A DNA stretch of 64,000 bases from Larkinella humicola (GTDB lineage Bacteria; Bacteroidota; Bacteroidia; Cytophagales; Spirosomataceae). The notes under the pieces are model-generated. The model was given only the letters and a program-made list of their open reading frames with translations, ran no database searches and was not told where the DNA came from. Each line of letters starts with the position of its first letter. Position 1 is the first letter of the stretch. The stretch covers positions 62,001-126,000 of the forward strand of contig NZ_VTWS01000003.1 of assembly GCF_008727875.1 (NCBI RefSeq), in the 5' to 3' direction. Shown piece by piece: positions 1 to 64,000 of the stretch. The position numbers were made by a program, and so were the translations under genes.

Positions 1-3000
1 GATGGCCGTCGCCGAATAGTCCGTTCCGATGTAGAGCGTCGATGCGGGCGCCAGTTCAAAAAGCAACTGTCCGGCCCCGCAACCCACTTCCATAATCCGT
101 TTCGGACCCAACGCTCTGATGCGTCGGATCGATTGCTGCACCCAGTCGTCAATTTCTTCCTTAACGTCTTTTTTACCGCTCAACTGCTCGGCAATGGCCA
201 GTTCAAGCACCTGCTCCGACGAGTTCTGCTCCTTTTCGTGTTCGACCCCGACGTTGTAAATCATGTCCCAGCGTTCCTGCCAACTGGGGGCTTTGTCGTT
301 TGTCGGAACCGACTCCGGCACGACGTAGGCCACCAACACCTGATCGCCCGAGCGGGTCTCGTGGGCGATCACCGCCGTTTGCTTCACCTCGGCGATGGTG
401 CCGATGACGTTCTCGATTTCGCCGAGTTCAATCCGGTGTCCCCGGATTTTCACCTGATGGTCGATCCGGCCCAGGCACTGGATTTCGCCGTTTTCCAGAA
501 ATTTTCCCAGATCGCCGGTGCGGTACATCGTGCCGCCGGCCGATTTGTCAAACGGATTTTTCAAAAACCGTTCAGTAGTCAACTCCGGCCGGTTCATATA
601 CCCCCGGCCAACGCTATCACCGCCGATGACAATTTCGCCCACCGTGCCAATGGCTACCGGTTTCAAAAATTCGTCCAGAATGTAGGCCTGCATATTGCCG
701 ATGGGTCGGCCAATCGTGATGGCTTCGCCTTTCTCAATCTTCTTGACAGTGGCCCAAACCGTGGTTTCCGTTGGACCGTACACGTTCCACAATTCCGAAC
801 AGAGGGTCGTCAGTTTATCGGCCAGATCGTTCGAGAGGGCTTCTCCTCCGCAAAGTGCCTTCACGGGCAACGGGCTGTTCCAACCGGCATCGAGCAACAT
901 CCGGTAGGTCGAGGGCGTGGCCTGCACGATACTAACCCGCTCAGATCGAACCAGATCCAGCAACAACCGGCCATCGCGGGCAACGGCCAGATCCGCCAGT
1001 AGCACGGTGGCTCCCACCAGCAGGGGCAGGAAAAGCTCCAGTCCGGCAATGTCGAACGAGATGGTCGTAACGGCCAGCAGCACGTCGTCTTCGCCGATGC
1101 CGGGGGCCGTCATCATGCCCCACATGAAGTTGACCAGATTCCGGTGTTCGATCAGAACGCCCTTCGGTTTTCCCGTCGAACCGGAGGTGTAAAGCACATA
1201 CGCCAGATCAGTCCCCGCAGCCCGGCCTACCGGTTCTTCCTTCGAGAGTGTTTTGGAATCCGCCAGGGCTTTTTCAATCAGCCGTTCGGGCGACTCGCTT
1301 TTCAGCCGACCCTGCTGGCTGGCCGACGTCAGTAGGAGCTTGGCCGACGAGTCGGTCAGCATGAACGAAATTCGTTCGGGCGGATAAGCCGTATCGAGCG
1401 GCAAATAAGCGGCTCCGGCTTTCAGAACGGCCAGCAATGCGATCACCATTTCCGGCGAACGGTCGACGGCTACGCCGACAATATCCCCGGTCTGAATCCC
1501 GGCCTGAATCAGGTAGTGCGCCAACTGGCTGGCGGTTTCGTTCAAGGTCCGGTAGCTGATTTCCTGCTGGTTAAACCGGATGGCGGTTTTAGTCGGGTAC
1601 CGGGCTGCGGTTTGGGCAATGAGCTCGTGCAGGGGTGTGTGTTTCGGATAATGGGCCTCCGTATCATTCCACTGATCCAGTTGTTCGCTTAGTCTGTTTT
1701 CCGAAGCAAATGGAATCTCCCCGATCACCACAGAAGGGTTTGCGACAACCGTTTTTAACAGATTGGTGAAATCATCCATCATTCGGCCCATCGTTTCCGC
1801 GCTAAAAAGCTGCGTGTTATACGCACATTCCAGCGTCAGGGCCTTCTCGGAACCGGTAGCATTAAAAAACACTTCGAAGTTTTCGTAGGCTTTGGGATGG
1901 TTGATCAATTCGTGCGTCAGGCCCTGAAAATGAACGCCGTCATTCATTCCCATATCGATGTTAAAAACGATGGGAACCAGCGGGATCCGCGACGCATCGC
2001 GCGGAATGTTCAGTTTTCTGACCAGATCGCTGAAGGTGAGCCGCTGGTGTTCGTAGGCATCAAAAACCGACCGGCGGCACGTCTTCAAAAATTCGGCAAA
2101 GGTGCTTTGCGGTTCCAGATGGCTGCGCAGCGGCAGCAGGTTGACACAGTTGCCCACCAGCCGGTTGTTTCCCGTCACCGATTGCCCGGCAGACGGTAAC
2201 CCGACGACAATGTCTTCCTGACCGGATAGCCGGTGCAGCAGCACTTCAAAAGCTGCCAGCAGGGTCGTTACGAAGCTGCACCCGGCTTTCAATCCCATTT
2301 TTTTGATGGCCAGCACCAGTTCACTGTCCATCGGGTAGTCCAGCCGCCCGCTTTCAAACGTACGGGTTGCGGGGCGCGAAAAATCGGTGGGAAGGTCGAA
2401 AACCGGTACGTTCTCTTTGTAGGTATTGATCCAGAAATTCTCAATGCGCTGGTATTCTGCACTCTGCGAAAAGGCGGCTTGTTCGATGGCGTATTGCGCA
2501 AACGAAGGAGCATCCGGTAGCGTAACGGGCATTCCCAGTGCGTAAGCCGAGTAAAGGGCGCTCAGATCCAGCAGCATTGCTCCCATCGACCAGCCATCCC
2601 GCGCACTGTGGTGAGCGGTCAAAATCAGGCGGTGTTCGTCGTCGGCTAGTTTGAATAAAGCCGTTTTAAACAGCGGACCATGAAGCAGATCGAAGACGTA
2701 TAAAGTCTCTTTCTGAATGTAATTATCCACCAGGATCTGTTTTTCCCCGGCCGTCTTCGTCGAAATATCCAGGTAGGCTACCGGGATCGCCAGTTCTTTA
2801 TAAATGCACAAATATTCCCCATCCCCGCTAAAAACCATCCGCAGCGCTTCGTGCCGATCAACCAGCGTCTGGATCGCCCGCTCCATGGCAGCCCGGTCGA
2901 AAACGCCTTTCAACACGACCGAAGTCAGCATGTTGTAGGCGCGGGTGGCGTTGTCACCACCCAGCAGACAGGCCGTCCAGATTTCTTTCTGAGGCTCCGT

Positions 3001-3090
3001 GCTGGGGGCTACACGCGCAATTTCCGGTCCGGCAAACGGATTAAAGTCAACAGGAGTTGTCATGGTCAGGTTAGGTATACTCTCAGTCAT
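1..3090 (-). CDS. NRPS module C-A-MT (partial, runs off left edge)
   Basis: Nonribosomal peptide synthetase, 1030 codons visible with no stop before the left edge. Read on the minus strand it starts MTESIPNLTM, 23 nt after the stop of the upstream NRPS/PKS gene, so the two are surely co-transcribed. Residues about 15-450 form a condensation domain with the active-site motif HHSARDG near residue 160. An adenylation domain starts near 475, with YTSGSTGKPKG near 630, NVYGPTETT near 770 and GRIDHQVKIRGHRIELGEIE near 880. After this A8 motif the protein turns into a methyltransferase (IMEVGCGAGQLLF near 1000, a SAM-binding glycine loop), the arrangement known for A domains carrying an embedded N-methyltransferase. 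The specificity pocket, aligned by eye to GrsA, reads D-I-L-Q-L-G-V-V-W, close to the glycine code DILQLGLIW, so N-methylglycine (sarcosine) is the inferred building block. The carrier domain and any release domain lie outside the window. Confidence 0.93.
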   Translation of the reverse strand, partial: MTESIPNLTMTTPVDFNPFAGPEIARVAPSTEPQKEIWTACLLGGDNATRAYNMLTSVVLKGVFDRAAMERAIQTLVDRHEALRMVFSGDGEYLCIYKELAIPVAYLDISTKTAGEKQILVDNYIQKETLYVFDLLHGPLFKTALFKLADDEHRLILTAHHSARDGWSMGAMLLDLSALYSAYALGMPVTLPDAPSFAQYAIEQAAFSQSAEYQRIENFWINTYKENVPVFDLPTDFSRPATRTFESGRLDYPMDSELVLAIKKMGLKAGCSFVTTLLAAFEVLLHRLSGQEDIVVGLPSAGQSVTGNNRLVGNCVNLLPLRSHLEPQSTFAEFLKTCRRSVFDAYEHQRLTFSDLVRKLNIPRDASRIPLVPIVFNIDMGMNDGVHFQGLTHELINHPKAYENFEVFFNATGSEKALTLECAYNTQLFSAETMGRMMDDFTNLLKTVVANPSVVIGEIPFASENRLSEQLDQWNDTEAHYPKHTPLHELIAQTAARYPTKTAIRFNQQEISYRTLNETASQLAHYLIQAGIQTGDIVGVAVDRSPEMVIALLAVLKAGAAYLPLDTAYPPERISFMLTDSSAKLLLTSASQQGRLKSESPERLIEKALADSKTLSKEEPVGRAAGTDLAYVLYTSGSTGKPKGVLIEHRNLVNFMWGMMTAPGIGEDDVLLAVTTISFDIAGLELFLPLLVGATVLLADLAVARDGRLLLDLVRSERVSIVQATPSTYRMLLDAGWNSPLPVKALCGGEALSNDLADKLTTLCSELWNVYGPTETTVWATVKKIEKGEAITIGRPIGNMQAYILDEFLKPVAIGTVGEIVIGGDSVGRGYMNRPELTTERFLKNPFDKSAGGTMYRTGDLGKFLENGEIQCLGRIDHQVKIRGHRIELGEIENVIGTIAEVKQTAVIAHETRSGDQVLVAYVVPESVPTNDKAPSWQERWDMIYNVGVEHEKEQNSSEQVLELAIAEQLSGKKDVKEEIDDWVQQSIRRIRALGPKRIMEVGCGAGQLLFELAPASTLYIGTDYSATAI

Positions 3091-3113
3091 CGCACAGGCT
3101 GGTTTATCGTACC

Positions 3114-6100
3114 TTATAACTTAATCTGTAAAAACGTACCGGGTTTGTCGGGATTGGCCATAAACCAGGCGGGATTTCCATCCGTATCGCGACCCAAACG
3201 GGCCTCCGGAACGGGTGGTTCGTGGTAGTGGCCGGACGCCGGCACTTTGTTTCCCTTCGGTTGACTGACCGGTGCCATGGATTTGAAAATATCCGCGTCG
3301 ATCATTTCCTGAATGCATTCCCGGAACGCGGCCAGCACCCGATCAATTTCGGCATCGGTATGCGCTTCGGTAATGAAACACGGAAAACCGTCCCAGATGT
3401 GAATGCCTTTTTCGCGCATCAACACAAACAGCAGTTCGCTATACGGTATTTCTTCTTTGGGCTTGATTTTCCAGAGTGAGCCAAACTGGGCCACAAACAG
3501 CGGAATCTGATGGCGATCGAATTCGGCGTTCAACTCCCGCGCAATCCGCTCGGCCTTGTGGGTCAATCCCTTTTGCAAGCCCGGCCCCACTTCCCGCAGG
3601 TGCAGCAACGAAGCCCGCGCCGTAGCCAGGGCGAGGGGATGTCGGACAAACGTACCAGCAAAGTAGGTCACGCCTTTTTCGGGAAACGACGCGTCACCGT
3701 ATTGCCAGAAACCGCCATCGAGCACGTCCATGTAATCCTTGTGGCCCGCAATGATCCCGATTGGAATACCACCGCCCACCACTTTTCCGTAGGAAGCCAG
3801 ATCGGCTTTGATGCCAAACATGGCCTGTGTCCCACCGGGATGCATCCGAAAACCAGTGATAACTTCATCAAAAATGAGCGCCGTTCCCGACGATGCGGTA
3901 ATGCTCCGAACTTCTTTCAGGAAGTCGATCGGCACAAATTCAGGTCGGCGGCTTTGCACCGGCTCCACCAGCACGGCCGCCAGTTCGTGCGCCCGTTCCC
4001 GGATAATTCTCAGACTTTCGTCCGTGCCATAATCCAGAATCAGCATGTTCTGAACCGACTCGGGCATGATGCCCGGCGCGGCCGGAAACGATTTCAGTTT
4101 TTTAGTCCCCCGAACAATCACTTCATCGACAATGCCGTGGTAGGAACCGGTGAAGGCCACCACCAGCGAGCGTCCCGTAACGGTCCGCGCAATCCGCATC
4201 GCACCCAGCACGGCTTCCGAACCCGTACTGCACAGAGCCGCCCGGTCGAAACCGGTGAAGTCACAAATCAGTCGGCAAACCTCACCCGCCAGTTCGTGCT
4301 GCGGGCCGATTTCAAAGCCTTTTTCGATTTGCTCGTGCAACGCCTTCTTCACAAATTCGGGCTGGTAGCCGAACATGTTGGAGCCAAACCCGTTGAGCAT
4401 ATCGATGTATTCGTTGCCGTCAACATCCCACAACCGGCTGCCTTTGGACCGGTTGATCACGATGGAATAGACCAGTTCTTTGGTCAGCGGTTTGAATCCC
4501 GAAACCACGCGCGGGTCGGCCATGTAGGCCCGGTGCGCCTGGTTGTAGTTTTTACTCCCGCCGGTTTTCTGGTTGTACCGACGAATCAGTTGTTGCAGGA
4601 AATGCTTTTGTTTCGGGCTTAATTCCGTACTCTGACGCTCGATCCGGGCGCTGGCGCCAAACGGTTTTTTAATTTCGATTTCTTCTTCCGGTGTCAAATC
4701 CGGCGTTTTGGCCGGAACCACCGATTCAGTCAACGCTTTCCCGTTCAGGTTGGGCAGGACGGTCGGAGACGGTTGCGACGCGGGTTGATTTCCCTGCATC
4801 ATGGCAATCTGCTTGGCCAGAATCTGCACCTGCTGGGCCATTAAACCCAGAACCGTATCATTCGTGCCGACGGCAACGGCTGCCGGAATGTGATGGGCCG
4901 GTGATGGAACCGACGGCTGCGGAATGGGCTGCGAAACCGGTTTCGGCGCGTAGTGTTCTGCCGGTAAGGTCTGGTCCAGATACGCAACCAGACTGTCGAT
5001 CGTGGCGTATTCTTCATTCAGTTGCCGGAACGTGATGGGCAGACCAAATTCTCTCTTTAAGGTGATGGAAACCTGGGTGAGCAGCAACGAATCGAGTCCC
5101 ATTTCCAGAAAACTCATGTCGGGCAGCACGCCTTCCATTTCAAGGCCGGAAGCCTCTTCCAGCATTTCTTTGACCTTATTGATCAATGCGTCTTTTCTCA
5201 TCACAACAGGGGGGGATATAGTAGTATTCGTAACCGGGCCGTCCGTCGGCGAAACCGCAAAAACTGACCCGTCCGGGGGACTGATAACCGGCTGCGGGCG
5301 CGCGATGGGGTCAACCCAATAGCGTTTTTTATCAAATGCGTAAGTCGGCAGACTGACTTTCACGCGGTTTTGGTTCACATAGAAGGCTTTCCAATCGGGT
5401 TCCAGGCCACTGGTCCACAGTTGCCCCAAGGCTTTCAGCAGGGATTCATGCTCCGACTGCGTCCCCTTTTTATCCAGACTGGTAATGATGGTGGCTGGTC
5501 GGGAACCGGCCTGCTGGCGGGCAAAGGTCGTTGTGGCATTGCCGGGCCCCACCTCAATCAACAAAGGCTGATTTAGAACAATGCTAAACTCCAGGGCCTC
5601 CGAAAAGCGAACGGTCAAACGCAAATGTTTCGCCCAGTAATCCGGGTCGGTCGCCTGTGCATCCGTCAGCAACGTGCCGCTCACTGTGGATACGATGCGC
5701 TTTTGGGGTGGGTTCAATACCACCTCGTCAACGATTTTCCGGAATGCACCCAGCACGGGTTCCATCATCACCGAATGAAAAGCGTGGCTCGTCTGCAACA
5801 CCCGGTTCGGAATTCCTTTTCCGTCCAGAACGCTGGCAAAAGCCGCAATGTCTTCGTCGTGACCGGCCACCACGCACAGTTTTTGGCTGTTGATGGCGGC
5901 AATCGACAACGGCTCGGGCATGAGGGTTCCGATCTGATCGGCTTCCATCCGAACCGACAGCATGCTTCCCCGGGGCAGTTCGCTCACCAGCCGACCCCGA
6001 ACCGCAACGAGTTTCAGCGCATCGGCCAGTGAAAAAACGCCCGCCAGGTGGGCCGCGACAAACTCGCCAATGCTGTGTCCACACAGCAGCGACGGTTCAA

Positions 6101-9100
6101 TGCCCCAGCTCATCCACAGTTTGGCCAACGCATATTCGGTTACAAACAGAGCGGGCTGGGTAAACCGCGTATTTTTCAGCTTCTCTTCGGCTTTGGCATT
6201 TCCCTCGTTCGGGTACAAAACCGTCCGGATGTCGGTTTCCAGGTACGCACTCAACCCTTCGGCACATGCGTCGACGGCCTGCCGGTAGACGGCTTCGGTT
6301 TCGTAGAGGTCACGCCCCATGTTCAGGTATTGCGAACCCTGACCCGGAAACATAAAAACTACCTCACCGGGTATTTCTTTGAGCGATTTTACGTCGTGTG
6401 AAGCCCCCGAACTGGCTAGCAGTTTTTCGGCCAGTTCGTCGGTGGTAGACGCCACCGCAAAGCGCCGGTGCTGGAAAGCCGCCCGGCTGGTTTGCAGCGT
6501 GAAGGCCACATCCGCCAGCTTCAGGTGACGGTTTTGCTGCAGATGATTTGCCAGAATCGGGCCGTACAAATCCCGGCTGGTAGTTGATTTGGCCGACCAG
6601 GTAATCAACTGCACCGGTTTTGCCGTAGCTGGTTCGGCTGCGGTTTCAAGCGGGATTGCCACGGGATATTCTTCCAGAACGACGTGAACATTCGTGCCGC
6701 CGACACCGAATGAGCTGACACCGGCCCGGCGGGGATCGGACGTTTGCGCCCATGCCGTCAAGGCCGTATTCACGAAAAACGGGCTGCTGCCGAAATCGAT
6801 CGCCGGGTTGGGGGCGGCATAGTGAATGGACGACGGAATCTGTTTATGGCGCAGGGCCAACACGGTTTTGATGAAACCGGCCACCCCGGCCGCCGTGGTT
6901 AAATGGCCCATGTTGCTTTTGATGGACCCGATGGCGCAGAACTGGGTGGCGGTTTGCGCGCCAAAAGCCATTTTTAACCCCTCGATTTCGATGGGATCTC
7001 CAATCGGCGTGGCGGTTCCGTGGGCCTCGATATATCCGATGGTGGACGGATCGACGCGGGCATCCTGGAGTGCCATGGCAATGGCTCCCGCCTGTCCTTC
7101 GGCATTCGGAGCGGTGAAGCTGCCTTTGCCGCCCCCGTCGTTGTTAATGCCAACGCCTTTGATCACCGCCAGAATGGGGTCGCCATCCCGCCGGGCGTCT
7201 TCCAGCCCTTTCAGCAACACAATGCCCGCGCCATCGCTGAAAACCGTCCCCCGCGCGTCGGCACTGAACGGGCGGCAGTGGCCGTCGTTGCTCAACATGG
7301 CGCCTTCCTGGTACAGATACCCGCTGTTGATCGGTTGGGCAATGGCCGCGCCCCCCGCCAGCGCCAGGTCGCACTGCCCGTTCCGAATGCTGTCGACGGC
7401 CTGGGCAATGGCCAGCAGCGAGGTCGAACAGGCCGACTGCACCGTTACCGCCGGGCCGCGCAGGTTCAGCGCATACGCCGTGCGGGTGGCGATGTAGTCT
7501 TTATCGTTGGCCGTCATCACCTGAAAACTACCAACCCGTTCCACCAGCTCGGTATGCGGCAACACGTTGGTGTAGTAATAGGTGTTGTTGCGACAGCCGC
7601 CAAAAACGCCGATCGAGCCGTCGTACTGTTGGGGAACGTAGCCCGCGCTTTCCAGCGCTTCCCAGGCGATTTCCAGGAAGATGCGGTGTTGCGGGTCCAT
7701 CAATTCCGCCAGTCGGGGATTGATGCCGAAGAAGGCCGGATCGAATTCGTCGGGTTTGCTGATAACACCCCGGGCTTTGACATAGTCCGCGTCGTTCCGT
7801 AATCCGGGGGGAATGGACGAATCCAGTTCCGCTTCGGTGAAGAAGTGGGTCGTTTCTTTTCCTTCTTTCAGGAGCGTCCAGAGGGCTTCGATGGAATCGG
7901 CACCGGGGAACCGCCCCGCCATGCCGATCACGGCGATGTCCTGCGTTACCGCCTTTTCTTTGCGCTTCGGGGTCATGCTTTGGCTCTCGTTCCCGGTTCC
8001 CAAAAAAGCCGCAAGGCCCTTGATGGTCGGTTGCTGATAGAGTTTTGTGATGGGAACGCTGTAGCCAAATCGTCTTTTTAGACCCGCGACGGCCGAAATC
8101 GCCAGCAACGAATTCCCGCCCAGTTCGAAGAAGTTATCATCCCTGCCCACCTTGTCCAGTTGCAGGAGTTCGGCCCACACGGTTTCAATCTGGCGCTCTA
8201 TGGGTGAAACCGGTGCCGTATAGACGTCGGATAGCAACGCCCGTTCGAGTCGTGGTGTCCCCAACGCTTTTTTATCCACCTTGCCATTGGCCGTCAACGG
8301 CAGGGCAGCCATTTGAACGAACAGGGACGGCAGCATATACTCGGGAAGTTTGCCGGCCAGATACTGCCGGATGGCTCCGTTTGCAATCTGGCGGTTAACC
8401 ACCACGTAAGCGACCAGTCGCCGGTCGGTCGTCCGGTCGTCCTGTGCCATGACAACGCACTGGTCAATTGCCTCATGCGCTCCGAGGACGATTTCGATTT
8501 CACTCAACTCGATGCGGTGCCCCCTGATTTTCACCTGATCGTCGATGCGACCCACAAATTCAATCGTTCCATCGGCCCGGTATTTGCCCGTATCGCCGGT
8601 TTTATAAACCCGTTCCCCCGGTTTTGTGCTAAACGGATTGGCAACAAATTTCTCCGCAGTCAGCGTACGGTTATTGAGATACCCCCGTGCCACGCCCGCA
8701 CCACCGATGTAGATTTCGCCCGGAATACCGGCTGGAACCCGGTTTCCATCGGCTCCAACGATGTAGATCTCCGTGTTGGCGATCGGTTTTCCGATGGGCA
8801 CGACTTCCAGTTCGGCCTCCGCCGAATACGGGTATTGAAGCGAACTAATCGTGGCTTCAGTCGGGCCGTATTTGTTGTAGAACCGGACCAGCGAACCCCA
8901 GGATTGGGCCAGATCGGGCGGACAAATTTCACCAGCGGCTATCACTCTTTTTAAACTGGCGTAGGGTGCAGCGGGAATGTAGCGCAATAAACTCGGCGTT
9001 GAATGCAGGTGCGTGATGCGTTGTTCCTGAATCAATTGCACCACTTCGTCGGGATTGAACAGCGATTCTTTCCGGATCAGCACCAGCTTCGCGCCGTTGC

Positions 9101-9764
9101 AGAGTGCCAGAAAAATCTGCTCGACCGACGGGTCGAAGGCGTAGTTGCTGGTTTGCAGAATGACGTCATCGTCCCGAATACCAAACTCCTGCGATTGATG
9201 TTGAATAAAATTGCTCAGGTTCCGGTGTTCGATCAAAACCCCCTTCGGGCGGCCCTTCGAACCGGAGGTATAGATCAAATAAGCCAGATGATCGGGCAAT
9301 AAGGCGGTTTTGATGGGTTCCGTCGGTTCATTCGCGATCGTTTCCCGGTCGGTCGTTAAACAAACCTTTTCCAGTTGTCCCGAATATTCGGACAGTACCT
9401 TACCGGCGTCAGAATCTGTCACAACCAGTTGGGCAGCGACATCGGACAACAGGTACTGAATGCGCTCTGCCGGGTATTCAGGGTCGATGGGAACGTAAGC
9501 ACCACCCGCTTTCAGAATCCCCATGATACCGAGTACCATTTCCAGCGAACGGCCGACGCAGATCGGAACCAGGCTTTCTTCTTGGACCCCTTTTTTCCGT
9601 AAAAAACCGGCTAACTGATTCGACGTTTCATCCAGTTCCCGATAACTGAGCTGACGATCCTCAAACTGCACGGCAATCCGATCAGGTGACTTTCTAACCT
9701 GTTCAGCAAACAGGGCGACGACGGTTTTGTCCAAATCGAAACTATGTGTTGAGAACGCGTCCAT
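3114..9764 (-). CDS. Hybrid NRPS/PKS megasynthase A-PCP-KS-AT-ACP-aminotransferase
   Basis: A 2216-residue assembly-line enzyme. Domains in order: adenylation (about 10-510; YTSGSKGRPKG, NKYGPTEAT), peptidyl carrier (DNFFELGGNSLLA near 545), ketosynthase (about 610-1030; active Cys in SACSTS near 780, HGTATPIGD near 920, SNMGH near 950), acyltransferase (about 1140-1440; FPGQGSQY, GHSIGEF near 1233, and HAFH near 1330, the malonyl-CoA signature), acyl carrier (GLDSLL near 1560), a Gln/Pro-rich linker, and a PLP aminotransferase of the glutamate-1-semialdehyde family (about 1700-2160; DEVITGF, then SYGKVVGGG carrying the PLP lysine). No ketoreductase is present, so the beta-ketone should be transaminated, as known for the AMT domains of McyE and mycosubtilin synthase. 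The A domain keeps the Asp (FDPSVE) that binds an alpha-amino group. ATG at 9764 is preferred over an in-frame TTG 9 nt upstream. The product is passed to the C domain of the next gene (inference). Confidence 0.95.
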   Translation of the reverse strand: MDAFSTHSFDLDKTVVALFAEQVRKSPDRIAVQFEDRQLSYRELDETSNQLAGFLRKKGVQEESLVPICVGRSLEMVLGIMGILKAGGAYVPIDPEYPAERIQYLLSDVAAQLVVTDSDAGKVLSEYSGQLEKVCLTTDRETIANEPTEPIKTALLPDHLAYLIYTSGSKGRPKGVLIEHRNLSNFIQHQSQEFGIRDDDVILQTSNYAFDPSVEQIFLALCNGAKLVLIRKESLFNPDEVVQLIQEQRITHLHSTPSLLRYIPAAPYASLKRVIAAGEICPPDLAQSWGSLVRFYNKYGPTEATISSLQYPYSAEAELEVVPIGKPIANTEIYIVGADGNRVPAGIPGEIYIGGAGVARGYLNNRTLTAEKFVANPFSTKPGERVYKTGDTGKYRADGTIEFVGRIDDQVKIRGHRIELSEIEIVLGAHEAIDQCVVMAQDDRTTDRRLVAYVVVNRQIANGAIRQYLAGKLPEYMLPSLFVQMAALPLTANGKVDKKALGTPRLERALLSDVYTAPVSPIERQIETVWAELLQLDKVGRDDNFFELGGNSLLAISAVAGLKRRFGYSVPITKLYQQPTIKGLAAFLGTGNESQSMTPKRKEKAVTQDIAVIGMAGRFPGADSIEALWTLLKEGKETTHFFTEAELDSSIPPGLRNDADYVKARGVISKPDEFDPAFFGINPRLAELMDPQHRIFLEIAWEALESAGYVPQQYDGSIGVFGGCRNNTYYYTNVLPHTELVERVGSFQVMTANDKDYIATRTAYALNLRGPAVTVQSACSTSLLAIAQAVDSIRNGQCDLALAGGAAIAQPINSGYLYQEGAMLSNDGHCRPFSADARGTVFSDGAGIVLLKGLEDARRDGDPILAVIKGVGINNDGGGKGSFTAPNAEGQAGAIAMALQDARVDPSTIGYIEAHGTATPIGDPIEIEGLKMAFGAQTATQFCAIGSIKSNMGHLTTAAGVAGFIKTVLALRHKQIPSSIHYAAPNPAIDFGSSPFFVNTALTAWAQTSDPRRAGVSSFGVGGTNVHVVLEEYPVAIPLETAAEPATAKPVQLITWSAKSTTSRDLYGPILANHLQQNRHLKLADVAFTLQTSRAAFQHRRFAVASTTDELAEKLLASSGASHDVKSLKEIPGEVVFMFPGQGSQYLNMGRDLYETEAVYRQAVDACAEGLSAYLETDIRTVLYPNEGNAKAEEKLKNTRFTQPALFVTEYALAKLWMSWGIEPSLLCGHSIGEFVAAHLAGVFSLADALKLVAVRGRLVSELPRGSMLSVRMEADQIGTLMPEPLSIAAINSQKLCVVAGHDEDIAAFASVLDGKGIPNRVLQTSHAFHSVMMEPVLGAFRKIVDEVVLNPPQKRIVSTVSGTLLTDAQATDPDYWAKHLRLTVRFSEALEFSIVLNQPLLIEVGPGNATTTFARQQAGSRPATIITSLDKKGTQSEHESLLKALGQLWTSGLEPDWKAFYVNQNRVKVSLPTYAFDKKRYWVDPIARPQPVISPPDGSVFAVSPTDGPVTNTTISPPVVMRKDALINKVKEMLEEASGLEMEGVLPDMSFLEMGLDSLLLTQVSITLKREFGLPITFRQLNEEYATIDSLVAYLDQTLPAEHYAPKPVSQPIPQPSVPSPAHHIPAAVAVGTNDTVLGLMAQQVQILAKQIAMMQGNQPASQPSPTVLPNLNGKALTESVVPAKTPDLTPEEEIEIKKPFGASARIERQSTELSPKQKHFLQQLIRRYNQKTGGSKNYNQAHRAYMADPRVVSGFKPLTKELVYSIVINRSKGSRLWDVDGNEYIDMLNGFGSNMFGYQPEFVKKALHEQIEKGFEIGPQHELAGEVCRLICDFTGFDRAALCSTGSEAVLGAMRIARTVTGRSLVVAFTGSYHGIVDEVIVRGTKKLKSFPAAPGIMPESVQNMLILDYGTDESLRIIRERAHELAAVLVEPVQSRRPEFVPIDFLKEVRSITASSGTALIFDEVITGFRMHPGGTQAMFGIKADLASYGKVVGGGIPIGIIAGHKDYMDVLDGGFWQYGDASFPEKGVTYFAGTFVRHPLALATARASLLHLREVGPGLQKGLTHKAERIARELNAEFDRHQIPLFVAQFGSLWKIKPKEEIPYSELLFVLMREKGIHIWDGFPCFITEAHTDAEIDRVLAAFRECIQEMIDADIFKSMAPVSQPKGNKVPASGHYHEPPVPEARLGRDTDGNPAWFMANPDKPGTFLQIKL

Positions 9765-9867
9765 GTTTAGCAAACTGGTTGAAAGTGTATACTCAGGTCG
9801 TTCGGTGTCAATGCTTTACCAGATTTTGATCGGATCGGTTTTTCCGTTATCCGAAACCATCCGTTTT

Positions 9868-11202
9868 TTATTCCAGCGAAATTTTCTCTTTTTCGGAATC
9901 CATCTCCCGGTCTGCAAAATCCTCCTTCAAGACCTTGCTGGGGGAGCTGGCCGTCCGGAAAGCCGGTGATGGCAGACCGACAACACTAAGTAATTCCTGC
10001 ATAAAATTACTCAATGTTTTTTCTTTATTTAAGTAATTTTCCGCATACTTTCTCGCATTGAGCCGAAAACCCGTTAAATCCGAAAGCAGTGCTTGGTCAA
10101 TGGCGGTCTTTAGGGCCTCAGCCGATTCCGGTTCAATCAGAACGCCCATTTGATGGTGATGTACGACATCATGCAGGGTTGTTCCGGGAACGGCGGACAC
10201 CAGGGCGAAACCGCCAGCGGCCAGAATCCCGGTTAATTTTGACGGCAGAACCAAGTCTGAAGCCGATTTTTTCTGCAATACCAGGTGAATATCGGCCGTC
10301 GCCAAAAGGGCTGATAGCTTTTCATAGGGCTGCAGCGGGTAAAATTTTACGTTCGCCAAGGCATACTCCCGCGCGAGCGTTTCCAGTTTGCCCTGTCCGC
10401 CACCGGTTCCGAAGAACAAAAATTTCACATCAGGTTGGCTCACGAAGGCGCGGGCAGCCTGGATGATGATTTCCAGCCCCTGCTTTTCGCCGAGATTTCC
10501 GGCGTAGAGCACGACTTTGTCCGAAGGCTGCAAGCCCAGTTCGGCCCGCAGCGATTGCGTTGGTGGCAAGGGTTTGATGTATGCTCCATCGACCCAGTTC
10601 GGAAACAAAACGCACCCGGACTGAATCCCTTTTTTCAGGGCGACTTTCCGCACCATTCCCTCGCTGATGGTCGATACGACGCGGCTCTGCTTCAGAATAT
10701 GGGATTCGACCCGAAACATGGTTTGTAGAAAATGGCGGTTTTTGATCATGCCCAGTTCTTTGGCCATATCGATCTGCAAGTCCTGAATATGGCACCAGAG
10801 CGGTACGCGCCGGATTTTGCTGTAAATCGTCGGCACCAGGCCCAGATGAAACGGGGGAGCCACGCAGATTACCACATCGTAGCGCTTCGCAAAGAAAATT
10901 CGCAACCAGAAAACCAGGCTGCTGAGTACGAATGAAAACTCGTGCAGAATGCGTTTCAAAGCCGTTACGTCACGCGGAACATACAAGGGGCAACGGTGTA
11001 CTCGCACGCCCGCAATCCGCTCGGTGTGCCATCCCTTGCGCTTATGCGACGTATGGACGGCCCATTCGGGATAATAAGGCATGGCGGTAATGACGTCGAC
11101 CTCCTGATTCTGCTGTGCCAGCCAGGCGCCCATTTCGCCCGTATATTTCCCGATGCCGATGAGTTCGGGCGAATAATTGATGCCGTAAATGAGAATTCTC
11201 AT
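9868..11202 (-). CDS. WcaI-like GT4 glycosyltransferase
   Basis: Cytoplasmic sugar transferase of 444 residues for exopolysaccharide repeat-unit assembly. The N-terminus MRILIYGINYSPELIGIGKY is the typical WcaI opening (colanic acid fucosyltransferase group), with the acceptor-side Rossmann domain over about 1-200. The nucleotide-sugar domain follows: VVLYAGNLGEKQGLEIIIQAA near 230, and the donor-binding stretch LPSKLTGILAAGGFALVSAV near 325-345. The last 45 residues are charged and probably a tail. It is the last glycosyltransferase of the EPS run; the NRPS/PKS start lies 103 nt beyond its stop on the same strand. The exact donor and acceptor cannot be told from sequence. Confidence 0.88.
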   Translation of the reverse strand: MRILIYGINYSPELIGIGKYTGEMGAWLAQQNQEVDVITAMPYYPEWAVHTSHKRKGWHTERIAGVRVHRCPLYVPRDVTALKRILHEFSFVLSSLVFWLRIFFAKRYDVVICVAPPFHLGLVPTIYSKIRRVPLWCHIQDLQIDMAKELGMIKNRHFLQTMFRVESHILKQSRVVSTISEGMVRKVALKKGIQSGCVLFPNWVDGAYIKPLPPTQSLRAELGLQPSDKVVLYAGNLGEKQGLEIIIQAARAFVSQPDVKFLFFGTGGGQGKLETLAREYALANVKFYPLQPYEKLSALLATADIHLVLQKKSASDLVLPSKLTGILAAGGFALVSAVPGTTLHDVVHHHQMGVLIEPESAEALKTAIDQALLSDLTGFRLNARKYAENYLNKEKTLSNFMQELLSVVGLPSPAFRTASSPSKVLKEDFADREMDSEKEKISLE

Positions 11203-11236
11203 GAAAGAAACGTGTAAATCAATAAAAACCGGATCG

Positions 11237-12058
11237 TTACGACTGCGCCGTTTGCAGTTCCTTGGTCTTTAAAATGATAAAGTATTCGTAGATCGCCTGC
11301 AACACGGCGTAGGTGACCCCCGCGTGACCATCCAGAAATCCGCGACGCCAGATCGCCAGGTAAAACCATTTGATGAGCGGGCGACCGGGCAGTTTATAGA
11401 AGATGCCTTTCTGATGATACCGGCGCTCACTAAAATCTTTGCTAAAAGCCGCCTTCTGAAGCGAAAACGACGTACCGGCGTTCATATCTACCATCCGCAT
11501 GGCGGCTTCCATATCCGCATACCCCAAATGCCGCTGCCACCAGAACCGGAAGCCTTTGCTGAACGGAAAATGATCCAGAAAACCCCCGATCCGGGCGACT
11601 TTTCCGTCCGGAATCGAAACCGGATTGACCAGCCGCTTGTACTGCATCTTGTCGGGGCGAAACAGCCGCAGGTAGAAGGGCGACATTTGCGCGTGTTTCA
11701 ACCACCGGCCATTCCAGGCAAAGTCGCGCCGTTGAATTTCGTAGGCCACCACCTCATCGGCTCCGGGTACGAACGTTGCCAGCACTTCTTTCAGTTGTTC
11801 GGAAACCCGCTCATCCGCATCGATGTACAACACCCACTGGTGTTTGAAAGGAATGTTGGCCAATCCCCAGTTCTGGTGGGCCGACCAGTTATCGAATTTC
11901 CGCTGGGTGATGGTAGCACCGGCAGCCTGCGCAATTTCCACCGTCTTGTCCTCACTGAAGGAGTCAAAAACGTGGATGTCGTCGCACCAGGACACGGATT
12001 TTAAACAGGACGGCAAATCCTGTTCTTCATTTTTGGTAAGTATGAGTACTGAAATCAT
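11237..12058 (-). CDS. GT2 glycosyltransferase (WaaE/KdtX-like)
   Basis: Inverting GT-A glycosyltransferase of 273 residues. It opens with MISVLILTKNEEQDLPSCLK, the standard GT2 start, and has the metal-binding YIDADERV motif near residue 95. The middle part with WNGRWLKHAQMSPFYLRLF resembles the LPS-core glucosyltransferase WaaE/KdtX subgroup. It probably adds one sugar of the exopolysaccharide repeat on the cytoplasmic face. It lies 34 nt upstream of the WcaI-like gene and 28 nt after the WcaF-like gene, within the same operon. No transmembrane segment is obvious. Donor sugar unknown. Confidence 0.87.
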   Translation of the reverse strand: MISVLILTKNEEQDLPSCLKSVSWCDDIHVFDSFSEDKTVEIAQAAGATITQRKFDNWSAHQNWGLANIPFKHQWVLYIDADERVSEQLKEVLATFVPGADEVVAYEIQRRDFAWNGRWLKHAQMSPFYLRLFRPDKMQYKRLVNPVSIPDGKVARIGGFLDHFPFSKGFRFWWQRHLGYADMEAAMRMVDMNAGTSFSLQKAAFSKDFSERRYHQKGIFYKLPGRPLIKWFYLAIWRRGFLDGHAGVTYAVLQAIYEYFIILKTKELQTAQS

Positions 12059-12086
12059 TTTGTTTGCAGAATACGGCCCTAGGCCA

Positions 12087-12659
12087 TCAACTTACGACCT
12101 TGCTAACGCCTTTAATCTCTCTTTTCCGAACGATTCGGGCGGGATTTCCAGCCACAATGTCGAACGGACGAACGTCTTTCGTCACCACACTGCAAGCCCC
12201 GACAATGGCCTGGGCACCCACCGTAACGCCCGGCATGACAAACGCCCGGGCGCCGATAAAAGCGTGGGCACCGATGACAATGGGGGCGGTTATTAAATTC
12301 CGGGCCGGTTCATCGAACGCATGCGTTCCGGTGCAGAGATAGGCTTCCTGCGCCACCGTGGCGTGTTCGTGAATTTCGATCCGGTCCAGTGAATAGGCGT
12401 TGGCACCATCGCCCAAACAGGCACGGTCATGAAGCACCAGATTCCACGGAATCTGAATGCGGGCGTTTTGGTGAACAAACGGTTTTCCGGTTAGCTGCGC
12501 TCCGAAAATACGCAGCCAGAACAGGCGCCACGGGTTGGCGGGTTTGGGTGTCCAGGAACAGAATACCGTCCAGACCAGTTGCCAGCTTATCATTTTTATG
12601 CGCTGCGCCACCGTCCAGGGACTGTCATACGCTGACGCTTGCTGATGGGTTTTTATCAT
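12087..12659 (-). CDS. WcaF-like hexapeptide-repeat O-acetyltransferase
   Basis: Acetyl-CoA dependent O-acetyltransferase of 190 residues of the left-handed beta-helix type, likely decorating a sugar of the exopolysaccharide. The N-terminus (HQQASAYDSPWTVAQRIKMI) matches the conserved lead-in of colanic-acid WcaF. Hexapeptide repeats run from about residue 75 to 175, with the catalytic His region at CTGTHAFDEPARN and the closing repeat GNPARIVRKRE. The start overlaps the 3' end of the upstream glycosyltransferase by 35 nt; this start is kept because homology begins right at it. The overlap suggests translational coupling. Confidence 0.88.
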   Translation of the reverse strand: MIKTHQQASAYDSPWTVAQRIKMISWQLVWTVFCSWTPKPANPWRLFWLRIFGAQLTGKPFVHQNARIQIPWNLVLHDRACLGDGANAYSLDRIEIHEHATVAQEAYLCTGTHAFDEPARNLITAPIVIGAHAFIGARAFVMPGVTVGAQAIVGACSVVTKDVRPFDIVAGNPARIVRKREIKGVSKVVS

Positions 12660-13779
12660 TTTTTGGGACTGGATAAATCTTCCTGAAATCGTCGATAAAC
12701 CGCCTGGCTATCACGGGAATGGCATATTCGGTATTGACCTTGATGGCTTGTTTCGAGAGCCAGTTTAAACGGTTTTCGTCATTCATCAGCGCGGAAAGTG
12801 CCTGCGCAAGCGCCCCGACCTGATCGTCGGCGCTGTGGTCATAGCAGATACCGTTCTCCCCGTTTTGAATGAAATCCTGAAAACAACCGAGACCCGACAC
12901 CACCGGCACGGCGCCATACGCCATGGCCTCGCGCGGAGCCACCGGAGCCGCATCGCCACTGCCGTCCTGGGCGGGATAACAGAAAATTCCGGCTTCGGCG
13001 TAGTATTTAATAAGTACATCATCATTGAAAACCGGTCCGATCCACTCCACATTCATCCCGGTTGAAAGCTGATGAAGTTCCTGGTAATAGGCTGCCCCAC
13101 CACCCCCCTCTTCAAAAGACGAAGGCCCGATAATTTTCAGTTTCCAACCCGACACCTGCTCTTTGGCGAGTAACCGAAAGGCATTTAACAAGACGTGAAC
13201 GCCTTTTTCGGGGTGCAGTCTTCCCACAAAGAGCAGCGTTTTTTCGCGCCGGATCGGGAGCGTTTTGATTTCAAACGGAACCGGATTGGGAACGTAGGAA
13301 ATCAGGTGATGGAATTCCGGCGCAACCTCCTTGATGATGGCCTCACAGATGGCCGGTGAACAGCCCCTTAGAACGCCCACATGGAGGTAAAATTTCATCT
13401 GGCCTTTTGGCACCCGCTGCACATCGACGTAGACTTTTTTTCCGCGTTCACCGCGCAATAAAAAGGGCGACCAGAAGGTATTGGTAACGATGATATCGAC
13501 CTGTGCAGGCAGGGCTCTAATGGCCCGAATCGAGTAGATTAAATCCAGAAATTTGAGTTTAAGAAGAGACGATGGGGTTTCGTAGCCCGGAATCCGTACG
13601 TAGCTTACGCCGTTCACGTCTTCTTTGGCGGGAAAATCGGCATGAGACCGGCTGATGTGGACCACTTCGTGCCCCATCACAGCAAATTCCTGCCCCATTC
13701 GATACCATATCTTTTCGACCGCTCCGCCCCGAACCGGCGGTACCGGCAAAAATGCCCCTTGTATAATGGCAATACGCAT
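12625..13779 (-). CDS. GT4 glycosyltransferase
   Basis: A 384-residue retaining glycosyltransferase with the GT-B fold. It begins MRIAIIQGAFLPVPPVRGGA, a glycine-rich first loop typical of the family. The second domain has LLFVGRLHPEKGVHVLLNAF near 185-205 and the donor-site segment around APREAMAYGAVPVVSG near 290-305. It sits 7 nt after the stop of the preceding GT4 gene. The role is inferred as one step of repeat-unit assembly on the lipid carrier at the inner face of the membrane. Sugar specificity is not predictable. Confidence 0.87.
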   Translation of the reverse strand: MRIAIIQGAFLPVPPVRGGAVEKIWYRMGQEFAVMGHEVVHISRSHADFPAKEDVNGVSYVRIPGYETPSSLLKLKFLDLIYSIRAIRALPAQVDIIVTNTFWSPFLLRGERGKKVYVDVQRVPKGQMKFYLHVGVLRGCSPAICEAIIKEVAPEFHHLISYVPNPVPFEIKTLPIRREKTLLFVGRLHPEKGVHVLLNAFRLLAKEQVSGWKLKIIGPSSFEEGGGGAAYYQELHQLSTGMNVEWIGPVFNDDVLIKYYAEAGIFCYPAQDGSGDAAPVAPREAMAYGAVPVVSGLGCFQDFIQNGENGICYDHSADDQVGALAQALSALMNDENRLNWLSKQAIKVNTEYAIPVIARRFIDDFRKIYPVPKNDKNPSASVSV

Positions 13780-13786
13780 AGTAAAA

Positions 13787-14947
13787 TTAGTTACGGTTTA
13801 ATGCACGCAGCATCCGATGGGAAGCCTGTGACACGGTGAAATGCGTCTCGAAAGCGGTTTTGGCCCGCAACGCCATCTGCTGCTTTTGCTCACCCGGCAG
13901 GGCCGTCCAGCGTTGGAGCAGCGTATAGGTGCCGTTTTCCGTATCATTTTCGATCATCCCGGCTTTTTCGAGTTCGATTTCCTTCCATATGTTAATTTGA
14001 TCTGAAATAAGAACCGGTTTGGAACAGGCGAGTGCTTCGACAACCGCAATACCAAAATTCTCCTGGTGACTGGGCAGAATAAACGCTTCGCAGGTGTAAA
14101 AACCGCCCCATTTCGCGTTGCCTTCGAGCATACCGCAAAACAGAATGTCGGTATCTCCACCGGCTCGTTGCTGCATTTCCTGTCCATAAGTGGTTTCCAG
14201 ACCCGGACCGGCAATCACCAGTTGCGGCAATTGAATGCCCTCAGCCTTCAGTCTCCGGTACGCATCGATCAGCAAATCGACCCCTTTTTTAACGTGAATC
14301 CGGCTGATGAACAGAATAAATTCCCGGCTGAGTCCCACGCATTTTTCCTGAAAAGCCAGTGCCATGGCCGGTGTAAAAGCGGGAGGAGCTTCGACGCCCA
14401 GACTCACGACGTTTTCCGTCTTGGGTGAGTAGGGCCGAAACGGGATTTCTGCCAGCGTCTTCTCCATTTCACAGGTAAACAGCAACCCGTCGGCTTGATT
14501 GACCAGTTTATTTTCGATGAGCTGCCAGAAAATCCAGTTCCGAATGGCCTTCAGCTTACGCCCGGCCGCCCGTTGAAACCAGGGGTCCAGCATCCCGTGG
14601 GGCATGACGTAGAGTTTCGGCTTTTTCGTTTGTAGTTGTGCTAAGGCTTTATACGTCGCGTAGGTATGGTATTGCCAAAGACCGTGGACAATCACCCAAT
14701 CATACTGCGTTACGTGTTCATTCATCCAGGGTAAAAAATCAGCACTATACTGCCAGGAGCTTTTCGCGGGGCCTGTTGCATAAACCGGGAACGTCAAATT
14801 CCGCAAATAAACCGCCTGAGGATCGTCCAGTGTTACAACGGCATTTTGAACCGAAAGCTGCGATAACCCTTTGATCATCGTCTGCAAGGCCTGGCTTACT
14901 CCGCCTGCTTTTGGATCAATTCCCGAAACGACATGAAGAACCTGCAT
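13787..14947 (-). CDS. GT4 glycosyltransferase
   Basis: A GT-B fold glycosyltransferase of 386 residues. It starts MQVLHVVSGIDPKAGGVSQA and carries the family EX7E motif in PSHQENFGIAVVEALACSKP near 290-310. An ISRIHVKKGVDLLIDAYRRL segment marks the second Rossmann domain. It lies 14 nt after the next GT upstream. With its neighbours it forms a run of GTs, each presumably building one linkage of the exopolysaccharide unit. Donor and acceptor unknown. Confidence 0.88.
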   Translation of the reverse strand: MQVLHVVSGIDPKAGGVSQALQTMIKGLSQLSVQNAVVTLDDPQAVYLRNLTFPVYATGPAKSSWQYSADFLPWMNEHVTQYDWVIVHGLWQYHTYATYKALAQLQTKKPKLYVMPHGMLDPWFQRAAGRKLKAIRNWIFWQLIENKLVNQADGLLFTCEMEKTLAEIPFRPYSPKTENVVSLGVEAPPAFTPAMALAFQEKCVGLSREFILFISRIHVKKGVDLLIDAYRRLKAEGIQLPQLVIAGPGLETTYGQEMQQRAGGDTDILFCGMLEGNAKWGGFYTCEAFILPSHQENFGIAVVEALACSKPVLISDQINIWKEIELEKAGMIENDTENGTYTLLQRWTALPGEQKQQMALRAKTAFETHFTVSQASHRMLRALNRN

Positions 14948-14961
14948 GAGTACGACTGGAA

Positions 14962-16158
14962 TTAAACGAGTGAATGAGTTTGCCCGGCAAAATGATACGC
15001 ACCAAGGATGGTTTTGTAGGCATCCTCAATCTGATCGGTCGCGGTTTCGATCGTAAATCTTTTAACATTCATCAATCCTTCGTTAATCCATTCCCGGCGT
15101 TTTTCAGCCGATTCATTCAGGATCTGCTGAATACGAACGGCGCCCTCGTCGGCCCAAAGCTGGCTATCGAGCTCATCCAGGGGCCGACGCCGGAGCAAGG
15201 CGGCCGCTGTCCCGGCCACTTCCGTCATGGGGGCCTCGCTGGTGGTCAGCACCCGGCATCCGCACGCCAGGGCTTCGGCGATCGGCCAGCCGAAGCCTTC
15301 GGCCAGAGACGGAAACAAGAACACCTGAGCGCCCCGGTACGCATGAACCACGTGCTGATCGTCAACACCCGTCAGAAAATGAATATCGTTTTGAAAAGCG
15401 GAAGCGTTCGCGAATGCAGCCAACTCCGGGGTCGGCTCTTCACCGATCATTAGCAGCGGCATGGGCCGGGAATAGGCTTTTCGCCACGCATCATACATTT
15501 CCAGCACGCCTTTGCGGTTTTTATACCACTGATTGCCGCCAACGTGTACGAGGTAACCGGACGATAAATCGATGCCAAACCGCGCACTCAACACCGAACG
15601 GGATTCCGCTGCCTGACCCGGCGTATAATTGGGATTGACCCCATTATAAATAACCTCTGAAAAAGACGGAGATGCTTTTAAAAACCCATGAAGGTCGCCC
15701 TGCGTTTTGTTGGAAACCGAAATAAAATTCCTGCCCTTCCGGTATCCCCGCCGGATATACGCCTGATACAATTTCCCGGTCCAGCCCGTCTGGTTTTCCG
15801 GAATTTCGCCCAGGGCCGACCGCTGCGCCAGAAAGTCGTGGCAGTGAACGACGTGCGGCCGATCTGCGACCAACGGCACCCAGGGGCCGAGGGCGTGATC
15901 CGCAAAGACAAACAACGTCTGCTTCGGCAGTCCATTGATGCGTTGCCGAACCTGAATCGGGAATACAATATACTGATCGATGTAGCCCAGCCATTTTTTG
16001 AAAGCCCCCGGAACGGAAAGCGTATAAAAGAACGGTTTTGGTTGCCACGATTCCACCTCATGCCCGCGTGCCTGCATGCCACTGGCCAGCCAACGGGCAT
16101 AGCGCGGCATACTCTGCGAACCGGGAAAGGACGGGTGACAAAAAATAACGATCCGCAT
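14962..16158 (-). CDS. GT4 glycosyltransferase
   Basis: A GT-B fold glycosyltransferase of 398 residues starting MRIVIFCHPSFPGSQSMPRY. The donor domain holds YLVHVGGNQWYKNRKGVLEM near 215 and the EX7E motif in PSLAEGFGWPIAEALACGCR near 280. The spacing from the preceding gene is only one base, indicating tight coupling. The protein resembles mannosyltransferase-type GT4 enzymes, but the sugar cannot be assigned from sequence alone. Confidence 0.88.
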   Translation of the reverse strand: MRIVIFCHPSFPGSQSMPRYARWLASGMQARGHEVESWQPKPFFYTLSVPGAFKKWLGYIDQYIVFPIQVRQRINGLPKQTLFVFADHALGPWVPLVADRPHVVHCHDFLAQRSALGEIPENQTGWTGKLYQAYIRRGYRKGRNFISVSNKTQGDLHGFLKASPSFSEVIYNGVNPNYTPGQAAESRSVLSARFGIDLSSGYLVHVGGNQWYKNRKGVLEMYDAWRKAYSRPMPLLMIGEEPTPELAAFANASAFQNDIHFLTGVDDQHVVHAYRGAQVFLFPSLAEGFGWPIAEALACGCRVLTTSEAPMTEVAGTAAALLRRRPLDELDSQLWADEGAVRIQQILNESAEKRREWINEGLMNVKRFTIETATDQIEDAYKTILGAYHFAGQTHSLV

Positions 16159-16159
16159 G

Positions 16160-17209
16160 TTAGATGACCAGATGGTGTTTTAACTCCTCGATAATTCGGG
16201 TGCAGATGTCTTCGTTGCCCACTTTATTCTCCCGGACTCTCCGCATACCGGCCCGGCGTATCGATTCTCTTTTGGGGTCATTCCCCAGCATCTCCCGGCA
16301 GGTCAGGATGCATTCGTCTACATCGTTCCAGAAAACCGCTTCTTCATTTTCCCGGTACATTTCCGTGTGTTCGGCGGTGCGTTCAGCGCAGAACAAACCG
16401 CCGATGTACGGGATTTCGAGCGAGCGCTGGGTGTGTAAATCCCGGTTTCCCTTCGAGAGCATGCCGATGCAAAGTTTTGCCCCCTGAATGGCGGCCACGT
16501 AATCCCGACCTCCCAGAGCCCCACCCCGGTAGTGGGCTTTCAACGCATTCCAGTGCGGTGATTTCTGCCAGCGGTCGCCCCAGATCGCTACTGGCAAACC
16601 GTTCTGGATTAATTTCAGTAAGAAATCGTCTCTTTTTTCATACCGCATCCAGGTGCCGATGAAAGCGATTTCCGAGCGGAATTGCGTCGGAATTTCTTCC
16701 AGCGTCTCATACGGTTTATGGGCTTCTTCGTCGTAACTCCGGTAGACCAGCAGGACGTTGGACGCGCCGAGTTCACGGCATTCTTTTTCGGATTCGGTGC
16801 GCACCACGACGACTAAATCATAAAAGGGCAGCGCTTTCAGGAGGGATTTAAACCGGCCGCCGTCCCGTTTTCCCGTGGGGTCATCGACGTTGTAAAGAAC
16901 CACCGGAGCGCCAGCAGCTTTTAAGGTTTCCAGCGCCGATTTACCGATTAATTCTCCACTATCTACCCAGATTAAATCAACGGTTTTCTGTTTTTCGAGT
17001 ACCGTCGAAAGCCATTTCCGGATCCGGTTTTGCAGAAATTGATAGCCGGTACGAAAATGAACTTTAGAGCCTAAAAACCCCTGCAATTGCTTTTTGCACG
17101 CATCCTGCGGGTTATAAATCGTCACCAGATGCCCCAATCGTTTCAGCGCCCGAAACCGGTGAAAGGAGGTAGAGGACGGGTTGTCGTCACCAATGTATAC
17201 AATCGTCAT
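16160..17209 (-). CDS. CgeB-like glycosyltransferase
   Basis: A 349-residue protein starting MTIVYIGDDNPSSTSFHRFR. It lacks the common GT4 opening but has the CgeB / Glyco_trans_1_2 layout. This includes an N-terminal Rossmann part with LIWVDSGELIGKSALETLK, a VLYNVDDPTGKRDGGRFKS loop, and a C-terminal segment GGRDYVAAIQGAKLCIGMLS followed by LHTQRSLEIPYIGGLFCAER. In that family the LHTQRSLEIP stretch is the donor-site signature. It follows the polymerase gene by 6 nt. It is likely another transferase of the EPS repeat unit, or one that modifies a side branch. Confidence 0.8.
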   Translation of the reverse strand: MTIVYIGDDNPSSTSFHRFRALKRLGHLVTIYNPQDACKKQLQGFLGSKVHFRTGYQFLQNRIRKWLSTVLEKQKTVDLIWVDSGELIGKSALETLKAAGAPVVLYNVDDPTGKRDGGRFKSLLKALPFYDLVVVVRTESEKECRELGASNVLLVYRSYDEEAHKPYETLEEIPTQFRSEIAFIGTWMRYEKRDDFLLKLIQNGLPVAIWGDRWQKSPHWNALKAHYRGGALGGRDYVAAIQGAKLCIGMLSKGNRDLHTQRSLEIPYIGGLFCAERTAEHTEMYRENEEAVFWNDVDECILTCREMLGNDPKRESIRRAGMRRVRENKVGNEDICTRIIEELKHHLVI

Positions 17210-17215
17210 ACGACC

Positions 17216-18862
17216 TTAAAAAAGACGGAGCTTGCGAAGAACCAACAGGATAAACCAGTAGAGAAGGGCATCCTGAATCCAGCCCCGCATTAAAAAAGAA
17301 TAAATGTTAACGACGCTTTCCGAAAAATTAGAAACCGAAAATAAGGTAAAGAAGAAGTTCATTTGAATGAGCCCGGCCAGACTTAAACAGGTCGTCATCA
17401 CGGCCCCCTGCTGGTAATACATGACAAATAAGTCAACCAGTAAAAACAGGGGAATGATGCCAACGGCCATCAATAAAAGATACCACCACCCAAAAGTTGC
17501 CATGCCGGTTCCGGCAAAATGGCCCGTTCGAAAACCGCCCAATCCTCCTTTTCCGCCCGATCGATCGTACAAATAATCGCCATAGGAGGACGCATTGACC
17601 GTGAGTTTATCCACTTTGATGTGGAAAAAGTTTAAAACTGGTAGCGGCAGAATAGCCCAGAATTTATCGATGGAATAACTGAGCATATCATCGTTCGGCT
17701 TGCCCATTTTATACGCCAGTTCAAGGCTGGCATCATTGTATTTCAGGTTGCAGAACCTCGACAGGAAGATGTTATCAAAATACGTCTCATCCCAATCCCG
17801 AACTTCAATCACTGTATTCATGGCTCTGAACTGCTTGATGGCTTTTTTATTCTGCAAAACCTCGAGCGTTTTCAGCACCAGTTCCGTACTGGTCAGATTG
17901 CTTCTCTGCGCCCTGACAATCACCATGGACGTGCCCAAATCCGCGAGCGGACCGGTTATAATCCAGAGTCCTAAACCGGCCAAAAGGGCATTTTTAAAAT
18001 TGAAGATGTTGTGGTCGAATTTGCCTAACAAGAGCCCAATCAGATAGGCAATTCCCACCGCACTGATGCCGGTCATGAAAAGTCCGCGGCTGTTTCCGCC
18101 CATACCGACAAACAACAGCATGGAAGCAAAAATCAGGACTTTAAGCGTCGGCGGTTTAACGAAAGGCGGTCTTTTTAACGAAAATAAGGGTCTTAATAAC
18201 AGGAATAAGGGCGTATACGCATACGGTACCAGTCCCTGGAAAAACTTCGCCACCGTTCCTCTTTCTTCGGCGGTTCCATCAAAATGGCTGCCACTGAGGT
18301 ACGTAACGGCCATACCGGCTAATCCCACGAAGCCAATGATCCAGATTTGCAGGTTGGAGGGTGTTGCAAAAAAATAATTCCGCTTTAAAACCAGACTCAG
18401 TTTATAATACAGTCTGCCAGCAAGCCCTTCGCGCCATTTTTTATAGAGGTGATGGGACGTTATAAAGACCAGCAACGCCAGTAAAGAATGAATAAAAACG
18501 CTGTACGGAAATTTAAGGTTATAGGTGATCGGTTTTCCTTCGAGCAGCGTAAAGATCAGCGGCAAAACATACTGGGTGAGTGAAAAACCCAGAATGATGA
18601 CGGTTGAAAAGGTGTATTTTGATAAGTTAAAAGCCGTCAGAATAAATTTATCGGCCAGTCCCCACGCGATAATGACAAACACTACCGCAAACAGATTGGC
18701 AGGGCTGAAGAAAAACAGACTTTGCAGCAGGGCGGCCACAAAAACCGCCATCCAGATCCACCGTTTGAACAGCCCTAAAAAAATAAAGCGTGGCTGAACC
18801 GGCAGGACAGTCGTCTGCGGGGCGGATGTGAGGAACTGTTTCTGACTGGCTACCATGCTCAT
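17216..18862 (-). CDS. Wzy-like polysaccharide polymerase (multi-spanning membrane protein)
   Basis: A 548-residue integral membrane protein with about ten or more hydrophobic segments, for example around 33-60, 70-100, 110-135, 160-190, 230-255, 275-310 and 440-475. A large soluble stretch at about 330-420 (RDWDETYFDNIFLSRF onward) would be the periplasmic loop. The topology, size and position between glycosyltransferases and next to a flippase fit an O-antigen/EPS polymerase, which joins repeat units on the periplasmic side. These proteins share little sequence, so the call rests on topology and context. Its ATG overlaps the stop of the upstream GT by 4 nt (ATGA). Confidence 0.72.
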   Translation of the reverse strand: MSMVASQKQFLTSAPQTTVLPVQPRFIFLGLFKRWIWMAVFVAALLQSLFFFSPANLFAVVFVIIAWGLADKFILTAFNLSKYTFSTVIILGFSLTQYVLPLIFTLLEGKPITYNLKFPYSVFIHSLLALLVFITSHHLYKKWREGLAGRLYYKLSLVLKRNYFFATPSNLQIWIIGFVGLAGMAVTYLSGSHFDGTAEERGTVAKFFQGLVPYAYTPLFLLLRPLFSLKRPPFVKPPTLKVLIFASMLLFVGMGGNSRGLFMTGISAVGIAYLIGLLLGKFDHNIFNFKNALLAGLGLWIITGPLADLGTSMVIVRAQRSNLTSTELVLKTLEVLQNKKAIKQFRAMNTVIEVRDWDETYFDNIFLSRFCNLKYNDASLELAYKMGKPNDDMLSYSIDKFWAILPLPVLNFFHIKVDKLTVNASSYGDYLYDRSGGKGGLGGFRTGHFAGTGMATFGWWYLLLMAVGIIPLFLLVDLFVMYYQQGAVMTTCLSLAGLIQMNFFFTLFSVSNFSESVVNIYSFLMRGWIQDALLYWFILLVLRKLRLF

Positions 18863-20022
18863 TTTCCTTCGACCAGGGCTAGTAGTGTTTCCCTAAATCC
18901 GTCTCCGTACCGATCCCACCCGCCCATGCTTTTCACGCACTCGATAGCCGCCACCGACATGCTATCCCGCAAGGCCGGGTCATCAGCCAACTGCATTAAC
19001 TTTTCAGTCATAATCGCCGGATTCCGAATGGGGACAATAAAGCCTTCCTGACCGTCTTTAAATAAATCTTCGGCTCCCGAATTTACACTGGCAATCACCG
19101 GACAGCCGCAGGCCAACGCTTCGCCCTGCACCATGGCCAATCCTTCTTCCAAACTCGGGATGATAAAGACGCTGGCGGTGCTATACATGCGGGGGAGTTG
19201 AACGTTCGGGATCAGGCCCAGAAAAAATACCTTGTCCAGGTTTTGCCCGATCAGCAATTGTTTTATTTCCGATTCAACCGTTCCGATGACGACAAATTCC
19301 TTGTTGGGATGCCGGAGATTCTGGAAGGCATGTAAGGCATACATGAACCCTTTCCGAAGGCACACATTGCCCACCCAGAGTACTTTAAATTTGTCCGTGT
19401 CGGGTTCGGCCACTTTATAAAACCGCTCCAGCCGGGCACCATACGGTATTTTAGAAAGCTTGCTTTCGCGAACGCCCTGATCGATAAATGTTTTCTTTAC
19501 GAACTCAGAAGGAATCGTAATCCGGTCGGCCTGTTCATATTCAATTTCTTCCTTTTCGATCACCCGCGGATCAACTCCCCGAAACGTAAATCCCCAGCGG
19601 GCGTATTCTTCGCGCAGGATTTGATCCTGAAACCGGATGTGGGATGAGCCCCGGTCGCAGATGAAATAACCGTTGTTGTCTTTCGCTTTTTTGCCGGCGT
19701 GCAGCCCATTGCCCGACAAAGCAATCAGGATGGTCGGATGGTCAATTTTGCCGGCCACATATTTATCAATCACCTGTTTATCGATCCATTCCCACTCTTC
19801 CGATAACCACTCCCAGTAATTAATTCCAATCAACCCTCTTTTCATGTAGGGCGTATGAATCCACGGAAATGTCTTTACTTTATCCTTCGGAATGCCCTGC
19901 TCATCTTTTAATTTAAATTTAGGAAAGCCCGTGTATATCCTTTCCAGCAGTCCTAACCGTTCTAATTGTCTTGCGAGGTGGAAGTGATGAAATCTTCCGA
20001 TCGCTAACTGGGTAACCTTCAT
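18859..20022 (-). CDS. GT4 glycosyltransferase
   Basis: A 387-residue GT-B glycosyltransferase. A longer reading frame opens at 20061, but that start lies inside the flippase gene. The ATG at 20022 (MKVTQLAIGRFHHFHLARQL) comes 7 nt after the flippase stop and gives the natural N-terminus, so it is chosen. The donor domain has VLWVGNVCLRKGFMYALHAF and the EX7E motif in PSLEEGLAMVQGEALACGCP. The stop overlaps the polymerase start (ATGA), indicating translational coupling. Sugar specificity unknown. Confidence 0.88.
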   Translation of the reverse strand: MKVTQLAIGRFHHFHLARQLERLGLLERIYTGFPKFKLKDEQGIPKDKVKTFPWIHTPYMKRGLIGINYWEWLSEEWEWIDKQVIDKYVAGKIDHPTILIALSGNGLHAGKKAKDNNGYFICDRGSSHIRFQDQILREEYARWGFTFRGVDPRVIEKEEIEYEQADRITIPSEFVKKTFIDQGVRESKLSKIPYGARLERFYKVAEPDTDKFKVLWVGNVCLRKGFMYALHAFQNLRHPNKEFVVIGTVESEIKQLLIGQNLDKVFFLGLIPNVQLPRMYSTASVFIIPSLEEGLAMVQGEALACGCPVIASVNSGAEDLFKDGQEGFIVPIRNPAIMTEKLMQLADDPALRDSMSVAAIECVKSMGGWDRYGDGFRETLLALVEGK

Positions 20023-20029
20023 GATTGAA

Positions 20030-21574
20030 TTAGGCTGTTTTGCTGTAACAGTACTTGCCAATAACGGGCAAACGACTTAATAATAACAAGGTTTTCTCCA
20101 CCCCGATCTTCGAAAACAGCTCCCAGTATTTCTTGATATTCCAGCATAACGCCACAAAGGAAACGGCCAGATACAACAGGTAATAGTCCGGGAATGCACT
20201 CATCATGATCATGCCAAAAGCCGCTATCAAGACGGATCGGATTGCGATGCCGTATGATTGGTTCGGCCAACGCATGTGATGAGACTGGAGCCATTTTCTG
20301 GCGTAATACTGGAACCCAATAGCGGCTGCGATTTCGGCGGTTAATAGCGAGATACCGGCACCGACGATGCTGATTTGGGGAACGAGAAAAAAGATACCGG
20401 CGATAACGATCAGTGACGAGACCAGCGAAATGCCCATTTGCAATTTGAGCAAATTATTCCCGGTGACAATCGCGGTGGCCGGTTGGGCGATGCCGTACAC
20501 CAGCACACTCAACGACAGCGTAGCGAACAGATAAGGATCGTAAACGATCTGGCCTTTCGTCCACATCGTAAACAGGAAAGGAGCCAGGGCATGGATCACC
20601 AGCACGGAAGGAGCCAGAACGGCTACCACCACCAGCCAGATGCTGTCGAAAGCGACCTGCATGCGTTCCTGGTCCTTGGTATGAAGAAACCGCATCAGCT
20701 CCGGCATTAGCGGGTTGGTAATGGTAGACAGCCCCTGCAAGGCCACATTGGCACCGGTTCGCATCGTTACGAAAGCCGCCAGACTGGCTGCGCCCACCAG
20801 GGGCGACAGCAACAGCCGAACGCCCTGCTGTTTGAAGTTTTCCAGAAAATACCGGCCCGACAACGTAATGGAGGTAACGTATTTTTCGAAGCCCACCCGC
20901 ACAGAAGCCGTCGTCATTTGAATGCTTTCCCGTTTTAACAGCGTATTGGTATCCAGAAATTGAATGAACATGATCGCCAGTGACCCCACGGAAGCCGCGA
21001 TGGTAACCCCCAGTAAGTCGGCCCCATTTACGATAAAAATAACCGTAATAAGTGCGGTAAGAATGGACGAAATCACGTTCCACCATTCCATCCGGGGATA
21101 GTAGCCAAAGGGATTTAAGGCTCTGAAAAACAGCCCAATAATATTAGAACCTATCCACGTAACCCATTGCAATAAGAGCGACCAGCCAACCTGATCTCTA
21201 AAGCCCGGATTATTGATGCTTTTTTCGTTGAATAAAAACTCGATATGGCTGTAGAAGGCGATGTAGTATAAAATGGAGAGTTCCAGAACACTCAGGATCA
21301 GAATGACACTGACCCCGGACCAAAGCAGGGAGGCAATCCGGGGGCGGTTGGTCGTGCCTAATTTCAGAAATTCGAACTGTAAAAAATCGCTGTAGCCTCT
21401 CCCCAGGGTGTTTAAAACATTGATCAGTGCCTGAATGGCGATGTATACCCCATAGGTTTGAATGTCCCAATAGCTCAGAAAGATGGGAACAAGAGCCACC
21501 TGAGTGAGCATAGTAACCCCAATTCTGGCCCAGGAAGCCGCTGTACCTGAAATCAGTCGTTTAGTGGTTGACAT
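20030..21574 (-). CDS. Wzx-like repeat-unit flippase
   Basis: A 514-residue membrane protein with around twelve to fourteen hydrophobic segments spread evenly. It begins MSTTKRLISGTAASWARIGV, a typical opening of polysaccharide biosynthesis (MATE-like/Wzx) transporters. It would flip the undecaprenyl-linked repeat unit across the inner membrane for polymerisation by the neighbouring Wzy-like protein. It is preceded by the SGNH gene with a 55-nt gap and followed 7 nt later by a GT4 gene. Family assignment is by topology, opening residues and context. Confidence 0.83.
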   Translation of the reverse strand: MSTTKRLISGTAASWARIGVTMLTQVALVPIFLSYWDIQTYGVYIAIQALINVLNTLGRGYSDFLQFEFLKLGTTNRPRIASLLWSGVSVILILSVLELSILYYIAFYSHIEFLFNEKSINNPGFRDQVGWSLLLQWVTWIGSNIIGLFFRALNPFGYYPRMEWWNVISSILTALITVIFIVNGADLLGVTIAASVGSLAIMFIQFLDTNTLLKRESIQMTTASVRVGFEKYVTSITLSGRYFLENFKQQGVRLLLSPLVGAASLAAFVTMRTGANVALQGLSTITNPLMPELMRFLHTKDQERMQVAFDSIWLVVVAVLAPSVLVIHALAPFLFTMWTKGQIVYDPYLFATLSLSVLVYGIAQPATAIVTGNNLLKLQMGISLVSSLIVIAGIFFLVPQISIVGAGISLLTAEIAAAIGFQYYARKWLQSHHMRWPNQSYGIAIRSVLIAAFGMIMMSAFPDYYLLYLAVSFVALCWNIKKYWELFSKIGVEKTLLLLSRLPVIGKYCYSKTA

Positions 21575-21629
21575 AAATGGGATTGCTCATCATGGATTAG
21601 ATTCAAAAACTTCTCTTAGCACGCCTTCT

Positions 21630-22535
21630 TTACAGCTTTAATTCCGACTGAATGATGGGCAATAAATCCTTCGCTAACGCTTTTTGTCCCTTGCTGTTCA
21701 AATGAATCTCATCGTTGAACATGTCGAAGTCCATACGGTTGATGCGCATCGGAATGTGATTTTTTTGGCAGAATTCTTCAATCACCAAGCCGCCCCGGTC
21801 AACGGTATTTTTCGTCAGTTCCGACTGAGAGCGGTGTAAATACAGAAAGAACGGTATATTTAACTGCCTGGCAATACTGTCTAAATCGGCAAACCCTTTG
21901 ACCAGATTTTCGGGTTTTTCAGCGGTTTTTTCCTCTTTCGTAGCGGGCTCTTCGGATCTGAAGTAGCGATCTTCTACGGTGGCCCACGCTTTTACGACCA
22001 ATTTGGGCCAGGCAAATGCGTCATTTTTATCCGGATGCGTTGACGTTACGCCTACAATGGGCTGAAAAGTCATCGGGTCGAATGCGTCGCCACTATTGGC
22101 CACCATCAGAATCATATCGGCACCGAACACCCCGAATTTCTTTAAATAAGCCACCACATTATCGGGCGACCAGGTCTTGTCACTGATGTTCAATACGCGT
22201 ACTTTTTTACCGTATTTCCGCAGCAATTCCTTTTCAACCAGGGTGCTGGCCAAGCTATCCTGATCGATGGAATTACCGCCGTTGATGATCGAGTCGCCCA
22301 CCAATAAAACCACGAGTGTATCGGTTTTGGCAATCGGTGCGCTGCGCATGGAGAATTCATTGGTGGTAAATCGATTCCGGTAAATCCTGACATCCTGATT
22401 GGGTTTTAGCAGGTATTCATACTCGCTACTGGCGTCGTAGAGGGGATAATTGGTTAATCCATAATAGCGACCGGCCAGCTCCACCAGCAGCAGAAAGAGA
22501 CAAAAAACAAGGGCCGCCAGAGCTATTTTTTTCAT
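21630..22535 (-). CDS. Membrane-anchored SGNH/GDSL-like hydrolase
   Basis: A 301-residue protein with one N-terminal membrane segment (LAALVFCLFLLLVELAG), then an extracytoplasmic domain. The block-I serine is in LLVGDSIINGG near residue 80. The probable catalytic Asp/His pair is in DEIHLNSKGQ near 280. An Asn in MVANSGDAF near 145 may serve the oxyanion hole. SGNH proteins in EPS loci usually remove or transfer acetyl groups, so a role in trimming or acylating the polymer in the periplasm is inferred. A charged low-complexity insert (EEPATKEEKTAEKPE) sits near residue 195-210. Confidence 0.72.
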   Translation of the reverse strand: MKKIALAALVFCLFLLLVELAGRYYGLTNYPLYDASSEYEYLLKPNQDVRIYRNRFTTNEFSMRSAPIAKTDTLVVLLVGDSIINGGNSIDQDSLASTLVEKELLRKYGKKVRVLNISDKTWSPDNVVAYLKKFGVFGADMILMVANSGDAFDPMTFQPIVGVTSTHPDKNDAFAWPKLVVKAWATVEDRYFRSEEPATKEEKTAEKPENLVKGFADLDSIARQLNIPFFLYLHRSQSELTKNTVDRGGLVIEEFCQKNHIPMRINRMDFDMFNDEIHLNSKGQKALAKDLLPIIQSELKL

Positions 22536-22718
22536 GAATTGACAGACTATTTTGAGCTATGCTTCCAGCCCTTTATTCTGATTTTTTCCGCTTAAACGGT
22601 GTACGTATGTACTGACATACCGGCGGTTTTGATACGGCTTCGCCCTTTCAGTCCCAGGTTGAACCTAACTCGCAGCACTTCAGGGTAGTCAGAAATTGCA
22701 GGGGCTCAAACGTGGCCT

Positions 22719-23198
22719 TCAAGCCGTAACCAGCGTTCTCGATAAATCAACCTTTATAACCATTTGCAGCGAATCGATAAACACTTGCAGTGTTTTCCCC
22801 TGCTGGTTCATTACGTTGCCTTCGGTATTCTGAAAACAGCCGGATTTTATTTTGATGCGGTCGGAGGATGAGAAAGTCTCGACCTGAATGTGGTTGTTAT
22901 CGGTCTCATTGAGCATTCGTCGGATGATCTCGATTTCGGAGTCCCGAACCACGGCGGGTTTATTCATCCAGAACAGGTAACGAACAATTCCGGGAACCCC
23001 AAATACCTGGGCGCGTTGCTGTTCTTCCAGATTTACAAAGCAATAGGACCGGAAAAGCGGTTCTTCCACGGTTTTGGTCCGGTCCGACCACTTTCGTTTG
23101 GTTTTAACCAGTGGACAATACACTTCGATACCGCGCTCTTTCAACTTGTCCGCCACCACCTTTTCGGTTCGGGACTTTGTATACAATACGTACCAGGA
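22719..23198 (-). CDS. UpxY/NusG-like transcription antiterminator
   Basis: A 159-residue NusG paralogue. The NGN domain opens WYVLYTKSRTEKVVADKLKE and continues with KTKRKWSDRTKTVEEPLFRS and a YCFVNLEE strand; a shortened KOW-like end follows. A longer frame opens at 23249, but the ATG at 23198 is chosen. It follows the stop of the sugar transferase by 25 nt and starts exactly at the family's N-terminus (MSWYVLYTK). In Bacteroides, UpxY proteins let RNA polymerase read through long capsule operons. Here it lies inside the operon, third from the wza end, and most likely supports transcription of the 20-kb run downstream. Confidence 0.87.
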   Translation of the reverse strand, partial: SWYVLYTKSRTEKVVADKLKERGIEVYCPLVKTKRKWSDRTKTVEEPLFRSYCFVNLEEQQRAQVFGVPGIVRYLFWMNKPAVVRDSEIEIIRRMLNETDNNHIQVETFSSSDRIKIKSGCFQNTEGNVMNQQGKTLQVFIDSLQMVIKVDLSRTLVTA

Positions 23199-23223
23199 CA
23201 TAGGCTTGCAAAGGATTATCCCG

Positions 23224-23892
23224 TTACCAGGCGTTCTTATTTTCACCAACCATGGCCTTCACCGTCAGCCAGCAAATCCAGAGATCGAACAGAATAGACT
23301 TTTTCCGGTTGTAGAAGCGGTCGTATCTGACCCGGTGGCGCATTTTCATCACATGGTCAATTTCACCCCGGTACCCATTGATCTGGGCCAGTCCGGTGAT
23401 CCCCGGTTTCACGCGGTAGCGTTTCCGGTATTCCGGCATCGTATTCCAGAATTGCGCACTGTGTTGAATGGCATGGGGCCGCGGGCCGACAATGCTCATG
23501 TCGCCGATGAGCACATTGATGAATTGCGGCATCTCGTCCAGATTGGTTTTTCGCAGGAACCGCCCGATCGGGGTGATCCGCTCATCGTTTCGCTTTGCCT
23601 GTTTGAAGGAGTCTGCCGGATTGTGCGTCATCGTCCTGAATTTCAGACAATTGAAAGAAGCCCCGCGGTATCCGGTGCGCTTTTGGATGAAGAGAATGGG
23701 GCCGGGAGAACCCAATTTGATCAGCAATCCAATCAATGGGATCATCCAGATCAGAATACATACAGTAACCAGAAAACTCAGGCAAACATCGAATGCCCTC
23801 TTTCCAAAATACCGGTATGTAAAATCACTGCGTCGGTTTCGTTCCTCCGCATAGACATAAAGAGTTTGGTATTGTGAGTTAAGGCTTAGCAT
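23224..23892 (-). CDS. Initiating sugar-phosphate transferase (ExoY/WcaJ C-terminal type)
   Basis: A 222-residue polyprenyl-phosphate sugar-1-phosphate transferase, which starts repeat-unit synthesis by loading the first sugar-P onto undecaprenyl phosphate. One membrane segment (about 32-55) follows KRAFDVCLSFLV. The catalytic domain shows FRTMTH, LDEMPQFINVLIGDMSIVGP and KPGITGLAQINGYRGEID. The protein is the short form: it has no N-terminal four-helix and CoA-binding-like region as in full WcaJ. It lies between the wzc-like gene (128-nt gap) and the UpxY gene. Confidence 0.92.
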   Translation of the reverse strand: MLSLNSQYQTLYVYAEERNRRSDFTYRYFGKRAFDVCLSFLVTVCILIWMIPLIGLLIKLGSPGPILFIQKRTGYRGASFNCLKFRTMTHNPADSFKQAKRNDERITPIGRFLRKTNLDEMPQFINVLIGDMSIVGPRPHAIQHSAQFWNTMPEYRKRYRVKPGITGLAQINGYRGEIDHVMKMRHRVRYDRFYNRKKSILFDLWICWLTVKAMVGENKNAW

Positions 23893-24020
23893 ATTGCTTT
23901 TAACTGTCTAATTCGGGTTCGTTATAGGAGAATGACGGTTTTGAAATCCGTCGAAGGTGGTTGTCATGCCATCAACAAAGCCCGCGGTTGGTGGCTTTGC
24001 GTTCTTAAAAGGTCGTCGGA

Positions 24021-26363
24021 TTAGGTTTTTCGGTGTTTTCCCTTGCCACCCTGCTGGTTTGGATCCGAACCTCCATAATATTCGCCGTAGCCATAATTAT
24101 AGTAATGCGAATCGCCTTCTCCAATGGCGTTCAGGACAATGCTTAAATTCTGGAATCGCTGTTCTTTGTACAGGGCGTCCACCATTTTCAGGTGATTTTT
24201 GGGCGTATGGTCGTGCCGGATCATAAACAGGGTAACATCGGCAAACGGCGCAATTACCTGCGAGTCGGTTACCAGCCCAACGGGTGGTGAATCGACCAGA
24301 ATGTAGTCGAACCGTTGCCGCAATTCGCGAAAGAGCTGGCCCAAACGGGGCGAGCTCAACAACTCTGCCGGGTTCGACAGAAGCGGCCCCGCCGTAATGA
24401 TGAAGTAGTTGTTGTATCCCATGATGGGCTGAAGCAGCTCATCGATCGTCGCTTCTCCCAGCAGGTAATTACTGATGCCGGCGAGGTTTTCCATGTGCAG
24501 GCTCTTGTGCAGTTGCGGTTTCCGCAGGTCCATCTCCAGGATAACCGTCGTCCGTTCCACCATCGCCAGACTGGCCCCCAGGTTGAGGGAAATGAACGAT
24601 TTGCCTTCCCCACTGATGCAGGAAGTGAACAGCAATACCTGGCTGCGCTGTTCTTCCCCTTTCAGAAAATGCAGATTCGTCCGCAAGGCCCGAATCTGCT
24701 CCCCAATCACGGAGCGCATCCTCGGTTTGAAAACCAGGTTGTCGCTGGACATTTTACTGCCCTTCACAATCTCGCCCAAAATGGGAACCTGCGTGAATTC
24801 CTCCACGTCAGAGCGTCGCATAACCCGGTCATTGAGAGCGGATTTCAGTTCAATAAAGCCGATGGGCAACACCAGGCCGATGCAACCGAAGATCAAAAAG
24901 ATGGACGTTTTCACCGGTGCAATCGGCCCTTCGTCCGTGCGCGCGGCATCCACAATCCGGCTGTCGGAAACCGTTGAAGCCGCCGACAAAGCGGTTTCTT
25001 CCCGTTTTTGAAGCAGATAGGTATACAGCCCGTTTTTAATGACCTGCTGCCGGGTAATGTTGAGCAGTGTCCGCTCCTTCCCCGGAACGGTCCGGATCAT
25101 GCCTTCCAACCGCCGGTTATTCGCCAGCAGATGGGTACGGCCGCTGGTCAACTGCTGCCGCATCGTCCGGATATTTTCGTTGATGCTGCCTTTGATGGTT
25201 CTGATCTGGCTGTCGATCGACTGGAGCATGGGGCTGTTGCTGGCCATCATGCGCGACATTTCATCGCGTTTCAGTTCGAGTTCCGATACTTTCGTGAGCA
25301 AGCCGTTCAGGGTCGGGTCGTTTAATCCGATGGTGGCGGGGGCCACGCTTTTGTCACCAATCTGTTTGGCCACGTAGCGTTCAATATCCGCCAAACCGCT
25401 CAACCGCATGTTTACCTCGTTCAACTGAGCATCATTTTCCTTGACAGTCATCAGGAAGGTCTGGGCCTGGATGCTCAGATCCGTAATGCCTTCGGTCGAT
25501 TTGTAGGTTTCGACTTCCTGTTCCACTTTCGATAGCTCACCGGCAATCAGGCTCAGCCGTTCTTCAATGAAGTGGAGCATGTTATTGGCGTCTTTGTTTT
25601 TATCAAAAACCGCTTCCTTGCTGTAGGCATTGACCAGTTGGTTCAGGATCGCTTCCGCTTTGTCCGGCACGGTTTCTTCCATGCTAAGCTCCAGCACATT
25701 GGACTCCTTGGCTGCCGGTTCAACGCTCAGTTTATTCAGATAGCTGTTGACGGCTCTCGAGTGCGTCGCCACCGACACCAGCACGGGTGGTGTGCTGGCC
25801 GAGACGGGCTTGAGGGCAAATACGCGAAGCAGCCCGTAAGGCGTTTTGATATTTTGGTTAAACGGATAGGAGTAACCGTTTAACAGAAACGTTTTTTCGT
25901 CTACGAATGTAAACGTCAACTCGGTGGAAAACAGGCTCGGATGTTCTTTTTCAACCAGTAACCGGATGGGCGATTCTCCGTAGATTTCCTTGTTGTATGT
26001 TTTGGTAGGGTGATAGTACTGAACGTCGAGTCCCAGACTTTTCACCACCCGGTCCATCAGGGTGTAGGACTTAAGAATCTCGATCTGGTCGTCGATGCTG
26101 ACGTTCTTAGTAAAAAGCGAGAGTTCCTTCATCAGGTTCTCGGCGGCAACGCCCCCTTTCTTTTCGTCTTTGATCAGCAAACTCGCATGTACCCTGAAAA
26201 CCTGCGGTTGATACAGCAGATACACGTAAGCCGCACCGAGCATGACAACACAGGAAAGCATGAACCACGGCCAGAAACGCAAATACCGCATGAGGGTGGC
26301 CCGTAGATTTGGCTGTGGTGCTATTTCATAGGCCTGATAAGGCGTGTATGAGTTATTTACCAT
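24021..26363 (-). CDS. Wzc-like polysaccharide co-polymerase and tyrosine autokinase
   Basis: Inner-membrane protein of 780 residues that controls chain length and export. It has an N-terminal Wzz-type domain with a first membrane segment near 32-50 and long coiled-coil helices at about 230-450. A second membrane segment lies near 480-500, and a cytoplasmic BY-kinase domain follows. Walker A is SGEGKSF near 584, Walker A' is ILEMDLRKPQ near 607, and Walker B is YILVDSPPVG near 688. The C-terminus carries a tyrosine cluster (HYYNYGYGEYYGG), the usual autophosphorylation tail. It starts 4 nt after the wza-like stop. It is one of three such proteins in the window. Confidence 0.93.
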   Translation of the reverse strand: MVNNSYTPYQAYEIAPQPNLRATLMRYLRFWPWFMLSCVVMLGAAYVYLLYQPQVFRVHASLLIKDEKKGGVAAENLMKELSLFTKNVSIDDQIEILKSYTLMDRVVKSLGLDVQYYHPTKTYNKEIYGESPIRLLVEKEHPSLFSTELTFTFVDEKTFLLNGYSYPFNQNIKTPYGLLRVFALKPVSASTPPVLVSVATHSRAVNSYLNKLSVEPAAKESNVLELSMEETVPDKAEAILNQLVNAYSKEAVFDKNKDANNMLHFIEERLSLIAGELSKVEQEVETYKSTEGITDLSIQAQTFLMTVKENDAQLNEVNMRLSGLADIERYVAKQIGDKSVAPATIGLNDPTLNGLLTKVSELELKRDEMSRMMASNSPMLQSIDSQIRTIKGSINENIRTMRQQLTSGRTHLLANNRRLEGMIRTVPGKERTLLNITRQQVIKNGLYTYLLQKREETALSAASTVSDSRIVDAARTDEGPIAPVKTSIFLIFGCIGLVLPIGFIELKSALNDRVMRRSDVEEFTQVPILGEIVKGSKMSSDNLVFKPRMRSVIGEQIRALRTNLHFLKGEEQRSQVLLFTSCISGEGKSFISLNLGASLAMVERTTVILEMDLRKPQLHKSLHMENLAGISNYLLGEATIDELLQPIMGYNNYFIITAGPLLSNPAELLSSPRLGQLFRELRQRFDYILVDSPPVGLVTDSQVIAPFADVTLFMIRHDHTPKNHLKMVDALYKEQRFQNLSIVLNAIGEGDSHYYNYGYGEYYGGSDPNQQGGKGKHRKT

Positions 26364-26367
26364 AGTA

Positions 26368-27156
26368 TTAACGCGTTACAACAATGGCTATGATCGAAAG
26401 CGCACTGAGGATAATGGGTACTAACTGATAGTTCCGGTCTGCATTGGCAATACGGGCCTTACCGGGTTCAACATACACGATATCGTTAGGATGCAGGTAA
26501 TAGAATGGCGAGCGAAACAAATCCCGCCGGGTCAAGTCAACGCGGTTAAACGTCCGTTGCCCATTTTCTTCGCGAATGACTAAAATGTTCGTACGCTGTC
26601 CGAAAATGGTAATATCACCCGCCAGCCCCAGGGCCTCGGGCAACGTAACGCGCTCATTGGGAATGGTGAAGAGAGAGGGTCGGGCCACTTCTCCCGTGAC
26701 GGAAATCTGAAAGCTCAGGTTTCTGACATTCACCGTTGGTTCTTTCAGGTAATCGAGCAATTTCTGCCGGATCTGTTTGGCGGCCTGGCTGCTGGTGAGC
26801 CCCTGGACGGTCACTTTGCCGATCAGAGGCAATTCAATCTGCCCTTCTTCGCTAACCAGATAACCGGTCACGTAGGGCATGGGGGTTGTGGCGGAACTCT
26901 GCCCGGCCATCGCCGTGATGGAGGTATAGGGATTGAACAGAGCCGTGGCCTCCGGGCTAAAGCTGCTCACTTGAACAGACAACACATCGCCTACTTTGAT
27001 GGTCGCTACATACCGTGGCGAAAGAGCAATGGTGTCTTTATCATTGCCGCTTTTCTGATACAGCACTAACTTCTTACTCGATATGCAACTCGTCAGGAAA
27101 ACACACAAACCCAACACCCAAATCCCACCCCGAACACCCAGTTTACATTGATTCAT
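26368..27156 (-). CDS. Wza-like polysaccharide export lipoprotein
   Basis: Outer-membrane exporter subunit of 262 residues. It has a lipoprotein signal with lipobox LTSC near residue 24. The Poly_export domain follows (IKVGDVLSVQVSSFSPEATA), then a SLBB-like region with GYLVSEEGQIELPLIGKVTV and VTGEVARPSLFTIPNERVTL. A C-terminal hydrophobic segment (LVPIILSALSIIAIVV) is typical of the Bacteroidota version. It is the first gene of the leftward EPS operon, and its long AT-rich upstream region probably holds the operon promoter. It would form the channel with the adjacent Wzc-like protein. Confidence 0.92.
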   Translation of the reverse strand: MNQCKLGVRGGIWVLGLCVFLTSCISSKKLVLYQKSGNDKDTIALSPRYVATIKVGDVLSVQVSSFSPEATALFNPYTSITAMAGQSSATTPMPYVTGYLVSEEGQIELPLIGKVTVQGLTSSQAAKQIRQKLLDYLKEPTVNVRNLSFQISVTGEVARPSLFTIPNERVTLPEALGLAGDITIFGQRTNILVIREENGQRTFNRVDLTRRDLFRSPFYYLHPNDIVYVEPGKARIANADRNYQLVPIILSALSIIAIVVTR

Positions 27157-28028
27157 ACCGTCACTTTAATAAAAATAATGATACTGATTCTGCAAATAAC
27201 CGGACTGCTACTGCCAGACTAACTCATCCACTTCGCTAACAAGACATTGTCCTTGTCAAAAAGTTTTGCAAGTTAAGTAAAATTACTCAATTCAAAAAAC
27301 GAAAACAATTTACACGGCCTGACGTTTCGGGGTACTCTTCGGGTTGCATGATCCTTGCGGTAAAGTCTCTAGATGCCATTACCGCTTCTGATGAAAGCAA
27401 CTGCATTACAAAAATAATACTTATAAATTGAATAAAAATAGAATTTAATTTCGCAAATACTTTAGGTATTTGCGTGATCTCCTTTATCAGACACATGATT
27501 TAAGAATTCCCAACTACTTTGATCGCAGAATCGACTACCGTTCCGTAAATGGTAAAAAACTAAACATTACTCAAGTTTTTACGGGAATATAATTTCTACA
27601 AATTGTGCTAACCCTGTGGAGGTATGTAGTATTTATAACCATTTTATTTGCTTGTACAATGATAATACCTTACCTTGTATCGTATAAAGTAACCGTCCTA
27701 TTTAACAGACAAAGAAATCCAATGAATTTTATTCATTTGGATTCTCTTACTTTATTATATGGCAGTGGTTTTTTTGTGCGATAATTCTAACCGGGCCGGA
27801 TTAGCAAGTCTTCCGGCGCAAACGCATCGCTCCCGATGCACGAAGTGACCGGACCAAATGGGGCCTTTTTAGAGGAACAGAAGGAAAGGTTTTCGGGTCG
27901 GTCAGCCTGCCCGGTTTACGTTTTGCTGGTAAACTGAAAATATTTTTGATGAAGAAAGGAAACGGAAAAGCGGCAACGGCCTGATCAGAAAACCGGGCGG
28001 TTGCGTCCAAGCCAGCTACCGGATTGCT
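27157..28028 (-). other. Intergenic region upstream of the EPS operon
   Basis: About 870 nt with no convincing gene; two 69-codon frames were rejected. Base composition drops sharply to AT-rich between about 27240 and 27780, as expected for a promoter and leader region of the EPS operon that starts at 27156. A small perfect hairpin (GCATCG-CTCC-CGATGC) lies at 27824-27839, near the 3' end of the beta-helix gene, without a clear T-run. No exact TAnnTTTG element was found close to the wza start. Confidence 0.5.
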
Positions 28029-31000
28029 TCAGTCGGCCTTCAGCACCCGAACGGTTTTGACTTGATCGGCCGTGCTGACCCGAAGCCACAGAAGCCCCGT
28101 TGGAAGGCCGGGAACCGACACGTGCTGGCGCTCCACTAGCCCGGCCCGTTCTACCCGCTGCCGGGTGATCAACCGACCTTGAACATCCGATAATTGCCAG
28201 GAAACCGGCTGGCCTTCTGCGCCCCGAATCTCGATTTCCAAGGCATCACCGGTGACTGGATTCCCCAGCACAGTTACGCTGAGATCGGCAGCCGTTTCGG
28301 CGGATAAACGGGCATTCGCACATTGATAAGCCTTGGGCGACCCTTTCAGCAAGTACGCACTGCCCAATACCCTGGCCCGAACCATCGCTCCGTTTTTCAA
28401 GCCCGATGGGGGCGAAAAATTGTAGGCATGTACCCCATTTCCCTTCCCCGCGTCTTTTAAATCAGTCCGGTAAATGTTAGCTTCCGTGCGCCCTAAAATC
28501 GTAGTAACAACCGGGGAACCGGTTTCCAGGTAGAACTCGACCGTTAATGAGGTGTTCGGTTTGTTGCGATCCCAGACCCAACCCCGGATGCTTCCGCATT
28601 CCAGTTTATCCAGAAAACCTTCAAAATTCCCGGTAACGACGGAAGCAACGGGAGCGGGTTTAATAACCAAATCGAAACTGACCTGGCTCGTTGCGCCTTG
28701 CTCGTCGGTGGCCGAATACGTCAGCTTATAGGTTCCTTCTTTGACCGGCGTGCCACTGATAATGGAACTGAATGCAGCGGCACTCAGGCTCCGGTTGCCG
28801 GTATTCGTACTCAATCCACCGGGTAATTCGCTTAACCCGTACGTCAGGGTCCCGCCTTCGGGATCAGTAAAAGCCACCAGCGTTCCGGAGAAAGGCACCC
28901 CCACCTGGGCCGTCAGCGGAGCAATCAATACGGTCGGCGAAGGCGGCAGCGGAGGTTTGTTGGCCGTGGGAGCCGGGTTGACTTTATTACACAAAACCGT
29001 TCCTTCCGCAGCATGACTGACCCGATCCAGCCGGTCGTCCCGAATCGCATTGGGTGAATTTTCCAGCTTCAGGTTACAAACCAGCGTGTTGTAGGAACCA
29101 CTGTTCAGATACAGCGCATTGCTGCAATTAATGGCCGTATTGTTCTCGAAAATACTGCCCAGAATTGCCGGAACCTGCTCATCCTGATAAAACGCGATGG
29201 GATGATACTCCAGGTAATTGAGGTAGCCTTCCGGAAACTCCGCATCCACCACCGCCGGGGTGTTCGGAACGCCCGCCCGCAGCGTGTTGCCCCGTACCTC
29301 CAGCCCTACCACCGACGTGCCGAAGGTTTTTTCCTGGGCATGCTGCACGGGATGAACACCAATAAATACACCATTGGCGCCATTCGTATTCGAAACCGTG
29401 TTGCCCACAATCTGGGTGTTATACATCGGCATAAACTGCTGACGGCCGTCCGATTGCTGCTGAATCGGCGTCAGGTCAATCGAGCCACTGTTGAGCAGGG
29501 TATTGTTGACAATCGCTACCTGGTTTGTCGATGTGTGATACAGCGTGATGCCCCGGTGATTGCCCGACAACCGATTGCCCTGAATCAACCAGTTGCGTGC
29601 CCCCCAGTTGAAAACCGCATACCGGCTCCCCGCACCCGGAATGACGTCCCAGGCGCGGTCCAACTGCAATGTGGAGCCGCTCCGGCTGATGATCCGGCGC
29701 CATTGCCCCATCCCTTTTCCGCTCACAATGGCCACCACCGGCTGCCGCCGAAAGCTCCCCCAGTTCCTGCTCTGGTCCTGCAAGGTCGTGGCCGTGGCTC
29801 CGCTCACCGTTCCCGCGTCTTCATCGATGCGGTCACCCCCTCCCCCTTCGCTAATAATCGTTTCGCCGTCTCTGCCGTTCTGGGCCGGGCCGTTGACGAC
29901 CTTGAATTCGTTGTTGAGCACCGCTACATTCTGGGCAAAATTCAGGATCAGAACGTGGTGGATCGTGCTGGTGGGGTAGCGGGCCGAGCCGTCGCGGATG
30001 ACCACGTTGTTTTCAAAAACCCCGTCGCGGGTTTTGTCCAGATTAAGACCATCGACGGCGTAGGTGAAGGTATTTCCCCGGAGTACAAAATGACTGCATC
30101 CGTCCAGTTGCAGCGGCCCCCGGTAGCTAAAACGGCTGTCGACGCCCTGGCTCAGGTCGGTGTTGGCAATCACCAGCTTATCGCTGTTGGCCAGCCACAG
30201 CCAGTCACTGCGGTTGAGATCGAACCGAACCCGCTGCAGAAAAATCTCCGTGCCCTGCCCCCGGCTGCTGTTCAGCCGTTCGCTGCCTGTTTCGTCGATG
30301 TTCAGCAATGACAAATCCGCCAGACCGGCCTGCCGGGTGATTTCCGGCCAGAGAACCCCCAGATGAGAAACGCCGGTTTCGTAGCCAAACTGAATGATGG
30401 TCTGCCCTTTCCCCGCTCCCTGAATCACCACCCGGTTGCGCATCCGCAGGTATTCGAAGTTGGGTGTCAAGAGCTTATAGGTTCCGGCGGGCAGGTAGAC
30501 AATACCGCCCCCGTCGGCGGCCACGCGATTGATGGCTTGTTGCAGGGCGGGCTGGTCGTTGGCGACCCCGTTTCCCACCGCTTTCACAGGCAGGCGCGTA
30601 TCGGTTTTGACGTTGTAGACGTTGCGGTAAAAGTCCAGTTTGGCCGCCCAGCCAACCCCCAGTTGGAAATAATCCTGACCGGGCGTAACGGCGGTCAACT
30701 TGGATTCCATGCGGGTTTCGCCGGCGGTGCCACCCAAACCGTTGGTCACCGAAACCGTGTAGGCGACTCCGGCTTGCAGGCTGCCGGGCAGTTTCAGACT
30801 CAGTTGGTAGGCGTCGCTCTGCTCGGTATTTACCACCGCTTCGTGGACGGTATTGGAACCATCTGCCAGCAGACGAACGCGGGGATTTGCCCCGGCCAGT
30901 TTCAGATTCCGACCAAAGATGCGAACCGTGCCGTTGGCATACACCTCCGGTGAGTCGAAATGATGCCCCGATGCCTGGTTGACGAACACACTGGGACTAC

Positions 31001-31289
31001 GCTGCCCCTGGTCTTCCACCCAGATTTCGTACAGATCCAGACCGGTCTGGGCGGGTATCTGAACGGTGAGCTGGTTGGCGCTCTGCACCTGAATGGGCAA
31101 GGCCGTGGGCGTTGTGGCTGTACCTCTGCGGAAAAATGCTTTAGCCGACGCTCCGAACGACCCTTGCAGACCGACGGTTTCGCCGGGTTGGGCCGAAGGG
31201 CTGGCATTGAATACAACCGGTTGGGCTCCGGCGATTTGTAAGGTAAAAAGGCTAATGAAAAAGAAGAATGTCAGGTAACGATGGGTCAT
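28029..31289 (-). CDS. Secreted right-handed beta-helix protein with T9SS C-terminal domain (copy 1)
   Basis: A 1086-residue exported protein. The signal peptide is MTHRYLTFFFFISLFTLQIA with cleavage near GAQ. Two Ig/IPT-like segments follow, then a pectate-lyase-like beta-helix. The helix starts at GNGVANDQPALQQAINRVAA with GGGIVYLPAGTYKL near 265 and many N-N-T-turns up to about 770. After it come a putative Ig-like domain (TYGLSELPGG region), a domain beginning GNFEGFLDKLECGSIRGWVW near 890, and a type IX sorting domain (VTVLGNPVTGDALEIEIRGA to the end). The likely role is binding or cleaving a polysaccharide at the cell surface; no catalytic residues could be fixed. It is a paralogue of the gene at 32442-35003, sharing a stretch of identical DNA. 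Confidence 0.87.
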   Translation of the reverse strand: MTHRYLTFFFFISLFTLQIAGAQPVVFNASPSAQPGETVGLQGSFGASAKAFFRRGTATTPTALPIQVQSANQLTVQIPAQTGLDLYEIWVEDQGQRSPSVFVNQASGHHFDSPEVYANGTVRIFGRNLKLAGANPRVRLLADGSNTVHEAVVNTEQSDAYQLSLKLPGSLQAGVAYTVSVTNGLGGTAGETRMESKLTAVTPGQDYFQLGVGWAAKLDFYRNVYNVKTDTRLPVKAVGNGVANDQPALQQAINRVAADGGGIVYLPAGTYKLLTPNFEYLRMRNRVVIQGAGKGQTIIQFGYETGVSHLGVLWPEITRQAGLADLSLLNIDETGSERLNSSRGQGTEIFLQRVRFDLNRSDWLWLANSDKLVIANTDLSQGVDSRFSYRGPLQLDGCSHFVLRGNTFTYAVDGLNLDKTRDGVFENNVVIRDGSARYPTSTIHHVLILNFAQNVAVLNNEFKVVNGPAQNGRDGETIISEGGGGDRIDEDAGTVSGATATTLQDQSRNWGSFRRQPVVAIVSGKGMGQWRRIISRSGSTLQLDRAWDVIPGAGSRYAVFNWGARNWLIQGNRLSGNHRGITLYHTSTNQVAIVNNTLLNSGSIDLTPIQQQSDGRQQFMPMYNTQIVGNTVSNTNGANGVFIGVHPVQHAQEKTFGTSVVGLEVRGNTLRAGVPNTPAVVDAEFPEGYLNYLEYHPIAFYQDEQVPAILGSIFENNTAINCSNALYLNSGSYNTLVCNLKLENSPNAIRDDRLDRVSHAAEGTVLCNKVNPAPTANKPPLPPSPTVLIAPLTAQVGVPFSGTLVAFTDPEGGTLTYGLSELPGGLSTNTGNRSLSAAAFSSIISGTPVKEGTYKLTYSATDEQGATSQVSFDLVIKPAPVASVVTGNFEGFLDKLECGSIRGWVWDRNKPNTSLTVEFYLETGSPVVTTILGRTEANIYRTDLKDAGKGNGVHAYNFSPPSGLKNGAMVRARVLGSAYLLKGSPKAYQCANARLSAETAADLSVTVLGNPVTGDALEIEIRGAEGQPVSWQLSDVQGRLITRQRVERAGLVERQHVSVPGLPTGLLWLRVSTADQVKTVRVLKAD

Positions 31290-31569
31290 ATCTTTATTTT
31301 TTTACAGATTACGCATCGTATCCAACCGCACGGTCCCTGTTCACCAATGTGTAGTCACAGAACTAACATCGCCTTTGTTGGCTCGTTATTCTTCCGCTAA
31401 ATCTGTGCCAATTCAACCCGTTTTGAAGGAGTTTGCAAAAAAGGGAGAGAACGGACGGTCGACCACAGCGGAGCCACCGGCTGAGAGGGGGGAAAAGAAG
31501 AGACTTGGGGAGATTTTGACAAAAATTGGAAGAACCGAACACCTGATGGTGGAAAAGGCCGACTGGTTT

Positions 31570-32238
31570 TTACCCAAACTGGTACGTTTCAAAAGCAACC
31601 AGACCGGGCTCGATCGGCTGGTTGCCCGCAACAAAACTGCAATACCCGTTCCACTGCTCCAGTTCTGCCACATACCAACGGCTTTCGCCCAGCATGGCAA
31701 CGGCTGATTCAATCGAAATGGTGGCAAGCGGCAGTCCGATTCCACGGCCGTCGGCTTTGGCAATCGCTTCTTTGACAGTCCAGTGACGCCAGAATTCCAG
31801 AATCGGCTCTTCCGATTCCGTGATCCGCTGCCATTGCGCGGACGACATCACGGATTCAAAATCAGAGAAGTCAATGGGTCGGATCAATTCAATGTCTATT
31901 CCGACGGCAATATCCCGGCTGGCTACGCAAACAATCCGGTCGGCGGAATGGGCAATATTGAAGTGAAAACCGGAATCGATAAACGGTTTTCCGTACCGGC
32001 CGATGGTAAGCCGCTTCAGCGTGTCAGTGGGATAACCATACTGATGCAGAAGGTTCGCCAGCAACAACCGGCCAATTAGGGAGCGCTGCCGGTCCTGCCA
32101 GTTCCGGTAGGCATTCAGCTTGGCGTGAAAGGCGGTTGGTATGGCTTGCAGGTAGTGCTGATAAAGGGCGTCCGGCCAGCGATCACCCAGCGGAGCCGAT
32201 GCAATCGAGACCTGTGGTTCTTCCTTCCATTTATACAT
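31570..32238 (-). CDS. Sfp-type 4'-phosphopantetheinyl transferase
   Basis: A 222-residue enzyme that moves the phosphopantetheine arm of CoA onto a serine of carrier domains. The three family signatures are visible: FNIAHSADRIVCVAS (substrate/CoA His), VGIDIELIRPID (Mg-binding Asp and Glu), and FWRHWTVKEAIAKADGRGIG (the WxxKEA box). The size and pseudo-dimeric layout are those of Sfp, not of the short AcpS. Its natural targets are the PCP and ACP domains of the NRPS/PKS genes about 22 kb away on the same strand, although it is separated from them by the EPS operon. It sits between two duplicated beta-helix genes. Confidence 0.92.
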   Translation of the reverse strand: MYKWKEEPQVSIASAPLGDRWPDALYQHYLQAIPTAFHAKLNAYRNWQDRQRSLIGRLLLANLLHQYGYPTDTLKRLTIGRYGKPFIDSGFHFNIAHSADRIVCVASRDIAVGIDIELIRPIDFSDFESVMSSAQWQRITESEEPILEFWRHWTVKEAIAKADGRGIGLPLATISIESAVAMLGESRWYVAELEQWNGYCSFVAGNQPIEPGLVAFETYQFG

Positions 32239-32441
32239 TGATCCTGCCCAGGATTTGATTCGTGTTCAAATTTGAAGGAAAAAGAAGGAAAATGTTAAAT
32301 TTAAAATGATGAACGCTCACTGTAAAAGTATTTTCCAATACGGCACTTTTATAGTTAGCATTCGTCATTTTTAATTTGACATTCTTTTGCCGAAATAAAT
32401 ATAAACACCTGATAATTAACAATTTAATTTCCATCAAATTG

Positions 32442-35003
32442 TTAATATTTTATGAAGCACTCACTTACGACGCTCCCCTGGTCGGGTTGAACCTGCAACA
32501 CATAAGGCCCAACGGGAAGACGTCGTACGTCCAGATTGGCTTCGGAAGTTGCCGTTCGGGTATCCATAAACAAGGCCCCGGCTAGTGAATATACTTTCAA
32601 TTGCGCCCCGGCCGCCGACAATTGGACGTGGAGTTCGGTGGTTGCCGGATTGGGGTAAATCTTCACAACAAGCTGCGACTCTTCATCGCCGGTAATCAGG
32701 CACAACGAGGTCGACACCGAAGCGTGGCTGACTCGGTCCAGCCGGTCGTCCCGAATCGCATTGGGTGAATTTTCCAGTTTCAGGTTGCAAACCAGCGTGT
32801 TGTAGGAACCGCTGTTGACATACAGCGCATTGTTGCAATTGATGGCCGTGTTGTTTTCGAAAATACTGCCCAGAACGGCCGGAATCCGTTCGTCCTGATA
32901 AAACGTCACCGGATTGTATTCCAAATAATTGAGGTAGCCTTCCGGAAACTCCGCATCCACCACCGCCGGGGTGTTCGGAACGCCCGCCCGCAGCGTGTTG
33001 CCCCGCACCTCCAGCCCCACCACCGATGTACCAAAGGTTCGCTCCTGCCGGTGCTGCACGGCATGGACGCCAATGAATACGCCATTCGACCGGTCTGTGT
33101 TCGAAACCGTGTTGCCCACAATCTGGGTGTTATAAACCGGAATGAATTGTTGACGACCGTTATACAGTTGTTGAACCGGCGTCAGGTCAATCGAGCCACT
33201 GTTGAGCAGGGTATTGTTGACAATCGCTACCAGGTTTGTCGATGTGTGGTACAGCGTGATGCCCCGGCGGTTGCCTTCCATGCGGTTGTTCAACACCAGC
33301 CAGTTTTCAGCGCCCCAGTTAAAAATGGCATAATGACTTCCGGCCTCCGGAATGACGTCCCAGGCGCGGTCCAACTGCAATGTGGAGCCGCTCCGGCTGA
33401 TGATCCGGCGCCATTGTCCCATCCCTCTGCCGCTCACAATGGCCACCACCGGCTGCCGTCGAAAACTCCCCCAAGTCTTGCTCTGGTCTTGCAAAGTCGT
33501 GGCCGTGGCTCCGCTCACCGTTCCCGCGTCTTCATCGATGCGGTCAGCCCCCCCGCCTTCGCTCAGGATTGTTTCGCCATCGTTGCCATTCTGGGCCGGG
33601 CCGTTGACGACCTTGAATTCGTTCTTGAGCATCGCGACATTCCGGGCAAAACTCAGGATCAGAACGTGGTGAATGGTGTTGGCTGGATACCGGGCCGAAC
33701 CGTCACGGATGACCACATTGTTCTCAAAAACCCCGTCTTGCGTCTCGTTCAGGTTCAGGCCGTCCACGGCATAGTTGAACGTGTTATCCCGTAGCACAAA
33801 ATTCCGGCACCCATTCAATTGCAAAGGGCCCCGGTAGTCATACTGGCTGTCGACACCCTGGCTCAGATCGGTGTTGGCAATCACCAGCTTGTCGCTGTTG
33901 GCCAGCCACAGCCAGTCACTGCGGTTGAGATCGAACCGAACCCGTTGCAGAAAAATCTCCGTGCCCTGCCCCCGGCTGCTGCTCAGTTGCCCACTGCCCG
34001 TTTCGTCGATGTTCAGCAACGACAAATCCGCCAGACCGGCCTGCCGGGTGATTTCCGGCCAACTGACGCCCAGATGCGAAACGCCCGGTTCGTAGCCAAA
34101 CTGAATGATGGTCTGCCCCTTCCCCGCTCCCTGAATCACCACCCGGTTGCGCATCCGCAGGTATTCGAAGTTGGGTGTCAAGAGCTTATAGGTTCCGGCG
34201 GGCAGGTAGACAATACCGCCCCCGTCGGCGGCCACGCGATTGATGGCTTGTTGCAGGGCGGGCTGGTCGTTGGCGACCCCGTTTCCCACCGCTTTCACAG
34301 GCAGGCGCGTATCGGTTTTGACGTTGTAGACGTTGCGGTAAAAGTCCAGTTTGGCCGCCCAGCCAACCCCCAGTTGGAAATAATCCTGACCGGGCGTAAC
34401 GGCGGTCAACTTGGATTCCATGCGGGTTTCGCCGGCGGTGCCACCCAAACCGTTGGTCACCGAAACCGTGTAGGCGACTCCGGCTTGCAGGCTGCCGGGC
34501 AGTTTCAGACTCAGTTGGTAGGCGTCGCTCTGCTCGGTATTCACCACCGCTTCGTGGACGGTATTGGAACCATCCGCCAACAGACGAACGCGGGGATTTG
34601 CCCCGGCCAGTTTCAGATTCCGGCCAAAGATGCGAACTGTGCCGTCGGCGTAGACCTCCGGTGAGTCGAAATGATGCCCCAGCGCCTGGTTGACGAACAC
34701 ACTGGGACTACGCTGCCCCTGATCTTCCACCCAGATTTCGTACAGATCCAGACCGGTCTGGGCGGGTATCTGAACGGTGAGCTGGTTGGCGCTCTGCACC
34801 TGAATGGGCAAGGCCGTGGGCGTTGTGGCCGTCCCTTTGTTGAAATAAGCCCGGGCCGAGGCTCCGAACGACCCTTGCAGGCCGACGGTTTCGCCGGGTT
34901 GGGCCGAAGGGCTGGCATTGAATATAACCGGTTGGGCTTCGGCGGTTTGTGAACTCAAAAGGCCACCCAGCAGAACAGAAAGCCAAAAAAGAAATCGGTA
35001 CAT
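32442..35003 (-). CDS. Secreted right-handed beta-helix protein with T9SS C-terminal domain (copy 2)
   Basis: An 853-residue paralogue of the protein at 28029-31289. ATG at 35003 is chosen over the ATG at 35030 because it gives a clean signal peptide (MYRFLFWLSVLLGGLLSSQT, cleavage near AEAQ) aligned with the paralogue. The Ig/IPT-like and beta-helix regions are nearly the same as in copy 1, with scattered changes. This copy lacks the Ig-like and GWVW domains and goes straight to a classic type IX sorting domain (VVKIYPNPATTELHVQLSAA). It is probably exported by T9SS and attached or released at the cell surface. Substrate unknown; polysaccharide is likely from the fold and location. Confidence 0.87.
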   Translation of the reverse strand: MYRFLFWLSVLLGGLLSSQTAEAQPVIFNASPSAQPGETVGLQGSFGASARAYFNKGTATTPTALPIQVQSANQLTVQIPAQTGLDLYEIWVEDQGQRSPSVFVNQALGHHFDSPEVYADGTVRIFGRNLKLAGANPRVRLLADGSNTVHEAVVNTEQSDAYQLSLKLPGSLQAGVAYTVSVTNGLGGTAGETRMESKLTAVTPGQDYFQLGVGWAAKLDFYRNVYNVKTDTRLPVKAVGNGVANDQPALQQAINRVAADGGGIVYLPAGTYKLLTPNFEYLRMRNRVVIQGAGKGQTIIQFGYEPGVSHLGVSWPEITRQAGLADLSLLNIDETGSGQLSSSRGQGTEIFLQRVRFDLNRSDWLWLANSDKLVIANTDLSQGVDSQYDYRGPLQLNGCRNFVLRDNTFNYAVDGLNLNETQDGVFENNVVIRDGSARYPANTIHHVLILSFARNVAMLKNEFKVVNGPAQNGNDGETILSEGGGADRIDEDAGTVSGATATTLQDQSKTWGSFRRQPVVAIVSGRGMGQWRRIISRSGSTLQLDRAWDVIPEAGSHYAIFNWGAENWLVLNNRMEGNRRGITLYHTSTNLVAIVNNTLLNSGSIDLTPVQQLYNGRQQFIPVYNTQIVGNTVSNTDRSNGVFIGVHAVQHRQERTFGTSVVGLEVRGNTLRAGVPNTPAVVDAEFPEGYLNYLEYNPVTFYQDERIPAVLGSIFENNTAINCNNALYVNSGSYNTLVCNLKLENSPNAIRDDRLDRVSHASVSTSLCLITGDEESQLVVKIYPNPATTELHVQLSAAGAQLKVYSLAGALFMDTRTATSEANLDVRRLPVGPYVLQVQPDQGSVVSECFIKY

Positions 35004-35162
35004 CGTTACGTAAAATTTTATAGCTGCCATGCCCGCTTACTGGCCCAATGCGGTTATAAAAGTACTTCGAATTCGCTAACAAACCAGCAAAAAATCCCGG
35101 CTAAAACCGAGGCTTCAACGCTTTTTACCCCCTGCCGCCGACTTTCGGAGCGGATAAAAATC

Positions 35163-35195
35163 AAAAAAGACCCCTGCGTATACCACCAGGAGTCT
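35163..35195 (-). terminator. Terminator-like hairpin in the leader of beta-helix copy 2
   Basis: On the minus strand AGACTCCTG, a 10-nt loop, then CAGGGGTCT followed at once by a T-run (TTTTTT). One G-T pair breaks the 9-bp stem. It lies about 160 nt upstream of the beta-helix start on the same strand, so it may act as an attenuator or end an upstream transcript. Confidence 0.4.
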
Positions 35196-35373
35196 CCCTC
35201 ATTTATTCGCCCCCAGTGTGACAATTACTGTGCCAAATACGCTCAAATCGCCTTGATTCCAGCGTAGTGATTTTACGGTATCAGATTCGGATGACAGGAT
35301 CATAAATAATTTACCTTTTCAACAAATTTTTATGAATAGAACTATAAACCGCACAAAATGGCACTGAAATTGG

Positions 35374-35913
35374 ATGAATACGCATGAACTTATACTCTCA
35401 CAAGTTTTAACTCATCTGAGCGATTCTCCGGAATTCACTAGGTTGGCTATGCAAGTGAGTTATCAACTACCTGAAATGTCTTTCTGGTTTACTCAACGCC
35501 ACCGCTTTCAAACTGAAATTGCAGAATCTCCAAACCGGGTTATTCCATCAACCGAGCCGGATGAGACGGAAATCCCCTTAGAGGACCTTCTGAATCATTT
35601 TCAGGTTTGGGAAAAGCAGCGGCTTTCGCTACCGCAAATTATGGCAAAAGCACGCTGGTTTGTCCTGTGGCACCAGCCATCCGGGGATTCAACACCGTAT
35701 GGTTTTGCCGTTCTGGCCGAATGCCCGAATGCCATTTATGGATACAGTTTGTGGGCGCGTCAGAGTGGTCGGGTTCAACGGATTGCGACTGCAACTGACA
35801 AAACGATGCTCGATCATTTCTTACAGGCAGAACGGTGTGAATTAACCACAGAAGCGGTTCGGGTTCGTTTATTTCTGCAAAACGTCACCCACCAATTGAC
35901 GACTTCTTCATGA
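35374..35913 (+). CDS. Hypothetical protein upstream of a LytTR protein
   Basis: A 179-residue soluble protein of unrecognised family. There is no signal peptide or membrane segment. It is rich in aromatic residues (ARWFVLWHQPSGDSTPYGFA, ECPNAIYGYSLWARQSG) and the middle part looks like a small alpha/beta sensor-type domain, but this is only an impression. Its stop overlaps the start of the following LytTR gene (ATGA), so the two are translated together. A partner or sensor for the DNA-binding protein is the simplest guess. It is preceded by about 340 nt of AT-rich non-coding DNA shared with the divergent beta-helix gene. Confidence 0.7.
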   Translation: MNTHELILSQVLTHLSDSPEFTRLAMQVSYQLPEMSFWFTQRHRFQTEIAESPNRVIPSTEPDETEIPLEDLLNHFQVWEKQRLSLPQIMAKARWFVLWHQPSGDSTPYGFAVLAECPNAIYGYSLWARQSGRVQRIATATDKTMLDHFLQAERCELTTEAVRVRLFLQNVTHQLTTSS

Positions 35914-36251
35914 TGCAGCAGCAAGCGGGCTCTCTACTTTTGAGAGGATATAAAGTACCCCTGTCGCTCTCCGATCTCATCTGGTTGGAGGGCAATAGCA
36001 ATTACAGCCTGTTGCACCGCAGTAATGCCCCCAACCTGATGACTGCCCGAACGCTGGTTCGCTGGCAGAAAATGCTTCCCGAGTTCATCCGCATCAGCCG
36101 GGGCGCCCTCGTCAACCCCACGCACATCGCCCGGCTGCACCGGATTTCCACCTACCAGGTCGAGCTTACCCTGACCAACGGCACGGTTCTGCTGGTAGCC
36201 CGCCGGCGCATCGCCGAAGTATTCAAAGCCGTCAAATCGGCCAATAACTAA
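35910..36251 (+). CDS. Stand-alone LytTR DNA-binding protein
   Basis: A 113-residue protein made of little more than one LytTR domain. It shows LIWLEGNSNYSLLHRSNA, ARTLVRWQKMLPEFIRISRG, NPTHIARLHRISTYQVELTL and ARRRIAEVFKAVK, which match the beta-strand DNA-binding fold in order. It has no receiver or membrane domain, so signal input must come from a partner, probably the protein of the overlapping upstream gene. The target promoters are unknown; the divergent surface-protein gene at 35003 is a nearby candidate. Confidence 0.85.
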   Translation: MMQQQAGSLLLRGYKVPLSLSDLIWLEGNSNYSLLHRSNAPNLMTARTLVRWQKMLPEFIRISRGALVNPTHIARLHRISTYQVELTLTNGTVLLVARRRIAEVFKAVKSANN

Positions 36252-36316
36252 GACCCTTTCCCGAACCGGTTTGTTGTTCCGCGCCCGTTTGAAAACCGGC
36301 GGGTCTCTACTTGTTT

Positions 36317-37588
36317 CTAACTGGCATACTTCAAATACAGAATGTGGGGTAAGATCCGCAGTTTGCAGGCCACCCAGATCGGCAGACGCAGCAACCGGAT
36401 CAGCGGCAGATACGTTTTGAAATCCTTGTGTGAGCGCGGAGCGCGGAAATAAACCCTCTCCCACTCTTCCAGCGTCCACCCCAATTTGGCCACGGCGTAG
36501 ATCACCACCGACCGGTCGTACCGGTAAGCACTGGCTTCCAGCTCCGCAATGGCTTCTTCCCGCGTTTTCTGCCCGGAACGAACCAGCGCCGACAACTCCG
36601 TTTTGCGTTTATCGATATTGAATTTGTTCGGCAACAGAAACGACTGAAAAAACTTGGTATACAGGTTTTTGTGGTGGTACCCGCCGTAATACACCCAGCC
36701 CAGGTCGTGGGCCAGAATTTCATCCGCTTTTTTCTTGTTGTAATCGATGTATTCCAGCAGCCGCACTTCCCGAATGCGTTTTACGAAACTGTAATACAAC
36801 AGATAGGGTAACATCATGATCTTGAAACTGCGGATCACCCCGCTGCCAAACCGCCGGTGCACATTCTTGATATACCGGCCGTCCATGTAAGTCCAGCTAA
36901 TGGGTGAGGTGCCTTCGGTCCGGAACGAGTGCCCGTTCAGAATGTAGCCAATGCCCTGTTTAGCGGCTGTTTCGTACAATACGGAATGGATGGCGTAAAC
37001 CGTTGGGATGTCGGCGTCGGGTACGGATGCTTTGAGGAACGCCCGCTGCAAATCTTTGAATTCTTCCAGATCGGCTAAAACCGTATGCAGATCCACCCGC
37101 AACAGATCAGTTGCTTTCCGGATGTTCGAAACCGCAATTTCGGTATTCCAGCCGTTGTCGAAATAGACCGCCAGGGGGCGGAGGCCCAGTTTACGCGCCA
37201 GAAAGAGGGTGTAGATGCTGTCGCGACCGCCACTCACCCCCACAATGCAGTCGTAGGTTTTGTTCCGGCCGGCCTTTTTAATCCGCTTTACAATCCGCTG
37301 CAAATCCTCCTCCATGTTTTTCAACGGATGGAGACGCTCCATTTCGTCGTGGATGTGGCAGTATTTGCAGACGCCCGCAGCATCGAACCAGATATCGGAA
37401 ACAGTCGTATCCAGTACGCACCGACTACAGCGCCGGAAATTATCAACTTTCGTGAATTTCAACGAATCGGCCGCTGCAGTCCGATCCCGGGAGTGCCTGT
37501 GCCTGCGCTCCGGCCGGGAAAACGCCAGTTTTTTTTCCGACGGTCCGTTTTTCCATTTTGCAAGAAAATCTTTTGGTACGGTAATCAT
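36317..37588 (-). CDS. WbpG/PseA-like N-acetyl sugar amidotransferase
   Basis: A PP-loop ATP-dependent amidotransferase of 423 residues. Zn-type cysteines occur in CSRCVLDTTVSD and VCKYCHIHDEM, the PP-loop is VGVSGGRDS, and substrate-region motifs are YFDNGWNTEIAVSNIRK and NGHSFRTEGTSPISW. In this family the enzyme, fed ammonia by HisH/HisF-like partners, turns a 3-acetamido group of a sugar into an amidine. No such partners are in the window. The frame also allows a GTG start at 37615; ATG at 37588 is taken, leaving an N-terminal extension of about 50 residues before the first Cys. It follows the second wzc-like gene on the same strand, so it likely modifies a surface-polysaccharide sugar. 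Confidence 0.83.
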   Translation of the reverse strand: MITVPKDFLAKWKNGPSEKKLAFSRPERRHRHSRDRTAAADSLKFTKVDNFRRCSRCVLDTTVSDIWFDAAGVCKYCHIHDEMERLHPLKNMEEDLQRIVKRIKKAGRNKTYDCIVGVSGGRDSIYTLFLARKLGLRPLAVYFDNGWNTEIAVSNIRKATDLLRVDLHTVLADLEEFKDLQRAFLKASVPDADIPTVYAIHSVLYETAAKQGIGYILNGHSFRTEGTSPISWTYMDGRYIKNVHRRFGSGVIRSFKIMMLPYLLYYSFVKRIREVRLLEYIDYNKKKADEILAHDLGWVYYGGYHHKNLYTKFFQSFLLPNKFNIDKRKTELSALVRSGQKTREEAIAELEASAYRYDRSVVIYAVAKLGWTLEEWERVYFRAPRSHKDFKTYLPLIRLLRLPIWVACKLRILPHILYLKYAS

Positions 37589-37649
37589 GCCCGGCTTTTC
37601 AGATCGTTCATCCACCCGTCCATTGTATCAAAGCGGACGAGCGTCTGTT

Positions 37650-39986
37650 TCAGTGCAGCAAATATTTTCGCAACAGATTGGGCTTGTCATTGCCCGATTT
37701 CCGGTAGTAATAATACCGGTAATCGTACGAGTATCTATTTTTGACGGAATTCAGCACAACATTCAGTTTAGGAAACCGCTTTTCCTGGTACAGCAAATCC
37801 ACCAGTTTGAGGTAGCTGCGGTTGGTGATATTATGGCGAATGGCGTACAGCGTAACGTCCACAAACGGCCCGATCAACTGGGCGTCGGTCACCAGACCAA
37901 TCGGCGGAGAATCGATGATGATATTGTCAAACCGCGTACGGGCTTCTTCGATCAGTTCACGCAGACGCGGACCGCTGAGCAACTCCGACGGGTTGAGCGG
38001 AATGGGACCGCAGGAAATAATGAACAAATTATCGAAACCGGGCACCTGCTGCAGCACTTCGTCCAGCGTAGCCTCGCCCGTCAGGTAGCTGCTGCTGCCG
38101 CGAAAATTGAGCATGTTCAGCGCCTTGTGCAGTTTGGGCCGGCGCAAATCCATGTCCATGATCAGCGTTGGACGACCCACCAGTGCCATGCTCACGGCCA
38201 CGTTGAGCGACAGAAACGACTTGCCTTCTCCGCTCAGACTGGACGTAAACAGCAACACCTGGCTATCGTTCGGGTTTTCGCGCAAAAACTGGAGATTCGT
38301 CCGCAAAGCCCGAATCTGTTCGGCCGCCACCGAACGTTTCCGGCCGTTTACCACCACCGGAAACTCGTGTCTGACGTAGGCAATCTCCCCAATGACGGGG
38401 GCGTTGGTAGCCTGATTGATTTCGGCCCGCCCGGAAACCCGTTCGTTGAAAAACCGTTTGATCCGGATCACAACGATGGGAATGAGCAGACCGACAGTTC
38501 CGAACAGCAACAGAATCAGCCACTTGATGGGTTTCACCGGTTCCAGACTCCCGCTGGCGGCATCGATCACCTGGCTGTTGGATGAGACGGAAGCAAACGA
38601 AAGGGCGGTTTCTTCCTGCTTCTGGAGCAGGTAGTTATACAAATTGTTCTTGATGGCCTGCTGCCGCGTAATGTTCATCAGTGCCTGTTCTTTCCCCGGT
38701 ATAAGGCGAACCCGGGCTTCAAATCGTTTGTTGGCGGCCAGCAACTGGCTGCGCGTATTGGTCAGAATGCCACGGAGCGTTGCCAGCGTTTCGCTGATGC
38801 TGGCCCGGGTGGCAAAAATCTGATCGTCGAGCGAACGCAATACCGGGCTCGGTTCCGGCGAATTCCGAAGCAGCACCGTCCGCTGCGTTTCAAGCTCCGT
38901 CAATTTACCAATCAGGGCCGTTAACGTCGGATCACTGAATTTCAGCGTTGTTGGCAGCACACCCCGGTTTTCACCTTTGCTGCGAACGTATTTTTCCACA
39001 TCGCCCAGCGTGCTGAGCTGAATGGCAACCCGATTGAGTTGCGCGTCATTGCTTTGCAAACTACTCAGCAGCGACTGGGGACCGGAGCCGATACCGGAAA
39101 TGCCATTCACCGCTTTGTAGGTTTCGATCGACTTCTCCAGCGTGGCCAATTCAGCCGAAACGAGTTTCAGACGCGTCTGAATAAAGCTGAGCGCATTGGC
39201 CACCGCCCGGTTTTTTTCGTTGGTAGAAGCCGAGCTGTAGTTGGCAATCATCTGATTGAGAATGGCTTCTCCTTTGGTCGGCACGGCGTCCTCGATGGTC
39301 AGCACCAACACCGTCGACTCTTTTCCGCTGGGCGCAACGGTGAGTTTGCTCTGGTAATAGCGAATGGTCTGGGCCTGCGGCATGACCTGCACCACCAGCG
39401 GTTCGTTGGTGTAGACCACCGGCTGCTTAATAAAAATTTGCAACCGCCCGAAAGGCGTATTGATGATTTGATTGGCCGGATAGACCCAATCGTTCAGGCG
39501 TACCGTAGTGGGGCTGATGATGCCGATTTCCAGATCGGCCCGGTATAGATTGGGGGTTGGATCGGTCAGAACGATCCGGATTGGAGCTTCTTCATAAATC
39601 TCCCGTTTGCCGAAGGGCGTGCTGCGAAAATAGCGAATGTTCAACCCCAGCGAGTCGACCACTTTCTTCATCAACGAGTTTGACTTCAGAATTTCAATTT
39701 CGTTTTCGATGACTTTTCCGGGACTGTAAGCCGTCAGGTCTTTCAGGATGCCATCGCCCGAAACCCCGCTTTTCGGCGGCTCGTCTTTCACCAGTAAACT
39801 CGCCTGAACCCGGTAAATTGGCTCGGTAAACCAGATGTAGACGAAACCGGCCACAATCAGCGCGATCAGCGAAATCAAAAACCACTTCCAGTGTTTCAGA
39901 TAGTCTTTCAATGTTCCCTTTGCGTCCGAGGAGTTAATCTCGCCCTGAGGATACATTGGATAACTATACATATTCGATGACTTCAT
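37650..39986 (-). CDS. Second Wzc-like polysaccharide co-polymerase and tyrosine autokinase
   Basis: A 778-residue homologue of the protein at 24021-26363, with the same layout. The first membrane segment is near 35-52, a coiled-coil periplasmic part spans about 230-440, and the second membrane segment is near 485-505. A BY-kinase follows with Walker A SGEGKSF near 584, LIMDMDLRRPKLHKA as Walker A' and NIIIDSPPIGLVTD as Walker B. The tail is tyrosine-rich (NRYSYDYRYYYYRKSG). ATG at 39986 is preferred over an in-frame TTG at 39992. Unlike the other two wzc genes here it has no wza next to it; its only same-strand neighbour is the WbpG-like gene. Confidence 0.92.
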   Translation of the reverse strand: MKSSNMYSYPMYPQGEINSSDAKGTLKDYLKHWKWFLISLIALIVAGFVYIWFTEPIYRVQASLLVKDEPPKSGVSGDGILKDLTAYSPGKVIENEIEILKSNSLMKKVVDSLGLNIRYFRSTPFGKREIYEEAPIRIVLTDPTPNLYRADLEIGIISPTTVRLNDWVYPANQIINTPFGRLQIFIKQPVVYTNEPLVVQVMPQAQTIRYYQSKLTVAPSGKESTVLVLTIEDAVPTKGEAILNQMIANYSSASTNEKNRAVANALSFIQTRLKLVSAELATLEKSIETYKAVNGISGIGSGPQSLLSSLQSNDAQLNRVAIQLSTLGDVEKYVRSKGENRGVLPTTLKFSDPTLTALIGKLTELETQRTVLLRNSPEPSPVLRSLDDQIFATRASISETLATLRGILTNTRSQLLAANKRFEARVRLIPGKEQALMNITRQQAIKNNLYNYLLQKQEETALSFASVSSNSQVIDAASGSLEPVKPIKWLILLLFGTVGLLIPIVVIRIKRFFNERVSGRAEINQATNAPVIGEIAYVRHEFPVVVNGRKRSVAAEQIRALRTNLQFLRENPNDSQVLLFTSSLSGEGKSFLSLNVAVSMALVGRPTLIMDMDLRRPKLHKALNMLNFRGSSSYLTGEATLDEVLQQVPGFDNLFIISCGPIPLNPSELLSGPRLRELIEEARTRFDNIIIDSPPIGLVTDAQLIGPFVDVTLYAIRHNITNRSYLKLVDLLYQEKRFPKLNVVLNSVKNRYSYDYRYYYYRKSGNDKPNLLRKYLLH

Positions 39987-40888
39987 GAGCAACCGGCTTA
40001 GAAAAGAATAAAGTAAAGAGTGTATTCATCGTCCAAAAGGACGGTTTATAACGTGTTTAATATGAAGTTCGTATCGAGGAGGTTGTATGCATTAAGACAC
40101 CATGGACACGGAGGAAGTCTTCGAAATTTTATAACAGCCTCCTCCTTCAAAATTCACCCGGAAAAAGGGTTCCGCTTTTTTTTTACAATATTAACTTAAA
40201 AAAAGTTTTCTGGCTTATTATAAATACTTAAGTATTTACTCTTACCCCCCGTGTCGCCTTGAGAAGCGATTCTTCTGTCATTAAACAGACTTATCTACTA
40301 ACAGAAAAGGAAAGTTTTTGGCCAAAAACAAGGTGTTTTAGTGTTATAGTAACCAAAATGCCCATTTTATTCACAACAAATCTACGTTATTCAAATTTTA
40401 TCTAACAAATTACAAATTGTAAATTTATTATATGGTGGCAGAAATAATTTACCAATTTAAATTGCTTGTAGATACATATGAAAAACAAATGTCTTGTAAC
40501 CACCCCCGTCTACCTTTTATCCCATTTCCGGAACAAACTTATCTAAAGTATCGGTCAATACTCAGATAGACAGATAATTATACCTTATTTCTTTGTAAAA
40601 ATAACGGATTGAAAAGCGCGTTGCGCATCCGGCGCTTTGTTGCTGTCTCTTGTCCGACAAATAAAGACGTAGCGCTCATCCATTCCGGGTCATTTCCACT
40701 CCGGAATGGATGAGCAGAATTCTCCAGGAAATGATTTCTCTTCTCCTGACCAAAAACGCTGCCATTGAGCATGCCAATTCGTTAGAATCCTTTTGCCATT
40801 TTCAGCGCTGATTTTGATGAAATTGTTGTTGAACTGCCGCAAAGCGGGTAATTTGGGGACAATTCGCCAACGATCAAACTACTTACGA
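39987..40888. other. AT-rich intergenic region between divergent wzc and terC
   Basis: About 900 nt without a credible gene. It must hold promoters for both flanking genes. Visible structure includes a 15-bp inverted repeat listed separately and a 16-bp palindrome at 40314-40329 (GTTTTTG/GCCAAAAAC region), which is of the order expected by chance. The composition is very AT-rich from about 40180 to 40600. Confidence 0.5.
40674..40715. repeat. 15-bp perfect inverted repeat upstream of terC
   Basis: GCTCATCCATTCCGG at 40674-40688 pairs perfectly with 40701-40715 across a 12-nt loop. It lies about 175 nt before the terC start. There is no T-run on either side, so a classic terminator is not certain; an RNA structure or protein site is also possible. 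Confidence 0.75.
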
Positions 40889-41704
40889 ATGGATCAATTG
40901 TTCTCCGCCGAAAACATTGTCAGTCTGCTAACGCTGACATTTCTGGAAATTGTACTGGGTATCGACAACATCATCTTTATCTCCATTGCCGCAAACAAAT
41001 TAGCTCCCGCTGATCAACCCAAAGCCCGCAACATTGGTCTGTTGCTGGCCATGATTTTCCGGGTTGCTCTGTTATTCGGCATTTCGGTGCTGATTTCGCT
41101 CAGCAAACCGTTTATGCATTATGAAAGCCGTTGGTTAAGTGCTGCTTTTACCGGACAAAGCGTCATCCTGATCATTGGGGGTTTGTTTCTATTGTACAAG
41201 GCCACCACAGAGATTCATCATAAACTGGAAGGCAATTCGAATGAGGAAGAAGAAACCGCGGGTGCCCCGGTTAAGGCCAGCATTTCCGGCGTAGTAGCGC
41301 AAATTGCCATCATCAACGTCGTTTTCTCAATCGACTCCATCCTGACGGCGGTAGGACTAACTCAGAATGTGACGGTCATGATTATTGCCGTCGTCCTTTC
41401 CGTGCTGATCATGATGTTTTTTGCAGGCCCTGTCGGCAAATTTGTCAATGAACACCCGAGTATTCAGATGCTTGGCCTGGCCTTTCTGATCATGATCGGT
41501 TTCATGCTCATCGCCGAGGGAGCCCACCTGGCCGAGTTTGTCTTCTTCAATGCCGAAATCGGTGCGGTTCCGAAAGGGTATCTCTATTTTGCCATTGCGT
41601 TTTCGCTGCTGGTCGAATTCCTCAACATGCGCCTTCGCAAAAAGCAGCAACCGGTTCAGCTACATGGCTTCGAAGAACAGGCCAAGCGAGAAGGGATAAT
41701 GTGA
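40889..41704 (+). CDS. TerC family membrane protein
   Basis: A 271-residue inner-membrane protein with seven or so hydrophobic segments. The family hallmarks are LTFLEIVLGIDNIIFISIAA near 15-35 and its repeat-half equivalent INVVFSIDSILTAVGLTQN near 135, both with acidic residues inside membrane segments. TerC proteins are linked to tellurite resistance and manganese or other metal export. The frame extends upstream to 40793, but the ATG at 40889 (MDQLFSAENIVSLL) matches the family start. It is monocistronic and ends just before a long inverted repeat shared with the convergent gene. Confidence 0.9.
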   Translation: MDQLFSAENIVSLLTLTFLEIVLGIDNIIFISIAANKLAPADQPKARNIGLLLAMIFRVALLFGISVLISLSKPFMHYESRWLSAAFTGQSVILIIGGLFLLYKATTEIHHKLEGNSNEEEETAGAPVKASISGVVAQIAIINVVFSIDSILTAVGLTQNVTVMIIAVVLSVLIMMFFAGPVGKFVNEHPSIQMLGLAFLIMIGFMLIAEGAHLAEFVFFNAEIGAVPKGYLYFAIAFSLLVEFLNMRLRKKQQPVQLHGFEEQAKREGIM

Positions 41705-41714
41705 GTGGTCGATT

Positions 41715-41801
41715 GACCATTGACGATTGACCGCCGACGATTGACCATTGAAAACCGGTTTTGGAAGATGGTCGGTCGTCAATGGTCAATCGTCAATGGT
41801 C
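41715..41801. terminator. Long inverted repeat between convergent genes (probable bidirectional terminator)
   Basis: GACCATTGACGATTGACC (41715-41732) is repeated as its exact reverse complement at 41784-41801. The words TTGACCATTGA and GACGATTGACC recur between them, so the arms are built from short iterated units. The right arm touches the stop codon of the minus-strand gene. Confidence 0.6.
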
Positions 41802-42460
41802 TATTTCGCATTATAACTTTCCAGCAGCGTAATCAGGTTATTTTCTTCGCTCAGGTTCAGATCCTGCTCTTTAATCAGTTTTTCGACGCGGTCTTTTTGG
41901 TCGGTCAACGCAGCCAGCACCGACTTCTTATTTTTCTGAATGCGCTGCATCGTTCCGTCCGGTTTGGCAATAAAATACAGCTCCTGCTTCTGAAACTCCT
42001 TCGTCACTGTCGCCGAGTTGAACGGTTTATTTTCGACGATATTCACTTTCGTATGCTTCAACAGCTTCGTCGGACCATCGACCAGCACCTGATAAAACGT
42101 AGCCGGGGTGTTGGCATTTACAGCGGCAAATCCGTTTCGAAAGAGCAATTCGTCGTTGTCCATGATCCGGAATTCCTTGATAGCCGCCGGACTTAACCGA
42201 TAGGTCTGGTTATTTTGCAGATATTCCAGCTCGCCCGCAAACACATCATACCGTACTTTCAAATTTGGATACGTCTTGTTGCCGGCGGTTATGACCGCCC
42301 CTTCTTTCCAGGCTTCGTTCAGATACGGCGAACCCTGCACATCCACGTATTTACTGGCTCTGAGCACCTGCCCGTTGACGTCGGTCAAAAAAACACCCTG
42401 TGCGCTGGCTACCGGGGTCAGGCCGACGACAAACAGGCCCAAAATCAGCATTCTTTTCAT
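41801..42460 (-). CDS. Hypothetical exported protein
   Basis: A 219-residue protein with a signal peptide (MKRMLILGLFVVGLTPVASA, cut before QG). ATG at 42460 is chosen over the frame start at 42505 because only then is the signal at the N-terminus. The mature part has no hydrophobic segments and looks beta-rich in its first half (GKTYPNLKVRYDVFAGEL-like pattern around AGNKTYPNLKVRYDVFAGEL), with a lysine/glutamate-rich helical end. This kind of protein is common in Cytophagales, but its family and function are not recognised. Monocistronic, convergent with terC. Confidence 0.75.
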   Translation of the reverse strand: MKRMLILGLFVVGLTPVASAQGVFLTDVNGQVLRASKYVDVQGSPYLNEAWKEGAVITAGNKTYPNLKVRYDVFAGELEYLQNNQTYRLSPAAIKEFRIMDNDELLFRNGFAAVNANTPATFYQVLVDGPTKLLKHTKVNIVENKPFNSATVTKEFQKQELYFIAKPDGTMQRIQKNKKSVLAALTDQKDRVEKLIKEQDLNLSEENNLITLLESYNAK

Positions 42461-42595
42461 GGGAAGACTTCCGTTTAAATGGTTGGTTGAAAGCCGGCAT
42501 GGCATTCCTTACGACAAGATAACGAACCAACCCCAAAACCAGTACGCTTTTTTTGTACCTTTACCGCCATCAAAATCTGCCTATTTTTCTGCGCT

Positions 42596-44116
42596 TTGCA
42601 ACTCATTGATCAACTGAATGATAGTATACGGAGCTTATCCGGTTTCTGGCCGGAACTGGCGCTGGTCTTTGCCATTGCAATCCTTGTCGTAACCGATTTG
42701 GTGTTGCTCACCCGTTCAAAGCGCCCATCATCCGGCCCGGCATCGGGTCAACTTTCGGCTCAGGCGTATACCCGTTCTAAAAACCGTTCTGTTCTTTACG
42801 GTCTTTCGCTGACGGCAGTGACGGTGGCCGGGGCGCTGGTGGTCGAACAGGGGTCGCAGCAAAAAGGCTTTCTTTTTAATTCCGTTCTCCTGCTCGACAA
42901 CCAGGCGGTTTTTTATAAACTGGTGGTGACGCTGGCGGCTTTTTTCGCCATTCTACACGCCTGGACGGTTGTAAAAACGCCCAATTCCCTCCCCTTCGAC
43001 TGGCTTCCCATTCTGCTGGCCCTGCTTCTCGGCCTGTATCTGATGACGATGTCGGTCAACCTGCTAACGATTTACCTCAGCATCGAACTGGTTTCCATTA
43101 GTTCGTATTTGCTGACGGGGCTTTCGGCCAGCCGCAAAGCGTCGGAAGGCAGTTTGAAATACCTGCTTTTCGGAGCGGTGAGTTCGGCCATCATGCTGTA
43201 TGGCATGTCGCTGCTCTACGGCTTGACCGGAACGCTGGCCTTGTCTGAATCGGTCGAACAACTGGCCCAAAACGATTCATTCGTCATTTATGTAGCCGGT
43301 TTTCTGACGCTGGGCGGTATTCTGTTCAAACTGTCGCTTGTGCCTTTTCACGTCTGGACGCCCGATGTCTACGAAGCTGCTCCAACGCCCGTTGTGGCTT
43401 TCTTTTCGGTGGCTCCCAAGGCGGCCGCGTTGCTGGTGTTGATGCGCGTCCTGACGGCCTTACCGGCTAATTTTCAGACACCGATGGCGGTTATTGCACT
43501 GGCCAGCATTACCCTCGGCAACCTCTCGGCCCTCTGGCAAACCAATGCCAAACGATTGCTGGCGTATTCGTCCATTGCCCACGCCGGGTTTCTGCTGGTG
43601 GGCGTCGTGGCGTTCAACGAAACGGGTTTCGAAGCCGCCACCTTTTACGTGGCTACCTATGTGTTCATCAACCTGGCGGCTTTTCTGCTCATCGACCTGT
43701 TGGAACAGTCTCATAATGGCAACCTAACCATTCAGGATTTCAGCGGATTAGGCACCAGCCAACCGCTCCTGAGCGCGGCCCTCACGGCCGTTATGATTGC
43801 GCTGACCGGTTTGCCGCCAACGGTGGGATTCACCGCCAAATTCCTGGCCTTTTCGGCGCTGCTGGAAGCTTATCAGACGAGCGCGAATCCGTGGGTACTG
43901 GCCCTGTTTGCCATCGGTTTGCTGAACGCCGTCATTTCCCTTTTTTACTACCTCCGCATTCCGTTTTTAATGTACTTCCGTCCCGCTTCCACGGCCAATT
44001 TGTCAGACATCCATATCCGTCGTCCGCAACTGATTTTAGCCACCGTTCTCACGGTTCCTGTCCTGGTCCTGTTTTTCAAACCCGACTGGATTTTGCGCTG
44101 GATCGGCGGTTTATGA
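42596..44116 (+). CDS. nuoN: NADH-quinone oxidoreductase subunit N
   Basis: A 506-residue antiporter-like membrane subunit of respiratory complex I, with about fourteen membrane segments. Diagnostic stretches are LTIYLSIELVSISSYLLTGL near 160, SEGSLKYLLFGAVSSAIMLY near 185, LVPFHVWTPDVYEAAPTPVV near 245 (key lysines before it) and KRLLAYSSIAHAGFLLVGVV near 325. The frame has no ATG near the start; a TTG at 42596 (TTG CAA CTC ATT GAT) fits the family N-terminus. No other nuo gene is adjacent, which is unusual, since nuoN normally closes a nuoA-N operon. It ends in a short hairpin followed by a T-run. Confidence 0.9.
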   Translation: MQLIDQLNDSIRSLSGFWPELALVFAIAILVVTDLVLLTRSKRPSSGPASGQLSAQAYTRSKNRSVLYGLSLTAVTVAGALVVEQGSQQKGFLFNSVLLLDNQAVFYKLVVTLAAFFAILHAWTVVKTPNSLPFDWLPILLALLLGLYLMTMSVNLLTIYLSIELVSISSYLLTGLSASRKASEGSLKYLLFGAVSSAIMLYGMSLLYGLTGTLALSESVEQLAQNDSFVIYVAGFLTLGGILFKLSLVPFHVWTPDVYEAAPTPVVAFFSVAPKAAALLVLMRVLTALPANFQTPMAVIALASITLGNLSALWQTNAKRLLAYSSIAHAGFLLVGVVAFNETGFEAATFYVATYVFINLAAFLLIDLLEQSHNGNLTIQDFSGLGTSQPLLSAALTAVMIALTGLPPTVGFTAKFLAFSALLEAYQTSANPWVLALFAIGLLNAVISLFYYLRIPFLMYFRPASTANLSDIHIRRPQLILATVLTVPVLVLFFKPDWILRWIGGL

Positions 44117-44152
44117 CGGGAAAATCGAATTCCCGTTTGTACCCTTTTTTCT
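44116..44152 (+). terminator. Terminator after nuoN
   Basis: ACGGGAA (44116-44122) pairs with TTCCCGT (44130-44136); a run of six T follows about ten bases later. It starts on the last base of the nuoN stop codon. Confidence 0.6.
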
Positions 44153-44440
44153 ACTATGCAACCCTAAACAGCTTCTGCTCATACATCGTTGGCTGGTATC
44201 TCTTTTTCCTTAAAATGCTCAGTAGCTTGATCTTCTCCGTCAACCTGTGGCATACTGATCACTGTGGCTTTGACGGTTGTCCTGCTCTCCTTCTGCCTGG
44301 ACAATAGTTGCGTCTAAACCGTCCTTTTTCTTCAAGGTTCCTATTGGTCAGTCGTCTGAACAATATCTCCGAAATGGTTGTCTAATTACTAGAGGTTATT
44401 AATCAGGTTTTGTTAGTTTTTCATGTGCGCGAGCCAACTT
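44137..44440. other. Non-coding stretch after nuoN
   Basis: About 300 nt with no gene. On the minus strand a short open stretch ending in TGA (about 44180-44290) reads like the tail of a decayed protein, but no family could be recognised. Confidence 0.35.
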
Positions 44441-45078
44441 TGCAGGATGCTTCACTAGGCTCATTTTCAAGCCAAGCCTACCCAGTTTCTGGCTATGACC
44501 AGCCTGCACTGAGTTCGACTGGTTGCTCACCAGATCATAATTGCTTAACACTTGCTCGAAATTCTGCGTCTTGTAGTCTATAATGACATCGGCCCCAGGC
44601 TTTAAACCAGCTCGCGATTGGCCGCGCTGGTGGTGGTAGCCACAGTAGCGCCCAGGTGTTTGGCCAGTTGAATGGCAAACGTACCCACCCCGCCCGAACC
44701 GGCCTGGATAAACACCTTCTGTCCTTTTTGAAGGTTGCCTTTTTCAACCAGGGCTTGCAGGCCGTCAGGCCCACCAAGGGAATCGATGCCGCTTCAGTCA
44801 TTGACAGCGACGTGGGCATGCGTGCAACGTCCGCTTCGTTGATGGCAATCAAGGGGGCAAACATACCCGTTCGGTAGTCGGTTGGACGGGCATAAACCTG
44901 ATCGCCAACAGTGAAATGCTTTACCCGGGGGCCTACCTTGGTGACTACGCCAGCCACAGCGTGGCCCATGATGAGGGGAATTTATAGGGGGCAATAGGGC
45001 GTTGAATGCTCCTTCACGAATTTTGGTGTCGAGCGCTTGAGCCAAAGAGGTCTATGTATCTGTTTCTTCCATAGAAGT
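44440..45078 (-). pseudogene. Decayed NADP-dependent quinone oxidoreductase/alcohol dehydrogenase
   Basis: Fragments of one medium-chain dehydrogenase/reductase can be read in changing frames on the minus strand. They are ALDTKIREGAFNALLP, then MGHAVAGVVTKVG and VYARPTDYRTGMFAPLIAIN. A frame change within [12 protein letters not shown] comes next, then [20 protein letters not shown] (nucleotide-binding glycines) and [18 protein letters not shown], directly followed by a TAA where lysine is expected. Near the 5' end an in-frame TAG follows METDT-like codons. After SNYDLV the reading loses similarity to the family, so the C-terminal third seems deleted. At least two indels and two stops make it non-functional. 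Confidence 0.82.
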
Positions 45079-45179
45079 AGGGAAAAACAGCGTCGATTAG
45101 AGATCAAAAAGTATAGCTAACGATTAACAAGGTACCGATCTGGATCAATAGATCAGCTTAAGGAAACATCCTTACCCGA

Positions 45180-45212
45180 CCGCCAGGGGCTTGCTTTTAA
45201 CACACCTGGCGG
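45180..45212 (-). terminator. Hairpin downstream of the SDR gene
   Basis: CCGCCAGG (45180-45187) and CCTGGCGG (45205-45212) form an 8-bp perfect stem 20 nt past the SDR stop. There is no strong T-run, so termination is probable but not certain. Confidence 0.4.
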
Positions 45213-45232
45213 CCGCTAGATTAGCATGCGTT

Positions 45233-45985
45233 CTAGCGCATTCCTCCCGAAACAGCTAATTTTTCACCAGTGATCCAGCCCGCGTTATCCGATGCCAGGA
45301 AAGCAACGGCTGGGGCTATTTCAGTTGGTTTGCCGAATCTACCCATTGGTATAGCGGCAATCATGCCCTTTTCGATGGCACTACCGGCCAGGCCCAGCGC
45401 CTTTGACCCTTCGGTATCAGTTGGACCCGGTGCTACCGTATTGACCCGGATGTGACGGTTCACCAGTTCTCTTGATAAAGAAACGGTTAAGGCGTTCAGG
45501 GCCGCCTTCGATGACGTATAAACACTGGTGTATGGCCCTGGATTCTGTCCGCCTACTGAACTGATATTGACAATGCTACCTCCTGTTTGGGGAAAATACT
45601 TCAAAGACTCCTGGATCGTCAGCATGGGACCTAACACATTAACCCGGTACTGTTCCAGGAAATCATCCTCCGTAACGGCTTCAATGGGGCCGAATCGGGC
45701 GATGCCAGCGTTATTCACCAGCACATCTAGTTTGCCAAACCGCTCCTTCACCTGACTGAACAAATCAATAATATCGGTATGCCGGGCCATATCGGCCTGA
45801 AGGGCAATGGCTTGTCCGCCTGTCTCCCGGATGTCTTTAACCACGCCTTCTGCATCGCTTTCCGCCGAATGATAGGTAACAATGACAATTGCACCACAGG
45901 CGGCAAGTTCCTTGGCTATGGCAGCGCCAATACCCTTTGAGCTGCCGGTAACGACGGCAATCTTCTGCGTCAAATCTATTTTCAT
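45233..45985 (-). CDS. SDR family oxidoreductase (FabG-like)
   Basis: A classical short-chain dehydrogenase/reductase of 250 residues. The NAD(P) loop is VVTGSSKGIGAAIAKEL, LVNNAGIARFGP follows, the catalytic Ser is in VNISSVGG, and the active YxxxK is in YTSSKAALNALT. The C-terminus has the common ASDNAGWITGEKLAVSGG end. The substrate is unknown; many such genes next to HxlR regulators deal with quinones, aldehydes or electrophiles. It is divergent from an HxlR regulator and lies beside the decayed quinone oxidoreductase, which was probably part of the same unit. A TAnnTTTG element precedes it at 46002-46009. Confidence 0.9.
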   Translation of the reverse strand: MKIDLTQKIAVVTGSSKGIGAAIAKELAACGAIVIVTYHSAESDAEGVVKDIRETGGQAIALQADMARHTDIIDLFSQVKERFGKLDVLVNNAGIARFGPIEAVTEDDFLEQYRVNVLGPMLTIQESLKYFPQTGGSIVNISSVGGQNPGPYTSVYTSSKAALNALTVSLSRELVNRHIRVNTVAPGPTDTEGSKALGLAGSAIEKGMIAAIPMGRFGKPTEIAPAVAFLASDNAGWITGEKLAVSGGMR

Positions 45986-46001
45986 GAGATCTCTTTTTTG
46001 A

Positions 46002-46009
46002 CAAAGCTA
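46002..46009 (-). promoter_or_regulatory. Bacteroidota -7 element for the SDR gene
   Basis: On the minus strand the bases read TAGCTTTG, an exact TAnnTTTG, ending 16 nt before the SDR start codon. No good -33 TTG was seen at the usual spacing. Confidence 0.45.
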
Positions 46010-46052
46010 AATGAACGAACTTTACTATGGGTATGGGTTTCCCTTTAGAAAG

Positions 46053-46072
46053 TAGTTTCCTTTGAGAAACTA
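46053..46072. promoter_or_regulatory. Candidate HxlR operator
   Basis: TAGTTTC (46053-46059) and GAAACTA (46066-46072) form a 7-bp perfect inverted repeat with a 6-nt spacer, 17 nt before the HxlR start and within the divergent promoter region. HxlR proteins bind such palindromes and often repress both directions; that role here is inferred. Confidence 0.45.
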
Positions 46073-46088
46073 AGTTGCGCCAGGACGG

Positions 46089-46472
46089 ATGAAAAAGAAA
46101 GTATTTATTGATCAAAAGCCCCTGCAGTGTCCCAGTCAGCTCAGGGCTATCCATGATACAATGGATATTTTAAGCGGCAAATGGAAAATCACGATCATTG
46201 GGTGCCTGAGCTTTGGCGACAAACGGTTCATGGACTTAATGCGGGAAGTAAAAGGGATTGGCTCCAAAATGCTGTCCAAGGAGTTACAGGAGCTGGAGAT
46301 CAACGGGTTAATCAGTCGCACGGTGCAGCCTACCAAACCGGTCACGGTGGAATATGCGCTTACCACTTATGGTGAGACCCTGAGGCCTATCCTGTGGGAA
46401 ATGGCTGATTGGGGGCAACATCACAGGATAAAAGTAAAAGCAACCTTCAGCGGAGAAGTTGGCAGTGGCTAG
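46089..46472 (+). CDS. HxlR family transcriptional regulator
   Basis: A 127-residue winged-helix regulator. The family signature is clear: CPSQLRAIHDTMDILSGKWK, FGDKRFMDLMREVKGIGSKM, LSKELQELEINGLISRTVQP and the wing VEYALTTYGETLRPILWEMA. HxlR proteins sense electrophiles or oxidants, often through a cysteine; Cys15 in the LQCPSQ motif is the candidate. It is divergent from the SDR gene with a palindromic site between them, a standard regulator-target pair. Confidence 0.92.
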   Translation: MKKKVFIDQKPLQCPSQLRAIHDTMDILSGKWKITIIGCLSFGDKRFMDLMREVKGIGSKMLSKELQELEINGLISRTVQPTKPVTVEYALTTYGETLRPILWEMADWGQHHRIKVKATFSGEVGSG

Positions 46473-46529
46473 AGCATAGCTTGAAGCTATCGAGTTTTTA
46501 CGTTGCCTCAATCAATCAAATTGTTATAC

Positions 46530-46925
46530 AGACTTTCGAAAGGATGTGTTAGCTTGGTGGTGATGTCGGCGACCGGCTTGAATAGGCGCGAATTTAGTAG
46601 GGTGACTTGGTGGGTTAATAAGCCAAGCTAATCCGTCTTTCTGTAGGCAAAGCCGATTCGATGGAGCAACTTGACGAGGCCTTGCGAATGGTAGTGTACG
46701 CCGAAACTGGCTTGGATCCAGTGGTACAGCGCACCTGCATTGGTATAGAATTGGGTCTGGAGGTGAGTCCGTAGCTGAGCAATCTGCTGGCTGTTCAACC
46801 CACCCAGTAGCCCCGGTAGCGGCTGGACTCACTACCACCCTGACGGAACGCCTGTACGTAGCGATAAATCGTCGTATGGTCGATACCTAAACTTTGCTGG
46901 ATCAGTTCGAGTGATTGGCCTAAGT
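46530..46925 (-). pseudogene. IS630-family transposase remnant
   Basis: Minus-strand reading gives LGQSLELIQQSLGIDHTTIY-RYVQAFRQGG (helix-turn-helix of IS630 transposases), then after a one-base frameshift LNSQQIAQLRTHLQTQFYTN, GALYHWIQASFGVHYHSQGL and KLLHRIGFAYRKTD followed by a stop. Short stretches beyond the stop still read like the family. Only the N-terminal DNA-binding third is left, with no DDE catalytic part. The 5' end breaks off at about 46925, where a different gene remnant begins on the other strand. Confidence 0.75.
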
Positions 46926-46930
46926 TCTGG

Positions 46931-47089
46931 GAAGCTTATACGAGGAGAAAAGTTATTGAGCAGAATGGCATCGAAATTGCGTTTATCAGCCTTGACGACC
47001 TGATCCAGGATAAGCAAGCTATGGGAAGACAAAAGGATTTTGCTGACATTGAGAATTTAAAAAGAAATAATCCTCCCCAAGTTTCGTAG
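46931..47089 (+). pseudogene. C-terminal remnant of a nucleotidyltransferase-like protein
   Basis: In one frame: EAYTRRKVIEQNGIEIAFIS, LDDLIQDKQAMGRQKDFADI and ENLKRNNPPQVS, then TAG. The pattern hydrophobic-FISLDDLI-x-DK-x-A-x-GR-x-KD-x-ADIE-x-L is the usual C-terminus of small nucleotidyltransferases (DUF6036/MNT-like). The N-terminal part with the catalytic GSxxD motif is missing, replaced by the IS630 remnant, so this is a truncated gene. Confidence 0.6.
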
Positions 47090-47141
47090 TTCATCTCGTT
47101 CTGCGAGTACAAGATAAAATAGAATTCTTAACAGGTTCGAT

Positions 47142-48254
47142 ATGAAAATCTCTTCCCTCAGACACGGTCTACTGGTCGGTTTCCTGCTGTTCTATCAGTG
47201 GTCTATGGCCCAGATTCCGGTCGACAGCCTGCTGCCCGTTCGTGGTTTCTGCATCGGTGCTCCCCAATCCAGCCGTGTGGATGAATTTGTGCAGTTTATC
47301 GAAAAAGAACTGGCTCCGCGGCAGGTGAATACGCTCATTCTGCGGGTCGATTTTAACTACGAATTCAAAAGCCATCCCGAATTGCGCGATAGCGTGGCGT
47401 TGTCGCGACGGGAAGTGAAACGGATGGTGAACGCCTGTCAGAAACACCACATCCGGCTCATTCCGCAAATTAACCTGCTGGGCCATCAGTCATGGGCGGC
47501 CAAAACTACCAATCTGCTACGGATTTATCCCCAATTCGACGAAACGCCCCACGTCAAAATGCCGGCGAAATACCAGTGGCCAAACGCCGACGGTCTGTAT
47601 TGCAAGAGCTACTGCCCGCTGCACCCGGAGGTTCATAAAGTGGTTTTTGAGCTGGTGGATGAGATTTGTGACGTTTTTGAAGCGGATGCTTTTCATGCGG
47701 GCATGGATGAGGTGTTTTACATCGGCGACGACAAATGTCCGCGCTGCTCGGGCCGCGATAAAGCCGAGCTGTTTGCCGGGGAGGTGAAAACCATCCGGGA
47801 CCACCTGGCACAAAACGGACGGACGTTGTGGATTTGGGGTGACCGGCTGCTGGACGGAAAAACCACCGGTCTGGGTATGTGGGAAGCCAGCATGAACAAC
47901 ACCCACCGTGCCATTGATCTGATTCCGAAAGATGTGCTGATCTGCGACTGGCACTACGAGCGTCCGGATCAGACGCCGGTTTACTTTGCCATGAAGGGCC
48001 TGAAGGTGATGACCTGTCCGTGGCGAATGCCGAAAAATGCGGTTTTGCAGGCACAGGATATGGTCAAGTTCCGGGCGACGGCGACCAAAGCAATGAAAGA
48101 CCGGTTTCACGGCATGATCCAAACCGTCTGGTCGGACGCTGGTTCGTTTCTGGATGAATATTACGGCCGGAAAAAGACGGATGAGTCCGGCAATACGGCC
48201 TCCAACTGCTTCCGGGCCCTGTACGAAGAAATCGGGAAAATCGCTCCCAACTAA
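47142..48254 (+). CDS. Secreted GH20-like glycoside hydrolase domain protein
   Basis: A 370-residue exported protein with a signal peptide (HGLLVGFLLFYQWSMAQ). The catalytic-barrel features are those of family GH20 (beta-N-acetylhexosaminidase). They are NTLILRVDFNYEFKSHPELR, a LIPQINLLGHQSWAA strand, and AFHAGMDEVFYIGDDKCPRC, where the D-E pair matches the GH20 catalytic acid site. TLWIWGDRLLDG, LICDWHYE and IQTVWSDAGSFLDEYYG follow. It lacks the N-terminal GH20b domain, so it is a single-barrel form. It may act on amino-sugar polymers outside the cell. It is followed by a strong terminator and is not in an operon. Confidence 0.85.
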   Translation: MKISSLRHGLLVGFLLFYQWSMAQIPVDSLLPVRGFCIGAPQSSRVDEFVQFIEKELAPRQVNTLILRVDFNYEFKSHPELRDSVALSRREVKRMVNACQKHHIRLIPQINLLGHQSWAAKTTNLLRIYPQFDETPHVKMPAKYQWPNADGLYCKSYCPLHPEVHKVVFELVDEICDVFEADAFHAGMDEVFYIGDDKCPRCSGRDKAELFAGEVKTIRDHLAQNGRTLWIWGDRLLDGKTTGLGMWEASMNNTHRAIDLIPKDVLICDWHYERPDQTPVYFAMKGLKVMTCPWRMPKNAVLQAQDMVKFRATATKAMKDRFHGMIQTVWSDAGSFLDEYYGRKKTDESGNTASNCFRALYEEIGKIAPN

Positions 48255-48267
48255 TTACTGCCACAAA

Positions 48268-48304
48268 AAAAGGTCCCCCGCTGACACGCAGCGGGGGACC
48301 TTTT
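48268..48304. terminator. Strong bidirectional terminator
   Basis: AAAAGGTCCCCCGCTG (48268-48283), 5-nt loop, and its perfect complement at 48289-48304: a 16-bp stem with A and T flanks. It serves the GH20-like gene on the plus strand and the convergent beta-helix gene on the minus strand. Confidence 0.92.
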
Positions 48305-48329
48305 AGAAGGTAAAATCAAGCTGGACGCC

Positions 48330-50816
48330 TTACGGTTTGAGCAACTTAATCGTGCGAACCTGCCCCGCCGTGCTAACCCGCAGGAACAGCAAACCCGCCG
48401 GCTGCTGGCCAACGCGCAGCGTCTGGCGCTCAATGGCTCCCGCAACCGGAATGGCCTGTTCAGTTACCAGACGCCCCTGTGCGTCATTGATTTGCAAACG
48501 CAATGCCTGGTGTTCGGCACCCTGAATTTCGACCTCAATCTGGTTCGAGACCGGATTTCCCAACACCGTCACTTTCAAGCCATTTCCTTCCGCTGAAGGT
48601 GAAGCAACCCGTCCGGATGGAGATGGGCAATTCAAGGTTTTGGGCGAATTTTTCAATTGGTAACTGGAATTCAGTACCCGCCCGCCAATGACGCGCGTCG
48701 TACCGGTTTTCAATCCCGCCGGTGTCGGAATGCTGAACGCATGGAAACCGTTTCCTTTGCCTGCGGATTTCAGATCCTGACGGAAATTGCTGGCTTCTAC
48801 GATGCCGACACTATTACTACCTTCAAATAATTCGACGGTGATCGGGGCATTGGGCTGGTTTTTATCATAGACCCAACCCGTCAGAATATCGCAATTGACG
48901 GTTTGCAGGAAACCTTCGAAATTACCGGTTACCGGGGTTGGGGTTGGTCCACCCGTCACCACCAGCGTCACACTGGTAGAACTGGTCGTGGTTCCATCAT
49001 CGGCCGTATAGTTCAACAGGAACGTTCCGGCAACGGTTGGTGTGCCGCTCACCACCCGGGTGGTTCCGTCGAAATTCAGGTTTGCCGGTAATCCGGTCAA
49101 TCCGTACGTCAACGGTTCGGAATCCGTAAAAGCCGGCAAGGCACCGGATGTATACGCTTCGTTCACCGTTGCCGAGAGAGGAGCCACGGAGGGTGCTACC
49201 GGAGCCGGATTCACGACGCCACACGTCAGTGGCTTGGGCGAATTTTTCAGTTGAAAGCTGCTGTTCAACACGACGGCTTTCAGCACGTGCGTGGCGCCAT
49301 CTTTGAGTGATTCGGGCGTTGGGATACTGTAGGCGTGAATCCCGTTGCCTTTGTTGGCACTCAGCAAATCCTGACGAAATTTATTGGCATCTACGATCAC
49401 GACCAGTTCATCGCCTTCATAAATACCGACCTGCAAGGGCGTGTTGGGTTTATTTTTGTCCCACACCCAGCCCGTCAGAATATCACAATTGACAGTTTGC
49501 ATGAAGCCCTCGAAGTTACCGGTTACCGTCGGAACCACCACGGTAGCTGTGGCGGTGAAACTACAGCCCCCGCCAGCGGGTGTGCAGGTGGCCGTGTAGG
49601 TGGTGGTAGCGGTCAGAATCGGCGTGGTGAAGGGTGAGCCGGAGCCGGCACCGGGATTCCAGGCGACGGTTCCGCCGTCACAACCGATGGCCGTCAACGA
49701 TGCGGTCGTACCGGCATTGATGGTCTGGCTCGACGGTGTTGCCGTGAAGAGGGCCGCGATGACAGTTTGTCCGCCGGAAGCAACCGACTGAGCCTGAGCC
49801 GCCGACGTAAAAATGGCGGTTGGTCCGGAAACCGGGCTCAGGTATGAAGCGCCCGCCGGGAACGTATTTTGAGAGGCTAGTCCGGCATAGGTAGAGGGGG
49901 TTCCGCCCGTCAGGGGATCCAGGGCGCGGTCGCGTTCAATGTAGGTACAATTGGTGCAGGCCGTTGCCAGGAATGTATTGCAGGTGACGCTCATGCCGGT
50001 TCCCCGCAAACGCAAGGCAGAACGCGAAGTAGGCCCACCGGTTGATCCTGAAAAGGTATTGCCTTTGATGGTGGCCGTAGACGCTTCCACGTTTACCAGC
50101 AGGTTACCGCCTTGTGACGTACCGGCAATACCCGTAAGCTGGTTGTTCGTAAAAGTCAGGTTAGAAATGTTAGCTCCGCTGGGTTTGCCGTTAAAGAAAA
50201 CCAACGCCCGGGCCACATTGGCTACCTCGAACTGGTTGCCCAAACTGGGGTTATCGCCCGTGAAGGTTTTGCCCGAAAAAATATTGCCGCTCACCGTAAT
50301 ATTCGTGGTCTGATTGGCATCGCCATAGGTCGTGGCAAAAGCCAGATCGCCCATGGCAACAAATTCATTGTCCGTAATGGTAACCGTATTCAGCGTTCCT
50401 CTTAAAAATAGGGCCGCGTTTTCGATTCCGGCACTTCCGTTGTCAAACCCCTGAATTGTAAACCCGCTCAGGGCGACTCCGGTAATGGCACCGTTGATCA
50501 TCACCGTTGCTTCTGCCCCACCCGTTTGCCCCACAATGGTGGTGCTGGTTCGGCCTGCTCCTGTAATGGTGAGGCTTTTCGTAATCGTAATGTTTTCATT
50601 GTAAGTACCGGCAGGTACAGCGATGACAGAAGCCGCCGGAGCAGCATCAATCGCGGCCTGTATGGTGGCATAACTACCGGAACCATCGATGGTAATTTGG
50701 GCAAAAAGCCCGGGCGTAAGGCCCAGAAGCAACACCAGTGCCCCCCCAAGGGCCTTCAGCCAACGGGATAAGCCAAGTGTACGATTCAAAGATTTCAACA
50801 AGGTAAATGTTTTCAT
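48330..50816 (-). CDS. Secreted beta-helix protein with two GWVWD-type domains and T9SS C-terminal domain
   Basis: An 828-residue exported protein. The long signal peptide includes LGGALVLLLGLTPGLFAQ. Residues about 40-330 form a parallel beta-helix (YATIQAAIDAAPAASVIAVP, a start typical of pectin-lyase-like proteins). A PKD/Ig-like stretch follows at about 350-440. Two copies of a roughly 95-residue domain then occur (GNFEGFMQTVNCDILTGWVW near 445 and GNFEGFLQTVNCDILTGWVY near 645), separated by an Ig-like domain. The end is a type IX sorting domain (VTVLGNPVSNQIEVEIQGAE). The same two C-terminal modules occur in the 1086-residue protein at 28029-31289. A surface role is likely; enzyme activity is unknown. 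Confidence 0.85.
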   Translation of the reverse strand: MKTFTLLKSLNRTLGLSRWLKALGGALVLLLGLTPGLFAQITIDGSGSYATIQAAIDAAPAASVIAVPAGTYNENITITKSLTITGAGRTSTTIVGQTGGAEATVMINGAITGVALSGFTIQGFDNGSAGIENAALFLRGTLNTVTITDNEFVAMGDLAFATTYGDANQTTNITVSGNIFSGKTFTGDNPSLGNQFEVANVARALVFFNGKPSGANISNLTFTNNQLTGIAGTSQGGNLLVNVEASTATIKGNTFSGSTGGPTSRSALRLRGTGMSVTCNTFLATACTNCTYIERDRALDPLTGGTPSTYAGLASQNTFPAGASYLSPVSGPTAIFTSAAQAQSVASGGQTVIAALFTATPSSQTINAGTTASLTAIGCDGGTVAWNPGAGSGSPFTTPILTATTTYTATCTPAGGGCSFTATATVVVPTVTGNFEGFMQTVNCDILTGWVWDKNKPNTPLQVGIYEGDELVVIVDANKFRQDLLSANKGNGIHAYSIPTPESLKDGATHVLKAVVLNSSFQLKNSPKPLTCGVVNPAPVAPSVAPLSATVNEAYTSGALPAFTDSEPLTYGLTGLPANLNFDGTTRVVSGTPTVAGTFLLNYTADDGTTTSSTSVTLVVTGGPTPTPVTGNFEGFLQTVNCDILTGWVYDKNQPNAPITVELFEGSNSVGIVEASNFRQDLKSAGKGNGFHAFSIPTPAGLKTGTTRVIGGRVLNSSYQLKNSPKTLNCPSPSGRVASPSAEGNGLKVTVLGNPVSNQIEVEIQGAEHQALRLQINDAQGRLVTEQAIPVAGAIERQTLRVGQQPAGLLFLRVSTAGQVRTIKLLKP

Positions 50817-51440
50817 GGATAGGCACCTGATTATGGATAGATGTTAGAGAAAAATGATGCGACAGCATTCGCAGGATTTCGGGCGAAATCCTGAATGGAG
50901 AGCGGTTGAGACAATGCCTCACGGTGTCCAGTGAACGAGTCACGGGCCAATATAAAAAGCGAATCCCAAGGGATACCGTTGAATTCTAGACAATTAAACG
51001 GAACGTACTTCCTGAATCAGGAGCAGCAGAGAGAAGGAGGAGAACTGGTTGTGTTGGTGTAGTGTAGTTTCATGGGGGACAGAGTTATGTGTGAGAATAG
51101 TCAATTTTATACTCGCATGTTACCAAGTATGACCAATATTACACGTGTAATTTGTACTTTCAAAATAGTATTTATCAAATAATTTATACCTAACTCATTA
51201 AAAATCAGTAGATTAGTTATATAGTACTGATTTACAGACACTAGACCACATATTAACAGACAAAATATTTCTCATTTTTTAATACAACTATTCTTTCTGA
51301 GTGGGTCAGAAAGCCCGGAAGAAAAAAGTCTTGTTAACGGTAGGGAATCCGTTTTGTCCTTTTCGTAACTTTGCCTTAACTTCATCTGAACGAAAAGCAA
51401 CCTTCGGAAGTTACCTTCATAACAACCTAAAACACCAGGC
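50817..51440. other. Intergenic region with two palindromes
   Basis: No gene is seen in these 620 nt, which are very AT-rich from about 51060. Two perfect palindromes stand out: CAGGATTTCG-GG-CGAAATCCTG at 50872-50893, 55 nt before the beta-helix start, and ATTACACGTGTAAT at 51138-51151. Both could be protein-binding sites. A 74-codon minus-strand frame over 51272-51493 overlaps the next gene and was rejected. Confidence 0.5.
51367..51374 (+). promoter_or_regulatory. Bacteroidota -7 element for the amidophosphoribosyltransferase gene
   Basis: TAACTTTG, an exact TAnnTTTG, lies 66 nt before the start codon. The -33 region is not clear at standard spacing. Confidence 0.5.
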
Positions 51441-53333
51441 ATGAGCGACGCCATAAAGCACGAGTGCGGTATTGCCCTGATAAGGCTCCGCAAGCCGTAC
51501 CAATATTATATCGATAAGTACGGCACTCATTTATACGGCATCAATAAACTGTACCTGCTGATGGAAAAACAGGTAAACCGGGGCCAGGACGGCGCCGGGG
51601 TTGCCAACATCAAAATTGACGTGCCGCCCGGCCACCGCTACATCAGCCGCTACCGCTCGGTAGCCAGCCAGCCGGTCGCCGACATCTTCCAGAAGATCAA
51701 CAAGAAATTCCGCAAAGCACTGAAGAACAACAAGGAGAAAGCCCGCGATGCCCGCTGGCTTCAGGAAAACCTTGCGTTTACGGGTGAAGTGTGGATGGGT
51801 CACCTGCGATACGGGACACACGGAGCGAACGAAATTGAGAACTGTCACCCGATGCTCCGCCAGAACAACTGGCGCAGCCGCAACCTCGTGATGGCCGGCA
51901 ATTTCAACATGACCAACGTCGAAGAACTCTTCGATAAACTGGTTTCGTTGGGGCAACACCCGAAAGATGAGGTCGATACGGTGACGGTGATGGAAAAAAT
52001 CGGGCACTTTCTGGACGAAGAAAACCAGCGCGTGTTCGATCGGTTTAAAGGCATTTATGAAAATCCCGATCTGTCGGACATCATCGAGGATAACATGGAC
52101 CTGCAACGCGTGTTGCACCGCTCCTGCCGGGATTTTGACGGCGGGTATTCGATGGTTGGTATGACCGGTTTCGGCGCTGCCTTTGTGGCCCGGGATCCGG
52201 CCGGTATTCGTCCGGCGTATTATTATGCCGATGACGAAGTGGTGGTGGTGGCTTCCGAAAAACCGGCCATCAAAACCGCTTTTAACGTCGAGTACAACCA
52301 GATTCAGGAGGTGAAGCCCGGACACGCGCTGATCATCGACAAGTATGGCGAATACGACGAGTACGAATTTATCAAGCCCATCGAAAAAAGGTCGTGCAGT
52401 TTCGAGCGGATTTATTTCTCCCGCGCTTCTGATCCCGATATTTACAACGAGCGTAAAATGCTCGGGAAACTGTTGATTCCCCAGATTTTGCAGGAAATCG
52501 ATTACGATCTGGAGAATACGGTTTTCTCGTACATTCCCAACACCGCCGAAACGTCCTTCTTCGGTATGGTCGAGGGTCTGGAAGAATACCTGGCCAAACA
52601 GCGCAAGAAAGCCATCATGGACGGTATTCTGTTTGAACAGGATCTCGACCGGCTGCTCTCGTTCCGCCCCCGGATCGAGAAGCTCGTGTCGAAGGATGTC
52701 AAACTCCGGACGTTCATCACCGACGATTCTCAACGGGACGAGATGGTGGCGCATGTGTATGATACAACCTTCGAAGTGATTCGCAAAGGCGTTGACAATG
52801 TGGTGGTTATCGACGACTCCATCGTTCGGGGAACGACGCTTGAAAAGAGCATTCTGAAAATGCTAGACCGGCTCGGCCCCAAGAAAATCATCATTGTTTC
52901 GTCGGCTCCCCAGATTCGATTCCCCGACTGCTACGGCATCGACATGTCGAAAATGAAGGAGTTTGTAGCTTTCCGGGCCACCTTGCAACTGCTGAAAGAA
53001 AGCGGTCTGGAAAACCGGGTCGATGAGGTATACGCGCAGTGTGTAGCCGCCATCGAATCCGGAAACGCATCCAACGTCAACTACGTCAAAGCCTTGTACG
53101 ATCCGTTTACGCACGATCAGATTTCTGATAAAGTCGCCGAAATTGTGACCCCGAAAGATCTGAAGGCCGATGTAGCGGTTATTTTCCAAACCGTCGAAAA
53201 CCTCCGCAAGGCGTGTGCCAACCACTCCGGTGACTGGTACTTCACCGGAAATTACCCGACGCCGGGTGGCAACAAAGTTGTTAACAAAGCCTTCGTCAAT
53301 TTTATGGAAGGCAAAGGCGTACGGGCTTATTGA
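51441..53333 (+). CDS. PurF-type amidophosphoribosyltransferase, long Bacteroidota form
   Basis: A 630-residue class-II glutamine amidotransferase fused to a phosphoribosyltransferase. It would convert PRPP and glutamine to 5-phosphoribosylamine, the first step of purine synthesis. The N-terminal Cys nucleophile is in KHECGIALIRL (Cys9, so a short propeptide must be cut, as in Bacillus PurF). Glutaminase motifs are NRGQDGAGV, MGHLRYGTHG and GNFNMTNVEE. The PRPP loop is VVVIDDSIVRGTTLEKS near 450. It is about 130-160 residues longer than typical PurF, mostly through extra basic/helical stretches (KKFRKALKNNKEKARDARWL) and a longer middle region. No purine genes are next to it. A specialised paralogue role is possible. 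Confidence 0.87.
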   Translation: MSDAIKHECGIALIRLRKPYQYYIDKYGTHLYGINKLYLLMEKQVNRGQDGAGVANIKIDVPPGHRYISRYRSVASQPVADIFQKINKKFRKALKNNKEKARDARWLQENLAFTGEVWMGHLRYGTHGANEIENCHPMLRQNNWRSRNLVMAGNFNMTNVEELFDKLVSLGQHPKDEVDTVTVMEKIGHFLDEENQRVFDRFKGIYENPDLSDIIEDNMDLQRVLHRSCRDFDGGYSMVGMTGFGAAFVARDPAGIRPAYYYADDEVVVVASEKPAIKTAFNVEYNQIQEVKPGHALIIDKYGEYDEYEFIKPIEKRSCSFERIYFSRASDPDIYNERKMLGKLLIPQILQEIDYDLENTVFSYIPNTAETSFFGMVEGLEEYLAKQRKKAIMDGILFEQDLDRLLSFRPRIEKLVSKDVKLRTFITDDSQRDEMVAHVYDTTFEVIRKGVDNVVVIDDSIVRGTTLEKSILKMLDRLGPKKIIIVSSAPQIRFPDCYGIDMSKMKEFVAFRATLQLLKESGLENRVDEVYAQCVAAIESGNASNVNYVKALYDPFTHDQISDKVAEIVTPKDLKADVAVIFQTVENLRKACANHSGDWYFTGNYPTPGGNKVVNKAFVNFMEGKGVRAY

Positions 53334-53348
53334 GTTAAGAATTAAGAA

Positions 53349-53399
53349 TTAAGAGTTGGCTGACGCAAGCTTGAAACAAATGCGTCAGCCAACTCTTAA
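53349..53399. terminator. 19-bp perfect inverted repeat after the amidophosphoribosyltransferase gene
   Basis: TTAAGAGTTGGCTGACGCA at 53349-53367 pairs with 53381-53399 across a 13-nt loop. The outer flanks continue as iterated AGAATTA / TTAACTC words, and a T-rich run follows on the plus side. It lies between convergent genes and probably stops transcription from both. Confidence 0.75.
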
Positions 53400-53418
53400 C
53401 TCTCAACTCTTAACTCCT

Positions 53419-54792
53419 TTATTTTTTCCAACGTAGGCTGTTTACATTTTTTCCAATTTCCTTTCCGGTCGTCAAACCGGTTTCGTTGTCCTGCCGGGTG
53501 TGAATACCACCCAGATAACGCGAGTAGGCCGACTCCTCAGCGGCTTGCCAAAATGAGGTAAAACTCCGCGCTTTAAAATCCGTGTTGCGCTTCAGGTCCC
53601 GAATCCGGCTGATGTGTGAGTCATCCGTGAATGAAAACGATTCTCCGTATAAACCGCCCAGAACCGTGGCCGCAGCCGCCGATTGCGTGGCATGCCCGGA
53701 GGTATAGCCCGGAAAAGGTGGAGCGGGCCAGAACGGAATCCAGGCCGGATCGATGGCCCGGCGAACAAACGTGTAGGGCCGCTCATTGTTGAACAAATAT
53801 TTGCACTTCCAGCAAACCGTAAAAGCATCAGCTACGGCAAGGCCGGTTCGGGCAAGTGTTTCGGCGGCCTTCCCCAGATCGGATTTGGCAGTCTGAATGG
53901 CAATGCGGGCCAGGTTATAGGAATGACCGGGGGGCGTAAAGGTTTCGCTTGGATCGTCGGCCCACCAGATCGAAATTTCTTTCTCCGTCTGCGTCAGGGA
54001 TTTGTTTTTGGTATACACTTCCAGGTACTGCGCAAAATACTGTGATTTGACGTCCGCCGAAATCGGGAGCGGTTTCGGCATGGGCAGGCTCGCATTTGCG
54101 GTCACAAACGTCCGGTTGTTGCCCCAGTAGGGTTGCATCGGAATCTTCCGTCCGTTTTCCGTGGTTTGCCACGAACCGTTGAAGAGCGGCACCTTGAAAT
54201 CGGCGGGGAAATTGCGGTTGTAGCCTTCGTGTCCACCGTCGGTTTTCGACCATTCAAAAATCGCGTCGGCGATCTGCCTCCCAAAGGCCACCGAGCGGTC
54301 CACGACCTCACTGCTGCCGGTTTCGGTTTTCAATTCCGTTAGTGTCAGAATTTCCAGCGAATCGATTTTCGCTTTATTCGCATCACTGGTATTGGCGAAG
54401 AGATTCCGCAGGATCTGAGCCTCCGCAGCGTTGGCCGAAACCGCCCAGTCATACGCAGCTTTGGGGTCTGCCTGTGGCAAACGGGTCAGACCGGTGAGTT
54501 GTCCTGCCAGCGATCGATGCGTTGGCAAACCGGGCATAAGAGCTTCGTAAAGGGCTAATCCCCCATAGCCCAACGCCCGGGAAGCTACCGGTGGGGTAAA
54601 CCCTGCGGAATTTCGGAGCAGGTACAGGTTCATCCCCGACCACCGCAAGGCCACTTCCGCGCTGTAGTGGTCAGCGGTTATGGACTGCGGACTTACCGGA
54701 TCATCCTGCGTGCTTTTCGTACAATTGGTCACAGCAATCAGCAGAAAAACACCAATAAGAACTTTATTTGCTTGTCGAATCAAATTTAACAT
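53419..54792 (-). CDS. Vanadium-dependent haloperoxidase-like (PAP2) lipoprotein
   Basis: A 457-residue protein of the vanadium haloperoxidase/acid phosphatase superfamily. ATG at 54792 is chosen over the frame start at 54873 because it places a lipoprotein signal at the N-terminus (NKVLIGVFLLIAVTNC). The three vanadate/phosphate-binding motifs are KYLFNNERP, PGYTSGHATQSA and SRYLGGIHTRQD near the C-terminal end, so the key Lys, Arg, Ser-Gly-His, Arg and His are all there. It may oxidise halides or act as a phosphatase on the cell surface; sequence alone does not separate the two. Convergent with the preceding gene and divergent from dnaG. Confidence 0.87.
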   Translation of the reverse strand: MLNLIRQANKVLIGVFLLIAVTNCTKSTQDDPVSPQSITADHYSAEVALRWSGMNLYLLRNSAGFTPPVASRALGYGGLALYEALMPGLPTHRSLAGQLTGLTRLPQADPKAAYDWAVSANAAEAQILRNLFANTSDANKAKIDSLEILTLTELKTETGSSEVVDRSVAFGRQIADAIFEWSKTDGGHEGYNRNFPADFKVPLFNGSWQTTENGRKIPMQPYWGNNRTFVTANASLPMPKPLPISADVKSQYFAQYLEVYTKNKSLTQTEKEISIWWADDPSETFTPPGHSYNLARIAIQTAKSDLGKAAETLARTGLAVADAFTVCWKCKYLFNNERPYTFVRRAIDPAWIPFWPAPPFPGYTSGHATQSAAAATVLGGLYGESFSFTDDSHISRIRDLKRNTDFKARSFTSFWQAAEESAYSRYLGGIHTRQDNETGLTTGKEIGKNVNSLRWKK

Positions 54793-54891
54793 CGTTAGAT
54801 TTATCCATTTCAGAGGCATAGCCGTATCCGGTTGAAGGTAAAAAAGGGAGGGAATCGGGGAGCGGCCCGACAACTCATATTAGCAAAAACG

Positions 54892-54923
54892 TTGCCAAAA
54901 CCGGGTGGAGTTACGTACCTTTG
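54892..54923 (+). promoter_or_regulatory. dnaG promoter (-33 TTG / -7 TACCTTTG)
   Basis: TTG at 54892-54894 and TACCTTTG at 54916-54923 are 21 nt apart, within the spacing known for the Bacteroidota primary sigma factor. The -7 box ends only 4 nt before the dnaG ATG, so the transcript would begin at or just after the start codon. Confidence 0.6.
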
Positions 54924-54927
54924 AGTT

Positions 54928-56913
54928 ATGCGTATTCCTGAGGAAACCATCGACCGAATCCGTCAGACCGCGGATATTATCGACGTGGTTAGTGACTATG
55001 TCTCGCTCAAAAAGCGGGGCCAGAACTGGATTGCCTGCTGCCCGTTTCACAACGAAAAGACGCCGTCGTTCAACGTTTCGCCCGTGCGTCAGATCTACAA
55101 ATGCTTCGGCTGCGGCAAAGCGGGTGATCCGGTGCGGTTTGTGATGGACATTGAAAACATCGGGTATCCGGAAGCCCTGCGGCATCTGGCCAAAAAATAC
55201 GGCATCGAGGTCGCCGAAGAACAACTGACGCCTGATGAACTGATCCGGCAAAATGAGCGGGAGAGCCTGTTCATTGTCCTCAATTTTGCCAAAGACTTTT
55301 ACCATTCGCACTTATTGAAGTCGGATGAAGGCCAGAGCATTGGTCTGAGCTATTTCCGCGAGCGGGGATTTCTGGACAATACCGTTCAATCGTTTGAACT
55401 GGGCTATAGTTCCGACCAGTGGGACGCGCTGCTCCAGGAAGCCACCCGCCGGGGCTATCGCGCGGAACTGCTCGAAAAAGCGGGCCTGGTGTTATCGAAA
55501 GAAGGCGGCAAAACGTATGACCGGTTTCGGGGGCGGGTGATTTTTCCGATCCACAACGTCGCCGGCCGGGTCATTGCATTTGGCGCACGGATTCTGAAGA
55601 CGGATAAAAACCAGCCGAAGTACATCAACTCGCCCGAGACGGAAGTTTACCACAAAAGCCAGGTTCTGTACGGTATTTTTCAGGCTAAGAATGCCATTCG
55701 GCAGGAAGACATTTGTTACCTAACGGAGGGTTATACGGACGTGCTGTCATTGCACCAGGCGGGGATCAAAAATGTGGTGGCTTCGTCGGGTACGTCGCTA
55801 ACCATCGAACAGATTCGACTGATCAGCCGGTTTACCCAAAACGTAACTATTTTGTACGACGGCGATGCCGCGGGGATCAAAGCCGCCCTGCGCGGGCTGG
55901 ATATGGTACTGGAAGAGGGCCTGAACGTGAGTGTGGCGACGTTTCCCGACGGCGACGACCCGGACAGCTACGTTCGGAAAGTAGGGGCTGAAACCTTTAA
56001 AAAATACCTTAGCCAGCACTCCAACGATTTCATTACGTTCAAGACCGACATTCTCCTGAAAGACGCGGGGGATAATCCGTTCAAGCGGGCGGAGATCATT
56101 TCGGAAGTAATCCAGAGCATTTCCAAAATACCGGATCCGATCAAGCGGCAGGTGTTTTTTCAGAAAACCGCCCGCCAGCTCCAGGTCGATGAGCAGACGT
56201 TGATTTCGGAAAGCAACCGGATGGTGCTCAGCCAGCAGAAACAGCAACTGAAGCAACAGCAGGACAAAGCGACGTCGCCCGGAAGAGCATCCGGCCCGGC
56301 ATCCATGCCCGAAGAACTGACGGAAATTCTGAATGATTTTTCGGTGGAAGCTCCTCCGGTCGAGCGCCGGGCTGTTGACCCACTGAACCCCAAAACCCGC
56401 TCTTCCCTCTCCTACCAGGAAGAAGAATGCGTTCGGCTACTGGTTAATTACGGCGCTCATGAACTGGAACCCGATATCTCGGTTTGCCATTACATGCTGA
56501 GTGAGCTGGGGAACATGGAATTTGTAACGCCGGTTTTTAACGAAATGCTGCGGGAAATTAGGGAGGGATTTGTGGCCAACGAAATTCGAACAGCCGATTA
56601 TTTTCTGAAGCATCAGAATCAGGAGTACCAGCACCAGGTAATTGGTCTGGTTACGTTTCGGCATCAGCTCAGTGAAAACTGGCTCAAACACGAAATCTAC
56701 GTTCCGACCGAAGTGGACAAATTAGCCGATGCGGCTTTCTCCAATATTTTACGCTTGAAGAAGCTTGTTGCGGAGCAACGGATGCGGGATATCAAACAAC
56801 AGATCGTTCAGGCGAGCGACCCGGCAGAAAGTGACCGACTCATGGTAGAATATATGCACTACAAGAAAGTAGACATCGAGATCGGTCGACTATTGGGAAC
56901 CGTTATATCGTAA
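54928..56913 (+). CDS. dnaG: DNA primase
   Basis: Replicative primase of 661 residues that makes RNA primers at the fork. The N-terminal CHC2 zinc-binding domain shows CCPFHNEKTPSFNVSP and KCFGCGKAGD. The catalytic core follows (YHSHLLKSDEGQ region, GRVIFPIHNVAGRVIAFGAR), and the TOPRIM domain has YLTEGYTDVLSLHQAG with the metal Glu and TILYDGDAAGIKAALRGLDM. The C-terminal helicase-binding part, from about 430, starts with a Gln/Lys-rich linker (SQQKQQLKQQQDKA). The start is set by MRIPEETIDRIRQTADIIDV, the standard family N-terminus. It stands alone, divergent from the haloperoxidase-like gene. Confidence 0.96.
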   Translation: MRIPEETIDRIRQTADIIDVVSDYVSLKKRGQNWIACCPFHNEKTPSFNVSPVRQIYKCFGCGKAGDPVRFVMDIENIGYPEALRHLAKKYGIEVAEEQLTPDELIRQNERESLFIVLNFAKDFYHSHLLKSDEGQSIGLSYFRERGFLDNTVQSFELGYSSDQWDALLQEATRRGYRAELLEKAGLVLSKEGGKTYDRFRGRVIFPIHNVAGRVIAFGARILKTDKNQPKYINSPETEVYHKSQVLYGIFQAKNAIRQEDICYLTEGYTDVLSLHQAGIKNVVASSGTSLTIEQIRLISRFTQNVTILYDGDAAGIKAALRGLDMVLEEGLNVSVATFPDGDDPDSYVRKVGAETFKKYLSQHSNDFITFKTDILLKDAGDNPFKRAEIISEVIQSISKIPDPIKRQVFFQKTARQLQVDEQTLISESNRMVLSQQKQQLKQQQDKATSPGRASGPASMPEELTEILNDFSVEAPPVERRAVDPLNPKTRSSLSYQEEECVRLLVNYGAHELEPDISVCHYMLSELGNMEFVTPVFNEMLREIREGFVANEIRTADYFLKHQNQEYQHQVIGLVTFRHQLSENWLKHEIYVPTEVDKLADAAFSNILRLKKLVAEQRMRDIKQQIVQASDPAESDRLMVEYMHYKKVDIEIGRLLGTVIS

Positions 56914-56917
56914 ACTA

Positions 56918-56966
56918 AGTGAATAATTAGTAACAGACTTGGAGGGGCCATTACTAATTATTCACT
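56918..56966. terminator. 16-bp inverted repeat between dnaG and the convergent HTH gene
   Basis: AGTGAATAATTAGTAA at 56918-56933 and its exact complement at 56951-56966 with a 17-nt loop. It lies 5 nt after the dnaG stop and before the 3' end of the minus-strand HTH gene, so it likely ends both transcripts. The stem is AT-rich and lacks a T-run. Confidence 0.6.
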
Positions 56967-56980
56967 CTATAGGATGATAA

Positions 56981-57406
56981 TCAGGCAGCCATGCTGTCTA
57001 TTCTCGATATTTTCTTTACAAAGCGACGCAGAGTGTCCTGACTAACAGGCTTTGGCAGTTGGTGATTGATTTGTTGCAGAGCCTGGCGGGGTTCTTTCGG
57101 AAACGTCATCATGGCCTGAATCACTTTTTCAACGTGTTGCTGATCGTCGGGGTTCAGTTTTGGTTTCAAACCGCGGCCTGGTTTATCCATCAAGCCCTGA
57201 ACACCGTCTTCAGACCAGCGATTCATCCAATTGTAGATACTGCGACGGTCTACTGCGAACATATCCATCAGTTCGCTGACGGTTAAGCCGTAGTAGCTAT
57301 ACAGTACACACTGGCAACGTTTCTTTAGAACGTTGTTTTGGCTCTCACGAATCGTCTGACGGAGCTGCTCCACTTGTTGTCCAGTTAAATTCTTAACGTT
57401 CCGCAT
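56981..57406 (-). CDS. IS630 ORF-A-like helix-turn-helix protein
   Basis: A 141-residue protein matching the DNA-binding N-terminal part of IS630-type transposases. It has NVKNLTGQQVEQLRQTIRES, a first HTH LTVSELMDMFAVDRRSIYNW, the MNRWSEDGVQGLMDKPGRGL linker and a second HTH LPKPVSQDTLRRFVKKIS. No DDE catalytic partner frame is found on either side. It may be the first ORF of a two-ORF element whose second half was lost, or a domesticated regulator. ATG at 57406 is used in place of a TTG 9 nt upstream. Confidence 0.72.
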   Translation of the reverse strand: MRNVKNLTGQQVEQLRQTIRESQNNVLKKRCQCVLYSYYGLTVSELMDMFAVDRRSIYNWMNRWSEDGVQGLMDKPGRGLKPKLNPDDQQHVEKVIQAMMTFPKEPRQALQQINHQLPKPVSQDTLRRFVKKISRIDSMAA

Positions 57407-57425
57407 TGTTATCAATATTAGTAGT

Positions 57426-57635
57426 TCAATCCTTGTTTTCGTGTGAATTACAAGTGAAAACTACGTCATCAATTTCGATCAAAAAAGTCATTTCGTACGG
57501 AATAACTACTTTTTCGCGTGAAATAACCAAATTTGCCGTATCTAGCGTTTGATTCTCTCTGTCGATTTCCGCGCGTTTACGAATTGCATCAACGACTACG
57601 AAGAGGTGAAACGGCCCGTTCGCTATTTTGGTCAT
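57426..57635 (-). CDS. Possible small protein of unknown function
   Basis: A 69-residue frame (MTKIANGPFHLFVVVDAIRK start) ending 20 nt before the HTH gene on the same strand. It has no recognised family, no signal peptide and several alternating hydrophobic/charged stretches. It may be a real partner of the HTH gene or a chance frame in a non-coding gap of 320 nt. Confidence 0.25.
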   Translation of the reverse strand: MTKIANGPFHLFVVVDAIRKRAEIDRENQTLDTANLVISREKVVIPYEMTFLIEIDDVVFTCNSHENKD

Positions 57636-57727
57636 TTCACACAAAAAAGTATTGATTTCGATTGACCCAATGAATCAATTCGGCTAATTAAATTGTAGCT
57701 TCAAACGCAGGCTACTATCGCTTTACC

Positions 57728-58426
57728 ATGAACAACACTAATTCAAAACCGGAATCGTCTTCTTCTTCGTTTTCATTGAAGCGAAAAGACTTTTCTATCC
57801 TAGTAGCCCAGGCTGAACTATTTAATTGTGAGGTACTTTGTCAGGTACTCAAGCAGCAGGGGTACAATGTGGTTGGGAAAGCCATCGAAATGGAGGATAC
57901 GCTTCAGCAAATTCGGGTTAAGCAACCGCAATGCGTCATTTTAGAATCTGAGATTTCCGGACGGCGTAGCGTAGACATCGTTCAGCAGGCCCGGACGAAC
58001 AACCACAAAACCAAATTCATTCTGTATACCAGCAAACCGGACTTAAAACTGGTAGCCAATGCCATGCAGCAGGGATTCTACGGTTTTTTATATGCGAATG
58101 ACGGATTGGACGAACTCTACAAGTGTTTTCAGACCATCAGTACGGGTGGGTATTATTACAGTCCCGGTTTTTTACTTTTGTTGAAAAACTACGGGATGAA
58201 CGTCATGACCGATGAAACGAAGGAGCAACTGGGCCGCTTGACGGGTCGGGAACTTGAAATCCTTCGGTTAGTGGCGCAGGGAGTTACCGGTTATGAAATT
58301 GCAGATCAGCTCCACATCAGTTACCGAACGCTGGCGAATCACAAAACCAATATTGCGCAAAAGCTGGAGTTGGGGAGTTGCCGGAATCTGGCTCGCTACG
58401 GAATTTCCGTAAAAGAGTACCTTTGA
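57728..58426 (+). CDS. LuxR/NarL-type regulator with a degenerate receiver domain
   Basis: A 232-residue protein laid out like a NarL response regulator: receiver at about 20-145 and a LuxR-type HTH at about 165-225 (LTGRELEILRLVAQGVTGYE, IADQLHISYRTLANHKTNIA). The receiver lacks the phosphorylation site. The acidic pair after the first strand is replaced (ILVAQAELF), the phospho-acceptor Asp is Glu (CVILESEISG), and the conserved Lys is Ala (GFLYANDG). The switch Thr remains (ILYTSKP). It is therefore probably not controlled by a histidine kinase but is constitutively active, or uses another signal. A Ser-rich N-terminus precedes the receiver. Monocistronic. Confidence 0.87.
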   Translation: MNNTNSKPESSSSSFSLKRKDFSILVAQAELFNCEVLCQVLKQQGYNVVGKAIEMEDTLQQIRVKQPQCVILESEISGRRSVDIVQQARTNNHKTKFILYTSKPDLKLVANAMQQGFYGFLYANDGLDELYKCFQTISTGGYYYSPGFLLLLKNYGMNVMTDETKEQLGRLTGRELEILRLVAQGVTGYEIADQLHISYRTLANHKTNIAQKLELGSCRNLARYGISVKEYL

Positions 58427-58487
58427 AAATTCGTAGGAGAGAGTAAGAATGATAAAATTCGGGCTTTACTGTGTTCTGTAAAGTTTA

Positions 58488-59480
58488 CTAGATAATTTCG
58501 CTCTTTGGAGGAAGGTATTCGACCTCCTGGGCGGAGAAGCGCACCAGACGGTTTTTAAAATCCTGCAGCCGGGCACGCGGCATGTCGGTTTCGTCGTTGT
58601 TGGGGGTTTGCATGCGAATGCTGTATTTCCCATTTTCCCAATACGCGTAACTGGCTACGAAGCTGAGGTTGATAATGCAATTGCGTTTGGTTCGGAAAAA
58701 CAGTTCCGGATTCAGTTCCGCTTCCAACTCATTCATGGTTTTGGTAATCGAGAACCGACCGGTGGGGTGAACGGCGTAATAATACCGGTCTTCGGTTTCA
58801 AACCAGAAGCAATCCTGAACGGCTAAGATGGTTTCGCCAAAATTGTTTTTGCCTTTCAGGTGCGTCAGGAAAGCACCGGGTTGAGGAACGAGCGACTGAA
58901 AAGGGTCAGGGGCTTCGCTGCTGCGTTTCCGTTGCCGGCGTTGTTCGAGAATATCGACCAGCAACGACCCGTTGACGGCGCCGTAACCCATGATCAGAAC
59001 CGGAATCAGGTAAAAGGAATAATATTTAAGGCTGTAGGTACCCTGGATGTAATTACCCAGGTACAGTTCGAGATCGTAATTAGGGAAGTTAACCAGCAGG
59101 TAACGTACGGTTTGCGTTACCGGGTTAAAGAGAAAAAAAGCGACCAGCATGACGGGTAAGATTTTTACCTCGTAGTTGAGTATGTTTCGGGGGGTCAGTT
59201 CGATTCGTTTGATTCGGCAGGCTTCATGGTAAATATTCAGCAGCATCAGCAGGATGACCAGGGTTGAAATTTCCGGCAGGATTCCCCCCCGCAGGAAGAT
59301 CCACAGGTATCCTAGTAAACCGCCATACTCTTCTACTTTCACTAATTTCTTTTCAAATGCAAAGAGCCAGTTGAATGCCTCGAACGTAAATACAGCCAAT
59401 AGCAGAATACTGAGACTCTTAAAGGGTCTTCTTATGTACTTCAGATTTAGCGGTACTTCGGTCATTGCTACCCCAATCAT
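58488..59480 (-). CDS. Membrane-bound LytTR transcription regulator
   Basis: A 330-residue protein with four membrane segments (about 20-42, 58-82, 105-125 and 150-175). A basic linker (LEQRRQRKRSSEAP) and a C-terminal LytTR DNA-binding domain follow (VQDCFWFETEDRYYYAVHPT, LEAELNPELFFRTKRNCIIN, ARLQDFKNRLV). The protein could sense a signal in or outside the membrane and act directly on DNA. It is divergent from the small-peptide/acyltransferase pair, with 164 nt between, so that promoter is its most likely target. It is convergent with the degenerate-receiver regulator. Confidence 0.87.
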   Translation of the reverse strand: MIGVAMTEVPLNLKYIRRPFKSLSILLLAVFTFEAFNWLFAFEKKLVKVEEYGGLLGYLWIFLRGGILPEISTLVILLMLLNIYHEACRIKRIELTPRNILNYEVKILPVMLVAFFLFNPVTQTVRYLLVNFPNYDLELYLGNYIQGTYSLKYYSFYLIPVLIMGYGAVNGSLLVDILEQRRQRKRSSEAPDPFQSLVPQPGAFLTHLKGKNNFGETILAVQDCFWFETEDRYYYAVHPTGRFSITKTMNELEAELNPELFFRTKRNCIINLSFVASYAYWENGKYSIRMQTPNNDETDMPRARLQDFKNRLVRFSAQEVEYLPPKSEII

Positions 59481-59591
59481 GTTCTCACTTCTTGAACTGT
59501 GCTAAATTACTAACAATAAATAGTAATTAGTTACTAAAGCTGCATAATATTTTAGCCAAAACTTGCCATTCTTTTGCCTAGGCCGACCCGG

Positions 59592-59599
59592 TACTTTTG
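59592..59599 (+). promoter_or_regulatory. -7 element of the peptide/acyltransferase unit
   Basis: TACTTTTG, an exact TAnnTTTG. TTTG at 59573-59576 is a possible but closely spaced upstream box (15 nt). Transcription would start near 59606, which excludes the earlier in-frame TTG as a translation start and leaves a leader of about 40-90 nt. An imperfect palindrome (TAGTAATTAGTTACTA) lies 50-70 nt upstream. Confidence 0.5.
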
Positions 59600-59644
59600 T
59601 ATCAGTCAATCGGCCAAATAATCCCGGGCAAAACGGATCGATTG

Positions 59645-59896
59645 ATGACTGACAATTTAATCACTCTAACAGCATCTATCGCATCTTTCGCCATGAAAAA
59701 GAACTTTGTTATCAACTCAGCTAAGCAATTATTGAATTCTGCTACTACCAACCTGAACGTAATAGCTAAAAATGAAACCAGCGATCGCATCCTTTTGGCC
59801 GGTAAAGCCGACAAAGATGGTGAAGTTTGCTGCAACTGGTGGCCTTCATTCCACGGTCTGCAACCAAACGCAACGGATCAACTGGCTCTTTCTTAA
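59645..59896 (+). CDS. Small peptide, candidate RiPP precursor
   Basis: A frame of 83 codons from the ATG at 59645, or 67 from the ATG at 59693 (MKKNFVINSAKQLLNSATTN). The second start is more typical of a leader peptide. The first about 38 residues are a helical, Asn/Leu/Lys-rich leader-like part. The end is different in style: KADKDGEVCCNWWPSFHG followed by LQPNATDQLALS, with a Cys-Cys, a Trp-Trp, Pro and His. There is no signal peptide and no double-glycine motif. Only 12 nt separate it from the acyltransferase-like gene, so they form one unit. A precursor of a modified peptide is inferred; it was not matched to any known family. Confidence 0.6.
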   Translation: MTDNLITLTASIASFAMKKNFVINSAKQLLNSATTNLNVIAKNETSDRILLAGKADKDGEVCCNWWPSFHGLQPNATDQLALS

Positions 59897-59908
59897 TTCT
59901 AAATTACC

Positions 59909-61042
59909 ATGAGCAACTTCGTGCATCAATATCAGCGGGAATTGGATCGTTGTCGCCAGCAATTCGAATCCCTGGATCTCCGGAAAGAAAAAGGGTACCT
60001 CTTCAAATTTACTACGTTCTCGGCCAGTGTCCAGAACATTCTGCCTGAGATTCCGATTGAGAAGCACGAGGACCTTTTTCAGAAATTGTTACTTCAACAG
60101 GTTTACACCACCTTTGATCAGCAATTTTTGACCGCCAATGACCTGATTCAAACGAAAGGGCCGATTCGGAAACTGGTAAACAGCCAACACCCGAATATTT
60201 ACTGCACTTTCCACTTGGGTTCTTACCGCCTGCTGACCACGTATTTGTATCGAAACGGCATTGATGTGGCCCTCCTGGTCAGCAGGGGCACTTATCAAGA
60301 ACAGGGTAAAGACATTTGGGCCACCATCAAAGGTCTTCAGAAAAAGCACAATTTAACCAACTCGTTCCAAATTCTGGACGCTGAGCAGACGTCATCGACG
60401 CTGCAGGTCATCCGTGAATTGCGGGCTGGAACCTCCCTGGTAATCTTTATCGACGGCGTTACCAGTACAACTGGATTGAATCGTCAGGAAGATAAAGAAG
60501 TCCAGGTGCGCTTTGGAGCCAAAAATGTGTGGGCCCGCAAAGGGGTCGGATTCCTGTCTTATGTAACCAAGACGCCCATTGTTCCGGTGATCAGTTACCG
60601 GGAAAAAAATCTGAACAACGTTTTATCTTTTCTCGATCCTATTGTTCCGGAAGCTGATTGTGACCGCGAAACGTACTGCCGATTGAGCCTTCAACACCTC
60701 TATGATTCATTCTGGCAGTATTTGACCAGGTATCCGGAACAGTGGGAAGGATGGAATTACATTCATAAATTCCTCGATCAGCACGAATTGGAACAACAGG
60801 CCGATTCGTATCAACCACCCCGGCCGCGACCCAAAAAGCGGGTCGCCTTCAATCAGGAACGGTATTCTATCTGCGACTTAGAAGATTCACCCATCCTGTT
60901 TGACCGCCGGTTATACGTCACTTACGAAATTTCAACCGACTTGCGTGACTTTTTGCTTCAGGTTGGCACCGTCGAGACCCCTGAGGAAGTGCTTGGCACG
61001 GACATGTATCTCGACTTACTTTCCAAGCAAATTATTGCCTAG
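59909..61042 (+). CDS. Acyltransferase-fold protein with a PqqD-like C-terminal domain
   Basis: A 377-residue soluble protein. Residues about 75-290 resemble lysophospholipid/lipid A acyltransferases. The region YCTFHLGSYRLLTTYLY stands where these enzymes have the catalytic H-x4-D/E block, VIFIDGVTSTTGLNRQEDKE gives the donor/acceptor site, and ARKGVGFLSYVTKTPIVPVI gives the P-I-V-P-V block. The usual acidic residue of H-x4-D is not conserved (HLGSYR). Residues about 305-377, after a Pro/Arg/Lys linker (PPRPRPKKR), look like PqqD: SICDLEDSPILFDRRLYVTY, then DLRDFLLQVG, TPEEVL and LDLLSKQIIA. PqqD folds bind leader peptides in RiPP enzymes. Acylation of the adjacent peptide is inferred, not shown. 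No membrane segment. A strong terminator follows. Confidence 0.8.
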   Translation: MSNFVHQYQRELDRCRQQFESLDLRKEKGYLFKFTTFSASVQNILPEIPIEKHEDLFQKLLLQQVYTTFDQQFLTANDLIQTKGPIRKLVNSQHPNIYCTFHLGSYRLLTTYLYRNGIDVALLVSRGTYQEQGKDIWATIKGLQKKHNLTNSFQILDAEQTSSTLQVIRELRAGTSLVIFIDGVTSTTGLNRQEDKEVQVRFGAKNVWARKGVGFLSYVTKTPIVPVISYREKNLNNVLSFLDPIVPEADCDRETYCRLSLQHLYDSFWQYLTRYPEQWEGWNYIHKFLDQHELEQQADSYQPPRPRPKKRVAFNQERYSICDLEDSPILFDRRLYVTYEISTDLRDFLLQVGTVETPEEVLGTDMYLDLLSKQIIA

Positions 61043-61624
61043 GTAACCGTAAATACTAGTTTAATCTTTTCTTGTTTTCAATTGTAAAAGTCGGATCTGC
61101 GGACATCTGTTCAGATCCGACTTTTTTATTGAACTATCCTAACAATTCACTAGACGAAAATAATGCTGGCACAAATTTTGTAACCATTTAACTACAAAAT
61201 TATCGATTTGTTTGTCTGCTAATTAGTGGCATTCCAGACTTGCAATTCTTTAATTATACAGTGGTTAAATAATAAAAATCCTATTTAACATTTATTTTAC
61301 GTGTAAAACTCTTGCTTTATAACAATTCTCATTATATTTGAATAAGTGTTTGTTAAAGACAAGCGTCGAGAATGACTCAGAATGGTGACTGATAATTCTC
61401 TTTACGAAGGGTAGAAATACCGAGTCATTCACAAAGAGGTTTTAGTCTGCCTCATGATTATCTAGTAAACAATTGCTGACTTCATACCCTGAAGTTACTA
61501 CTCTCTGTCAATCATACCTCTATTTCAACGGCTGTTGAAATACTCAAAAATCACTGTTTGTTTCCGTCTTTCAGAGAAGTACGGTAACCTTCAACAGGAT
61601 TAGCAAGCAGGCACGATGTGCCTA
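61043..61624. other. Intergenic region with structured elements
   Basis: 580 nt without a credible gene. It contains the terminator of the acyltransferase unit at 61086-61125. It also has interlocking pairs AATGACTC/GAGTCATT (61371-61378 with 61422-61429) and CTCTTT/AAAGAG (61398-61403 with 61433-61438), and a 7-bp hairpin TTTCAAC-GGCT-GTTGAAA at 61523-61540. The first 250 nt are very AT-rich. Confidence 0.5.
61086..61126 (+). terminator. Terminator of the peptide/acyltransferase unit
   Basis: AAAAGTCGGATCTG (61086-61099) pairs perfectly with CAGATCCGACTTTT (61112-61125); the stem is 14 bp, the loop 12 nt, and a T-run follows. It lies 44 nt past the acyltransferase stop codon. Confidence 0.92.
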
Positions 61625-61948
61625 CTAACTAACGGTTGAAAGGTTCTGTTCCGAGGTAATCGGCGTATAACTCTCTGCGGCAGTCACTGCGGGAAAGCTC
61701 AACTGCAAAAGAGTCAGAATCTTTGCGAGCGTCCCGTCACGCTGCCAGCGACGAAAGCGATCATAGATGGTTTTCCAGGAGCCGTACCGTTCGGGCAAAT
61801 CGCGCCAGGGCGCACCGGAATTCAAAATCCAAAGGATCCCATTAATGGATTGGCGATGAGACCGCCACGGACGACCGGGACGATTGTTGGAGGGCATCAT
61901 GTCCTTTAATTTCTCCCACTGTGAGTCGGTCAATTCATACTTACGCAT
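61625..61948 (-). mobile_element. IS5-family transposase ORF-A fragment
   Basis: A 107-residue frame with the standard N-terminal domain of IS5-type transposases: MRKYELTDSQWEKLKDMMPS, NRPGRPWRSHRQSINGILWI, LNSGAPWRDLPERYGSWKTI and DRFRRWQRDGTLAKIL. After about residue 82 the sequence no longer resembles the family and stops, and no catalytic DDE part is found downstream. Inverted terminal repeats were not found by eye. It is a truncated copy, or ORF-A of a two-frame element that has lost ORF-B. Confidence 0.8.
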
Positions 61949-62347
61949 GGCAATAGGAACAAGAGATAGAGATAAAAACAGGTTGATTTAACTAAGTAAC
62001 TGCAAAAATAAATTCATGTTTCAAAAAATATCGGAGTGTAATCGTACGACCAATGATCTGGTAAAAACCCGTCGAGAAGTCTGATAACTAATTCGATGTC
62101 GAAAAATGAGAAAATATTTTTGCATTTCCTAAATTCATACGCCAAAAATTTAGGATACGGTAGGTATTTTATGGATAATGAGGTAAAAAATATGCGAAAT
62201 TATTTCTGCAGTTCCCCCTGGTTTTCTGCGCGAAGCAAGCGGTAATGGGGTATTTGGAGGAAATCGGGTATCGGTTTGAAGTCTTTTCTGTCGGACAAAT
62301 CGACAAATACAGTAAGTACTTAATTTATTGATCGAAAATCACAACGT
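61949..62347. other. Leader region of the right-hand wza-wzc genes
   Basis: About 400 nt without a clear gene. A short plus-strand open stretch at about 62232-62332 (reading KQAVMGYLEEIGYRFEVFSV and on to a stop) lacks a proper start and may be the tail of a decayed protein. No exact TAnnTTTG element is found near the wza start. Confidence 0.35.
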
Positions 62348-63133
62348 ATGAAGAATTGGAATTCCCTGGCACTCTGTTTCATGATCATTGCTTTCTCGTC
62401 CTGCATTTCACAAAAACAGATCACCTATTTTCAAAGCCCGGTAGCCGACACCACGGCACAGGCCGAAGATATCACGAACAAGTACATCCCCACCATTCAA
62501 CCCAATGATTTATTGGGGATCAATGTCAATAGCCTGAACCCGGAAGCCAGCAGCTTTTTCAATCCGTACGCTGCCGCCGAACGAGTACCCACTTTTCAAA
62601 CCGTGAACGGACAGGTTCCGGTTACGGCGGTCGTAGGTTACCTCGTCGACACGCAGGGACAGGTCCAACTGCCGCTGGTGGGAAAAATAAAAGTATTGGG
62701 ACTTACCTCCGCTGGCGCGCAGGAATTGATTCAGGAAAAGCTGAAGAATTACCTGAAAGAACCTACGGTGGCCGTCCGGTTTCTGAATTTTAAAGTATCG
62801 GTGCTGGGTGAAGTAGCCCGACCGTCGATGTTCAGCGTTCCGAATGAGCAGATGACCCTGACGGAAGCCCTGAGTTTGGCCGGCGATATTACCATCTACG
62901 GCCGCCGGGACAATGTCATGGTGATTCGGGAGACGAACGGGAAACGGGAATTTGGCCGGGTCAACATGAATCAGCGGGATCTGTTCAAGTCGCCTTTTTA
63001 CTATTTGCATCCGAACGATGTCATTTACGTAGAACCGGGGAAAGCCCGTCTGGCCTATGCCGACCGCTTTTACACCATTCTGCCATCGATCATCGGCGCG
63101 CTGTCTCTGATCGCAGTCATTATACGCCGTTAA
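62348..63133 (+). CDS. Wza-like polysaccharide export lipoprotein (second copy)
   Basis: A 261-residue homologue of the exporter at 26368-27156. The lipobox is FSSC near residue 20. The export domain reads IQPNDLLGINVNSLNPEASS, followed by GYLVDTQGQVQLPLVGKIKV, VLGEVARPSMFSVPNEQMTL and KSPFYYLHPNDVIYVEPGKA; the end is hydrophobic (LPSIIGALSLIAVI). The layout and many segments are the same as in the left-hand copy, so the two are clear paralogues. It is followed 74 nt later by a wzc-like gene, a second export pair, probably for a different polymer. Confidence 0.92.
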   Translation: MKNWNSLALCFMIIAFSSCISQKQITYFQSPVADTTAQAEDITNKYIPTIQPNDLLGINVNSLNPEASSFFNPYAAAERVPTFQTVNGQVPVTAVVGYLVDTQGQVQLPLVGKIKVLGLTSAGAQELIQEKLKNYLKEPTVAVRFLNFKVSVLGEVARPSMFSVPNEQMTLTEALSLAGDITIYGRRDNVMVIRETNGKREFGRVNMNQRDLFKSPFYYLHPNDVIYVEPGKARLAYADRFYTILPSIIGALSLIAVIIRR

Positions 63134-63207
63134 TACAGCATACCAGCGGCAGTGGGCCCGGATCGGGCCACTTGCCAAACGATAATACCTAATTACTCAA
63201 CAACGTT

Positions 63208-64000
63208 ATGATCACAACTCCGTATGTTTACCACCAGCAGGAGGAAAAAGAACCTGACCTTCGGCTGATCCTCTTCCGGTATCTGAAAAACTGGAAATGG
63301 TTTCTGCTCTCGCTCGTCGTCGCGCTGGCCATCGGGTATGCGTACCTGCAATACCAGGTTCCGATCTACAAAGTACAAAGCAGTATTTTGATCAAGGACG
63401 AGAAAAAGGGGATTTCGGCGGACAACATCATGAAAGAAATGGATCTCTTCACGGATTCAAAGGTTGTCGAGAACGAAATCGAAATTCTGAAGTCCTATAC
63501 GATCATGGAGAAGGTAAACGACGCGCTGGCGCTGGATGTTTCCTATTTCCACGATACGCCGGTTGGCGAGCGCGAGATTTATAAAGATTCTCCGTTCCGC
63601 CTGGTTGTCGAACAACCCAAACCGCTGCTGTACGAAGATGGCTTCAAAGTGGAGTTTGTGGACCCTGCCACGGTTAAAATTGGGGAAAAGAAATATGCCG
63701 TTAACCAAAGTCTGAACACCGAATTTGGCCGGATCCGGATTTTCCCGAAAGCGGGTGCCAAGCTCGACAAAGAACCCGTTATTGTTCACGTGGCTCCCAA
63801 ACAGGAGCTTATTCAGAATTTTGTTGAAGATTTGAAAGTTGAAGCGACCAGCAAACAGTCAACGGTTCTGATCCTCAGCCTGGAAACTGCGGTACCCGAA
63901 AAAGGGCGTAACATCCTTGACAAAATTGTGGAGGAATACAATGATGCCGCTCTGAAAGATAAAAACCTGGTGGCAGCCAATACGCTGGATTTCATCGAAG
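63208..64000 (+). CDS. Wzc-like co-polymerase/tyrosine kinase (partial, runs off right edge)
   Basis: The first 264 residues of a third Wzc-like protein. It starts MITTPYVYHQQEEKEPDLRL and has a membrane segment at about 30-48 (WFLLSLVVALAIGYAYL). The Wzz-type domain follows: YKVQSSILIKDEKKGISADN, EIEILKSYTIMEKVNDALAL and PFRLVVEQPKPLL. It is collinear with the N-terminus of the protein at 24021-26363. The second membrane segment and the kinase domain lie beyond the window, so kinase activity cannot be confirmed here. Confidence 0.92.
   Translation, partial: MITTPYVYHQQEEKEPDLRLILFRYLKNWKWFLLSLVVALAIGYAYLQYQVPIYKVQSSILIKDEKKGISADNIMKEMDLFTDSKVVENEIEILKSYTIMEKVNDALALDVSYFHDTPVGEREIYKDSPFRLVVEQPKPLLYEDGFKVEFVDPATVKIGEKKYAVNQSLNTEFGRIRIFPKAGAKLDKEPVIVHVAPKQELIQNFVEDLKVEATSKQSTVLILSLETAVPEKGRNILDKIVEEYNDAALKDKNLVAANTLDFIE

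Follow-up and report, generated by a model that had tools for sequence, protein, structure and literature searches.

The question raised by this locus is whether a small peptide and the acyltransferase-fold enzyme encoded directly behind it form a biosynthetic pair and, if so, which chemistry the enzyme performs. The pair lies in a window of 64,000 nucleotides (the whole stretch of DNA analysed) from the 7.9-Mb genome of Larkinella humicola, and the nearest named records to its enzyme are from Larkinella, with 99% identity. The locus is, with little doubt, a minimal RiPP locus made up of a precursor and a maturase that carries a RiPP recognition element (RRE). The best explanation, with a probability of about 0.5, is that the RRE guides the transfer of an acyl group to a Cys in the core of the peptide.

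Both genes lie on one strand, peptide first, and the ATG of the enzyme gene (59909) is located 12 nt past the end of the peptide stop codon (59896); the ORF pair described in the earlier note (a peptide of 67–83 aa, a 12-nt gap, and a 377-aa enzyme) keeps its coordinates. The unit and its surroundings comprise the following features:

57728-58426, + strand: LuxR-type response regulator (Pfam GerE 5e-15, Response_reg 1.6e-10)
58488-59480, - strand: membrane-anchored LytTR regulator, divergent from the peptide gene (Pfam LytTR 6e-17)
59521-59536, strand not assigned: palindrome TAGTAATTAGTTACTA, candidate operator in the divergent promoter region (conserved block in upstream-region alignments)
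59592-59599, + strand: TACTTTTG, Bacteroidota -7-type element (TAnnTTTG motif)
59693-59896, + strand: precursor peptide, 67 aa, with leader MKKNFVINSAKQ...IAKNE and a core with C46-C47 (homologue alignment)
59909-60832, + strand: PatA/LpxM-type acyltransferase domain, residues 1-308 (H102, R107, D182)
60833-61042, + strand: RRE, residues 309-377 and stop (AlphaFold2 and structural comparison)
61086-61127, + strand: intrinsic terminator with a 14-bp stem, a 12-nt loop, and a T run (direct reading of the sequence)

The element at 59592-59599 lies 5' of the peptide gene, and 59 of 61 loci have TAnnTTTG, which we take to be the -7-type promoter motif of Bacteroidota, within 230 nt 5' of their first precursor. 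A sigma-70 promoter scan was uninformative (3 sites versus 3.8 in shuffled sequence). The palindromic block TAGTAATTAGTTACTA is kept, with small changes, in seven Larkinella-type upstream regions, and blocks resembling it can be seen by eye in Spirosoma and Runella alignments. The single terminator expected from the earlier note was read directly from the sequence 3' of the enzyme gene, with stem arms at 61086-61099 and 61112-61125 followed by the T run; it is missing from the output of the terminator scan because its loop of 12 nt exceeds the limit of 8 nt allowed there. Among the clusters common to at least four of 36 core loci, a set that holds several genomes twice, only the LytTR and LuxR-type regulators are present in nearly all, and no peptide transporter or protease is evident, as had been claimed before. 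Likewise, no acyl supply, protease, exporter, or immunity gene is evident in the unit from core-locus clusters viewed by eye and family scans; nine neighbour proteins were scanned (PAP2, DnaG, HTH, DUF4096, polysaccharide export, RNase E/G, TPR, DHH, and one without a family) and the remaining clusters were assessed by eye. Two transposase-like short ORFs, both on the - strand, occur in the window at 56981-57415 (HTH_32/HTH_29) and 61625-61948 (DUF4096 of IS4/5 type); 10 and 9 of the 36 core loci, respectively, keep counterparts close to the unit, which suggests domesticated or fossil pieces of insertion sequences.

The peptide ORF can be read as 67 aa from the ATG at 59693 or as 83 aa from the ATG at 59645, with the same stop. 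The shorter form is supported, since homologous peptides begin with a conserved MKKxF and several of them (L003, L006, L007, and L008) lack an in-frame upstream ATG extension. Neither Pfam nor NCBIfam gives a call above cut-off for the window peptide. In alignment A2, which together with its profile covers 37 of the 61 distinct precursors, M1, F5, E28, and C47 are invariant and K3, I7, and K26 nearly so. All 61 precursors contain Cys, as CC in 51 and as a single residue in 10, and the Runella-type relatives have a single core Cys. As C47 is the only invariant column of A2 after E28, the core Cys is the likely modification site; however, E28 in the leader is equally invariant and K26 almost so, which argues against conservation singling out the Cys. 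In a sample of 27 precursors in five groups, pooled dN/dS, calculable for nine of the ten leader or core sets, was 0.09–0.31, thus the peptide evolves as a protein. Leader values are below core values in three of four comparable groups (leader/core 0.11/0.25 in Larkinella, and 0.10/0.20 and 0.09/0.31 in two Spirosoma-type groups) and the order is reversed in Runella (0.23/0.16), while a third Spirosoma-type group gave 0.28 for the leader and a saturated core. The best 12-residue Kyte–Doolittle mean before the Cys is 1.68 among the 61 precursors, a value of hydropathy only and not a signal-peptide prediction.

Peptide and enzyme occur together. A protein search found the enzyme in 66 of 222 host-family genomes, 62 with the core type and four with distant types only (G039, G046, G110, and G152), and the peptide profile found precursors in the same 62 genomes and in none of the other 160. 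These genomes hold 72 precursor copies, seven of them with two or three, and every copy lies beside the enzyme as judged by eye, so that the small frame is conserved next to the enzyme in 62 of 62 core-type genomes, a check that the earlier note had proposed. The searches scored at most 29 first-pass candidates per genome for the peptide and 14 for the LytTR protein, and absences hold to that depth. A peptide precedes each of the 61 distinct core enzymes (54 single, 4 double, and 3 triple), and the profile, which includes many of the tested peptides, matches 61 of 61 real upstream regions but none of 1220 shuffled regions and none of 61 read on the reverse strand. When 33 of the 37 A2 precursors were used for profiles of one group at a time, the Spirosoma-type profile found 4/4 Larkinella-type and 4/7 Runella-type peptides, the Larkinella-type profile 15/22 Spirosoma-type and 2/7 Runella-type, and the Runella-type profile 4/4 Larkinella-type and 4/22 Spirosoma-type. 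Besides the extra precursor copies, the conserved LytTR and LuxR-type regulators and the distant homologues in RiPP clusters go beyond the earlier note.

The second half of the pair, the enzyme of 377 aa, combines two folds. Structures were predicted for 15 sequences, taken from the window and from named contigs, and residues 309-377 have an AlphaFold2 pLDDT of 93.9 and bbb-aaa topology. In a comparison by VIA-align, re-ranking the best 1000 of Foldseek, the best 16 structural rows for this domain are all chains of RiPP enzymes, aligned over their RREs. The C-terminal domain in the predicted model is thus an RRE fold, a bbb-aaa winged helix. The PqqD-like tail of the earlier note stands by structure as an RRE, whereas its similarity to PqqD is undetectable by sequence: Pfam gives no PqqD (PF05402) match in the enzyme, and hhalign against PqqD gives a probability of 0.3% for the 61 core domains and 4.9% for 15 of the 22 distant domains, the C-termini of seven loci (L086–L092) having been left out of the distant profile because of insertions. 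The PqqD set comprised 10 of 12 fetched PqqD loci (L123 and L124 were filtered out), and a positive control, an M50-linked RRE, matched it at 94%, so membership of PqqD by sequence finds no support. A PDB search with the sequence profile of the domain returned 0 matches.

The catalytic domain has the LPLAT (PatA/LpxM-type) acyltransferase fold, and the peptide's partner is therefore not a member of the GNAT acyltransferases. No Pfam or NCBIfam call for the enzyme is above cut-off, LpxL-type families falling far below theirs, and it contains no strongly hydrophobic segment (best 19-residue mean 1.02 versus 1.89 in the LytTR protein). LPLAT enzymes use an HX4D/E catalytic dyad. In an alignment of 83 sequences (61 core and 22 distant, without the split homologue L099) the His is present in 83 and the acid in 0, and the altered H-x4-D motif noticed earlier reads H102-LGSY-R107 in the window. 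Arg occupies position 107 in all 61 core enzymes; the distant ones have R in 8, S in 7, Q in 3, N in 2, P in 1, and G in 1. His102, Gly104, Asp182, Gly212, and Trp279 are invariant throughout.

Distant homologues widen the picture. Enzyme matches occur in 44 of 390 order-level and 37 of 392 phylum-level genomes, both sets drawn from larger groups, and the phylum-level matches are mostly frames of ~290 aa with the catalytic part only. The distant loci examined were 23 from the family and order searches (L079-L101) together with L158, L159, and L160; precursors were recognised in seven of the 23 (L079, L083, L085, L094, L096, L100, and L101) and in L159, and none in L158 and L160. Except in L083, each of these loci encodes one to five peptides of 47–64 aa whose leaders contain EERLE or EDRLE and whose cores hold Cys (ISCCLDG and RCSNRCNG, for example), several with CC, although one of the three EERLE-type peptides of L101 lacks Cys. 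Seven EERLE-type peptides were compared with NCBIfam and matched no relevant family. Such peptides (L079, L085, L094, L096, L100, L101, and L159) are often multicopy and near M50-like peptidases or radical SAM proteins, and from their sequences they are possibly an unnamed family of RiPP precursors. L083 holds two FlmA-type precursors (40.1 bits for the one tested, cut-off 30), a FlmE/OhkG radical SAM maturase (534.9, cut-off 500), and a FlmR/OhkR peptide arginase (404.7, cut-off 350). An arginase-family protein is found in L094 (200.3, cut-off 22) and a radical SAM protein in L079 (35.1, cut-off 29.5), and elsewhere among the distant loci M50-like daptide-type peptidases and grasp-with-spasm-type proteins give clear scores that stay below the curated cut-offs.

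In the other 16 of the 23, no Cys precursor could be recognised within ~4 kb, L095 having a 70-aa ORF without Cys. Eight of the 16 contain ketosynthase genes, and five of the eight also a LanB-like gene as judged by sequence clusters; therefore, the LPLAT-RRE family may serve other substrates as well. The LanB-like protein of L097 matches Lant_dehydr_N with 105 bits (cut-off 28), neither it nor that of L095 has an NCBIfam match, and the ketosynthase stays below curated cut-offs. A FabA-like protein in L080 and a flexirubin-type tyrosine ammonia-lyase in L093 are over their cut-offs, and some distant homologues lie near acyl-CoA-ligase-like genes. In L081, L095, L097, L098, and L099 and their neighbours, ketosynthase-like and LanB-like genes stand beside the LPLAT-RRE homologue, and these regions are possible hybrid polyketide-RiPP clusters, a reading from sequence. 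The homologue of L099 seems to be split by a frameshift into frames of 126 and 305 aa. The homologues in loci with ketosynthase-type genes may transfer chains of the aryl-polyene or polyketide kind, or may have substrates other than peptides.

The reaction of the enzyme is probably acyl transfer, and the core Cys, from its conservation, has an even chance of being the acceptor. The RRE would bind the leader in the F5...K26-x-E28 region, His102 would activate the thiol of the core Cys (C46-C47, or the single Cys in Runella-type relatives), and an acyl chain from acyl-ACP or acyl-CoA would then be moved onto it. The enzyme could do without the catalytic acid, replaced by Arg107, since thiols require less activation than hydroxyls. 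S-acylation of the Cys is supported by the pairing, the extra precursor copies, the RRE and acyltransferase folds, and the universal Cys, and also by some distant homologues beside Cys precursors, RiPP maturases, and M50-like peptidases. Nevertheless, the missing acid argues against it, since E127 of LpxM is named as catalytic in the title of structure 5knk, as do the lack of an evident acyl supply, protease, or exporter in the unit, the majority of distant loci without a Cys precursor, and the Cys-free peptide of L101.

What the product does could be read from its regulators. In each of the 62 genomes with the core enzyme, a strong match to the LytTR sensor region lies next to it, as judged by an eye comparison of positions, and six genomes without the enzyme have weaker relatives (G048, G113, G156, G157, G158, and G169); the LytTR protein is located in the membrane and carries its LytTR domain at the C-terminus. 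A full-length homologue of the LuxR-type response regulator is found upstream in 33 of 36 core loci, L106 and L118 having a short paralogue only and L018, on a short contig, none. Its receiver reads VILE in the window and VILE, VIVE, or VITE in all 33 full-length homologues, at a position where Asp is presumably the usual phospho-accepting residue, and this Glu suggests that the regulator might act independently of phosphorylation. The membrane sensor domain of the LytTR protein also occurs by itself in several g1 and g33 genomes, as a copy of ~181–187 aa that has no DNA-binding domain and lies away from the peptide locus:

L141, 4215-4763: free-standing sensor copy in the window's own genome, contig C11
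L142, 4211-4762: free-standing sensor copy
L143, 4146-4706: free-standing sensor copy
L144, 3980-4531: free-standing sensor copy
L145, 3976-4536: free-standing sensor copy
L146, 4158-4700: free-standing sensor copy

These copies could be partners or decoys for the LytTR sensor. A link of the six orphan sensor copies to precursors was rejected, no peptide match being better than E 0.11.

From gene order and conservation, a signal is a tentative reading of the product. The acylated peptide would be exported or inserted into the membrane by machinery outside the locus, the divergently encoded LytTR protein would sense it as a lipopeptide signal, and this protein together with the LuxR-type regulator would control the unit. 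Signalling is favoured because both regulators are adjacent and the shared promoter region is conserved; moreover, the core enzyme is present in 9 g1 genomes, with no listed g1 genome lacking it, and in 35 g33 genomes (g33 being apparently Spirosoma), a distribution that resembles signalling more than it does a toxin of sporadic occurrence. The product could instead be an antimicrobial or envelope-modifying lipopeptide with the LytTR protein as regulator only and not receptor, as lipidated RiPPs of known activity are mostly antimicrobial. However, the unit shows no evident gene for immunity or export, and its single-locus presence across those g1 and g33 genomes also makes this reading doubtful.

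Returning to acyl transfer onto the core Cys, the acceptor might be another group, namely Lys26 of the leader, a Ser/Thr of the core, or, as with GNAT-lipidated RiPPs, the alpha-amine exposed once the leader is cleaved off. K26 is conserved in at least 90% of the alignment, and the acyl groups of lipolanthines, selidamides, and nostolysamides are on N (PMC13060382). Nevertheless, K-x-E is found in 59 of 61 distinct precursors, K26 is Gln in 1 of 37 aligned ones, and K26 lies in the leader-like part, the Cys being the sole invariant column after E28; this is unlikely. In contrast to the universal Cys, Lys is missing after K-x-E in one of the 61 precursors, and Ser/Thr is missing after the Cys in one. 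It is more improbable still that the fold has given up acyl transfer for other chemistry on the Cys or a peptide bond, or for a binding or chaperone role only: the replaced catalytic acid speaks for this, but the five residues invariant in 83 of 83 sequences argue for an active site, and some homologues lie beside ketosynthase-like, FabA-like, and acyl-CoA-ligase-like genes. Finally, an ordinary membrane-lipid acyltransferase, a possibility raised in the earlier note, with a chance small ORF beside it has the PatA/LpxM fold in its favour and is extremely improbable given the peptide's conservation and co-occurrence, the shuffled-control profile test, the RRE fold, the absent acid, the low LpxL-type scores, and the lack of a strongly hydrophobic segment. 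None of the three outcomes that the earlier note named as refuting its reading was observed.

The enzyme–peptide pair is probably a new way of attaching a fatty chain to a gene-encoded peptide. In the literature examined, lipidated RiPPs receive their lipid from GNAT enzymes, from prenyltransferases, or through the lipoprotein pathway, and a lipid-A/PatA-type acyltransferase with its own leader-binding domain would, if true, be a further and independent route, from an enzyme family without a name in common profile libraries (Pfam and NCBIfam). With one enzyme and one peptide, the chemistry is directly testable in E. coli, and, as the LytTR partner is constant, a circuit of peptide signalling is directly testable in Spirosoma and Larkinella. 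The most far-reaching version, unlikely as a whole, would be a new class of lipidated RiPPs in which an RRE-guided LPLAT-fold enzyme without the catalytic acid S-acylates a core Cys, the thioester lipopeptide is a pheromone of Spirosoma and Larkinella read by a dedicated membrane LytTR receptor (peptide quorum sensing in Bacteroidota), and distant relatives use the enzyme to furnish other RiPPs with aryl-polyene or polyketide chains.

RRE-dependent RiPP systems share with this locus the bbb-aaa fold, a leader/core precursor beside the enzyme, and extra precursor copies, but the catalytic domain fused here is a PatA/LpxM-type acyltransferase; such systems include lasso B1, ThcOx, McbB, LynD/TruD, PqqD, CteB, PbtF, and SuiB. 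In the main texts of two RRE surveys (PMC12710340 and PMC7470986) the word acyltransferase occurs 0 times, and titles and abstract openings of the open-licence literature, among the matches listed, describe no LPLAT or lipid-A-type acyltransferase as a RiPP enzyme, an absence that is not proof. GNAT-lipidated RiPPs (lipolanthines, goadvionins, lipoavitides, selidamides, and nostolysamides; PMC13060382) are fatty-acylated ribosomal peptides, as proposed here, made by an enzyme of another fold, and no lanthionine synthetase or GNAT is seen in the window unit. DAG-RiPPs (PMC12636315) are lipidated, Cys-containing ribosomal peptides also from Bacteroidota, but depend on a signal peptide and Lgt/LspA/Lnt, whereas the window precursor has no clear signal segment by hydropathy. 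Prenylated lanthipeptides are lipidated RiPPs as well, but with prenyltransferases instead of an acyltransferase fold (PMC12715784). The distant homologue of L083 lies in a cluster of the flm/ohk 'DD(I/V)LF' RiPPs (PMC12703449, a paper with 0 occurrences of acyltransferase), between FlmA-type precursors and the peptide arginase; these RiPPs differ from the window locus in leader and core and in having radical SAM and arginase genes. With the PatA/LpxM lysophospholipid acyltransferase superfamily the window enzyme shares the catalytic fold, the His of HX4D/E, and the invariant Asp182, and it differs in lacking the catalytic acid and a hydrophobic N-terminus and in possessing a C-terminal RRE and a peptide partner.
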